This document shows, piece by piece, positions 1-41,823 of a stretch of 41,823 nucleotides of DNA. The translations under genes and the position numbers were made by a program. The stretch is from a bacterium. GTDB taxonomy: Bacteria > CSSED10-310 > JAJRTK01. The stretch lies in assembly GCA_024278345.1 (NCBI GenBank), contig JAJRTK010000467.1:1-41823 (forward strand), written 5' to 3'. The notes beneath the pieces were generated by a model. The model searched no databases. It saw nothing but the letters and a program-made list of their open reading frames with translations, and was not told the DNA's origin. Every line of letters starts with the position of its first letter. Positions within the stretch are counted from its first letter, which is position 1.

Positions 1-2
1 AA

Positions 3-1031
3 CCCGTCACCACTTACGAACATGACAAGGCTGGCCGGCTCACCCGCCGCCATCTGCCCGCCACCGCATACGCACCGGCCACCACGGAGACCTTCCACTG
101 GCGTGCCGACGGCCAACTGGCCGGCTTCGACAGCCCCACTGTGCAAGTGCACCTCAGCTTCGACGCGGCCGGCCACCTTAACCAAGAAACCCAAACCCAT
201 GGTGACGACTGGCGATACACTTGCGTGCATCGCTTCGATGCCGCCGGTCGGCCCCACGCCACAACCTTGGGGGCAGCCCCCGCCATCGAGTGGCTCACCT
301 ACGGTCCTGGTCACCTGCACGGCATCCGGCTAGCCGAATTGGTGCTCGATATCGTCCTGGCCGGAACCGTTCCCGATTTCTGTATGCTGCTTGCCGGGGA
401 TGTCGATGCTGACGGCTATATCGGTGCTGATGATGCTGCCATCATACTCTATGTGGCTCGGAATGGCGGCTCGTGGCCACCCCTCAGAATTTGGCCGGCC
501 AATGGTGGAGGAACCGAACGAACCATTCAGGTCGGTGGTGACCATATCGTCGCTACCGAAGAGAGAATCGTCGTGCCTATCACGGTGGGCGCCTTCGGGG
601 AGGTGGCCGCCGTGGAAGTGGCTCTCAACTTCGATGCGGACCTGACTCAGGCGACTCAACTATCTTTTGGTACCGCCCTCGGTAGTGGGTTCATCGGAAA
701 ATGGATCGTCGATGGCAACCAGGTTCGGCTGGCATTTGTGGGAACCCCTACTGGAACCGCTGGAGCCACGGTTGTCGCCAATCTGGAGCTTCTGGGGGTA
801 AAACCCGGCTCGACGCCATTCTCCATTAGCGGCATTCGGCTGTTCGACCAATGGGGTCAGGATCTCATTCAGTCGGGGCAGGTTTCGGCAATTCTCCCGA
901 CCCATGGATCGGTCACCGTCATTCCCCGTGTTGGCGTGACCGGCCTGCTCCTCTTCGGGTGCCTTTTTCTCCTGGTGCCAGGAGTCATCGCTTACCGGCG
1001 GCGACGGCGGTTGGCGACAAACCGCATTTGA
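3..1031 (+). CDS. RHS-repeat / dockerin / cohesin-like surface protein, 3' part (5' end outside window)
   Basis: The frame is open from the window edge, so the start is missing; about 342 residues are visible. The first ~110 residues are RHS/YD-repeat-like (YEHDKAGRLTRRHLP, LSFDAAGHLNQE, HRFDAAGRPHATTL, LTYGPGHLHGIRL). At about nt 333 the RHS pattern stops and the sequence becomes the second half of a dockerin-like unit with a calcium-loop motif GDVDADGYIGADD (about nt 396-435). An all-beta, cohesin-like domain follows (about nt 520-890, e.g. VPITVGAFGEVAAVEVALNF). The C-terminus is a hydrophobic segment (about nt 926-990) followed by RRRRR, the layout of a surface-sorting or tail anchor. A likely role is a large secreted or surface-attached protein, but no enzymatic activity is visible. 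The RHS-to-dockerin junction is odd and may be a genuine recombination or an assembly chimera. Confidence 0.7.
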   Translation, partial: PVTTYEHDKAGRLTRRHLPATAYAPATTETFHWRADGQLAGFDSPTVQVHLSFDAAGHLNQETQTHGDDWRYTCVHRFDAAGRPHATTLGAAPAIEWLTYGPGHLHGIRLAELVLDIVLAGTVPDFCMLLAGDVDADGYIGADDAAIILYVARNGGSWPPLRIWPANGGGTERTIQVGGDHIVATEERIVVPITVGAFGEVAAVEVALNFDADLTQATQLSFGTALGSGFIGKWIVDGNQVRLAFVGTPTGTAGATVVANLELLGVKPGSTPFSISGIRLFDQWGQDLIQSGQVSAILPTHGSVTVIPRVGVTGLLLFGCLFLLVPGVIAYRRRRRLATNRI

Positions 1032-1035
1032 GCAA

Positions 1036-1074
1036 GAAAGAGGCGGCTGGCGCCCGGCGCCAGCCGCCTCTTTC
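1036..1074. terminator. Bidirectional intrinsic terminator
   Basis: A perfect 19-bp inverted repeat has arms at 1036-1054 and 1056-1074 (GAAAGAGGCGGCTGGCGCC and its complement), so a GC-rich stem with A-rich/T-rich feet on both strands. It lies 5 nt after the stop of the surface-protein gene and 24 nt after the end of the convergent malate dehydrogenase gene, so it can end transcription from both sides. Confidence 0.9.
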
Positions 1075-1097
1075 TTCGTCTGGATACAGGAAGAAAC

Positions 1098-2090
1098 TTA
1101 GCTCTTGAGCAGGTGCTTCACCGTATCGCGTTCCTCTTTCAGCTCCTGAATGGAGGCATCAATTTTTTGCCGCGAGAAATCATCGATGTCGAAATCCTGG
1201 ATGATCGAAACGCTTTTGCCATCAGATGTCACCGGGAATCCGCTGATCAAGCCCTTTTCCACGAGGTAGCTGCCGTCGCTGTAGAGAGCGACGCTGAAAC
1301 AATCACCCGTAGGCGTCGGCTGGAGGATGCTCTTGATGGTGTCTAGGGCGGCGTTCGCCGCCGACGCGGCACTGGATGCCCCTCGAGCCTTGATCACCGA
1401 GGCGCCGCGCTGCTGGACGGTGGCGATAAATTCGCCTCGAAGCCACTCTTTGTCGAAGATGACTTCGCTAACCCGTTTGCCACCAATGCGGGTGTTGTGG
1501 AAATCAGGGTACTGTGTGGCGCTGTGATTGCCCCAAATCGCCATCCGCGTCACTTCGCGGACAGGATTCTTGGACTTCTTGGCGAGCTGCGCTTTCGCAC
1601 GATTCTGATCCAACCGAGTCATGGCGAACCAACGGTCTTTGGGCACGTCCGGCGCGTTGTTCATGGCGATGAGACAGTTTGTGTTGCACGGGTTGCCCAC
1701 CACGAGCACGCGGATATCGTCAGCCGCGGCGGCTTGGATTGCCTCTCCTTGGCCGGTGAAAATCGGGCCGTTCTTCAGGATGAGGTCTTTGCGCAACATT
1801 CCCGCCTTGCGGGGGGCGCCCCCGACGAGAATCGCCCAACTGGCCTTGCGGAACCCGGCTTCCAGGTGCTCGCTGTCGGCTGTTTCCACATGGGCAAGCG
1901 TGGGGAAAGCGCAATCTTCAAGCTCCATGGTCAAGCCGTCCAGCGCCTTCATTGCTGGGGGGATTTCAATGAGCTGAAGAATCACTGGCTGGTCAGGTCC
2001 AAAGACCTCGCCAGACGCAAGACGAAACACCAACGCATAGCCAATCTGGCCGGCTGCGCCGGTGACGGCGACGCGAATGGGAACTTTCAT
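1098..2090 (-). CDS. mdh: Malate dehydrogenase
   Basis: 330-residue NAD(P)-dependent malate dehydrogenase of the cytosolic/chloroplast-like group; it interconverts malate and oxaloacetate in the TCA cycle. The N-terminus has the Rossmann motif [11 protein letters not shown]. The substrate-binding region [14 protein letters not shown] and the active-site histidine region [11 protein letters not shown] are intact, and the length is normal for the family. The frame is open 41 codons further upstream, but ATG at 2090 is preceded by AGGAGG at 2098-2103 and begins the conserved fold at once, so it is chosen. It is convergent with the upstream surface-protein gene and appears monocistronic, with its own promoter candidate upstream. 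Confidence 0.95.
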
Positions 2091-2162
2091 GACGTTCCTC
2101 CTCAGAGAATCATGGAGTCGGAATCCGTGCGGGGTTGCGTCGAGGGCAGGAGAAAATCGGCA

Positions 2163-2192
2163 ACAATAGATTGTGCAAAAATCACCTGGCAA
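2163..2192 (-). promoter_or_regulatory. Candidate sigma-70 promoter for mdh
   Basis: On the minus strand, TTGCCA (2192-2187) and TATTGT (2168-2163) are separated by 18 nt, matching 5/6 and 4/6 of the -35 and -10 consensus. The implied start near 2156 would give a leader of about 65 nt before the mdh ATG. This is pattern matching only. Confidence 0.4.
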
Positions 2193-2584
2193 CGACCAGG
2201 TTGAGTCGAGCACCTGACAAATTCCGGTGGCTTATGGTCTGTTCTAAAACAGATCCTTTGGCGATCATGCCCTGGGTCTTCGCTTTCGCAGACTTTCCGC
2301 ATCGCACAAGCCGATCAAGGCCGTTCGATGAGCAACTTCTGCGCAGAGCACTTGCCCACCATGGGGCAACGGGGAAATGACCACATTTGACGCGACAAAC
2401 GCATCGTCCTCTGCAATACGACCTTCAAACCGATCTGGCAAGAGGGCCGCCGGATCTTTTGAACGCGCCGATATACAGAATCCCCGATCACAACAAGCTT
2501 CGAGACAAAAAGAAACTTGTCCCGAAGAGGTGGCTCTAACGAAATCTTGCTACAGTTCTCCCATTGATCACAGGAGCCGAACCC
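2193..2584. other. Intergenic stretch, no gene recognised
   Basis: Between the mdh promoter region and the ATG at 2585 no frame gives a convincing protein. The divergent arrangement means the promoter of the 2585 gene must lie here, but I see no clear -35/-10 pair. A ribosome-binding site CAGGAG precedes the ATG at 2585 by about 8 nt. Confidence 0.5.
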
Positions 2585-3187
2585 ATGAAGGACGCCTTCT
2601 TCGTTGATGAGCTACTGGAAAAGGCCGAAGCCCTTCAGAAGGATGGCGATTACGCGGCTTGCCGCAAAATTCTCCTCCAGGTGCTCGCAAAAAAGCCTGC
2701 GGATGCAAGCCTGAAACGCGCCGTAAATCTCCTTGTACAAATTGCGGACGATGATTGCGGGAAAGAAAGGGTAGACTCGGCGGCACCGGCAAGGTTTGAG
2801 GTTTTCGAGCGCCTGCTCCGGGAAAGGACGCTCCGATCAAAGCCACCGCCGGGCATTCTTTTCATCGCTATCCTCAGCCTCTTAATCTGGTCTGTGGGAT
2901 TGCTCTTGGCCTTCACCATGCTGCCGGCTATTCCCTCCATGAGCCGCCCAGTTTTGGAACGCTACTTATTGGTGGTAGCGGTGATTGCCGGAGGGATTGC
3001 TTGTGGCGTCCACCTTTTGAAGGGCTCGAAATGGGCTTACGGGGCCACTGTTGCTTTCTATCTCGTGATTTTTCTCGACAGCTTGTGGGGAAAACCAGGT
3101 TCCGTTCTTGGGGTGCTGCTTTCTGGTTGCGTTCTACTCTACCTGGTGGGGTACGGGGCGGTTCGCAAGCATTTCAGGTTTGATTAA
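2585..3187 (+). CDS. Uncharacterised membrane protein with helical, TPR-like N-terminus
   Basis: 200 residues. The first ~60 residues (LLEKAEALQKDGDYAACRKI, LQVLAKKPADASLKRAVNLL) resemble a single TPR-like helix pair and should be cytoplasmic. The remaining sequence holds about four hydrophobic segments starting near residue 92, with short loops and a short basic tail, so it is an inner-membrane protein. I do not recognise a family. ATG 2585 is chosen over an upstream in-frame start because CAGGAG lies about 8 nt before it. It is followed after about 95 nt by the SGNH hydrolase on the same strand and may be co-transcribed with it. Function unknown. Confidence 0.7.
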   Translation: MKDAFFVDELLEKAEALQKDGDYAACRKILLQVLAKKPADASLKRAVNLLVQIADDDCGKERVDSAAPARFEVFERLLRERTLRSKPPPGILFIAILSLLIWSVGLLLAFTMLPAIPSMSRPVLERYLLVVAVIAGGIACGVHLLKGSKWAYGATVAFYLVIFLDSLWGKPGSVLGVLLSGCVLLYLVGYGAVRKHFRFD

Positions 3188-3281
3188 CGGGGTCCGCCGC
3201 CCCGGTGATTCTTGCCTGTCACCGGGGTCAGCCGGTCGGTGAACGATGGGAGCCGAGGCGAACTGGGAAAGAGAGGCATCC

Positions 3282-4568
3282 ATGATTGTCCATAAACCTG
3301 GTGATAAGGAAGCAATGGTCCTCGAAGAAGTTCGGCGCAGGTCCGGGGCGATTTCTGGGAAGCGGCGGCTTCTATATTCTCTGGGTATTTTCCTTGTGGG
3401 AATCGTTGCCTTGGAAATGGTTGCACGCCTGTTGCCATCCCCGGCTCGCCCCCCTTGGATCGACCGGAGACGGGCGTTGGACTGGGACTACCTCAAAAGG
3501 CATGCGGTGCCTGTCTCCTTCGAGGATCGGGGGTCTTACGATCCGTTTCGACCCTTCCGTGCCGATCCTCTCCTTGGTTGGACGCTTCAACCGGGTCTGG
3601 AGCTCAGCACGGTGAACATCAGGAATCCCAACGAGAAACAAGAAGCCCTCCGCTGGAGATTTCGCGTGAGCGAGCAGGGCTTTCGTTCGCCACCCTTTAC
3701 GCCTCGACCCCGTGCCGGTTGGTGGAGGGTTGTGGTGCTGGGCGCTTCCAGCGGCTTTGGCTTTGGCCTGAACGAAACACGGAGTTTTTCCGACATCCTC
3801 CGGCGGCGCATGAGGTCCGAGGGGATCGAAATCCTGAATTTGTCGGTGCCGGGGTATAGTTCGGAGCAGGGCCGCCTTTTTGCGGCGGAACACCTTAAAG
3901 ACTTTGGCCCGGACCTTGTGCTCTTCGGGTTGGGCGCCAACGACGATCAGGTCGCTTTGGCCCCGGACTGGGCGATTTTATCCAAATCGAAGGGGTGGTT
4001 AACGACGCTCCAAAAGCTGTTTCAGCAAAGCGCTCTCTATCGGATGGTCAAGGACATGATCCTCCGGTGGCGGTTGGAACGGCAAGAGGTGAAGGAAGCC
4101 CCGCCCATGCTTCGCGTCAATCCCGACCGCCACGAAGAGAACCTTCTTCGCGTTTGGCAAATGACCAGAAAATCTGGCGCCAAACTTGCGTTGTATTCCC
4201 TCTGCTTTGGCGACTCGATCCGCGAATCTCAAGGGCGTGTAGCCGCAGAACTGGGCCTGCCAAGGCTCGATCTTGACGCCGTGCTCAACGAATTCGCTAA
4301 GACCGTGAGGATGCGTGGTGGGAAAGTGATGGCGGGAGAGCCAGGGGCGGATTCCACCGATCCAGAACTCACCATTGGACGCTGGACCTTTCCCAGGCAA
4401 GAGATCGACGCCGTGCAGCGGCTTTGGGGAGCCGAGCTCGAAGCAAAGCCCGAGCTTTGGGCATTCCAGGCTGACAAGTGCCATCCCAACGGGTTGGGAC
4501 AGATTGTGGCGGCGCAGGAATTCCTGCCTGTCATCCGCCGAATGAAAGAGGAAAGCTCTCGCCGATGA
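3282..4568 (+). CDS. Membrane-anchored SGNH/GDSL-type hydrolase
   Basis: 428 residues from ATG 3282, which follows GAGAGG; an in-frame ATG at 3246 is the alternative. There is one N-terminal membrane anchor (LLYSLGIFLVGIVALEMVARLL). The C-terminal domain carries SGNH blocks: VVVLGASSGFGFG (block I, nucleophile Ser with Ala in place of Asp), LSVPGYSSEQG (block II Gly), LFGLGANDDQ (block III Asn) and DKCHPNGLGQ (block V Asp-x-x-His). Such anchored SGNH proteins usually act on O-acyl groups of envelope polysaccharides or lipids in the periplasm; the actual substrate cannot be read from the sequence. It is convergent with pal, with only 28 nt between the stops. Confidence 0.8.
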   Translation: MIVHKPGDKEAMVLEEVRRRSGAISGKRRLLYSLGIFLVGIVALEMVARLLPSPARPPWIDRRRALDWDYLKRHAVPVSFEDRGSYDPFRPFRADPLLGWTLQPGLELSTVNIRNPNEKQEALRWRFRVSEQGFRSPPFTPRPRAGWWRVVVLGASSGFGFGLNETRSFSDILRRRMRSEGIEILNLSVPGYSSEQGRLFAAEHLKDFGPDLVLFGLGANDDQVALAPDWAILSKSKGWLTTLQKLFQQSALYRMVKDMILRWRLERQEVKEAPPMLRVNPDRHEENLLRVWQMTRKSGAKLALYSLCFGDSIRESQGRVAAELGLPRLDLDAVLNEFAKTVRMRGGKVMAGEPGADSTDPELTIGRWTFPRQEIDAVQRLWGAELEAKPELWAFQADKCHPNGLGQIVAAQEFLPVIRRMKEESSRR

Positions 4569-4596
4569 CCACCGCCGCCGATAGAAGATATCGCGA

Positions 4597-5163
4597 TCAG
4601 TTGAGTGGCCGAAACTCCACGCGGCGGTTCAGCGCGTAGTCATACTCCGTGTGCCCGTAGGAGAGAGGGCGATCCTCTCCAAAACTCACGACGCGGAATC
4701 GGCTTCGATCCAGGCCCAATCCCAGGAGGTAGCGGTGAGCTGCCTGAGCCCGGCGTTCGCCTAGGGCGATGTTGTAGTTGGTGGAACCTCGTTCGTCGCA
4801 ATGACCGGTGATTTCCACCCGAACCCCCGGATTGAGCCGGAGAAAGGCGGCGTTCTTCTCCAGTTTTTCGCGGGATTCCGGTGTGATGGTGGAACGGTCG
4901 TACTCGAAGTGGATGCGATCCAGGCTTGTCGCGAGATCATCCGCCCTGGTATTGCCCCGGTAGATATCCGATGAGACAGGTTCTTCCGGAATCGGTGCCG
5001 GAACAAATTCCTCGCTGCTGAATGAGCCTCCCTCCTCGTCGGAAGGCTGGACGACCACAGGCGGTTGGGTCGATTGGGATTCGGGTGGCCTCTTTTTGCA
5101 GGCACCTAGAATCAAGGTGCCGGCAAGGGCGATTGTGAGGAATCTCGGAAAGCGAATCGCCAT
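4597..5163 (-). CDS. pal: Peptidoglycan-associated lipoprotein Pal
   Basis: 188 residues. The signal peptide ends in the lipobox LGAC, so the mature protein is lipid-anchored, presumably to the outer membrane. A Pro/Glu-rich linker follows, then an OmpA-C domain with the diaminopimelate-binding signature (ITGHCDERGSTNYNIALGER) and the C-terminal NRRVEF. Pal ties the outer membrane to peptidoglycan and works with TolQRAB. No tol gene is present nearby, so this is a stand-alone copy. ATG 5163 is supported by GGAGGT about 8 nt upstream. Confidence 0.92.
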   Translation of the reverse strand: MAIRFPRFLTIALAGTLILGACKKRPPESQSTQPPVVVQPSDEEGGSFSSEEFVPAPIPEEPVSSDIYRGNTRADDLATSLDRIHFEYDRSTITPESREKLEKNAAFLRLNPGVRVEITGHCDERGSTNYNIALGERRAQAAHRYLLGLGLDRSRFRVVSFGEDRPLSYGHTEYDYALNRRVEFRPLN

Positions 5164-5509
5164 CGAAAGGGACCTCCAAGGTAAGAAAAAAAGCAGATGA
5201 CGGGTGGGAAATCCATGATCACGACTGTAGGAGCAGGGTATCCAGTTTCTCTAATACTATAACGAACCTGGGAAGCCCAATGGGGGATTTTGGGATCGTG
5301 ACGTCTTGAAAAAAAAATAGAGCCACCAGCAATCATCCTGCCCTTGAAGCGTCCCACGACTGTTTCTTGCCTGGGGTTTCCCCCCCAAGGCGGGGTTTTA
5401 GACAGGGGACTGGAAAAACTCTTGCGATAAGCGTAGAATATGCCACCTCCCGGATAGAGCCACACTGGTTCCACCCGGTCGATTCTCTACTGTTTTGGAG
5501 GAGGATAGC
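5164..5509. other. Divergent intergenic region pal / small lipoprotein
   Basis: 346 nt between two divergent lipoprotein genes. It contains a sigma-54-like promoter on the plus strand (5411-5425). I see no convincing gene. A weak TATAGT on the minus strand (near 5260) could be a -10 for pal but has no good partner -35. Confidence 0.5.
5411..5426 (+). promoter_or_regulatory. Candidate sigma-54 (RpoN) promoter
   Basis: The sequence TGGAAAAACTCTTGC has TGG at 5411-5413 and TTGC at 5422-5425. The invariant GG (-24) and GC (-12) dinucleotides are separated by exactly 10 nt, as required for sigma-54. The predicted start is near 5437, leaving a leader of about 70 nt before the lipoprotein ATG at 5510. 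An NtrC-family sigma-54 activator is encoded at 28515, which makes the match more plausible. The intervening CACG of the consensus is not conserved. Confidence 0.5.
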
Positions 5510-5809
5510 ATGTCAGCTCGGATCATGAAGTTTTTTGTCTTTTTTGTTTTTGTCGCCTTCCTGGGCGCCTGCGGAGGCCAGCAAGGCTCTGTGTCTCAAG
5601 AGGAGAAAGCTCCCGCCGTCAAGACGGACAAGCCCGCTGCGCCAGCGGAGGCCGAAACTGGCTCGACGAAGCCTGCAACGACCACCAAGCCCGCCACCAC
5701 GGCAGGTGAGAGAGAAGGTTCCGCATCCGGTGACGACGCAGCGGCTTCAGGCGAGTCCAAACCGGCCACCGGGGAAAAAGCTCCGGCCAAGAGCGGCGGC
5801 GGAAACTAA
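5510..5809 (+). CDS. Small Ala/Lys/Thr-rich lipoprotein
   Basis: 99 residues. The signal peptide ends in the lipobox FLGAC, and the mature part (about 77 residues) is low-complexity, rich in Ala, Lys, Glu, Thr and Pro (KPATTTKPATT and similar) and likely disordered. ATG 5510 has a strong GGAGGAGG at 5497-5504. Only 3 nt separate it from the cupredoxin-like lipoprotein, so the two are probably co-transcribed from the sigma-54-like promoter upstream. No known family is recognised; a role as a periplasmic tether or spacer near the oxidase assembly proteins is only a guess. Confidence 0.75.
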   Translation: MSARIMKFFVFFVFVAFLGACGGQQGSVSQEEKAPAVKTDKPAAPAEAETGSTKPATTTKPATTAGEREGSASGDDAAASGESKPATGEKAPAKSGGGN

Positions 5810-5812
5810 GGC

Positions 5813-6586
5813 GTGTGGCGAAACCCCAAATCCACGAGGATGCTAGTGGTTTCGCGGTGGTGCATTTTGGTGGCTCTGTTTGCCGGGATCGCCGGGTGTC
5901 AAAACGGGAGGCCGGAAGATGAGGCCAAATCTCTTCTTCCTACCCGTTTTGGCAAGGCCAGCGTTGCCGGGCGGATCATGTTCTACGGAACGCCGCCGGA
6001 AAACCCATTGCTCCGGCCATCAGGAGATGCCCATTGCCGAGAAGCTCACCCCGGTGGGCTTCGCCTGCCCGAAATCACGGTAGGCTCCAATGGTGAAGTT
6101 GCCGATGTCTTTATCTATGTAAAATTGGGACTCGACCCAAGCCAGCCAACCGAGGCTCAAGTTGTTTTGGATCAGAAGGAATGCCTGTACCAGCCCCGTG
6201 TTCTAGGGGTTCAAGTCGGCCAACCACTGGCGATTCGCAACACTGATGCCACGCTCCATAATGTGCGGGCGGCTGCCCGGTCCAACCGCTCCTTCAACCG
6301 TGGCATCCGCGGAGGTGGGAAGGGGTTCATACACCGCTTTACGAAGCCCGAAATCATGGTCAAGATCCGGTGCGATGTCCATTCCTGGATGGTGGCGTAT
6401 GTCGGCGTGGTAGCGCATCCCTTCTTTGCAGTCACCGGCTTGAGCGGGAAATTCGAGATCCACCGTCTTCCGCCGGGTCAATACGTTCTGGGGGCATGGC
6501 ACGAAAAACTTGGTTCCCTGGAAAAGCCGTTCATCATCCGAGCCCAGGAAACTGTCAACCTCGATTTCACCTATGGGGCCTCCTAA
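5813..6586 (+). CDS. Cupredoxin-like lipoprotein
   Basis: 257 residues from GTG 5813; ATG 5840 is an alternative that still leaves a complete signal peptide. The lipobox IAGC (Cys29 counted from the GTG) predicts a lipid-anchored periplasmic protein. The central domain has the blue-copper ligand pattern: His149 (TLHNV), Cys187, His190 and Met193 (CDVHSWM). The C-terminal stretch FAVTGLSGKFEIHRLPPGQY resembles a carboxypeptidase-regulatory-like beta domain. It sits between a small lipoprotein and ctaA in an oxidase assembly cluster, so a role in periplasmic electron transfer or copper handling is likely. The exact redox partner is unknown. Confidence 0.8.
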   Translation: MWRNPKSTRMLVVSRWCILVALFAGIAGCQNGRPEDEAKSLLPTRFGKASVAGRIMFYGTPPENPLLRPSGDAHCREAHPGGLRLPEITVGSNGEVADVFIYVKLGLDPSQPTEAQVVLDQKECLYQPRVLGVQVGQPLAIRNTDATLHNVRAAARSNRSFNRGIRGGGKGFIHRFTKPEIMVKIRCDVHSWMVAYVGVVAHPFFAVTGLSGKFEIHRLPPGQYVLGAWHEKLGSLEKPFIIRAQETVNLDFTYGAS

Positions 6587-6820
6587 CCCAAGGTTCTCAT
6601 CACGGTTTTGCCGCAGGGTCTAACCTATCGTCTCCACCGGCGTCCTCGCCGGGCGGCCCTTTGACGGTTGCACGGGTAGGTTGAAAAAATACCCTACGTA
6701 CGACGCCTCCGGTGTTCGTCTGTTCACCTTCGGTGTGCTCCGCTGCGCTTCGGCCTTCATCCTTTATGAAGCCGTGATGGGTTCTCCGGTCCTAACGGGA
6801 TGCCTTTGGAGGCGATCTCC
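6587..6820. other. Spacer before ctaA with hairpins
   Basis: The 234-nt spacer contains two small dyads: GGGTA/TACCC around 6674-6695, and CGGCCTTCAT / ATGAAGCCG (6751-6774, one bulged C). Neither has a T-run typical of a terminator. No gene is visible. GGAGG at 6808-6812 is the ribosome-binding site of ctaA. Confidence 0.4.
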
Positions 6821-7780
6821 ATGGCCAATTCACTCGGATCTGTTTCCGCCACCGAGGGAGTGCCTCGTTGGCTTCACCACTATACCGTCGCCATGGCGTT
6901 TTCCGTGCTCGTCCTGATCTTTATTGGCGGGCTCGTGACCAGCACCGGCTCGGGCCTGGCGGTGCCGGATTGGCCGCTTTCCTATGGGATGTTGTTTCCT
7001 CCCATGGTCGGCGGGATCTTCTACGAACATGGCCATCGGATGGTGGCAGCCACCATCGGTCTGATGGCGGTCATTCTAGTTCTGCTTCAATGGAAGTGGG
7101 AGCCTCGCCTCTGGATGCGGCGGCTGGGGCTTGTCGCATTGGCAGCGGTCTGCCTGCAAGGGCTTTTGGGCGGCCTCACCGTCCTCTATCTGCTGCCAAC
7201 CTCGGTTTCAGTCGCCCACGCCTGCCTGGCACAGGCTTTCTTTTGCATCGTGATTTCCATAGCCGTCTTCACCTCCAATGCATGGATTGCCGCCGCCCCA
7301 AAACTAGCCGAGCACCGACAATTCATGAGGGAAAGCCACCCCTGGAAGTGGTCCGTGCTGGCCTCTGTTGTTATCTATCTCCAATTGATCCTCGGCGCCA
7401 TCATGCGGCATACGGGAGCGGGCTTGGCGATTCCCGATTTCCCCCTTTTTTTTGGCCACCTGCTGCCGCCAGAATGGTCCTGGCCCATTGCCATCCATTT
7501 TTCGCATCGACTGGGGGCCTTGGGTGTCACGGTCATGATTCTCCTGACCGCCCGCCGTATCTGGAAAAAAGGAGGTTTTTCGCAACGCGTTCGGAATTAC
7601 ACCGCGCTCTTGCTCTTGCTTCTGGCGACCCAAGTCACCCTTGGCGCTTATACCGTTTGGACTCACAAGAGCGTTTCCATCACGACGTTTCACGTGGCGA
7701 CGGGAGCTGCGGTTCTGGGAACCTGCCTGCTGCTGACATTGTGGACTTATCTCGACGCCATCACACAAAACCGTTCCTAA
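6821..7780 (+). CDS. ctaA: Heme A synthase (CtaA/COX15)
   Basis: 319 residues with eight predicted membrane segments. It oxidises the C8 methyl of heme O to give heme A for cytochrome oxidase. Family signatures: GGLVTSTGSGLAVPDWPLSYG, then EHGHR in the first half and the repeated-half counterparts RHTGAGLAIPDFPL and HFSHR, plus further heme-ligand candidates VAHACLAQ and TTFHVATG. ATG 6821 is chosen because GGAGG lies 8 nt upstream; an in-frame start at 6800 lacks one. It is followed by ctaB after 28 nt, the usual pairing since CtaB makes the substrate of CtaA. Confidence 0.94.
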   Translation: MANSLGSVSATEGVPRWLHHYTVAMAFSVLVLIFIGGLVTSTGSGLAVPDWPLSYGMLFPPMVGGIFYEHGHRMVAATIGLMAVILVLLQWKWEPRLWMRRLGLVALAAVCLQGLLGGLTVLYLLPTSVSVAHACLAQAFFCIVISIAVFTSNAWIAAAPKLAEHRQFMRESHPWKWSVLASVVIYLQLILGAIMRHTGAGLAIPDFPLFFGHLLPPEWSWPIAIHFSHRLGALGVTVMILLTARRIWKKGGFSQRVRNYTALLLLLLATQVTLGAYTVWTHKSVSITTFHVATGAAVLGTCLLLTLWTYLDAITQNRS

Positions 7781-7808
7781 ACCGAAAGTCCCCTTTTGCC
7801 GGCGGGGC

Positions 7809-8759
7809 GTGAAGCTCCCCCAGGATTCTCCTTTGAAAGGATCGAATGAATCGAACGCCTCGACGGCGGCTTCACTCCCCCGGCCCACACCGGGGATCAT
7901 GGCTTGTCTGGAGCTATTCAAGTTTCGAGTCTGCCTCTTGGTGCTTTTGACAGCGAGCGCCGGATTTTATTTTGGCTCTGGGGGACAGCTCGATAAGTTG
8001 CTGCTCTTCCACACACTTTTGGGCACGGCCCTGGTGGCCGCCGCCGGAAGCACTTTCAATCAGATCATCGAACGCCGACTGGACGCCAAAATGGAACGAA
8101 CGGCTGGCCGGCCGCTCCCCACGGGCCGAGTACTGCCAAATGAGGCCGCTCTCATCGGAGCCTGCCTCGCGCTAACGGGCCTCGTTTACCTTGCCCTCGC
8201 CGCACACCCCTTGGCAAGTCTGGTGGCCGGGATCACGCTTTTCCTCTATTCGGCCGTTTACACTCCCCTCAAGCACCGCTCCCCCCTGGCTCTTCCCGTG
8301 GGGGCGATTCCCGGAGCTCTCCCCCCCATGATCGGATGGAGTGCCGCCCGCGGTGGACTGGATGGACCAGGCTGGGCTATATTTGGGATACTGTTTGCTT
8401 GGCAAATTCCTCATTTCCTCGCGATCGCTTGGCTCTACCGCGATGACTACGCAGAGGCCAACTTTCAAACTCTGCCCGCCCTGGACCCGGACGGCTTTCA
8501 AACTGGATTTCTGGCGACCATCTGGGCCCTCATCCTGATTCCGGTGAGCTGGCTTCCCTCGTTCTGGGGGAGTTTTACCGGTGGTTGGTACTTAGTGGGG
8601 GCAACGGTTCTTGGTCTTGTCTACCTGGCCGGTTCCCTGGCGCTGTGGCGCTCGCGTACCGACCGTAGAGCACGGCGGTTGTTCCACATTTCCCTTCTGT
8701 ATCTTCCCATCCTCGTGGCCCTGATGATGCTTGACGCACCCATTTCGCCAACTGGCTGA
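7809..8759 (+). CDS. ctaB: Protoheme IX farnesyltransferase (heme O synthase)
   Basis: 316 residues from GTG 7809; the first ~30 residues are poorly conserved, and ATG 7899 is a shorter alternative. It is a UbiA-superfamily membrane prenyltransferase that adds farnesyl to heme B. The first Asp-rich motif is clear (NQIIERRLDAKMERTAGRPL), as is the second conserved loop (WQIPHFLAIAWLYRDDY). About eight hydrophobic segments are seen. It lies directly downstream of ctaA and upstream of an ABC exporter within the oxidase assembly cluster. Confidence 0.93.
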   Translation: MKLPQDSPLKGSNESNASTAASLPRPTPGIMACLELFKFRVCLLVLLTASAGFYFGSGGQLDKLLLFHTLLGTALVAAAGSTFNQIIERRLDAKMERTAGRPLPTGRVLPNEAALIGACLALTGLVYLALAAHPLASLVAGITLFLYSAVYTPLKHRSPLALPVGAIPGALPPMIGWSAARGGLDGPGWAIFGILFAWQIPHFLAIAWLYRDDYAEANFQTLPALDPDGFQTGFLATIWALILIPVSWLPSFWGSFTGGWYLVGATVLGLVYLAGSLALWRSRTDRRARRLFHISLLYLPILVALMMLDAPISPTG

Positions 8760-8823
8760 TGCCGACGCCCGAACCCGCAGTCTTCACCCACCGATTCCCT
8801 CGCGGGTCACTCCACCCCTTTTG

Positions 8824-9879
8824 ATGAACCGAATGATGAACTCTACAAGCGATTCCGACCTTTCTTCCGCCACCCCACCTTCTCTTTCCAGCCGCCGTGA
8901 CTTCGAGTCCTGGGCCGGGCGAAACGGAAAGACCCTTCCGCTACCTCCTGGCCCGGCCATCAAGATATCGAACTTGCGTCACAGCTATGATGGGCGCGAA
9001 GTCCTGGGAGGCATCGATTTAACGATTCACCGGGGCGAGCTGTTTGGGCTTCTGGGTCCCAACGGCGGCGGAAAAACGACCCTCTTTCGCATCTTGTCCA
9101 CGCTGTTGCTTCCGTCATCGGGCAGCGCCTGCCTTGGAGGAGCCGATGTCACCTCGGACCCCCACCAGGTTCGGCGCCGGATCTGCGTCGTTTTCCAGTC
9201 TCCCAGCCTGGACAGGCGGCTGAGCCTGGAAGAGAACCTCCGCCATCAAGGGCATCTCTACGGTTTGAGAGGAAGAAACCTGGCGGAGCGGATTTCAGAG
9301 AACCTCCAACGGTTGGGGTTGGCGGGGCGAGAGAAAGAGAAGGCCGGAACCCTTTCGGGTGGTCAACAGCGCCGCGCCGAGATTGCAAAGGCGCTTCTTC
9401 ACAGACCGGAGATCCTGCTTCTGGACGAACCGACAACGGGCCTGGATCCCGGTGTGCGAATAGAAATCTGGGAATTGCTCTTGGAGCTCCAGCAGAGGGA
9501 AAAACTGACGATTTTTTTGAGCACCCACCTGCTAGAAGAGGCGGAGCGGTGCCAAAGGGTGGCCATTCTTCACAAGGGCCGCTTGGTGGCGCTAGGCTCT
9601 CCGGATCAGCTTCGAAGCGAAATCGGTGGCGACATCCTGTTGCTGAAGAGCTGCTCTCCCCGGCAGCTACAAAAGGAAATCCTGCAGCGTTACGGCCTGG
9701 AAGGGCAGCTCCACGACGGGCAACTCCGGCTGGAACACCCTCGCGGGGCAGAGTTCCTCAACACGCTTTTGTCAGAGCTTTCCGAAGAGCTCGAGGCAGT
9801 GACTTTGGGGAAGCCCACCCTGGAGGATCTCTTTTTGCACCACACGGGCCTGACCCTTGCCGAAGGAGATGAGGACTGA
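8824..9879 (+). CDS. ABC transporter ATP-binding protein (ABC-2 / DrrA-CcmA type)
   Basis: 351 residues from ATG 8824; the start is uncertain because no good ribosome-binding site is visible, and the frame stays open back into the end of ctaB. Motifs: Walker A GPNGGGKTT, Q-loop VVFQSPSLD, signature LSGGQQRR, Walker B ILLLDEPTTGLDP, H-loop LSTHLLEEA. An unusual Ser-rich, low-complexity N-terminal extension of about 45 residues precedes the nucleotide-binding domain. It pairs with the permease that begins 3 nt downstream. Placement between ctaB and SCO suggests export of something needed in oxidase assembly (a copper, heme or lipid-related substrate), but the substrate is not readable from sequence. 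Confidence 0.88.
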   Translation: MNRMMNSTSDSDLSSATPPSLSSRRDFESWAGRNGKTLPLPPGPAIKISNLRHSYDGREVLGGIDLTIHRGELFGLLGPNGGGKTTLFRILSTLLLPSSGSACLGGADVTSDPHQVRRRICVVFQSPSLDRRLSLEENLRHQGHLYGLRGRNLAERISENLQRLGLAGREKEKAGTLSGGQQRRAEIAKALLHRPEILLLDEPTTGLDPGVRIEIWELLLELQQREKLTIFLSTHLLEEAERCQRVAILHKGRLVALGSPDQLRSEIGGDILLLKSCSPRQLQKEILQRYGLEGQLHDGQLRLEHPRGAEFLNTLLSELSEELEAVTLGKPTLEDLFLHHTGLTLAEGDED

Positions 9880-9882
9880 ATC

Positions 9883-10716
9883 ATGGAGAGAGCAATGCCA
9901 TCCGCGTCTCGAAGTTTTGGGCCTGTTTTGCCAACGCTGACACTTTGGCATCGAGAGATCGTTCGTTTCTACCGCCAACCCGGCCGCGTTTTCGGTGCTA
10001 TCGGCCAACCGCTGATCTTCTGGGTCCTTTTCGGCGCGGGGCTCGGGGCGTCGTTTCGGCCGTCAGCGGCGGGGCAAGAACTGAGCTACATGGAGTATTT
10101 CTTCCCAGGCACATTGGCCTTGATTCTTCTGTTCACGGCGATTTTCGCGTCGATCTCCATTATCGAGGATCGGAACGAAGGCTTCCTCCAGGCCGTGCTT
10201 GTGGCTCCGGTGGGTCGGTCGGTCATTGTGCTGGGCAAGGTCCTGGGCGGTACTTCGTTAGCGGTTCTTCAGAGTTGTCTTTTTCTACTCCTGGGACCGC
10301 TCATCGGGATTTCCTTTTCCTTGACCTCCATTCTGGCGACCGTGGGCGTGCTGTGGCTGGTGGGCTTTGGCTTGACGGCTCTGGGTTTTGCCATTGCCTG
10401 GGGCACGGAGTCGGTCCAGGGATTCCACGCTTTCATGAGCGTGTTGCTCCTTCCCATGTGGCTCTTGTCGGGTGCGTTTTTCCCCGCTTCCGGCGTGCCT
10501 GCCTGGTTGGGTTTCGTCATGGCGGCCAATCCTTTGACCTATGGTGTGGAAGCGCTTCGGCAGGCCCTCTATATCAGCTCCGGCACTGCCTCGGGATTGG
10601 GGTTCAACTTGGCGATGACCCTCCTCTTTGACTGCGCTATCTTCGGATTGGCCACCTGGATGGCCACGCGGCGCGTCAAGGGCAAAACGGTCGTGGAAGC
10701 TAGGGAGAGAGATTGA
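9883..10716 (+). CDS. ABC-2 type permease
   Basis: 277 residues with six predicted membrane segments and the ABC-2 layout: a basic cytoplasmic start (LWHREIVRFYRQPGRVF), and a conserved loop IEDRNEGFLQAVLVAPVGR between the second and third segments. The last half has LLLPMWLLSGAFFPASGVP and MAANPLTYGVEALRQAL, typical of DrrB/NodJ-like exporters. GGAG/GAGG lies upstream of ATG 9883. It forms the transmembrane partner of the ATPase 3 nt upstream, and its stop TGA overlaps the ATG of the SCO gene by one nucleotide, so translational coupling is likely. Confidence 0.88.
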   Translation: MERAMPSASRSFGPVLPTLTLWHREIVRFYRQPGRVFGAIGQPLIFWVLFGAGLGASFRPSAAGQELSYMEYFFPGTLALILLFTAIFASISIIEDRNEGFLQAVLVAPVGRSVIVLGKVLGGTSLAVLQSCLFLLLGPLIGISFSLTSILATVGVLWLVGFGLTALGFAIAWGTESVQGFHAFMSVLLLPMWLLSGAFFPASGVPAWLGFVMAANPLTYGVEALRQALYISSGTASGLGFNLAMTLLFDCAIFGLATWMATRRVKGKTVVEARERD

Positions 10717-11345
10717 TGGGAACACAGTCGGCCCGAAAACCCGCGCGACATTGGCTACTTCCTGGGACGTTGGCCCTGCTCAGTTCCATCGCGGTGTTCC
10801 TCGCCGCGCCGAAATTCTTCGCGAAGCCAGCAGTATCGCCTTTGCCGATTCTTGGCAGCGTTCCGCCATTCGAGCTCACGGAAAGGAGCGGGCGCCAACT
10901 GGGGAAGGATGATTTACTGGGCACCATATGGGTGGCAGACTTCATCTTTACAAGCTGCGATGGGCCATGTCCGCTCATGACACGGCAGTTGGCCAAGCTC
11001 CAAAAAGAGATTCCCCACCAAGGGGTACGCCTCGTTTCCTTCAGTGTCGATCCAGAAACCGATACGCCTCAAGTCCTCGACGCTTATGCCGGTCAGTTCG
11101 GCGCGGACCCCGATCTCTGGTGGTTCTTCACCGGTGACAAAAAGAAGATCCACACACTGTCCCGAAACGGCTTTCTCCTGGCTGCCAAGGAAGCCAAAGG
11201 CGAACTCCCTGTCCTCCACAGCTCCAAGTTCGTACTCGTGGACAAGAATGGCCACATCCGCGCCTATTACAGCGGGATGGGCAATTCGGACCTGGAGCGT
11301 ATAAAAAAGGGAATCCGAAACCTCCTCCAAGAGGCGCAACCATGA
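10716..11345 (+). CDS. SCO1/SenC-family copper chaperone
   Basis: 209 residues with an N-terminal membrane anchor and a periplasmic thioredoxin-fold domain. The copper ligands are present: Cys81 and Cys85 (FTSCDGPCP) and His168 (LHSSKFVLVD), as is the SVDPETDTP loop. SCO proteins deliver copper to, or reduce the cysteines of, the CuA site of cytochrome oxidase subunit II. ATG 10716 shares its A with the stop of the permease gene; a TTG one codon earlier is also possible. Its stop overlaps the next ATG (ATGA), so the ABC-SCO-DUF420 genes form one translationally coupled unit. Confidence 0.93.
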   Translation: MGTQSARKPARHWLLPGTLALLSSIAVFLAAPKFFAKPAVSPLPILGSVPPFELTERSGRQLGKDDLLGTIWVADFIFTSCDGPCPLMTRQLAKLQKEIPHQGVRLVSFSVDPETDTPQVLDAYAGQFGADPDLWWFFTGDKKKIHTLSRNGFLLAAKEAKGELPVLHSSKFVLVDKNGHIRAYYSGMGNSDLERIKKGIRNLLQEAQP

Positions 11346-11758
11346 GCTGGATCTCCTTTCTACCGACTCTCAATGCCGCGCTCAATACCTGCTGCACGAT
11401 TCTGCTTGTCACGGGCTATATCCTGATCCGCAAAGGTCGCCGCCAGGCACATCGCAAAGTCATGTTGGGGGCTTTGGCGGTTTCGATGCTCTTCCTGACG
11501 AGCTATGTCATCTACCACGGAGCACGAGGCTCGACGCCATTCCCCGGCCAGGGTACCATCCGTTGGTTCTATTTCACCCTCTTACTGACTCACGTGATCC
11601 TGGCCGCCACCATCGTTCCCTTGGTGCTGATCACGGTGAGGCGAGCCCTCAAGGGCAAAACGGAAAGCCACCGGAAACTGGCGCGGTGGACTCTCCCCCT
11701 TTGGCTCTACGTTTCCGTGACAGGCGTGGTGATCTACGGAATGCTGTATCACCTGTAA
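11342..11758 (+). CDS. DUF420 / CtaM-like cytochrome oxidase assembly protein
   Basis: 138 residues with four predicted membrane helices. Hallmarks of DUF420 (CtaM/YozB) are present: LPTLNAALN near the start, HRKVM after helix 1, and YHGARGSTPF plus LLTHVILA in the middle. In Bacillus and Staphylococcus, CtaM is needed for maturation of heme A-containing oxidases. The start codon overlaps the SCO stop by four nucleotides. It is the last gene of the cluster: no oxidase subunit gene follows, and the next gene is sppA after a repeat-bearing spacer. Confidence 0.88.
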   Translation: MSWISFLPTLNAALNTCCTILLVTGYILIRKGRRQAHRKVMLGALAVSMLFLTSYVIYHGARGSTPFPGQGTIRWFYFTLLLTHVILAATIVPLVLITVRRALKGKTESHRKLARWTLPLWLYVSVTGVVIYGMLYHL

Positions 11759-11770
11759 GGCTTCTTTTTG

Positions 11771-11854
11771 CTTTGGGTTCCGCTCCCGTCGGCACGACCC
11801 GCGCCTGTGGCGCGAGTTCCCCCCGTCCGCCGCCGTCCGCCCTTCATCGCCGCC
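11771..11854 (+). repeat. Dispersed intergenic repeat, copy D (degenerate)
   Basis: This stretch begins CTTTGGGTTCCGCTCCC and is followed by GC-rich sequence ending in ATCGCCGCC. It aligns by eye with the start and end of the copies at 28052 and 35841, lacking a few bases near the start. It lies 12 nt after the stop of the DUF420 gene, in the 223-nt spacer before sppA. Copy assignment is weaker than for the other three. Confidence 0.4.
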
Positions 11855-11981
11855 TTACCAGGCCCTCTCCCCCATGTTGAAGTTGCCGGCGGATGCCAGA
11901 GCTTCAGGGGGACCGTTTGTCCTGTTGGATTGTGCGGAGTATCCTCTTTTCCCACGATCTCGATAGCTTTGGGAGACCTCC

Positions 11982-13742
11982 ATGGCCGAAAAAAAACGCC
12001 GCCGCTTCACGAGCTGCTGTTTGCTGACTCTTCTCTTTCCACTCCTTGCCTTCGGCGCTCTAGTGATTTTTGCCGTGGTCATGGGCAAGACGGCTCTTAC
12101 CGTCGAGGAAGGTACGATACTGGAGATCGAGTTTGCCGGCGCTCTGCCCGAGGGCCCCTCCGGAGGTTTGCTTCCAACCTTTTTCGTGAAGGGCAAGAGT
12201 TCGCTTTTCACCATCCGCCAGGCTCTGAGACAAGGAGCAACCGACCCAAAAATCGCGGGACTCCTTCTTGATATCGAGCATTTCGGTTCCGGAATGGCAG
12301 CAGTGGAGGAGATCCTCCATGAGGTGGCCCGTTTTCGGGACTCAGGGAAGCCGGTCCAGGCGTTTCTCCGAGGCGATCTTGTGGGCGAACGGGAATATCT
12401 GTTGGCCACGGCGGCGGACGATGTTTGGCTGGCGCCTGAATCAGCCCTGGCCGTGAACGGTTTCAATGCCGAGGTCACCTTTTGGAAAGGGACTTTGGAC
12501 AAACTGGGAATCGTCCCGCAAGTCTTCATGTTCAAAGACTACAAGAGCGCTGGCGAGCCCTATTCCCGATACGAAATGAGCGAGCCGTTTCGCGAATCGC
12601 TTCAGGCTCTTCTGGGCGACTTCATGAACAGTTTGGTAGCCACCATTGCCAAACGGCGTGGCCTGGACGAGACAGTCGTTCGTCTCCAGATCAACCGCGG
12701 TTTGATGAGTCCTTCCGAAGCACTTCAGGCCCGATGGATCGATGACTTGGGATACCGAGACCAAATTGAGCAGCGCCTCATGGAGGAGGCGGGCATCCCG
12801 GAAATCCGAACACTCTCTCCTACCAGCTACCTCAGCCGCTCAAAATCTCCGGTCCAGAATCGTATAAAGATCGCCCTCATCTTTGCCGAAGGCCCCATTG
12901 TTTCTAGTGCAAACGAGATGGAGATCAACCCAATGGCACCCGGTGCCCGCGTGATCCATGGCCCGGCCCTGGCCAAGTGGATTGAAGAAGCGACAATCGA
13001 TCCGGGGATCCGGGCGATCCTCCTGAGGATCAACAGCCCCGGTGGCGCCGTCGTAGGCTCGGATCTTGTTTATCGTGCTGTGCGAAGGGCCCGGGCCAGA
13101 GGAAAAAAAGTGGTGGTCAGCATGTCCGACGTGGCTGGAAGCGGAGGATACTGGATTGCCATGAATGCCGACAAGATCGTCTGCCATCCTAGCACCATCA
13201 CGGGGTCCATCGGAGTCGTTTTCACCAAGTTCGATATTTCTGGACTCTACAAGCTTATCGGTGCCAACATTTCTACGGTCCTGGTGGGCAAGAACGCCGA
13301 CATCCTGAGTTTCGCCGCTGAGCTCCAAGGAGAGAAGCGAGACCGGATCGTGAGTTGGATGGAGCAGGTTTACGAAAGCTTCAAGAAAAAGGTCGCTGAG
13401 GGCCGGAATCTGTCACTGGAAGAGGTGGAAAAAGTGGCCCAGGGACGCATCTGGAGCGGGCAAGACGCCCTGGAACTCAAATTGGTGGATGCCCTTGGCG
13501 GCCTCTCCAAGGCTGTGGAGCTCGTCAAGGAGGAAGCCGCGATCCCCAAGACCCAAGAGGTTGATCTCGTGCTTTTCCCCAAGCAAATGAGCTTCTTTGA
13601 GCGCCTTGCCCGGGGAGACCTTTCCCTGGCCCACGCCGCAGCAAGCCTTGAGGGCCGCAGGAGCCTCCCGGATTTGCGGGAGCTTCACAAAGCAGCCCAA
13701 CCACGGATAGAGATCCTCTCCCCCACATTGGAGCTTCATTGA
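11982..13742 (+). CDS. sppA: Signal peptide peptidase SppA, long (67K-type) form
   Basis: 586 residues with one N-terminal membrane segment (CLLTLLFPLLAFGALVIFAV) and two tandem crotonase-like S49 domains, the layout of the long proteobacterial enzyme. It is an envelope protease that degrades cleaved signal peptides. The Ser/Lys dyad is visible: Lys188 in the N-domain (FKDYKSAGEPYSRYEMS) and Ser387 in the C-domain (DVAGSGGYWIAMNADKI). ATG 11982 follows GGGAG. It stands alone on the plus strand; the next gene is convergent. Confidence 0.93.
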   Translation: MAEKKRRRFTSCCLLTLLFPLLAFGALVIFAVVMGKTALTVEEGTILEIEFAGALPEGPSGGLLPTFFVKGKSSLFTIRQALRQGATDPKIAGLLLDIEHFGSGMAAVEEILHEVARFRDSGKPVQAFLRGDLVGEREYLLATAADDVWLAPESALAVNGFNAEVTFWKGTLDKLGIVPQVFMFKDYKSAGEPYSRYEMSEPFRESLQALLGDFMNSLVATIAKRRGLDETVVRLQINRGLMSPSEALQARWIDDLGYRDQIEQRLMEEAGIPEIRTLSPTSYLSRSKSPVQNRIKIALIFAEGPIVSSANEMEINPMAPGARVIHGPALAKWIEEATIDPGIRAILLRINSPGGAVVGSDLVYRAVRRARARGKKVVVSMSDVAGSGGYWIAMNADKIVCHPSTITGSIGVVFTKFDISGLYKLIGANISTVLVGKNADILSFAAELQGEKRDRIVSWMEQVYESFKKKVAEGRNLSLEEVEKVAQGRIWSGQDALELKLVDALGGLSKAVELVKEEAAIPKTQEVDLVLFPKQMSFFERLARGDLSLAHAAASLEGRRSLPDLRELHKAAQPRIEILSPTLELH

Positions 13743-13805
13743 GGGCACCGGCCACCCCCCAAAAAATGCGGTTCCGCGCGCAGCGAGATGCCGAGCATAA
13801 GCGAG

Positions 13806-13828
13806 GCCCACCTTACAAGAAGGTGGGC
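13806..13828. terminator. Hairpin between convergent sppA and matrixin-like genes
   Basis: A 9-bp perfect inverted repeat (GCCCACCTT, 13806-13814; AAGGTGGGC, 13820-13828) with a 5-nt loop lies 63 nt after the sppA stop and 23 nt after the end of the convergent gene. There is no strong T-run, so it may be a weak or factor-assisted terminator. Confidence 0.5.
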
Positions 13829-13851
13829 GTGGAACTCGTTGCTTTTCATTG

Positions 13852-15282
13852 TCAAAGGAAGAAATGCGATTTGTCCGAATAGTGCTCTTCAGGAGCTTCG
13901 TGAGGTTGAACGCTTCCTCGGATCCGTGCCAAGGCGAAGGTGACGAGGGTGAGGAGTAGCAGGAGTCCCAAACTCCGGGTCAGTGGAGTGGCCGGTGGTG
14001 TGATGGTCCCACATCCACCTCCGTCGCCGGTGTCTGGATCGGGTGTGGGCGTGGGCGGTACAGGCAAGGCTGGCTGGAAATCGGTCCGGTGATTGAAGGT
14101 GATGTCAGAATCCGCGATCTCGCCGCTGCTAATAAACCAGGCGAACGAGGTCACGGCCAGTGCTCCGCCTGTGAAAACCGCGTTGTCATCGGAATTGTCC
14201 GCGTCGGATACGCGAAAAACGTTCACGTTGTCGTCCACCGACGCCACGTCGATCTCCGTGTCGCCCCGGTAATCCCCGGAAAATGAGCTTCCGTTGATCC
14301 TGTTCCAGACCCCAAGGCCTCGTTGGAGAAGCTGGACCTGTTCAGCGGAAAAATCAGATGTGCGAATTTTGTAGGCTACAGGGATGGAAGCCCAATGGAC
14401 ACGAGGTTCACAAGCGGCGGAAGAACAGGTGAGCTCCGGTGACCCGCTGGCGCAGAAATAGGCAAACAGGTTTTCGTTGACTGATCCGGTGGGGAGCGGC
14501 AGGAAAAGGCCGCCATAGAGGGCTCGCATTCCCAGGCGATCGGCTTGTTCGAGGTCCCGCGGCCTGGTGCTGCCCGGTCCGATGACCCCGTACATCGTCT
14601 TTTCCTGGTTGTTCGAACCGATGCACTCGATATAGGCACCGCCGCCCTCTTCCGCGTTGTTGTAAAGATCCCCGAGAGGTCCCGCGAAGTGCCCCTGCTC
14701 GTGAACGGCGATGGAAAGGAAATCAAATGGGTTCTGTGACCTTTTCAGGCGGGCTGATGGGGACCCTTCGCGTTGTTCTGGCGGGGCGACCCGCTGGAAG
14801 AAGGAAAGGGCTGAGTCTCCAGCCTTGGGATGGGTCGCTTCATGGAGGCGCACTTTTCCTTCAGCGCCCCCTAGGACGAGGAAACGGTCATCTCCGAACG
14901 GAGATTTTCGCAGTGCTGCCAGTACGCGTTCTCCAAGAAAAAAACGGGGTTGATGGCTTACCCAGACCGCCAGATCTTCTTCTTCCAGGCGTCCGCCGGG
15001 AACCAGAATCTCTATGGGGGTCTGCCAAGGACCCTTGAGAGTCTCCCCCAACTGGAGAGTCACTGCCGTATAGACGGAGCCGGAAGGGAGCCGCCGGAAG
15101 ACGAGAGATTCGGTGACGGTTCCTACGACGACGAGCTCTGCCTGCTCAATGAGATCCGGGATGGAATGCCGTCTACCCATGGCGACGCTAGATTCCAGCC
15201 ACAAGAATGAGCAGGAGACAATGGCCGCGTACAAGGCGGAACGCCAGCCGGAACGTCTGAAAGAATGCCATGGTCTGGACAT
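13852..15282 (-). CDS. Matrixin-like metalloprotease with permuted lobes and C-terminal sorting anchor
   Basis: 476 residues. A signal segment (about 14-35) is followed by a beta-rich domain (about 40-150, HSIPDLIEQAELVVVGTV). Then comes the zinc lobe of a metzincin: HEQGHFAGPLGD (His194, Glu195, His198; Asp205 one position later than the usual third ligand), the Met-turn KTMYG (Met230) and the closing helix LEQADRLGMRALYG. The substrate lobe that normally precedes the zinc lobe comes afterwards: PVAYKIRTSDFSAEQV (about 301-316), FSGDYRGDTEIDV, and GEIADSDITFN (387-397). The C-terminus is GGGC, a hydrophobic helix and basic residues, like a CTERM-type sorting signal. ATG 15282 has AGGAGA upstream. 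Probably secreted and surface-retained; activity is uncertain because of the unusual third ligand and lobe order. Confidence 0.75.
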   Translation of the reverse strand: MSRPWHSFRRSGWRSALYAAIVSCSFLWLESSVAMGRRHSIPDLIEQAELVVVGTVTESLVFRRLPSGSVYTAVTLQLGETLKGPWQTPIEILVPGGRLEEEDLAVWVSHQPRFFLGERVLAALRKSPFGDDRFLVLGGAEGKVRLHEATHPKAGDSALSFFQRVAPPEQREGSPSARLKRSQNPFDFLSIAVHEQGHFAGPLGDLYNNAEEGGGAYIECIGSNNQEKTMYGVIGPGSTRPRDLEQADRLGMRALYGGLFLPLPTGSVNENLFAYFCASGSPELTCSSAACEPRVHWASIPVAYKIRTSDFSAEQVQLLQRGLGVWNRINGSSFSGDYRGDTEIDVASVDDNVNVFRVSDADNSDDNAVFTGGALAVTSFAWFISSGEIADSDITFNHRTDFQPALPVPPTPTPDPDTGDGGGCGTITPPATPLTRSLGLLLLLTLVTFALARIRGSVQPHEAPEEHYSDKSHFFL

Positions 15283-15287
15283 GAGGT

Positions 15288-15590
15288 CTATCTCCTGTTC
15301 CGAATCCGCTTGATCTTGAGTTCGCGCTCCGATTCAATTCGCCGGCGATCCTCCAAGAAATTTTGCTGAAGTTTCTCCTTTTGTACCACCACTTGATGAG
15401 GCGGGAGTTGGGCTAGCTTGGCCAATTCGGATTGGTGAAGAATCTCGATTTCGGCGAGCCGGGCTACGGCTTTGTTTTGTGCTTCGGCGATCTCTTGCTT
15501 TTGTTCATGGGATAATGGCGTCCGAGCTTCCTTGTTCTGCTCAACCCGCTCCAAGGCCAATTCCAGGGCCGTCTTGAGCTTGCCGCTCAT
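15288..15590 (-). CDS. Small coiled-coil protein of unknown function
   Basis: 100 residues, almost entirely charged alpha-helix (LKTALELALERVEQNKEART, SELAKLAQLPPHQVVVQKEK, RIESERELKIKRIRNRR). There is no signal peptide or membrane segment, so it is cytosolic. ATG 15590 is preceded by AAGGAGT at a good distance. Its stop is only 5 nt from the start of the matrixin-like gene, so the two form an operon. I do not recognise a family; no function is suggested beyond a possible coiled-coil interaction. Confidence 0.7.
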   Translation of the reverse strand: MSGKLKTALELALERVEQNKEARTPLSHEQKQEIAEAQNKAVARLAEIEILHQSELAKLAQLPPHQVVVQKEKLQQNFLEDRRRIESERELKIKRIRNRR

Positions 15591-15621
15591 ATTTTTGGAC
15601 TCCTTGTGAGGGAATTTGTTG

Positions 15622-15644
15622 GAGTGCTGAATGGCATTCCACTC
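15622..15644. repeat. Dyad between divergent promoters (possible operator)
   Basis: Inverted repeat GAGTG-ct-GAATG-g-CATTC-CACTC: two 5-bp half-sites on each side with a two-base bulge on the left. It overlaps the -35 position of the infC promoter candidate and lies about 32 nt upstream of the start codon of the coiled-coil gene on the other strand. Such a site could bind a dimeric regulator or simply form a hairpin. Confidence 0.4.
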
Positions 15645-15660
15645 TAACAGGGGTTATAAT
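15632..15660 (+). promoter_or_regulatory. Candidate sigma-70 promoter for infC
   Basis: A perfect -10 hexamer TATAAT (15655-15660) is preceded at 17 nt by TGGCAT (15632-15637), a weak -35. The leader to the infC start at 15874 would be about 205 nt, long enough for translational control, which is common for infC. Confidence 0.55.
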
Positions 15661-15873
15661 GACATCGGTTTCGATTGTGATCGAGTCCTGTGCAGTGGAA
15701 AAAGACTTCTCAGGTTGGTTCGTGGGAAGAGTGGTCTTGGGCTGTCACGGTCGAGCTGCCGTTACGAAAGCCAAGGAACCAGGCAGCAGTCTGGCTCCGG
15801 AACTAAAATCGAGAACTCGGTCCCCGCCCATGGGCTGGTGAAAATGGGTGTCTCGACAGATATAGGAGGGTCA

Positions 15874-16404
15874 ATGGACCCAAGAAGAGGCAGAGCAGGT
15901 CAACCTGGTAACAAGCGATTTCGCACCAATAAGCAAATCCGCGTCCCGGAGATTCGGCTCATCAGCCCCGATGGAGAGCAACTCGGAGTCGTACCGACCG
16001 ACCACGGTCTACGCCTTGCCAACAAGATCGGCCTCGACCTGGTGGAAGTCGCCCCCAATTCCCGCCCACCGGTTTGCCGGCTGCTTGATTTTGGGAAGTT
16101 CCTCTACGAGAAGAACAAGAAGGCGCCATCCAAGACCAAGAACGTCACCACCAAAACGATCAAGCTCCGGCCCAAGACGGATTCACACGATCTAGAAACC
16201 AAGCTCAAGCACGCGACGAGGTTTCTCAAGGGCGGAGATCGAGTTCGCTTCGTCATGCGTCTCCGTGGACGGGAAAAAGCCTATGCCAGCCGTTGGATCC
16301 AGAAGTTGAACGAAATGATCGAAATGATTCCCGAAAAGGTGAACGTCACGAGCAGACCGAAGCCCGACGGCGGTGCGATTGTTTGCGTTTGCGAGCCAGG
16401 CTGA
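15874..16404 (+). CDS. infC: Translation initiation factor IF-3
   Basis: 176 residues, normal length for IF-3. The N-terminal domain (RFRTNKQIRVPEIRLISPDG, GLDLVEVAPNSRPPVCRLLD), the basic linker YEKNKKAPSK and the C-terminal domain (KLRPKTDSHDLETKLKHATR, FVMRLRGREKAY) are all intact. IF-3 binds the 30S subunit and checks initiator pairing. The frame is open far upstream, but ATG 15874 has AGGAGGG at 15864-15870 and matches the usual N-terminus. The start is ATG rather than the rare AUU often used for infC autoregulation. rpmI and rplT, which usually follow, are absent; a J-domain gene on the other strand follows instead. Confidence 0.95.
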   Translation: MDPRRGRAGQPGNKRFRTNKQIRVPEIRLISPDGEQLGVVPTDHGLRLANKIGLDLVEVAPNSRPPVCRLLDFGKFLYEKNKKAPSKTKNVTTKTIKLRPKTDSHDLETKLKHATRFLKGGDRVRFVMRLRGREKAYASRWIQKLNEMIEMIPEKVNVTSRPKPDGGAIVCVCEPG

Positions 16405-16428
16405 TCCGCTCCATGAAAGATCGCTTTT

Positions 16429-16869
16429 TCAAGACGCAGCTCTTAGCGAGTTCGCCACGATACGGTAGGCGGCATTGAGTTCCTGCATCTTTTCCAGCGC
16501 TCCACCGCAGTCCGGATGATAGAGCTTTGCCAGTTTCCGATAGGCTCTTTTCACCGATGCTCCGTCGGTCCCGGGGGCCACGCCAAGTACACGATAGGAG
16601 AGTTCCACTAGGTGCAGTGCGGTTTGACGGTATTCGGGCCACCGCGTTCCCCGGTGGCCCGCAGTCGTCGAGAAGATGCCGAGCAAGGCCGCTGGCCGCC
16701 GAGCCAAGCCCAGAAAGCGACGACAGGTGAAGCAATAGGCTTTTTGCCCGTGGCGAACCTCAACCCATGCGGGGCGCCGCCATTTTAGCCAGCGGATAAC
16801 CTGTTCGGCGCTTAGGGAACAGCCTTCCCAGAGGAACCGGCTTCCATTGAGTTCCAACGCAATCTTCAT
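16429..16869 (-). CDS. J-domain protein with C-terminal J domain
   Basis: 146 residues. The last ~60 residues are a J domain: YRVLGVAPGTDGASVKRAYR, then the HPD tripeptide in KLYHPDCGG, and a closing helix MQELNAAYRIV. J domains stimulate the ATPase of DnaK/Hsp70. The first ~85 residues are not recognised; they include a Trp-rich stretch (VIRWLKWRRPAWVEV) and a CxxC (YCFTCRR). It is convergent with infC (24 nt between the stops) and appears monocistronic. ATG 16869 is the first start of the frame. It is probably a specialised co-chaperone, with an unknown client. Confidence 0.8.
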   Translation of the reverse strand: MKIALELNGSRFLWEGCSLSAEQVIRWLKWRRPAWVEVRHGQKAYCFTCRRFLGLARRPAALLGIFSTTAGHRGTRWPEYRQTALHLVELSYRVLGVAPGTDGASVKRAYRKLAKLYHPDCGGALEKMQELNAAYRIVANSLRAAS

Positions 16870-17472
16870 GGGACTCCAACTCCAATTTCGAGATCAGGTT
16901 ATCCCAATCTCCTCACTGCGGCTCGTTGCAAGGCACGTCGATCACCGGTCTCCCAGTGATTTCGGGCCAGCGCCAGGGCATCTCCCAGGAACCCGGCGGA
17001 GGCGGTCTCCGGCCCTCCGCCGGGAACGCTGGTTGTGGCCTGCGGATCTTTCTACGCTGCGCTCCGGCACCTTCCTTTGGTCGTGGTCTCGCTCCGCGCA
17101 TGGACCTCGCCAGGGAACGCGCAAGGACCCGTTGCTGGGAGCACCGGGCGAGAACGGAAACAAGGAAGCGTCCAGTGGGCGGCTCCGCCGTTCTCCACCC
17201 ATTTTTTTCTTACGCGACGCGTTTTTTTGGGTGGCCGGTGCCGACCGAAGAGTCGGCGCCGCCCACCGAAGCCGTTTTGCTCCATGGCCCGCGCGAGGAT
17301 GGCGAGACAGACGTATCAGCCGAGCCGCGGCAAGAATTTCGGAATTCGCGGTCTCCCTTCATTATAGCAAAGCTCCCGGGGCGGGTGAGGCGCCTTTTCC
17401 CTTCCATCTCACTGTTCTTGCTCCCTTGGAGCGTAAGAAAATCCTGAACACATCTCAGTGGCGGCAACCTGC
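16870..17472. other. 603-nt gene-free region rich in inverted repeats
   Basis: This divergent spacer has no convincing gene. Dyads: ATCAC/GTGAT (about 16940-16959); CCCGGCGGAGG/CCTCCGCCGGG (16992-17002 and 17014-17024, perfect 11 bp); CCACCC/GGGTGG (17195-17200 and 17229-17234); and a long imperfect stem 17230-17267. The last two share GGGTGG and so exclude each other. Promoters for the J-domain gene and the 17473 operon must lie here, but none is clear. None of the conserved cores of RNase P RNA, tmRNA or SRP RNA is seen. Confidence 0.5.
17230..17267 (+). other. Long imperfect hairpin, competing with an upstream arm
   Basis: The inner stem GGTGCCGAC / GTCGGCGCC (17237-17245 and 17252-17260) is extended outward by C-G, one mismatch and GGTGG/CCACC (17230-17234 and 17263-17267). 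The outer left arm can instead pair with CCACCC at 17195-17200 across a T-rich loop. Two mutually exclusive stems resemble an attenuator, although no ligand-binding fold is recognised. Confidence 0.35.
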
Positions 17473-19182
17473 ATGAAGCCAATTTCGCTTAAGCTCCTTT
17501 TGCCCTACACGCGGCCCATCGTCGCCGTAGGAATTTTGCTTCTCTTGGGTATCGCCGCCTTTCACATCCATCGCAGTGCCTTTCGCTACGGTGGCCTGAA
17601 CCTGGATCTCATTGCCTACCGCTATCAATTCGAGACCTTGGCCCGAGGTCGCCTGCAAAACCCGTTACCCCCCTGTGGCAGTGCTTTTGCCGAGTGGGAA
17701 GTGGTTCAAGATGGGGAGAAGGCGTACTCCAAATATTTTCCGGGGCACACCATTCTTTTGCTTGGTGCCTACGTCGCGTTCCAAGGAGATTTGTCGTTCC
17801 AGGTTTTTCTCTTGGCGATTTTTGGGGCCATGGCGACAGCGGCGGTGGCCCGGCAGTTGGGAGGTGGCCGTGCTGCTTTGTGGGCTTTGTTGCTTCTTTG
17901 TATAAGCCCATTTTATTTGGCGACGTCGGGGTTGGCTCTCTCCTACGGAAGCCAGTTCCTTCTTCATGCCACAGCGATCTACGCTCTTTTTCGTTCGCGG
18001 CGAAGCCCGGGGCGAAGAAGCGCTTTGATTTGGGCGTTAGCCGCCGGATGTGCGGCAGGTTGGGCTTTGGCTACACGGCCATTGTCATCTTTGGCGCTGA
18101 TTCTTCCTTCCCTTCTACTTCTGGGTTTCGATCTCCTGAAAGGCGTTCGCTTTTCCCTAGGCAGGTTTCTTCTGGGAGGAGTGCCGGTAATCCTCGCTGT
18201 CGGGGGCTGCCTTGCCTACAATAGCTATTTGACCGGCGATCTTTTCACGACTCCCTACGCCGTCTATTGGCCCTTGGATAGACTGGGTTTTGGGCCGTTT
18301 CGAGGCCAGGGTGCAGTCGTCGGACAGTGGGAAGGGGTCTGGATCAAAGCCCACACGCTGAAGAATGCGCTGGGGATTTTTTGGGGTAACATCACTCAGT
18401 TTGATCGCTGGTTTCTGGGGTTTCGGGGCTCGGGGATCTTTGCGGCCTGTGTTGTGGTTGCCGGCCTTTGGAAGTGGAAACCAGATGTGGAAAAGACCTT
18501 TCTTCTGGCGGTGGGGATCTTCCAGCCGTTCCTCTATGGTCTCCACTGGTTTCCCGGTTTCAACCATACGGGGCCGATTTATTACTTTGAGGTTTTGGTG
18601 CCGGTGGTGATCCTGTTGGCCTGGTCTCTCAGCCGGACGGTGCGGGGTCCCATCCGGATCACTCTCGCGTCTGGAATCTGTATCCTTGCAGTGATTTCAG
18701 GGTTACAGAGTTGTCTCCGGCCCGTGTTGTTGCCCATGCAGGTTCGAACCCGCCTTCAGCAGCGGGATCTGGACCGCGTGCGTGCCACCGTGACGGCCCC
18801 CGCCCTAGTTTTTGTTCCCGGCTTTCGTTTGGGAGAGCTTCTGGCCTCTTTGGTGAACGGTCCCGATCCGTTGGAACAACGCATCACTTTTGCTCTCGAC
18901 CGGCCTAAGACCAATGCTGCCGTAGCGGCTCTCATGCCCGACCGGGAAGTATGGCAGGTCGTCAGGTTACCCGGTCCACCGAGACCCATGGGATGGCGGC
19001 TGCATTTTGTCAAGCTTAGGGAGAGGCTTTCGGTTGCGCCTCCAAAGCAGATTCGGCCAAGCGGGGACTTCTCCTCGGAATCCGATGATTGCCGCGCTCC
19101 CACAAGGCTGTTCGACGCGGGGGCCACGAAGAAAGAACAAAGTCTTTCCGAAGATCTGAAGCAGCCAAGTCCAGCGCCATGA
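17473..19182 (+). CDS. GT-C-like multi-pass membrane protein (putative glycosyltransferase)
   Basis: 569 residues from ATG 17473 (a GTG 15 nt earlier is possible). About 10-12 hydrophobic segments cover residues 15-420, followed by a roughly 150-residue soluble tail (VRTRLQQRDLDRVRATVTAP, VFVPGFRLGELLASLV). The first periplasmic loop has acidic residues (GGLNLDLIAYRYQFETLARG) and the YSKYFPGHTILL motif, a pattern seen in GT-C membrane proteins that use polyprenyl-phosphate sugars. No family-specific catalytic motif can be assigned. It begins a co-directional run through 27849, and its stop overlaps the start of the metallophosphoesterase by four nucleotides, so the two are coupled. Confidence 0.7.
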   Translation: MKPISLKLLLPYTRPIVAVGILLLLGIAAFHIHRSAFRYGGLNLDLIAYRYQFETLARGRLQNPLPPCGSAFAEWEVVQDGEKAYSKYFPGHTILLLGAYVAFQGDLSFQVFLLAIFGAMATAAVARQLGGGRAALWALLLLCISPFYLATSGLALSYGSQFLLHATAIYALFRSRRSPGRRSALIWALAAGCAAGWALATRPLSSLALILPSLLLLGFDLLKGVRFSLGRFLLGGVPVILAVGGCLAYNSYLTGDLFTTPYAVYWPLDRLGFGPFRGQGAVVGQWEGVWIKAHTLKNALGIFWGNITQFDRWFLGFRGSGIFAACVVVAGLWKWKPDVEKTFLLAVGIFQPFLYGLHWFPGFNHTGPIYYFEVLVPVVILLAWSLSRTVRGPIRITLASGICILAVISGLQSCLRPVLLPMQVRTRLQQRDLDRVRATVTAPALVFVPGFRLGELLASLVNGPDPLEQRITFALDRPKTNAAVAALMPDREVWQVVRLPGPPRPMGWRLHFVKLRERLSVAPPKQIRPSGDFSSESDDCRAPTRLFDAGATKKEQSLSEDLKQPSPAP

Positions 19183-20225
19183 AGATCGCTCACCTTTCCG
19201 ACCCACACGTATTTGATTCCGGAAGTTCCCAAAAACGAAAACGGCGGCAGGCCAAAGATCTTCGCCGTCAGGCGCGTGAATCGGTGGTGCGGGGATTACT
19301 GGGCGCCGTGAGGCGCACAAGGCGGGATGAATTGTTGCCCCGCCAGAAAGTGGAATCTCGGCAGCTCCGAATTGAGCGTCTCCGAAGCTATCTTCAGCAG
19401 CTTGTCTACGGGCGGGTCGGAAGCCGTTTCGAGCCAGAGAATCTCCGGCGGCTTCTTCGGAGCCTGCATGACTCGGCTGCAGAGCATGTGGTGGTCACGG
19501 GAGATCTGACTGTGTCCGCCACCCCATCCGAGTACGAGATCTTTCGAGAGGCGTTTAGCCCTCTGTACCAACAGGGCCGCCTTACAGTGATTCCGGGAAA
19601 TCACGATACCCTGTTTTTGGACGGGTCCGCCTCCTTCTTGGATCAACTAGGAGATTGGGTTCCGGAGAAGGCATTTCCATTTCGCAAGGCGGTGGGGCGA
19701 CACGTTGCGCTCATTGGACTCAATTCATCAGTCGATGGCAATGATCTTGACGATGAGTTGCAGCTTCTGCTGTCGAACGCAAACGGTCGGGTGGGCTCTT
19801 CCCAACTCACGCGCTTGGCTGACGCTCTTGCCTGGTCTCGCGAGGAGAACCGGCTTCCGATAGTCCTCCTGCATCACCATATTCTCCCCATGAGCCTCCT
19901 CACGAGCCGGCATCCCCGGGATTTGGCCGGTGAATGGACGGGGCTCATGACCCATCTCGAAGATTCTCTGGCTCTCATCGAATTACTTGGAGCCTATGAG
20001 GATCCGGTTGTGGTGCTTCACGGGCACAAGCACTTGAGTTTTTCAGCGCCAATCCGAGTTCCCGACTACTCCAATATCCAGATCATGGCGGTGACTTCGG
20101 CTCTCCACGGAGGCCGCCGCATCGACGTAGTCCGCCGCCGGGTCGTCGGCCGCGTTCGACCGGGTTATAATCTTTATGAGATTTCCCAGCGGGGCCTCGA
20201 ATCGGTAGACGAAGTGGAACTCTAA
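19179..20225 (+). CDS. Calcineurin-like metallophosphoesterase
   Basis: 348 residues from ATG 19179, chosen because it begins MKIAHLSDPH directly and overlaps the previous stop (ATGA). The metal-binding set is complete: SDPHVF, VVVTGDLT, IPGNHDT, LLHHHILP, VLHGHKH. Between the first two motifs is an insertion of about 95 highly basic residues (SSQKRKRRQAKDLRRQARES and beyond), longer than usual. There is no signal peptide, so it is cytosolic or peripheral to the membrane. The family hydrolyses phosphomonoesters or phosphodiesters, including nucleotide and lipid pyrophosphates such as UDP-sugar lipids; the substrate here is unknown. Coupling to a GT-C-like gene hints at envelope precursor metabolism. 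Confidence 0.85.
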   Translation: MKIAHLSDPHVFDSGSSQKRKRRQAKDLRRQARESVVRGLLGAVRRTRRDELLPRQKVESRQLRIERLRSYLQQLVYGRVGSRFEPENLRRLLRSLHDSAAEHVVVTGDLTVSATPSEYEIFREAFSPLYQQGRLTVIPGNHDTLFLDGSASFLDQLGDWVPEKAFPFRKAVGRHVALIGLNSSVDGNDLDDELQLLLSNANGRVGSSQLTRLADALAWSREENRLPIVLLHHHILPMSLLTSRHPRDLAGEWTGLMTHLEDSLALIELLGAYEDPVVVLHGHKHLSFSAPIRVPDYSNIQIMAVTSALHGGRRIDVVRRRVVGRVRPGYNLYEISQRGLESVDEVEL

Positions 20226-20303
20226 GTGGTAACAGCTACGGTGGGGATCGGGTTGCTCATTCCATGAATTGTTTGCTTGTCCACACGAACGGGAGAAACG
20301 ACA

Positions 20304-22910
20304 TTGCCAGAGCTTAGAAACGTAATTCGCTACTTCGTTTTCATGGTCATGGCAACGGCAGGCGTCGGTCATGCGCAAGATCTCGCCATTCACCAAGTTC
20401 AGGTCCAGCCCACCCGCGTTCCTCCGGGTGGTACCATCATTGTTCTCGTCAATTACGGGGTTCCGGGGGCTTCTACCGATTCACCTGTCCTGCTCACCGA
20501 AACGCGTCGGATCATTTCCGGCGATGGCACGGAGTTGGCGGTGAGCAAGGTCGAGAAGCAAGTGACTTCCGAGCAGGTTCAATCGATTCTTCCGGTTTGG
20601 ATCCCGCCCACTTCGCCTGGAGGCGCCGCGAAGGTCGAAGTTTTCGTCGTTGCCGAGGGCGGTTCTGAATCCTCTATGGAAAAAGAGCTGACGATTCTCG
20701 GAAGTGAGCCAACGGAAGGGCTGGCACCCCAAGAGGAGGTCCCGGCGGTCGATCCAAAACTGGCCCAGCTCGAGCAAGCGGCGGAAATTGCTTTTTCCAA
20801 TTACCAATACGTTGCTCCGAAAGGGGACAATGTCCTCGAATATGTCGAGCAGATGCTCAAGCTCGATCCAGTCAATGAAACTGCAATGAAGCGGAAAAAG
20901 AACTTGGGCGACCATTTTCTGGAATTGGGTGAGAAAGCCGCGAAGGAGGGGCGCTACGAAGATGCCGTCCAAAACTTCAAGCTTTTCCTCAAGGTGTTTC
21001 CCGAGGATGACTACGGGCGTTCCGTGCTGAAAAAAGCCGAAGTTCAACGCCTGGAAATGGCGGAGGAAACTGCCGAAGCCGAGCGGTTGGCGGCGCTGGA
21101 GAGAGCCAAGCGGTATGCCTGGGAGCAGGCGACGGCAAAAAACAGCATCGATGCCTACCAGCGTTTTGTCGATGCCTATCCCCAGAGTCCCCACTCCAAG
21201 GATGCCTTCACCCGTATCATCGAGCTCAGAAAAGAGCGGGAAAACCAGAATCTAGAGCTAGTCAAAAGGGAAAAAGAAGCACTCCTAGCCGCACGGGATG
21301 AGGATACGATGGAGGGCTGGACGAGATTTTTGACGGACTTTCCCGACAGTCCTTCAGCCTCCTATGCGCAAGGCCGAATCCAGCAGTTGGAAAAAGAATC
21401 GAAGGCTTTTTCTGAGGCCCGGTCCGGCAATACCCTGGAGTCTTATGAAGCTTTCTTGGCCCGGTTCCCCAAAAGTCCTCAGGCGGGAGAAGCTCACGTT
21501 CGCCTTGCCGAGCTGCGGCGACAGGCGGAAGAGGCGCGGATCGCCAGCCTCGAAACCGAGAAAAATGCGTTTTTGCGGGCAAGCCAAGAGCGGTCGGTTG
21601 CGGTCTGCGAAGCATTCCTCAACGATTACCCAGAGAGCGATTATGCTCCGATGATTCGGTCACTTTTGAGGGAAGCCAGGGAAGCCGAGGAAAAAGCCTC
21701 GGCCTCTCAAGCTTACGAGCGAGCGTTCGAAGCGGGAAGCATCGAGGCACTGCGTGCCTTTGTCGGGGCTCATCCCGAAAGTGATCTGGCTACGGAAGCA
21801 GAGCTCAAGATCCAGGAGATGGAAAAAGCGGAAGCCGCGAAACGAGATGAAGAGGCTTGGCTCCGGGCCAAAAAGACCGATACCGTCAAGGGATACGAAG
21901 GCTATCTCAATGACTTTCCCATCGGAGCTCACACACGTTCGGCCAATCGTCGTATTGACGAGCTCAAGAAGATCCTTTCAAGAAAACGGTACGACGCTCA
22001 ACTTCAAAAAGACTGGCGCCGCGTTCGAGCCGCTCATACGGTCAGTGATTACAAACGCTTCCTGAAGAAATACCCCAAGGGGCGGTACGCGTCGCAGGCT
22101 CGGACTCGCGTCAAGCAACTTGAGAGGCAAGCGGAAATCGAGGCCAAGAACCGCCACTTCGTTGGTGCCATGGAAGGGAGGGACCTCAAAAAGCTCAAAG
22201 ATTGGGTCCAGAAATACCCCAAGGATCCTCGAGCGCGGCAGGCACGAAAACTCATCCTGAAGCTCGAAGAGGCTGTGGAACGCGAAAGCCATGGACCCAT
22301 GGTCCGAGTTCCCGCTGGTGAGTTCAAATACTGGGTCAAGAAGGAGATTATCTACCTTCCGGAGTACTGGATTGACAAATACCCGGTGACGAACGCCCAG
22401 TACAAGCGCTTCCTTGAAGAAAATCCCAACGTCCCGCCACCAAAATATTGGAATGGTGCTGCGATTCCGCCAGGCAAGGAAAAGCATCCGGTCGTTTGGG
22501 TCAGCCATTCCAACGCCCTCGCCTATGCCCGATGGGCCGGCAAGCGTCTCCCGACTCGGAGGGAGTGGGAAAAGGGTTGCCGCGGTACCGATTACCGCAT
22601 CTATCCATGGGGCAATGAGTGGGACAAGGAGAAGGCCAACACCAAAGTTGCCAACAGCCGAGGCACAACCTCCGTCAATCTCTTCGAGGCGGCGGGAAAT
22701 ATAAGTCCTTATGGAGCGGTGGACTGCGTGGGCAATGTCTGGGAATGGACTAGCGAAATGAGAAACGACAAAAAAGCGTGGGCCAAGGGCGGTTCCTGGA
22801 GGAGCACGAAAAAGGACGCTCGCCTTGACAGTCGCCGGGACTTCTCCGTCCAGACCGATGGTGGGGATGATCGGGGATTCCGTTGCATTTGGGAATCCAA
22901 TAGGCCTTGA
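20304..22910 (+). CDS. Periplasmic TPR-like repeat protein with C-terminal SUMF1/FGE-like domain
   Basis: 868 residues from TTG 20304, which has GGGAG about 8 nt upstream and restores a full signal peptide ending near VGHAQ; the ATGs at 20343/20349 would truncate it. A beta domain (about 25-140) is followed by around eight TPR-like units of about 60 residues marked by a Y/F-x-x-F-L-x-x-(Y/F)-P motif (AYQRFVDAYPQSPHS, GWTRFLTDFPDSPS, SYEAFLARFPKSPQ, DYKRFLKKYPKGRY). Charged coiled-coil segments link the units. The final ~200 residues (663 on) are a formylglycine-generating-enzyme-like fold: MVRVPAGEF, YWIDKYPVTNAQY, RLPTRREWEKGCRG, GNVWEWTSE, GGSWRS, DDRGFRC. The two catalytic cysteines of true FGE are absent, so it is probably a binding or scaffold domain. 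Confidence 0.85.
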   Translation: MPELRNVIRYFVFMVMATAGVGHAQDLAIHQVQVQPTRVPPGGTIIVLVNYGVPGASTDSPVLLTETRRIISGDGTELAVSKVEKQVTSEQVQSILPVWIPPTSPGGAAKVEVFVVAEGGSESSMEKELTILGSEPTEGLAPQEEVPAVDPKLAQLEQAAEIAFSNYQYVAPKGDNVLEYVEQMLKLDPVNETAMKRKKNLGDHFLELGEKAAKEGRYEDAVQNFKLFLKVFPEDDYGRSVLKKAEVQRLEMAEETAEAERLAALERAKRYAWEQATAKNSIDAYQRFVDAYPQSPHSKDAFTRIIELRKERENQNLELVKREKEALLAARDEDTMEGWTRFLTDFPDSPSASYAQGRIQQLEKESKAFSEARSGNTLESYEAFLARFPKSPQAGEAHVRLAELRRQAEEARIASLETEKNAFLRASQERSVAVCEAFLNDYPESDYAPMIRSLLREAREAEEKASASQAYERAFEAGSIEALRAFVGAHPESDLATEAELKIQEMEKAEAAKRDEEAWLRAKKTDTVKGYEGYLNDFPIGAHTRSANRRIDELKKILSRKRYDAQLQKDWRRVRAAHTVSDYKRFLKKYPKGRYASQARTRVKQLERQAEIEAKNRHFVGAMEGRDLKKLKDWVQKYPKDPRARQARKLILKLEEAVERESHGPMVRVPAGEFKYWVKKEIIYLPEYWIDKYPVTNAQYKRFLEENPNVPPPKYWNGAAIPPGKEKHPVVWVSHSNALAYARWAGKRLPTRREWEKGCRGTDYRIYPWGNEWDKEKANTKVANSRGTTSVNLFEAAGNISPYGAVDCVGNVWEWTSEMRNDKKAWAKGGSWRSTKKDARLDSRRDFSVQTDGGDDRGFRCIWESNRP

Positions 22911-22931
22911 GGGAATGTCGGTGACGATGCC

Positions 22932-24572
22932 ATGAACCGACGATCCAAGCTTCTTGGAGTGTTTGCGCTGTCCGCGGTCCTTCTTCTGGGGGGCTGGATC
23001 CGGTTTCAAGGAATCTTTGAGCAGCCGATGCTGCTTTGGGACGAGGGTCTCTTCACGACGGCGGCTCGGTTTCTTGCTTGGCGGGTTTCCGAACCCCGGG
23101 CTCCGGTGGTCGAGTTCGAGGGGTATCCAGTCTTTAATGAGAAGCCGCTCCACGTGGTTTTGCTGACCGCGTTATCGACGTTGGCGGGGCATCGCCCCGC
23201 CACGGGGCGGCTTCTTTCGGCGCTATTCGCCATGGCCACTCTTTTGATGGTGGCGCACCGGCTGTGGCGGCTGCCGGGTGCCAGTCCTCTCCCGGCGGTG
23301 CTTGGGTGCTTGTTCCTGGCCGTATCGACCTATCATTCCTACTACAGCCGCTTGGGACTCCACGAGATCGATTCGGTCTTTTGGCTCTTTTGCGGCGCGG
23401 CTCTTTTCGACGGTCGCCCGGCGAGGCGGGTGGGCCTTAAGAGCTTCGGGGCGGGACTTCTTGGGGGCCTTTGCCTGGGCTCCAGCTATCGCTGGCTACC
23501 TCTCTTACCGATCTTGATGCTGCGGACGACGACGGGACTATGGCCGCGGGTTGGCGCGTTGGCCAAAGCCCATACAGCAAGAGAGATTGCATCCAGAGCC
23601 TGCTATTTCCTCTTGGGCTTAGGTCTGGTTTTTGCCGCCACGGAAGCTCTGTACATCTGGACTTTTTCAGGTGGTTTTTCCCAGTTTCAGCCTCCATCCT
23701 ATTTGGCGGCCCTCAGCAGTAAGTTTAGTCGCGAAACGGTCTTCGACCTCTCCGAAGCCGGTTTTTTTCTTCGGCTTTTGACCGATCTCGACGGAGCGCT
23801 TCCGGCTCTTACGGCGCTGGGACTCCTTGGTTTGAGTGCTCATGCCCTGTTCGGTGGGGCTTGCCATGGGAGAGCTAGGGAAGAGGGGAGCGCGATTCCC
23901 TGCCCGCTCCTTTTGGAGACCCTCGCGTTCCTACTTTTTCCCTTGGTTCTCTATTCCATTTCCGAAGCCAAGATGGCCAGAGCCATTTCGGTCATGCTCC
24001 CCTGGATGGCGATGGCCATTGGGTTGGCGGTTTGTAGCTTGGAGAGGATGCGGCACCGGGGAGGCCGGTGGAGCTTCGGACTGCCTCTTTATTGCGGCGC
24101 TCTCATTGCCGCTTCGATTTCCGTTGGCGGCCAGTCGCTCTTGCTTCCAAAGAAGCTGCAAAGCTCCTATCCTGCCGCCATTCGTTATGTCGCGGAGCGG
24201 AGCGAAAGCCATCTGACTTCTGAAGCTCCTATCTCAGCCTCGATGTTGGGGCGCCGGGCCGTGGCCAGCTACACCCTTCCGAAAAAATTCTTCCAGCTTC
24301 AGAACGCCGTGAGACAGGGTGCCGGTTTCTTGATTCTCGATTGGGAAGCTCAGCAGTGGGGATCGCCCCTCATCAATTCCCTTCGTCAGAATCTCCAGCC
24401 AGTTCTCGATCTGGATAACCCCTGCGTCCGCTTCACTCCCCTCCTCCACGAAGCCTACTTGCCTGCTGACGTGCGCCTGTTAAGAAAACAGCCCTGGATC
24501 GATCGGGTTCGGGTCTACGATCTGAGGCCGCTTTTGAGGAGCCGTGGTTCTGGGCGAGGAGAGGAGCCGTGA
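22932..24572 (+). CDS. GT39/ArnT-like (GT-C fold) glycosyltransferase
   Basis: 546 residues, about 10-12 membrane segments. The first loop has LLWDEGLFTTAARF, the Asp-Glu motif of the PMT/ArnT GT-C fold, and a later loop has YYSRLGLHEIDS, also typical. These enzymes move a sugar from a polyprenyl-phosphate donor to an acceptor on the periplasmic side. The C-terminal ~120 residues form a soluble domain. ATG 22932 is 21 nt after the SUMF1-like gene, and the final codon overlaps the GTG of the next gene. The acceptor (lipid, polysaccharide or protein) cannot be told from the sequence. Confidence 0.82.
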   Translation: MNRRSKLLGVFALSAVLLLGGWIRFQGIFEQPMLLWDEGLFTTAARFLAWRVSEPRAPVVEFEGYPVFNEKPLHVVLLTALSTLAGHRPATGRLLSALFAMATLLMVAHRLWRLPGASPLPAVLGCLFLAVSTYHSYYSRLGLHEIDSVFWLFCGAALFDGRPARRVGLKSFGAGLLGGLCLGSSYRWLPLLPILMLRTTTGLWPRVGALAKAHTAREIASRACYFLLGLGLVFAATEALYIWTFSGGFSQFQPPSYLAALSSKFSRETVFDLSEAGFFLRLLTDLDGALPALTALGLLGLSAHALFGGACHGRAREEGSAIPCPLLLETLAFLLFPLVLYSISEAKMARAISVMLPWMAMAIGLAVCSLERMRHRGGRWSFGLPLYCGALIAASISVGGQSLLLPKKLQSSYPAAIRYVAERSESHLTSEAPISASMLGRRAVASYTLPKKFFQLQNAVRQGAGFLILDWEAQQWGSPLINSLRQNLQPVLDLDNPCVRFTPLLHEAYLPADVRLLRKQPWIDRVRVYDLRPLLRSRGSGRGEEP

Positions 24573-26212
24573 GCAACTGTTCCACGGGAGATAGTTGTTC
24601 CACTAGCCAGGAGCTGCTCCCTGGAGCCCATCGCCGAGCGCTCCTGGGGCTCTTTTCGTTTCTCCTCGCGGTCTACCTGTTGACGGCGGGTGGCCATTTC
24701 TACAACCGCGATGAGGTGGGGCTCTATTTTATGACTGCTTCGCTTTTGGAGCGAGGTGATTTCGCTGTGCCACCTCCGTCCCCCGGCAACGTGAATACCC
24801 AAGGCGGTGCCCGGGCACTGGATGGCAGCTACCAGATGCCTTTTGGGATTGGGCAGCCCTTGGCGGCGGCGCCGCTATTGGGCTTGGTTCGGCTCCTTTT
24901 GCCCGTGGGGAGTGCCCCTTACCTGGAAGTGATGCTCTTTTCAGTTTTCAATCAGTTTCTTGGGGCACTCTCCGCTCTATTGCTGGCGCTTCTTTGTTTG
25001 GAGCTCGGTGCGGGGTTGAAACATTCGCTTTTTATCGCCTTGGCCTACGGCCTGGGAACCCTGAACTGGGTCTATTCTCAGACCTTTTTTACCGAACCCT
25101 TGACCACGGTGCTAGGCCTGGGTTGTCTCCTGGCCTTGCTTCAGTCGGAGAGGGAGATTCGGGGCCGATTGATGGTGGCTGCGATCTTTGCGGGGTTTTC
25201 TGTTTGGGTGAGGTTTTTCACGGTTCTCGTGCTTCCGGTCTATACAGTGGCAGTTTTAGTTGCTCGAACCCGACGATCCCCTCAGACAGCCAAAGTATCG
25301 TCTGGTTCATCATCTTCAGCGGTGGAGGATGAATGTTCGGTGGCGGCGGGTCTGAAACCCGCTGGTCGGGTCACCGATTCAACGTGGCCGGGGAGTCGCT
25401 TAGCCTGGCGTTCCGCGGCCTGGTTCGCCGGGGTTTCGGGACTTTTCGTCATGGCTGTCCTCTGGCGAAATCACTCTTTGTTCGGCGGCTTTTTGGAAAC
25501 GGGCTATCGGTTTCTTCCCGACGGCCGAGTCCGGGGTTTCACGCACCCATTCTTAGGCGGTTTGGCGATCTTGTTGTTTTCACCCGGAAAAAGCCTCTTT
25601 CTTTATGCCCCGCCTGTCGTTGGGGGCCTGTGGGCGCTATTTCGGTGGGAGAGGGCTCGGAAGCTTGCGGTCATCGTGATTGTGGGGACGCTTCTTGTCT
25701 ACCTGGGGGGATATGCGAAGTGGTGCCGTCCAGAAGGAGGCTTCACTTGGGGGCCAAGGTTCCTGTTGCCGGTGGTTCCGTTGCTGCTCGTTTCCCTGGT
25801 GGGAGTCCAAGGGTCTCCTGGCAGGCGCCGGTTCTTGTTTTTTCTGGTACTCCTGGGGATTGGCGTGAACAGCCTGGCCCTAACGGTGGACTTTGCCCAA
25901 AGGATTCGCGTTCGGTATCAGGAATACTATCGCTCGGACGGCAGATACGAGTTCTGGTTCTCACCACTGGGCGATCACCTTTCCGAAATGGTGCGTACCG
26001 CGGGGAAAGTTTTACCCTCCCAAGAGAGGGAGGGTCGCAACCGCCATTTTCTAGTGCCGGACTGGGGTGACGAACCGGATCTCTGGTTCGTTCACCTGAT
26101 TCGGGAGGGATTGCCTCCTTCTATCGTAGGCGGAATCCTTGTTGTTTTTCTTCTACTGGGGGGCGCGGGTTTGGCGGCCATGAGGAGTCGTTTGATTCGG
26201 AGGCGGGAGTGA
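24569..26212 (+). CDS. GT-C-like multi-pass membrane protein with a palindrome-bearing insertion
   Basis: 547 residues starting at GTG 24569, which overlaps the stop of the previous gene (GTGA). It is again GT-C-like: the first loop FYNRDEVGLYFMTASLLERG carries Asp-Glu, and many hydrophobic segments follow. A hydrophilic, low-complexity insert of about 40 residues (about 231-270, SSGSSSSAVEDECSVAAGLK) sits between two membrane segments. Its DNA holds a palindrome, and its amino-acid composition is unlike the rest. Similar proteins are paired in envelope glycan loci; the substrate is unknown. The reading frame is intact across the insert. Confidence 0.72.
   Translation: MSNCSTGDSCSTSQELLPGAHRRALLGLFSFLLAVYLLTAGGHFYNRDEVGLYFMTASLLERGDFAVPPPSPGNVNTQGGARALDGSYQMPFGIGQPLAAAPLLGLVRLLLPVGSAPYLEVMLFSVFNQFLGALSALLLALLCLELGAGLKHSLFIALAYGLGTLNWVYSQTFFTEPLTTVLGLGCLLALLQSEREIRGRLMVAAIFAGFSVWVRFFTVLVLPVYTVAVLVARTRRSPQTAKVSSGSSSSAVEDECSVAAGLKPAGRVTDSTWPGSRLAWRSAAWFAGVSGLFVMAVLWRNHSLFGGFLETGYRFLPDGRVRGFTHPFLGGLAILLFSPGKSLFLYAPPVVGGLWALFRWERARKLAVIVIVGTLLVYLGGYAKWCRPEGGFTWGPRFLLPVVPLLLVSLVGVQGSPGRRRFLFFLVLLGIGVNSLALTVDFAQRIRVRYQEYYRSDGRYEFWFSPLGDHLSEMVRTAGKVLPSQEREGRNRHFLVPDWGDEPDLWFVHLIREGLPPSIVGGILVVFLLLGGAGLAAMRSRLIRRRE
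25346..25365. repeat. REP-like palindrome inside a coding region
   Basis: GCGGGT-CTGAA-ACCCGC (25346-25362) continues with TGG. The sub-motif CTGAAACCCGCTGG (25352-25365) reappears with one extra G as CTGAAACCCGGCTGG at 27901-27915 in the intergenic repeat zone. The copy here lies in the hydrophilic loop of the membrane protein and remains in frame. Confidence 0.55.
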
Positions 26213-26247
26213 CTGGGGGGCAGTGATCTCCCTGGAAAGGAGCAACT

Positions 26248-27849
26248 TTGAGTTCCCATTGGCAGGGCTGGAGCCACTGGTTGCTGGAGGCTGTCTCTAC
26301 GGTCCGCGTAAAGATCATTGCCTGGGTTGCGGTGACGCTGCTTTTAGTGATCACCGGGATGACCTTTGTCCTGCTCGATCTGACGCGGAACGATCTGGTG
26401 GAGCAGTTGGCGCTTCGTGGCGAGTGGGCGCTGGACACTCTTGTCCGGCAGCTCGATCAAGGGTTTCCCGCCAACGGCGAGGGGTCCGGAGGCATGGGAG
26501 ATCTGGAAGAATTCGTCCGGAGAACTCCCAACATGAGTCAGATCGAGGGCGGGCTTCTTGTGGACGCCAAATTGAGGCCCCTTGGCTGCTGGGGAGTGGC
26601 TCGAATGGAGGAAGCCACTGGGGACAGAGTGGCCTTGGCCCGCGTGGTAAGGACCCGTCAAGCGGCGCACCGGATGGAGGGGGGACAACTGCTGGTGTAC
26701 CGGCCGTACATCAGGGAAGGCCAGGTTTTGGGAGCGTTACGCCTCAGTCTTTCACTCAAGCTGGTTTGGAAGATCATCGGGCATTACCAGCGCAATGTGT
26801 TTCAGGTGATCCTCATCGAGTCGGCGCTCATTCTTTTTCTCATCAGCCTGCTTCTGGGAGCCTTGGTCTTGCGGCCTGTGGAGCAGCTTGTTCACGTTGC
26901 GGAGCGGATTGCGGACGGAGACCTGGCCTATCGGGTCGAAGTTGTCCACCGAGGTGAGATCGGTCGTTTGGCGCGGGCATTCAACCAAATGCTGGAGCGG
27001 CTGGAGGAGGCTCGAGAGAACCGGGATCGCCATATTCTGGACTTGGAAAAAGCGTATCGAGCCCTCAAGCGGACTCAAGCACAACTGGTCGCCAGTGAGA
27101 AGATGGCCTCCGTAGGCCGTTTGGCTGCTGGTATCGCCCACGAGATCGGCAATCCTCTTTCGGCGATCCAGGGTTACAGTGAAATCCTGCTCTTGGAAGA
27201 AACGGATCCCGAAAGGCGAATCTATCTGGAGCGGACGCAACTGGAGGCGGAGCGGATCACAAAGATCATTCGCCATCTGTTGGAATACTCGAAGCCCGGC
27301 AAAACTTTTGCGCAGGACCTTCCAACACCCGTAGATCTACGGCAGGTCGTGGAACGGGCTTTGGAGTTAGTAAAGACACAGCGCAGCTTTTCCAAGTTCA
27401 CCCTAAAGACCGAGCTAGCGCAATCCGGCCCCGTGGTTTTGGGCGATGAGCACCAATTGACGCAGCTTTTGATAAATCTTTTGCTCAACGCACAACAAGC
27501 CATGGGCGACCGGGGGGAGATCACCGTGTTGACCGGAGAGAAAGAGAGTGCCGCGAACTATGCCGCGGAGGGACTCTGGCCCGACGAACCGCCTGCGGTG
27601 CGGGAAACCGCTGGATTCTTGGCTGTGAGAGACAAGGGGCCGGGCATCGATCCACAAGATATGGACAAGTTGTTCGAGCCATTCTTCACCACGAAAGCGC
27701 CAGGCCATGGCACTGGATTGGGCCTGTTTGTTGTCCACACCATTGTCGAGGGGTTGGGCGGACAGGTCCAAATCGCCAGTAGGCGGGGCGAAGGAACCTG
27801 TTTTGTGGTATGGCTTTCGGAGACAAGTGGTGGCGGCAACGCGGCGTGA
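26248..27849 (+). CDS. Sensor histidine kinase (NtrB/ZraS-like)
   Basis: 533 residues from TTG 26248, preceded by GGAAAGGAG. It has two membrane segments (about 20-43 and 185-210) bracketing a periplasmic sensor domain of about 140 residues, a HAMP linker (LRPVEQLVHVAERIADGDLA), a coiled coil, then HisKA with the phosphorylated His298 (GIAHEIGNPLSAIQGYSEIL). The ATPase domain shows the N-box LLINLLLNAQQAM, the G1 box DKGPGI, FFTTK and GTGLGLFV. It autophosphorylates and should signal to the NtrC-type regulator at 28515. It ends the co-directional envelope run, 35 nt after the GT-C gene, so it may sense envelope state. The sensor domain is not recognised. Confidence 0.9.
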   Translation: MSSHWQGWSHWLLEAVSTVRVKIIAWVAVTLLLVITGMTFVLLDLTRNDLVEQLALRGEWALDTLVRQLDQGFPANGEGSGGMGDLEEFVRRTPNMSQIEGGLLVDAKLRPLGCWGVARMEEATGDRVALARVVRTRQAAHRMEGGQLLVYRPYIREGQVLGALRLSLSLKLVWKIIGHYQRNVFQVILIESALILFLISLLLGALVLRPVEQLVHVAERIADGDLAYRVEVVHRGEIGRLARAFNQMLERLEEARENRDRHILDLEKAYRALKRTQAQLVASEKMASVGRLAAGIAHEIGNPLSAIQGYSEILLLEETDPERRIYLERTQLEAERITKIIRHLLEYSKPGKTFAQDLPTPVDLRQVVERALELVKTQRSFSKFTLKTELAQSGPVVLGDEHQLTQLLINLLLNAQQAMGDRGEITVLTGEKESAANYAAEGLWPDEPPAVRETAGFLAVRDKGPGIDPQDMDKLFEPFFTTKAPGHGTGLGLFVVHTIVEGLGGQVQIASRRGEGTCFVVWLSETSGGGNAA

Positions 27850-27906
27850 CAGGACCCAGTTGGAACGAAGCCGGAGCCAGGCGACGTGACGGCCCCGAAG
27901 CTGAAA

Positions 27907-27922
27907 CCCGGCTGGAGCCGGG
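27907..27922. repeat. Perfect palindrome CCCGGCT-gg-AGCCGGG
   Basis: Two 7-bp arms around a GG centre, 57 nt after the stop of the histidine kinase. The same DNA includes the motif CTGAAACCCGGCTGG (27901-27915), shared almost exactly with a coding-region palindrome at 25352. It could serve as a terminator-like hairpin but has no T-run. Confidence 0.6.
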
Positions 27923-27931
27923 AGATGGTTA

Positions 27932-27982
27932 CCGTGAAAGTACACGCAAAGCAGACATCCGTCTTGCCGTGAAAGTACACGC
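27932..27982 (+). repeat. Direct repeat, 16 bp, two copies with 35-bp period
   Basis: CCGTGAAAGTACACGC occurs at 27932-27947 and at 27967-27982. The 19 nt between the copies are unrelated to them. Two copies alone do not make a CRISPR array; regulator binding sites or a remnant of duplication are possible explanations. Confidence 0.7.
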
Positions 27983-28051
27983 CAGCAAGGAGGCCGGAAG
28001 GCCGGTGGTGCTCTTCTGTCAGGGAATATCTATCGAAAAATCCTTTATTTT

Positions 28052-28129
28052 CTTTGTGTTACGTCCCGCTCCCATCGGGCGCCATCCGGCGCGCCGCTGC
28101 TCGCCTTTGTCGCCGCCTTCGTCATCCAC
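28052..28129 (+). repeat. Dispersed intergenic repeat, copy A
   Basis: About 78 nt beginning CTTTGTGTTACGTCCCGCTC and ending CGTCATCCAC. It aligns by eye over its length with copy C at 35841, roughly three quarters identical, with both ends matching, and in inverted orientation with copy B at 28341-28398. It lies outside any supportable gene. Confidence 0.65.
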
Positions 28130-28340
28130 GTGCCCTAGGACTGGAGCACCACCGGAAGGCCTCCATGCGAACAGATTGGGGGGCTAAAACATCGGAGGCC
28201 GCAGCGTCCTGCCTTTCATGCTTCTGGGGTGGTCCGATGGGTCTCCATGAGTGCTCAGTGGAGGTCGAGGTCCGCGGGTCTTTGCCGGGAAGGTCTTGGG
28301 GCAGGCCGGGAACCGGCGGGTAAGGCTTTGGCCTCGTGGT

Positions 28341-28398
28341 GATAAGAGGCGAGCAGCGCGCACGGCTGTAAGCGATGTGAGCGGAACACAACCCAAAG
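28341..28398 (-). repeat. Dispersed intergenic repeat, copy B (inverted)
   Basis: Read on the minus strand from 28398 it begins CTTTGGGTTGTGTTCCGCTC and later has GCGCGCTGCTCGCC, the same order as copy A (GCGCCGCTGCTCGCC). Together, A and B form an imperfect inverted pair flanking about 210 nt of unique DNA, which resembles the ends of a small non-autonomous element. Confidence 0.55.
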
Positions 28399-28514
28399 AA
28401 GAGGGCCTTTTCGGTGGAAATCCGTGCAGAGACGGAGTCATAGGCGGCTCGACGAGCCTTTCTACTGGCGGCGTTTGCCCTGAATTGTGGTAGAAACCTT
28501 GGAGGAGGCTCGCC

Positions 28515-29906
28515 ATGCCCAAGAAGAGGCCGGCTCGTATACTGGTGGTCGATGACGAGGAATCGATCCGGCAGGTTTTGTCCGTACTTTTGGGCAAACG
28601 GGGCTATTTGGTTCAGGTGGCTGACTCGGGGAAAGCGGCGTTGGTCGTTCTTGAACGGGAAGAGTTCGACCTCATGATCTCGGATATCCGGATGCCGGAC
28701 CTGGACGGGCTGGCCCTCCTGAGCGCGGCCAAGAAGATGGCTCCCGGCCTGAACGTGATCATGATGACCGCTTTTGGGACGGAAGAGACCGCCGTGGAGG
28801 CGATGAAAAAGGGCGCGGACGATTATTTTTCCAAGCCGATCAAGGCTGAAGCCCTTGCAGTTCGCGTGGCGAAAGTCCTGGAATCGAGGCAGTTGGAGCG
28901 CAGTTACCGAAACCTCCAGAGGGAAGTCGCCGAACGCTACCGCTACCGGGAGATTATCGGCCAGTCGGAGGCGATGCGGCAGGTTTTCGAAAAAATCGAC
29001 AAGATCGCCGCTTACAAAAGTCCCGTCCTCATCTCTGGAGCGAGCGGCACCGGCAAAGAGGTGGCGGCGAAGGCGATCCACTACAGCTCGGGGCGCACGG
29101 GGCCGTTCGTGCCGGTCAACTGCGGCGCTGTCCCGCCTCAGCTCGTGGAATCAGAGCTCTTTGGCCACGAGGAGGGTGCCTTTACCGGGGCGGTTCGTTC
29201 CAAGAAGGGACTCTTCGAGGAAGCAGAAGCCGGAACTCTGTTTCTGGACGAGATTGGGGAAATCCCAGAGGAATTTCAGGTCAAGCTGCTTCGAGCCTTG
29301 CAAGAGGAGAAGATTCGGCGGGTTGGAGGAACGGAGCTGATTCCAGTGGACGTTCGGATCATCGCGGCCACAGAGCAAAACCTTGATGAGCTCATTGCTC
29401 GCGGTCGGTTCAGACGCTCCCTTTACTATCGCCTCAATGTCGTCTCCCTCTCCATGCCGCCATTGAGAGAGAGACGCAGTGACATCCCCCTTTTGTGCGA
29501 GCATTTCCTTGAGAAGTTTGCTCACCGAAGCGGCAGTGATCTCAGGCGGTTGTCGGCGTTGGCGTTGGAGGTTCTCGAAGGGCAGGAATGGCCTGGCAAC
29601 GTCCGAGAGCTGGAAAATACCATGGAACGCGCCGCGATTCTCTCCACTGGCGGAGTGATCCAGCCTCAGGATCTGCCCTTCTCCAACGAAGTTTCCGACG
29701 CGGGGTCGGGGCTCCGAGTCTATTTGCCTCCCGGCCTTTTGCCGCTCAAACCCACCCTCAAAGAGACGGCTCGCCAGGTGGAGCGCGAGCTGATTCAACG
29801 CGCCCTTGGGGAGACAAACGGAAATCGAACACAGGCCGCTCGCTTGCTTGGCATCAGCCACCGGGCATTGTTATACAAATTGCGTGGAGAAGGCTCGGAC
29901 ATGTAG
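28515..29906 (+). CDS. NtrC-family sigma-54-dependent response regulator
   Basis: 463 residues in three parts. The receiver domain (5-120) has Asp13/Asp14, phosphoacceptor Asp57 (LMISDIRMP), Thr85 and Lys107. The AAA+ domain (about 145-370) has Walker A GASGTGKE, the sigma-54 contact loop GAFTGA, Walker B LFLDEIGE and the WPGNVREL sensor-2 region. A Fis-type HTH closes the protein ([20 protein letters not shown]). All motifs needed to open sigma-54 promoters are intact. The partner kinase is probably the gene ending at 27849. Its targets are unknown; the only sigma-54-like promoter I find in the window is at 5411. Start ATG 28515 follows GGAGGAGG. Confidence 0.95.
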
Positions 29907-29908
29907 TC

Positions 29909-29937
29909 TTGGAGAGAGCGGGGAGGAGTCCTATAAT
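29909..29937 (+). promoter_or_regulatory. Candidate sigma-70 promoter for the Ser/Thr kinase
   Basis: TTGGAG (29909-29914), a 17-nt spacer and a perfect TATAAT (29932-29937) lie immediately after the regulator stop at 29906. The leader to the kinase start would be about 30 nt. The kinase is thus probably transcribed separately from the regulator gene. Confidence 0.6.
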
Positions 29938-29973
29938 AAAGGTTCCCCTGCGATCCCTCACAGACCTTGAGCG

Positions 29974-32688
29974 ATGATGACAGACTTTGGTGATTATGAG
30001 CTGATTGAACGAATCGCTTCGGGCGGAATGGCCGAGCTATTCCTTGCGCGGCAGACTGGGCTGGGCGGTTTTAGCAAGACAGTTGTTATAAAAAGAATCC
30101 ACAAGCATCTGTCGGCGGATTATGAATTTACCACGATGTTCATCAATGAGGCCCGCGTTTCCGCGCAGCTTTCGCATCAAAACATCGTGCAGATTCATCA
30201 TTTCGGGGAGCATGAAGGCAATTACTTCATCGCGATGGAGTACGTCTACGGGCAGGATCTCAAGGGGATCTACAAGTTGTGCCGGAAGAAGGGCATGCTG
30301 CTCCAGCTTCCGATTTGCATCTACATCATCCAGCAAGTTTGCATGGGGCTGGACTATGCTCATCGGAAGTGTGATTCCAGGGGAGTTCCTTTGGACATCG
30401 TGCACCGGGACGTGTCCCCTCAAAACATTTTGATTTCCTATGAAGGCGAGGTCAAGGTGGCGGACTTTGGCATCGCCAAAGCCGCGAGTTCGACGCGGAT
30501 GACGCAGGCGGGGACTCTCAAGGGCAAGATTGCCTACATGTCGCCGGAGCAGGCATGGGGTAAGCAAGTCGATAAGAGATCCGACATCTTTTCCATTGCC
30601 ATTGTTTTTTGGGAGATTCTGACAAACCAGCGTCTTTTTTATGGTAGCAGCGACTTTGACACCCTGGAGCGAGTTCGGAACTGCGAGCTTCCAGATATCA
30701 AGAAAGTTGTGCCGGATCTTCCCAAAGAGATCGTTCGCATTCTGCACAAGGGTCTGACAAAGGACCCGGCCATGCGGTACTACAGCGCGTCGGAGATGCA
30801 CCACGATCTGGATGTTTTTTCCGCGGCTCATGGGTTTTACAACCAGAGTCCGGATCTGGCTTCGTTTTTGAGATCTCATTTTTTGGAGTCTAAACCGGAG
30901 TCCCATCGCCCGGGGAGCCGCAGCAGCTCCAGAGTCTTCGTCTCCACGGGGCTTCCCGGGACGGGGCCTGTTCCCACGGACAGATTCGAAGAAAAGACAC
31001 TTGAGTCTCGCCCTTCGGCTCTTCCTCCCGTTGCTCAAAAGGTGGTGGCGAAAGCCAAAGGCGCGACCCAGAATTCAGAGAGTGACAGTCTGTACGCCCA
31101 GACGTTGCACGATGATGCGACCTACCAAGCTCCTCCTTTGTCGCAGGATCTGTTTAAGGAGGAGGAGACGGCCCGTGGACCGGATGGTGGTGGCACGGCA
31201 GCGGTGGCCTCCCCCTCTCCCGATTCTACCGACAAAGTTGTGGGCGGGAATCCGGCATTGGGAGCCTTGGTTTCCCCTAAGGGGGCAGCGGAAGGTGCTC
31301 CGTGGAACCCAGAGGAGTGGGCGGAGGACCAGTGGGCGGAGGAGCAGTGGGAATCGAGTGCTCTTGGCGCTGAGACTCACGAAGAGACGAGCCCCAATTT
31401 GGATGACGAGGAGAGTGAAGCCTGGGATGAGGATGAGCTGGGTTGGGAGGAAGAGCTACCCCGCTCTTCCATGGCGCTTGTTGCCTTGATCGTCGTTCTT
31501 CTCGTGGCTCTTGGCGCTGTTGGTGGAGTCGGGTACTACGTGCTTCGGGAAAAGGGGATGCTGCCACCGGATTGGTTGCCTCCAGGCCGACTCAGCATCC
31601 AGTCGGTTCCTGAAGCGAAGGTGTTTCTCAATGGCCGTGACCTAGGCGTCACGGATCATGCGGGAAGACTGGAGGCCAAGGATCTGCGGGTTGGTGTTTA
31701 CGAGCTTTCCGTGGGTCGTGACGGCTACGAAGAGTGGAGCAGCCGCGTGCGGGTCCGCCCCAACCGGGTCATTCCCGTCGCTGCCTATCCTTCGCCGATC
31801 TTCGGGAGCCTGGTCGTTCGGGTCGATCAGCCTCACGCCAGAATCTACATCGACTCGGTCTACTATAGCCGCGTGTCGGAGATCCCTTCTCCGTCGGGTT
31901 TTGGTTATACCCTGTCCTTTGACACGATCCCCATCGGTGAGCATTTGGTGACAGTGGCCAAGAAGGGTTTCCTGGACCAGGAGTTGAGGGTGGCGGTTTC
32001 CCTTGATTCTCCAGCTCGTGCGGATTTTCGTCTTTTATCGGCCTCCGCTCCTGAAATAGCGTTGATCATCAAGACGGATCAGAATGGCTCCTTTGCCATT
32101 CTCGACGGAGTGGGCAAGGGGATCATCTCGCCCGACAAGCCCCTTTCCATTTCTTTTACCCAGGGGATCCACGATTTGACCGTGGTGAAGGCGAGATATG
32201 ATCCCGCGACATTTCGCCGGGCCCGGTGGAGCAGCGAGACCCTTGAGATCGAGTTTAAGCCGGCTACCCTGTCGGGAGCGGTCTTTGTCGATACCGACCT
32301 CCAAGGCTACCATTTGTTGGTGGACGGCAAGGAAATCCTGCGGAGCATCAAGGGAGGAGCGACGCTTCCTGGCATCCCGTTGGGGCAGCACCGAATCGAG
32401 ATGGTCCATCCCAGGTACGGCCGCGAAAGCCAGGAAGTCCTGCTCGTTCGTTCGAAGATACGGTCACTCCGCTTTTCCCTTGGCCAGATCGAAATCGAAA
32501 CGAGTCCCCCAAAGGCCACGATCCTCATCGATGGTGAGCTCAAGGGAGTGAGTCCTTTGATGTTCACCATCCCAAACGCCACGGACTTCGAGCTGATGGT
32601 CACTCTCCCGGGTTATCGGCCTTACAGGGAAAGGCTGGAGACCGAGGGTTTGGAGAGAAAGATCAATCTTGAGCTTCATGCAAAATAG
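29974..32688 (+). CDS. Membrane Ser/Thr protein kinase with extracytoplasmic PEGA domains
   Basis: 904 residues. The N-terminal Hanks-type kinase (8-285) is complete: glycine-rich loop IASGGMAE, Lys40, Glu59, HRDVSPQN (Asp146), DFG (164-166), SPEQ. A disordered, strongly acidic linker (about 300-500) is followed by one membrane helix (about 502-527, MALVALIVVLLVALGAVGGV). The outside part is a string of PEGA-like beta domains (about 540-900; e.g. LSIQSVPEAKVFLNGRDLG, LVVRVDQPHARIYIDSVYYS, IEIETSPPKATILIDGELKG). This arrangement is common in Myxococcota and relatives: the outside domains may bind envelope carbohydrate or peptidoglycan and the kinase signals inward. Targets are unknown. A second ATG directly follows the first. 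Confidence 0.92.
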   Translation: MMTDFGDYELIERIASGGMAELFLARQTGLGGFSKTVVIKRIHKHLSADYEFTTMFINEARVSAQLSHQNIVQIHHFGEHEGNYFIAMEYVYGQDLKGIYKLCRKKGMLLQLPICIYIIQQVCMGLDYAHRKCDSRGVPLDIVHRDVSPQNILISYEGEVKVADFGIAKAASSTRMTQAGTLKGKIAYMSPEQAWGKQVDKRSDIFSIAIVFWEILTNQRLFYGSSDFDTLERVRNCELPDIKKVVPDLPKEIVRILHKGLTKDPAMRYYSASEMHHDLDVFSAAHGFYNQSPDLASFLRSHFLESKPESHRPGSRSSSRVFVSTGLPGTGPVPTDRFEEKTLESRPSALPPVAQKVVAKAKGATQNSESDSLYAQTLHDDATYQAPPLSQDLFKEEETARGPDGGGTAAVASPSPDSTDKVVGGNPALGALVSPKGAAEGAPWNPEEWAEDQWAEEQWESSALGAETHEETSPNLDDEESEAWDEDELGWEEELPRSSMALVALIVVLLVALGAVGGVGYYVLREKGMLPPDWLPPGRLSIQSVPEAKVFLNGRDLGVTDHAGRLEAKDLRVGVYELSVGRDGYEEWSSRVRVRPNRVIPVAAYPSPIFGSLVVRVDQPHARIYIDSVYYSRVSEIPSPSGFGYTLSFDTIPIGEHLVTVAKKGFLDQELRVAVSLDSPARADFRLLSASAPEIALIIKTDQNGSFAILDGVGKGIISPDKPLSISFTQGIHDLTVVKARYDPATFRRARWSSETLEIEFKPATLSGAVFVDTDLQGYHLLVDGKEILRSIKGGATLPGIPLGQHRIEMVHPRYGRESQEVLLVRSKIRSLRFSLGQIEIETSPPKATILIDGELKGVSPLMFTIPNATDFELMVTLPGYRPYRERLETEGLERKINLELHAK

Positions 32689-32772
32689 GGGGCGCATCAC
32701 CTGCATTCCAAAGCGATTTCCCGCAAGTGTCGCACCACTTGGTAGCATCCTCCGAATAAGGGTCTTCAAGAG

Positions 32773-33690
32773 ATGGAATCGTCACTATTCCCGCGTCTCG
32801 CATTCCTTCCCTTCCTGTTGTTGAACCAGGTCTTCGCCGCCGGTGAAGCCCACCTGAAGGTGTGGCCTCCCACCCCGGCTCCCGGTTCGGTTTGCCTGCT
32901 GGAATTCCGAGCTCCGGACGCAGGCGAGGCCCTGGCCGAGGTCAGAAGCAAGGCTGGTCCCTTCAGTCAAAAGACTCATGGTGACGGCGAGACCCGGCAA
33001 GTTTCCTTGGTGCGAACGAAGAGAGGCCGATTCGTGGGCCTTCTGGGGATTGACCTGGAAGATCCGGCGGGAGAGTGGCGCGTCACCGTCCACTGGCTTA
33101 CGGGCCCCAGTCTTGAAAGCCACAGGAAGGATTATACTTTCCGGGTCGTTCCCAAGAGTTATCCGGTCCAGAAGCTGACTCTTCCTCCCTCGAAGGTCGA
33201 TCTTAGCCCGGCAAACCTCAAACGCGTGGGACAGGAGAGTGCTGCCATCAAGAAAGTTCTGGCCCTGGAGACACCAGGTGAGCGGATCGGCCCGTTTCAG
33301 CATCCTCTCGATTCTGGCGTGGCCGGCACGCGATTTGGTTCCAGGCGGATCATCAATGGCAAACCGCGATCCCAGCACTCGGGAGCCGATTACCGTGCGA
33401 AGCGCGGAACGCCGGTCCACGCGTGTGCGGCAGGCACGGTTGTTTTCGCGGAGGAGCATTTTTTTGCCGGTCGCTCCGTTTTCGTCGATCACGGAGAGGG
33501 TCTTGTCAGCATGGTTTGCCACTTGTCGGCCATCACCGTCAAAGTGGGACAGAAGGTGGCCCGTGGCGATCTTCTTGGCAAGGTCGGCGCGACAGGGCGA
33601 GTCACGGGACCGCACCTCCATTTCGGCGTCAGGGTCGGCGGAGCTCGCGTCGATCCGGCCAGCCTTCTGGCCTTGAACCCCAATTTGTAA
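32773..33690 (+). CDS. M23-family (LytM) metallopeptidase
   Basis: 305 residues with a signal peptide (cleavage near VFAAG). An Ig-like or beta-rich N-terminal domain spans about 25-125, and the M23 domain about 180-300. Zinc ligands are intact: His202 and Asp206 (QHSGADYRA), His283 in HLHFGV; the catalytic His250 (VCHLS) and His281 are also present. The residues GTRFGSRRIINGKPRSQHSG are typical. It is likely a periplasmic peptidoglycan endopeptidase rather than a degenerate LytM activator such as EnvC/NlpD. It is followed by glmM after 17 nt, which fits a cell-wall theme. Confidence 0.92.
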   Translation: MESSLFPRLAFLPFLLLNQVFAAGEAHLKVWPPTPAPGSVCLLEFRAPDAGEALAEVRSKAGPFSQKTHGDGETRQVSLVRTKRGRFVGLLGIDLEDPAGEWRVTVHWLTGPSLESHRKDYTFRVVPKSYPVQKLTLPPSKVDLSPANLKRVGQESAAIKKVLALETPGERIGPFQHPLDSGVAGTRFGSRRIINGKPRSQHSGADYRAKRGTPVHACAAGTVVFAEEHFFAGRSVFVDHGEGLVSMVCHLSAITVKVGQKVARGDLLGKVGATGRVTGPHLHFGVRVGGARVDPASLLALNPNL

Positions 33691-33707
33691 TCCCAGACGG
33701 AAAGAAG

Positions 33708-35081
33708 ATGACCGATACCCGCTCAACTAGGGACTTCCATGGGCTCTTCGGAACCGACGGTATCCGAGGGAAGGCCGGATTTTTTCCAATGACCACCCCT
33801 GTCGCTACGCTAGCCGGCCGTGCGATGATCGACGTCGTTGGCGGGAAGGAGCCCACCATCATCGTGGGGCGGGACACGCGCTTTTCGGGCCCCGCCCTCC
33901 AGGCTGCTCTCATTGCCGGGCTTTGTTCGGCCGGAGCCAGAGTGTTGGATGTCGGTGTGTTTCCCACAGGGGGCGTTTCTCTTCTCTGCCACGAGCTCGA
34001 GGCGGATGGCGGGGTCGTGATCTCGGCTTCTCACAATCCGGCCGTGGACAATGGGATCAAGCTCTTCGGCCGCGGGGGCCGGAAACTTCAGGAATCGGTG
34101 GAGCAAAAGATCGAAGGCCGGATGGCGGAGCTTGCGGCGTCGCCCCATGAGGTGGAGATGATGCAGGGAATCCACCAGATTTATCCGGTGGGCCACGAGA
34201 TCTACGAGCGGCGGCTGTTGAAGGCTTCCGGCCTTATTTCCGGGAGTCTTTCAGGAATCCGGCTGGCCGTGGATTGCGCCAATGGTTCGGCCCACCAGTT
34301 GACGCCGGTCATCTTGAGACGGTTGGGGGCCACCCTGGAACTCTTGGGCACGACCCCCAATGGGAGAAATATCAATCTTTCTTGTGGGTCGCAGCACCTG
34401 GAGCCTCTTGCCCAACGAGTGCTCCAAGCTGGATGCGACGCCGGGATCGCTCTGGACGGCGATGCCGATCGGGTTATTTTCATCGACGACCAGGGTACCG
34501 TCTGCGATGGGGATCATCTCTTGGCGATGTTGGCGGTGGATTGGACCGACCGGGGGCACCTTCGGGGAGATGCCGTCGTGGCCACGGTCATGTCGAATTT
34601 TTCCCTGGAGCGGTTTCTGGGAGCGATGAAGGTCAAGCTTGTCCGCACGGCTGTGGGAGACAAGAACATTCAGCGGGAGCTGGAGGCTCGAGGCTCCAAT
34701 CTTGGGGGCGAACAGTCAGGGCATCTCATCTTTCCCGATCACTGTCCAACTGGAGACGGCCTGCTGACGGCCCTCATGGTTTTGAGAGCGATGTGTGAAG
34801 CCCGGGCGCCTCTTTCCCAACTGGCAGGGAGACTGAAGCCGGCTCCCCAGATCCTCCTCAATGTGGCCGTTCGGGAAAAGATTCCCTTCGCTGAGCTGGC
34901 GAACCTCCGGAAAGGGATGGCTGCTTTCGAAGAAGAGCTTCGCGGCGAGGGCCGCATTCTGGTGCGCTATTCCGGCACGGAAAACCTCTTGCGGATCATG
35001 GTGGAGGGGAGCCGGCAAGACGTGGTAAAGCGGATCGCTACTGATCTTGCCGAAATCGCCAAACAAGAGATCGGCGAATGA
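33708..35081 (+). CDS. glmM: Phosphoglucosamine mutase
   Basis: 457 residues from ATG 33708. It converts glucosamine-6-phosphate to glucosamine-1-phosphate for UDP-GlcNAc, the precursor of peptidoglycan and LPS. Hallmarks: FGTDGIRG near the N-terminus, active serine loop ISASHNPAVDNGIK (Ser108), metal loop ALDGDADRVI, sugar loop GGEQSGH and phosphate loop VRYSGTENLLRIMVEG. The frame is open further upstream inside the M23 gene, but the family N-terminus fixes the start here. Its stop overlaps the start of the HAD gene (ATGA). Confidence 0.95.
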   Translation: MTDTRSTRDFHGLFGTDGIRGKAGFFPMTTPVATLAGRAMIDVVGGKEPTIIVGRDTRFSGPALQAALIAGLCSAGARVLDVGVFPTGGVSLLCHELEADGGVVISASHNPAVDNGIKLFGRGGRKLQESVEQKIEGRMAELAASPHEVEMMQGIHQIYPVGHEIYERRLLKASGLISGSLSGIRLAVDCANGSAHQLTPVILRRLGATLELLGTTPNGRNINLSCGSQHLEPLAQRVLQAGCDAGIALDGDADRVIFIDDQGTVCDGDHLLAMLAVDWTDRGHLRGDAVVATVMSNFSLERFLGAMKVKLVRTAVGDKNIQRELEARGSNLGGEQSGHLIFPDHCPTGDGLLTALMVLRAMCEARAPLSQLAGRLKPAPQILLNVAVREKIPFAELANLRKGMAAFEEELRGEGRILVRYSGTENLLRIMVEGSRQDVVKRIATDLAEIAKQEIGE

Positions 35082-35827
35082 GCTGTTCGACCCAAGGGTC
35101 GTCGCCCCGTGTCGATGGGCTGTTTTTTGACGTTGACGACACCCTTTTCTCCACCTCCAAATTTGCCGAGCTGGCGCGTCTGAACTCGATCCAGGCGATG
35201 ATCCAGCACGGGCTGGCAGTCTCCCAAACCGTTGCCTACCGCGAGCTCCAAGAGGTCATCGGGGAATTTGGCTCCAACTACGGGCGCCACTACGACAAGC
35301 TCCTGGTGCGCCTACCCTCGGAGGCCAGCCGCGACATCAACCCGGCCATCCTTGTGGCCGCCGCCATCAGCGCTTATCACAAGACCAAGTACGAAAGCCT
35401 TCACCCATTCAAGGAAGTTCCAGAAGTCCTTTCCCGACTGGCAGGCAGGACCTCACTCCTTCTTGGCATCATTACCGCCGGCCTGGAGATCAAACAGGCC
35501 GACAAGCTGGTCCGCCTTGGCGTACTCCCCTACATTGCGTCCAATGCGATTTTTATCACCGACCAAATCGGGATCAGCAAGCCCAATCCCAAGCTTTTCA
35601 GAAAAGTCTGTTCGATTGTCGATCTGGCGCCGGACCGCTGCATCTATGTGGGCGACAATCCTTCCCACGATATCGATCCGGCCCATGAAATTGGGATGTA
35701 CACCATTCTCTGCCGCCGAGGTGGTCGCCATTGCCGCGAAGAAGGAAGGATCCAGCCCCATCACGTCATCCACGACATGTGGGAGCTCCTGGCGATGCTG
35801 CGCGATTGCTACGGCATCGATGTCTGA
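35078..35827 (+). CDS. HAD-superfamily phosphatase
   Basis: 249 residues, cytosolic. Motif I FFDVDDTLF gives the nucleophile Asp18 and Asp20; motif II is GIITAG; motif III Lys is in ISKPNPKLF; motif IV is GDNPSHDID. An alpha-helical cap (about 25-110) places it with small-molecule phosphatases of the HAD type I, C1-cap class. The substrate is unknown; overlap with glmM (four nucleotides) suggests a role in sugar-phosphate metabolism or proofreading, which is inference. No terminator is seen after it; a dispersed repeat follows 13 nt downstream. Confidence 0.88.
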   Translation: MSCSTQGSSPRVDGLFFDVDDTLFSTSKFAELARLNSIQAMIQHGLAVSQTVAYRELQEVIGEFGSNYGRHYDKLLVRLPSEASRDINPAILVAAAISAYHKTKYESLHPFKEVPEVLSRLAGRTSLLLGIITAGLEIKQADKLVRLGVLPYIASNAIFITDQIGISKPNPKLFRKVCSIVDLAPDRCIYVGDNPSHDIDPAHEIGMYTILCRRGGRHCREEGRIQPHHVIHDMWELLAMLRDCYGIDV

Positions 35828-35840
35828 GGATCTTTGTCCT

Positions 35841-35917
35841 CTTCGTGTTACGTTCCGCTCCCGGCGGCGGCAATCCGTCCGCCGCCACTCGCCATTGTCG
35901 CCGCTCTTGACATCCAC
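35841..35917 (+). repeat. Dispersed intergenic repeat, copy C
   Basis: CTTCGTGTTACGTTCCGCTC through GACATCCAC. It shares order and most bases with copy A (GTGTTACGT-CCGCTCCC, ACTCGCC-TTGTCGCCGC, CATCCAC) and sits between the convergent HAD and SDR genes. Confidence 0.65.
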
Positions 35918-35943
35918 TTCCAGAAAGTCAGAGCATCGCCGGC

Positions 35944-36933
35944 TTACTGAAGCAGGCGGGCGTCCCGCAATACCCCAAGAGTAGCGGAAACATCCATCTC
36001 TGGAGCAAATCCTGTTCCCTGGCGAAACATGTTGTCATCGACGAGGTTCGAGAACTTCAGAAAGTCCACTGAGCCCTGGGGCATTTGGGGGAAGCCAAAC
36101 CGCCCCAGGAGCCAGCGGAACAGCGTTTCCGGTACTGGCAGCCGACTGGCTCCGGCCTGTTCGATCATTGCCGACAAAGGAACCGGCGGAGGTCCGGCGA
36201 CATTGAAGACGCCTCGGATTTTGCTTTCCAATGCCGCCAGGTAGGCTCTGGCGGCGTCCTCCTCGTGGAGGATCTGCATCATGGGATCGAACCCCAAGAC
36301 TGTCGGCACCATATCCCGTCGCAGATAGCGGCTCAGAGTATCGGAAACGGTAATCCCCACCACATTGCCCACCCGCAGCACCGCCGTGACCAGACTGGGA
36401 TGGCGCCAGAGCATTCCCGTGGCGTAGAGGTCAGCCGCCACCACATCCTGCATTTCGGGGAAGGTCCGACCGGCGGAGGGCGGAGTTTCTTCGGTGATAA
36501 AGGTCGGGTGCTCCGGAAGTGCCCCGTAGACGCTGGAACGGCTGACGAAGACCAGTTGGGAGACACCATGTTTGAGGCAGTGCTCGAAGACATGCCGGGC
36601 ACCGTCAAGATTGATCCGGTGGCGCAGCTCGGGATCGATATCCGGTCGCCGAGTTGTGCCCAGATGGAGGACTGCTCTGGGCCGGGCTTGGCGAAAGACT
36701 TCTTCGCCATTTCGTTTGAGAAGGCTCGCCCGGTAGAAATCCACTGCCGGCGGTCGCCCGTACCAGGGGCGCACATCCATGGCGACGACGGGAATCCCCC
36801 TGGACAAGAGGAGGCGGACGGCTACCTGGCCGTGGCCTCCGGCTGCGCCCGTGACCAGGACCGGTTGTCTTTCCCTCGATACCGCCGGCCGTTTGCGCCG
36901 ACCGTCTTGAGAACTTTTTCGGCCCGTGGCCAT
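35944..36933 (-). CDS. NAD(P)-dependent epimerase/dehydratase-like SDR
   Basis: 329 residues of the extended SDR type. Cofactor motif TGAAGGHGQ and the downstream Asp (VVAMDVRPW) are present, as is the conserved SRSSVYG. The catalytic Tyr-x-x-x-Lys normally found after it is not visible: the region reads PEMQDVVAADLYATG. It may therefore be a divergent or non-catalytic member. ATG 36933 has AGGAG upstream. The upstream gene in the same direction is an acyltransferase, a pairing often seen in lipid or surface-compound loci, but here separated by a 102-bp inverted-repeat element. Function uncertain. Confidence 0.85.
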   Translation of the reverse strand: MATGRKSSQDGRRKRPAVSRERQPVLVTGAAGGHGQVAVRLLLSRGIPVVAMDVRPWYGRPPAVDFYRASLLKRNGEEVFRQARPRAVLHLGTTRRPDIDPELRHRINLDGARHVFEHCLKHGVSQLVFVSRSSVYGALPEHPTFITEETPPSAGRTFPEMQDVVAADLYATGMLWRHPSLVTAVLRVGNVVGITVSDTLSRYLRRDMVPTVLGFDPMMQILHEEDAARAYLAALESKIRGVFNVAGPPPVPLSAMIEQAGASRLPVPETLFRWLLGRFGFPQMPQGSVDFLKFSNLVDDNMFRQGTGFAPEMDVSATLGVLRDARLLQ

Positions 36934-36951
36934 GGAAGGATTCTCCTGCTA

Positions 36952-37053
36952 AGAGCCTGTAAAAAATCTTGCTTCCCGTTTTTTCCCGTCGCGGCACCCG
37001 GACTACCGGAGACGGTGGGCTCAGGACCCGGCTGATATTTTTTTACAGGCTCT
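36952..37053. mobile_element. 102-bp MITE-like element with terminal inverted repeats
   Basis: AGAGCCTGTAAAAAAT (36952-36967) and ATTTTTTTACAGGCTCT (37037-37053) form near-perfect terminal inverted repeats of about 16 bp around some 70 nt of unrelated DNA. The right end reaches into the stop codon of the acyltransferase gene (37052-37054), and the left end is just upstream of the SDR ribosome-binding site. The end sequence GAGCCTGT resembles IS5-type inverted-repeat ends (from memory, not checked). It could also act as a transcript hairpin. Confidence 0.6.
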
Positions 37054-37891
37054 AACCCCAAAAAACACTTTTTCGGCAGGCAAGGCCATTCTGGATCATC
37101 GAATCGATAGCGGCCCTCACCTGATAGACCATCTCTTCGACCTCCTCATCCGGCTCGTCGCCCGTTCCTTCGAAGTAGAGTGGCTCTCCAAAGCGAAGCT
37201 GACATTTCGCCGGCAAAGGAAGGGGAGTCAGGAGGATCGGAAAACTTGGGAACCCCAACAGTTTGGCCAAAGGAGAGATATTGCCCAGATTGATCATGAT
37301 CTCCTCGCCCCCAACAAAGGCGAAGGGAACGATGGGGGTTTTGGTTTCCAGGGCCAGGCGCATGAAACCGGTGCCAAACTGCTGGAGCTGGTAGCGCTGG
37401 AACCAAGGCTTTGCCACCCCCCGGGCACCCTCGGGAAACACCATCACCAGGTGTTCATCTTCCAGGAGGCGCTTGCAGTTTTCCGGCAAACCCGTGATCT
37501 GTCCAAGGCGCACGGTGAGGGTTCCCAGCCACGGCTGGTGGATCAAAAATTTTTCGGCCATGGAGCGAACCGCCCGGGGTGGATCGGCCTCGCGAACCAT
37601 GGCCACAAGGACCATGAGGCCATCCCATGCAATTTGCCCCGAGTGATTGCCGATCAGCAAGGCGCGGCCCGGAGGCACCTTCTGGACACCGGTGGTCTCA
37701 ACCCTGAAATAGTTGCGGTAGAGCCAGTCCCCCAGGGAAAGAAAACGGCGGAACACGACCGGACTCATTCCCCAGCGATCAACTCCCACGGGCGTGGCCG
37801 ACACCTGGAGGTGCTTGGTCTTCTCCTGCCAGACATCATCGCTCAGGAGCCATGCGGCTTTTTCCGTCAAATTGTCGAACAAGCGGATCAT
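37052..37891 (-). CDS. PlsC-like lysophospholipid/glycerol-phosphate acyltransferase
   Basis: 279 residues. The acyltransferase core has LLIGNHSGQIAWDG (catalytic His, with two extra residues before Asp compared with the classical HX4D, as in the NHSG subgroup), VMVFPEGARG (substrate phosphate-binding) and PIVPFAFVGGEE. A basic C-terminal region and no clear signal peptide suggest an inner-membrane-associated enzyme on the cytoplasmic side. The likely reaction is acyl transfer to a lysophospholipid or related lipid; the exact substrate is not known. Its stop codon lies within the end of an inverted-repeat element. No clear ribosome-binding site is seen for the chosen ATG. Confidence 0.85.
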   Translation of the reverse strand: MIRLFDNLTEKAAWLLSDDVWQEKTKHLQVSATPVGVDRWGMSPVVFRRFLSLGDWLYRNYFRVETTGVQKVPPGRALLIGNHSGQIAWDGLMVLVAMVREADPPRAVRSMAEKFLIHQPWLGTLTVRLGQITGLPENCKRLLEDEHLVMVFPEGARGVAKPWFQRYQLQQFGTGFMRLALETKTPIVPFAFVGGEEIMINLGNISPLAKLLGFPSFPILLTPLPLPAKCQLRFGEPLYFEGTGDEPDEEVEEMVYQVRAAIDSMIQNGLACRKSVFWG

Positions 37892-37932
37892 GGGAGGCAG
37901 TGTAACGCTTCAGGGCGCAAGCAGCAAGCCAA

Positions 37933-38625
37933 TCAACCGGCCCACGACCAAGCCAAAGCCTTTTTCATCGTCAAAGCCAACAAAGCCGGCGTCTCGAACT
38001 CCAGCCAATCCTGCCGAGTCGGGTGAAAAAAGCCCAGAAGATGGGATTCCAACGCAATCCGCCGTCCCTTCAGGCCAACGGAACTCCCGTATTTCCAGTC
38101 TCCCATGATAGGGTGCCCGGCCGCCGAAAGCTGGACCCGGATCTGATGACTTCGCCCCGTCTTCGGCCAGATCTCCAGCAAACTATAATGGCCTCGGCTC
38201 TCCAGCCGCCGGTATTCCAGCTCTGCTTGCCGCGCCCCCTGAACTCCAGGGGCGACCACTGAAACCACTCGTGTTTTCCGGTTTTTCTTCAACCAGTCTT
38301 CCAGGCGCCCTTGCCGTGGCGGAAGGCCCTCCACCACTGCTCGGTAGACTTTCTTGACCAGACGCTCCCGGAATTGCCGGCTCAGCCGGCTCGCGGCCTT
38401 CGATGTTCGTGCCAGGGCCAAAACGCCGGATACAGGGCGATCCAGGCGATGCACCACACCCACGTGGACATTGCCCGGTTTGTCATAGCGCCTCTTGAGA
38501 TAGCTTCGTGCCAGGTCAAGGATGGTGGCGTCTCCGCTTCGATCCCCTTGACTAAGGTGCCCCGCGGGTTTGTAGACCACCAACAGATGGTTGTCCTCGT
38601 AAAGAACCTCAAGGCTTGGAAGCAT
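37933..38625 (-). CDS. RluA-family pseudouridine synthase
   Basis: 230 residues from ATG 38625 (MLPSLEVLYEDNHLLVVYKP), chosen because this is the usual N-terminus and an AAGAAGG lies just upstream; ATG 38655 would add ten residues and overlap the previous gene. The catalytic motif VVHRLDRPVSGVL holds the essential Asp. Also present are YRAVVEG, GRSHQIRVQLSAAGHPIMGD and the C-terminal LESHLLGFFHP. There is no N-terminal S4 RNA-binding domain, so it is a short form. It modifies uridines in rRNA or tRNA; the target site cannot be predicted here. Confidence 0.92.
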   Translation of the reverse strand: MLPSLEVLYEDNHLLVVYKPAGHLSQGDRSGDATILDLARSYLKRRYDKPGNVHVGVVHRLDRPVSGVLALARTSKAASRLSRQFRERLVKKVYRAVVEGLPPRQGRLEDWLKKNRKTRVVSVVAPGVQGARQAELEYRRLESRGHYSLLEIWPKTGRSHQIRVQLSAAGHPIMGDWKYGSSVGLKGRRIALESHLLGFFHPTRQDWLEFETPALLALTMKKALAWSWAG

Positions 38626-38635
38626 CACCACCTTC

Positions 38636-39169
38636 TTAAAAACCGATTCCACCATAGAGCGCGAACAACTGGTAGCTCCCGGAGTTTTCGATGTCCGTCA
38701 CTTTGTACTGCGCCTCCACAAACAGGCGGGTACGCTTCGTTCCAAGGGACAAGCCGCCCAAAACCTGCGTTCCGATCCCGCCGATCTGCTCGGTATTCCC
38801 ACCGAAGGAGCTGATAATGGGGCTGTATCCCACGCCCACGCCGCCGTACAGCCCGATACCTCCCAGAGGAAGATGCAGCTTCGCGTTGACGTAAGGGTAG
38901 ATGAAGTAAACATTGAGCTTCTCGTCGGTGCCTTGCACCGGGACACTCTCGTAGGTGAAATCGACTTCGAAGCCCAGGGAAAGGAAGTCTAGGAGGCGCT
39001 TATCCTGTGAAATCCCCACGATCCATTGGCTGTCCGATGTGTCAATGTCCGTGTCGTTGGCCTTGAACAAGACGCCTCCCTTGAGGTCGAGCGCCTCGGC
39101 CCGAGATGCCACCAAAGAGAGTGCGCAAAGCATTCCTAAAATGATTTGGCGAAGAGTGAGAAGCCTCAT
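38636..39169 (-). CDS. Outer-membrane beta-barrel protein
   Basis: 177 residues: a signal peptide (cleavage near SRAEA), then alternating hydrophobic/hydrophilic strands with Gly/aromatic girdles (LSLGFEVDFTYESVPV, LNVYFIYPYVNAKLHL, GIGLYGGVGVGYSP, GTQVLGGLSLG), ending in the C-terminal aromatic of barrel proteins (LFALYGGIGF). It is consistent with a small, roughly eight-stranded OmpA-like barrel in the outer membrane. No ligand or function is implied. ATG 39169 is preceded by CAGGAG. The rluA-like gene starts 10 nt after its stop, suggesting co-transcription. Confidence 0.85.
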   Translation of the reverse strand: MRLLTLRQIILGMLCALSLVASRAEALDLKGGVLFKANDTDIDTSDSQWIVGISQDKRLLDFLSLGFEVDFTYESVPVQGTDEKLNVYFIYPYVNAKLHLPLGGIGLYGGVGVGYSPIISSFGGNTEQIGGIGTQVLGGLSLGTKRTRLFVEAQYKVTDIENSGSYQLFALYGGIGF

Positions 39170-39299
39170 GATAATCTCCTGCGGTCCACGTCCAATCTGC
39201 TCGGAACCGGAATCGGAAGCCGTGCGTCCGAAACGATTCTCAATCCATCATGGTCCAAGACGATGACCAGCCAGAGAATCTATCCAAAACTTCGAAGAG

Positions 39300-39704
39300 T
39301 CAGTCCGATTGCTCGGCTTCCACAAAAACCAAAGAGACGGAGTTGATACAGTACCGTAGCCCTGTTGGTGGCGGACCATCGGGAAAGAGATGGCCTAGAT
39401 GAGCGTCGCACCGGCCACAGAGGATCTCAGTGCGAACCATTCCACGGCTCCTGTCGGGAAGCTCGATGAGACGGGCTCCTTCCAGAGGCTCAAAAAAACT
39501 TGGCCAACCACAACCAGCTTCGAACTTGGCGTCAGAGCGGAACAGCTCAAGCCCACAGCAGATACAGGCGTAAGTTCCAATGACTTGGTGGCGCGTGTAT
39601 TCCCCACTCCAGGGCTGTTCGGTTCCCTTTTGGCGGGTCACGCGGTACTGTTCAGGGGTGAGGTTTTCTTTCCACTCCTCTTCTGTTTTCCGAATCTTGT
39701 CCAC
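39300..39704 (-). CDS. msrB: Peptide methionine-(R)-S-oxide reductase
   Basis: 134 residues from GTG 39704. It reduces methionine-R-sulfoxide in oxidised proteins. Zinc cysteines Cys47/Cys50 (YACICCG) and Cys96/Cys99 (LCGRC), the active-site signature GCGWPSF, and the catalytic Cys119 in RYCINSVSL are all present. There is no signal peptide, so it is cytosolic. GGAAGG lies somewhat far upstream of the GTG, so a slightly different start is possible. No msrA is found nearby. Confidence 0.95.
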
Positions 39705-39955
39705 GGCTCAGGGCTTCCTTCCTGCATGGGATCTCATCACATCTCCAGCGGGCTCTTCCCCGATGGGGGAATCCGTTCAAGGCGGGCCTGGTTGATCGCT
39801 CCCCCGGGTCTGCCGCGCCGGGTCGTGCCTCACGTGTTGGCGTCGATCTTGCCTGCGGGTGTTGCGCCTCGGTGATGGCCAGCAGCCACCCCCAGCGGTT
39901 TCGACAAAGCGGGACAGTGGGTCGCCGGAAAAAAAACTTTTGCGTGGATACCCGA

Positions 39956-40747
39956 TTAGTCCCCCGGGAGCGTCGTGGGTGGGGTCGTCGTCGATTCTTG
40001 AGGTGGCTTGATAAGGGCGATATTTTTGGCTTGTGGGCCACGATCACTGTCGAAGACGTCGAACTCCAGGATAGACTGGCGCTCCTTGAGGATGCTGAGC
40101 TCCTTATTGGAGATCCGTTCCTCAAACTCGCTGCCGTGGCAGAAGATATTCCTGCCATATTCCTGGAATGCCCGGAGCGTGGCGATGTGCCCGAAATAGC
40201 GCTCTTCATCGACGCTGAAAAGGAAGCCGCGTGTCCGGCTTTCGTCCGTGGGAACGAGGTTGGGGATGAGGAACCCATAGCAATGGTAGTCAGCGCTTTC
40301 CCGCAAATTCCGGCTGGTGTTGTGGAACGAAATGACATCGACGCGAGTGCCGGTATTCTGGAGGGCCGTGACCAGTCGGACGAAATCGCCGTCGCCCGTG
40401 AGAAGGACAACGTAGTCCAGGTTCCGGTTTTGGAGAAGGGCATCGACGGCCAGATCGAGGTCGGTATTGGCCTTTGTGATGACTTGGCCATCTTCGTTGT
40501 AGTACCGGCGCACCTCTTTGGGGACGATCTTGAAGCCACAGCGCCGCACCTGGTTCCGGTAGTCTTCCTTCTTGCTTCGGTAGGCTTCGTCTACCTTTTC
40601 TCGCCGCCAATCGACGGCCATGTAGACGTTGGCACGAACTACGGTGGCTCCTTGGTCGATGATGATTTGTTTGAGAATGTCGTAGCGCATTCCCCAACCG
40701 CCGTTCCGCATGACATTCTCAGCATCAACGTAGATTCCGGCTTTCAC
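39956..40747 (-). CDS. NYN-domain (LabA-like) RNase fused to a cold-shock-like domain
   Basis: 263 residues from GTG 40747, which has GGAG about 8 nt upstream. Residues 1-150 are a PIN-like NYN domain with the acidic active-site set: GIYVDAENV, DLDLAVDALL, LLTGDGDFVRLV. Residues about 170-245 resemble a cold-shock (OB-fold) domain: FLFSVDEERYFGHI, NIFCHGSEFEE and the closing motif EFDVFDSDRGPQAKNIAL. The predicted role is a metal-dependent ribonuclease guided to RNA by the cold-shock domain. The last ~15 residues are Thr/Pro-rich. It is followed upstream by an uncharacterised gene 65 nt away on the same strand, which may be co-transcribed. Confidence 0.88.
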   Translation of the reverse strand: MKAGIYVDAENVMRNGGWGMRYDILKQIIIDQGATVVRANVYMAVDWRREKVDEAYRSKKEDYRNQVRRCGFKIVPKEVRRYYNEDGQVITKANTDLDLAVDALLQNRNLDYVVLLTGDGDFVRLVTALQNTGTRVDVISFHNTSRNLRESADYHCYGFLIPNLVPTDESRTRGFLFSVDEERYFGHIATLRAFQEYGRNIFCHGSEFEERISNKELSILKERQSILEFDVFDSDRGPQAKNIALIKPPQESTTTPPTTLPGD

Positions 40748-40812
40748 GATAATGGCTCCACAAAGGAGATGGCTCTAGGAGCCAAAGGGAGAGCGGCGCA
40801 TTCTCAGGTGAC

Positions 40813-41460
40813 CTATTTTCTCCGTCCCCGCGGCGAGCGTTTTCTCGCGGGAGCCGAGGGCCCGTTGAGTTTTTCGACCCAAGCCTTGCCTTTTGGGGTC
40901 AGTTTATAGCGCCCGGTTTTTTCGTCTTTCTCGACATAGCCGGCGCCACTAACGTTCCGATAGCGGCCCAAAAGCTTGCCGATACTCAAGTCAAGGGAAT
41001 TCGCCAACTCCAGAAAGAAGGGGCTTTTTCCTTTCTTGCGAAAGTCCGCGAGCTTGAAAATAATCGCTTTATCCTCTTCCGTCAGCTCGTAGCTGGAAAA
41101 ATCGCGTACGGCTTTCTTACGTGGCCGCCACCCTTCTTTCACTTTTGTCAGCAGGATCTTTTCATCATCGACCCACGTAAAATAGCGAGTGCGCCCGCCC
41201 TTTGTCATTTCCTGCTTGATTTCAACCTCGAGCTCTCGATCATCCGCAAGAGAAACGGTCCCCACAATCGGTTCTGGCTCGGCCTCTTCCATGGCTCCGA
41301 CGGGGCCGGAAAAGGCACTTAATCTGCCCCTCTCCGAATCTAGCAGGTCTCTAACGTCCTCCGGACTGGTGCCCGCCCGTGTCAAGGCATTCTCTATAGA
41401 GCTGAGAAAGCCTTCAAAAAGGTATCCAAGTGCCAGTCGTCTAGCCTGTTCTCTGTCCAT
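40813..41460 (-). CDS. Uncharacterised protein with winged-helix-like C-terminus
   Basis: 215 residues from ATG 41460, chosen because GGAGG lies 8 nt upstream; the frame extends 19 codons more. The N-terminal part (about 1-70) is helical with an acidic middle (VGAMEEAEPEPIVGTV). A beta segment with KGGRTRYFTWVDDEKILLTK follows. The C-terminal ~90 residues (LTEEDKAIIFKLADFRKKGK, GYVEKDEKTGRYKLTPKGKA) look like a winged helix-turn-helix, ending in a basic tail (ARKRSPRGRRK). I do not recognise a family. Nucleic-acid binding is a guess that would suit its position upstream of an NYN RNase. Confidence 0.6.
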   Translation of the reverse strand: MDREQARRLALGYLFEGFLSSIENALTRAGTSPEDVRDLLDSERGRLSAFSGPVGAMEEAEPEPIVGTVSLADDRELEVEIKQEMTKGGRTRYFTWVDDEKILLTKVKEGWRPRKKAVRDFSSYELTEEDKAIIFKLADFRKKGKSPFFLELANSLDLSIGKLLGRYRNVSGAGYVEKDEKTGRYKLTPKGKAWVEKLNGPSAPARKRSPRGRRK

Positions 41461-41823
41461 AGCGAGATCCTCCATAATGTAGTTCGATACTGCCTTATAT
41501 CGATATTGTTTGCTCAATGCAAATCCACTAGCTACTCCAGTCTATGCTTCGAGACCTGTCTTAGATCTGTTTACAACTTAGTCCCAGATTTCTCATCAAC
41601 TCTCTGCTGCGTCAACGCAATCATGGCCATCCGCGGAAGGCGGGACATTTCGAGGATTGTGGAATTGCGAGCGTCCGGGCAGCGCCGCGCGCTGCTCGAC
41701 GGTCGTCCGGGGACTCTCCCCGGTCCCCAGGAAGGGCTTTGCCCTGCACCCACCAGGGAGTTCACTCAACTTCCCGTTGCAACAAAGGGCAACGGGATCC
41801 CAGCCCACATTTATGTACGGTAG
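41461..41823. other. 3' edge region with repeat-like hairpins, no gene
   Basis: No supportable gene. A perfect 9-bp dyad TCCCGTTGC/GCAACGGGA (41772-41780 and 41789-41797) and small GC-rich dyads (CCGGGGACTCTCCCCGG at about 41706-41722; GGGCTTTGCCC at about 41736-41746) suggest a REP-type intergenic repeat. The promoter of the 41460 gene must lie in the first part, which is AT-richer; I cannot name its boxes confidently. Confidence 0.5.
41772..41797. repeat. Perfect 9-bp inverted repeat
   Basis: TCCCGTTGC (41772-41780), 8-nt loop, GCAACGGGA (41789-41797). It lies near the window edge, where the gene context to the right is unknown. Confidence 0.6.

Follow-up and report, generated by a model that had tools for sequence, protein, structure and literature searches.

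Inverted lobe order in a bacterial matrixin: a likely natural circular permutant of the catalytic domain

Matrixins, their bacterial relatives and the layout of the gene

The chain topology of metzincins is described as fixed, an upper lobe being followed by the active-site helix and then by a lower lobe. Among them, the matrixins (PF00413, Peptidase_M10; MMPs and karilysin) provide the nearest reference for the protein described here, as both of its lobes are homologous to halves of their catalytic domain, and it shares with them the HExxH motif, the Met-turn and the closing helix. Unlike matrixins, however, it has its two lobes reversed, uses an Asp as third metal ligand, lacks a recognisable pro-domain and carries an N-terminal domain of predicted TIMP/NTR-like fold. 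Normal-order bacterial matrixins with an Asp third ligand (L013, L016, L038, L003 and others) have the same lobes and the motif HExxHxxGxxD[LIV]Y, with the N-terminal domain either encoded by an upstream gene or fused (L003, L005, L060); yet in every one of these relatives the substrate lobe comes first and the zinc lobe second. In Listeria, the mtz-tim pair, a metzincin plus a TIMP-like lipoprotein, is a published example of a metzincin partnered by a TIMP-like protein in bacteria; the authors who described it were aware of no other bacterial TIMP-like proteins (PMC8235301). The present case is similar in that a bacterial metzincin is encoded beside a predicted TIMP look-alike; the Listeria pair differs in being separate genes, with the metzincin first, in its association with phage, and in that no permuted catalytic domain has been reported for it. 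The NCBIfam family NF041905 (myxosortase-dependent metalloprotease MXAN_2677/2678) has a similar Cys-TM-Arg tail and matches the substrate lobe weakly (E 0.099); membership was rejected, with a score of 11.6 against a cut-off of 250. We found no report of a circularly permuted metzincin in the open-licence literature searched, an absence that is no proof of novelty.

The gene lies on the minus strand, as do all of its features given below, within the whole stretch of 41,823 nucleotides that was analysed (hereafter the window). It is one unbroken frame of 476 aa at 13852-15282, with its ATG at 15282 and its stop at 13852, and encodes, from N- to C-terminus, a signal segment, the TIMP/NTR-like domain, the zinc lobe, a linker, the substrate lobe and a C-terminal anchor. 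The signal segment (aa 1-35; 15178..15282) was read from the sequence as the hydrophobic stretch SALYAAIVSCSFLWL. The zinc lobe (aa 183-257; 14512..14736), whose counterpart in normal matrixins is the C-terminal half, holds H194-E-Q-G-H198...D205 within the zinc-binding motif HEQGHFAGPLGD (aa 194-205; 14668..14703), the Met-turn methionine M230 (14593..14595; KTMYG), which aligns with the TMY of the family, and the closing helix LEQADRLGMRALYG (aa 244-257). A new linker (aa 258-293; 14404..14511) connects this helix with the substrate lobe (aa 294-402; 14077..14403), which it enters at the first strand; in matrixins of normal order, the equivalent of this lobe makes up the N-terminal half. Profile alignment identifies GEIADSDITFN (aa 387-397; 14092..14124) as the last strand of this lobe; in the normal order, the active-site helix comes soon after a strand of this type. 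The C-terminal tail (aa 403-476; 13855..14076) consists of a Pro/Asp-rich stretch, GGGCG, a transmembrane helix and a basic residue, and resembles a MYXO-CTERM sorting tail.

An earlier note, made from sequence alone, had claimed that the zinc lobe precedes the substrate lobe in one unbroken frame, and this held, as did each of the motifs it named (His194-Asp205, Met230, the closing helix and an end of the GEI-DSDI-FN type). It had not noticed that Asp is the usual third ligand of the clade to which the protein belongs, nor that the N-terminal ~115 residues form a conserved TIMP/NTR-like module.

Around the gene, a 100-aa highly charged, coiled-coil-like ORF (15288-15590, minus strand) ends 6 bases upstream of the protease start, and the two could perhaps be co-transcribed. 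Flanking genes for an SppA-like signal peptide peptidase and an IF-3-like protein (11982-13742 and 15631-16404) are in the opposite orientation.

Lobe order, profile matches and a same-order homologue

The lobe order was assessed with a profile of 55 normal-order bacterial matrixins, from which both permuted proteins were left out, the lobe profiles being built from loci in other genomes. The zinc lobe of the window protein matches positions 119-178 of this model (42.4 bits, E 2.7e-11), whilst the substrate lobe matches positions 3-112 (49.7 bits, E 1.6e-13), such that the two matches fall at opposite ends of the model and in inverted order. These matches are not due to chance: across 500 shuffles per lobe, the maximum was 9.9 bits, against the 42-53 bits observed. 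Pfam alone detects only the zinc lobe, and below its cut-off (PF00413, E 0.003-0.018). When the pieces were put back in silico into the order of normal matrixins, a single match over model positions 4-177 was recovered, with 105 bits for the window protein and 102 bits for its homologue. The break point, at model positions 112-119, is the loop through which the last strand of the substrate lobe normally leads into the active-site helix. What is expected at the sequence level of a circular permutant is therefore present, namely halves from opposite ends of the domain in inverted order, a break in a loop, and old termini joined, here by the linker.

The homologue in question is the single full-length one among the relatives searched, and is 35% identical over aa 16-439 of the window protein. 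It is encoded in a MAG from the same phylum and another family (Candidatus Schekmanbacteria bacterium NC_groundwater_415; JACPHN010000146.1; locus L037, also retrieved as L002), and has a matching layout in its 443 aa: the N-terminal domain, a zinc lobe with HELGHFLGLGD, the Met-turn with its conserved methionine, the closing helix, the linker, the substrate lobe and a tail of the form GGC...TM...RRSRK. The linker itself is conserved between the two, with a shared NENLFxYxC motif (NENLFAYFC in the window protein, NENLFTYIC in the homologue) and a further Cys. Its two profile matches are likewise in inverted order (E 9.5e-14 and 1.4e-11). Since a homologue this divergent, in an independent assembly, keeps the same order, the order is inherited, rather than an assembly error or a one-off scramble. 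The reading of the earlier note, that a circular permutation or an in-frame segment swap had produced this arrangement, is supported by the inverted matches of the two pieces and by this homologue.

Such an order is rare. Amongst 71 distinct two-lobe proteins, 69 run from substrate lobe to zinc lobe, and only the window protein and its homologue are reversed. A single-sequence scan of 84,980 GTDB genomes returned no match, and a two-row scan recovered only the copy in the genome of the homologue (G003) and one normal-order relative; no permuted copies were found in the viral contigs and plasmids searched. That only two permuted members are known limits the evidence. Nor did we find a normal-order paralogue in the source genome, where the other metzincin matches are different proteins. 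Two of the secreted metzincins encoded there (L039 and L040, on contigs C550 and C491) are pappalysin-like by motif, with HExxHxxGLxH and an MDY Met-turn, and are unrelated to the permuted protein.

The parent family is that of the matrixins, because a profile combining six relatives of normal order aligns with MMP-8 across the whole catalytic domain, likewise in normal order (E 1.3e-12), and matches karilysin as well. In a tree of rejoined cores the permuted pair forms one clade (support 100/98), nested with 11 normal-order proteins that all have an Asp third ligand (clade support 95/92). As the pair is nested among normal-order proteins, the permutation is derived. A tree of the zinc lobe only agrees with placement in the Asp-ligand clade. 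A tree of the substrate lobe only is poorly resolved; in it, the pair falls apart from the Asp-ligand proteins, which are themselves split (5 changes), so it remains possible that the two lobes stem from different matrixin copies.

The proposed permutant and its rivals

We propose that the gene encodes a secreted, surface-anchored zinc endopeptidase of the matrixin type, in which the catalytic domain is a naturally occurring circular permutant. The data show that the lobes are inverted, that this arrangement is conserved, that each lobe is homologous to its matrixin counterpart, where the chain was broken, and that the two permuted proteins are sisters. We regard the reading as a whole as likely; folding in cis, zinc binding, proteolysis and anchoring are inferred. 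In this view, the chain would have been cut at the loop that separates the final strand of the substrate lobe from the active-site helix, and the old C-terminus, at the closing helix, would have been tied to the old N-terminus, at the first strand, via the ~36-residue Cys-containing linker. Most likely, the two lobes of a single chain would then pair with each other and give a metzincin cleft of the usual kind. The permutation was most likely a single event in an ancestor of both genomes. A matrixin gene may have been duplicated and fused, its first substrate lobe and its last zinc lobe then being lost; this would leave the upstream TIMP/NTR-like domain fused to the zinc lobe. No repeats able to explain the rearrangement were found at the junctions. 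Tandem same-strand matrixin ORFs occur in relatives (L066, L075), an arrangement that could yield a permutation by duplication.

A viable permutation requires that the ends to be joined lie close together. In the active catalytic domain of MMP-1, a salt bridge links the N-terminus to the Asp232 side chain (PMC1885970). This Asp is a residue of the C-terminal helix. The ends joined by the permutation are therefore adjacent, and a linker of 36 aa is ample. Structure prediction does not help further: with AlphaFold2, both the core of the homologue and the mature window protein gave pLDDT of only ~30-40 over the permuted core and no usable model. We attribute this failure to the scarcity of alignable relatives, as the input for the core amounted to the two permuted rows and a few lobe fragments, and do not take the low values as evidence against one fold. 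The packing of the two lobes as a single metzincin, which the earlier note had hoped to see in a structure model, hence remains inferred only. Another of its proposed checks, the matching of the two halves to opposite ends of one profile, succeeded with the normal-order profile, and the search for homologues in the same order that it suggested yielded the one described above.

Two rivals survive best, though we consider both unlikely. The first accepts the order as real, but regards the window protein as decaying or catalytically dead, a pseudoenzyme kept for binding, whose activity was lost via an extra residue in the zinc site. The earlier note had reported that the third metal ligand is shifted by one residue, and this held in the DNA: the motif is one residue longer than HExxHxxGxxD, the extra residue being P202, a whole codon (CCT). 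The shift is specific to the window copy, which lacks the HExxHxxGxxH/D spacing that the homologue retains in canonical form, and HExxH...D is found in all 11 normal-order members of the Asp-ligand clade. Perhaps the inserted Pro weakens or abolishes metal binding, in which case the window copy could be weak or inactive. A displaced ligand in this copy, with the spacing kept in the homologue and in every normal-order relative, speaks for a pseudoenzyme; against it, the reading frame is unbroken, the signal segment and the tail are in place, the catalytic Glu and the Met-turn are preserved along with both lobes, and the homologue combines the same order with a canonical site.

The second is a chimera, in which the zinc lobe and the substrate lobe come from two matrixin genes fused after a rearrangement. 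The zinc lobe does fall in the Asp-ligand clade whilst the substrate lobe alone does not, but this rests on the poorly resolved tree in which even the Asp-ligand proteins are split, and the combined tree nests the permuted pair inside that clade. A domain-swapped dimer, with the zinc lobe of one chain completing the substrate lobe of another, seems less likely still: the ~36-residue linker is long enough for such an exchange, but the ends are adjacent in matrixin structures (PMC1885970), so closure in cis requires none. Finally, an assembly error, chief among the refutations listed in the earlier note, or a recent scramble confined to the source genome, either of which a draft assembly in 550 contigs might invite, is all but excluded by the shared order, linker and tail of the 35%-identical homologue in a different assembly, by the uniform GC composition over the gene segments and by the absence of long repeats at the lobe joints.

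Returning to the permutant, the order of this domain is shown to be real, rare and inherited, whereas the way it folds and its catalytic activity are inferences. A natural permutant would mean that each metzincin lobe can fold as a unit of its own, and that the cleft does not depend on chain order; it would also offer a natural break point to protein engineers. Enzymes of this kind are missed by profile annotation, with Pfam detecting half of the domain at a sub-cut-off score.

The N-terminal domain and its family

The N-terminal domain (aa 36-150; 14833..15177) is the only usable part of the AlphaFold2 model of the window protein, with pLDDT of 70-85 over most residues. The predicted model matches the fold of agrin NtA best (VIA Z 9.7, 102 residues, 3.6 A), with N-TIMP-3 and TIMP-1 (both Z 9.1) close behind, whilst C3/C5 NTR domains reach no more than ~7.7 and plain OB folds no more than ~7.5. 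We take the domain to have a TIMP/netrin-like OB fold, as predicted by this model. Profiles from Pfam and the PDB gave no significant match to the family of this domain, and no PDB sequence hit; among TIMP/NTR/NtA families, only NtA came up, in 2/20 members at E 0.09. There is no Cys in aa 36-150, such that both the zinc-chelating N-terminal Cys and the disulfides of TIMPs are absent, and, without that Cys, inhibition of the classic TIMP type is not supported.

By sequence, the domain belongs to a separate, unnamed family of secreted domains, with 67 distinct members in the loci examined. Seven of these form fusions with a matrixin, and the genes of at least 38 of the 67 lie directly upstream of a matrixin gene, usually overlapping it or within a few bases. 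As many of the loci were retrieved via the N-terminal domain itself, the matrixin neighbourhood is not merely a product of the search. It is possible that this family represents a bacterial TIMP-like regulator of matrixins. A bolder, tentative reading is that the permuted metzincin carries, in cis and ahead of its zinc lobe, a TIMP-like (NTR) domain serving as a built-in inhibitor or folding chaperone, derived from a widespread bacterial pair of TIMP-like and matrixin genes. The association of such a domain with matrixins would bear on the origin of animal TIMPs and on the link between TIMPs and matrixins. Members of the unnamed TIMP/NTR-like family are found across many phyla, for example at loci L004, L009, L013, L016, L024, L032 and L038.
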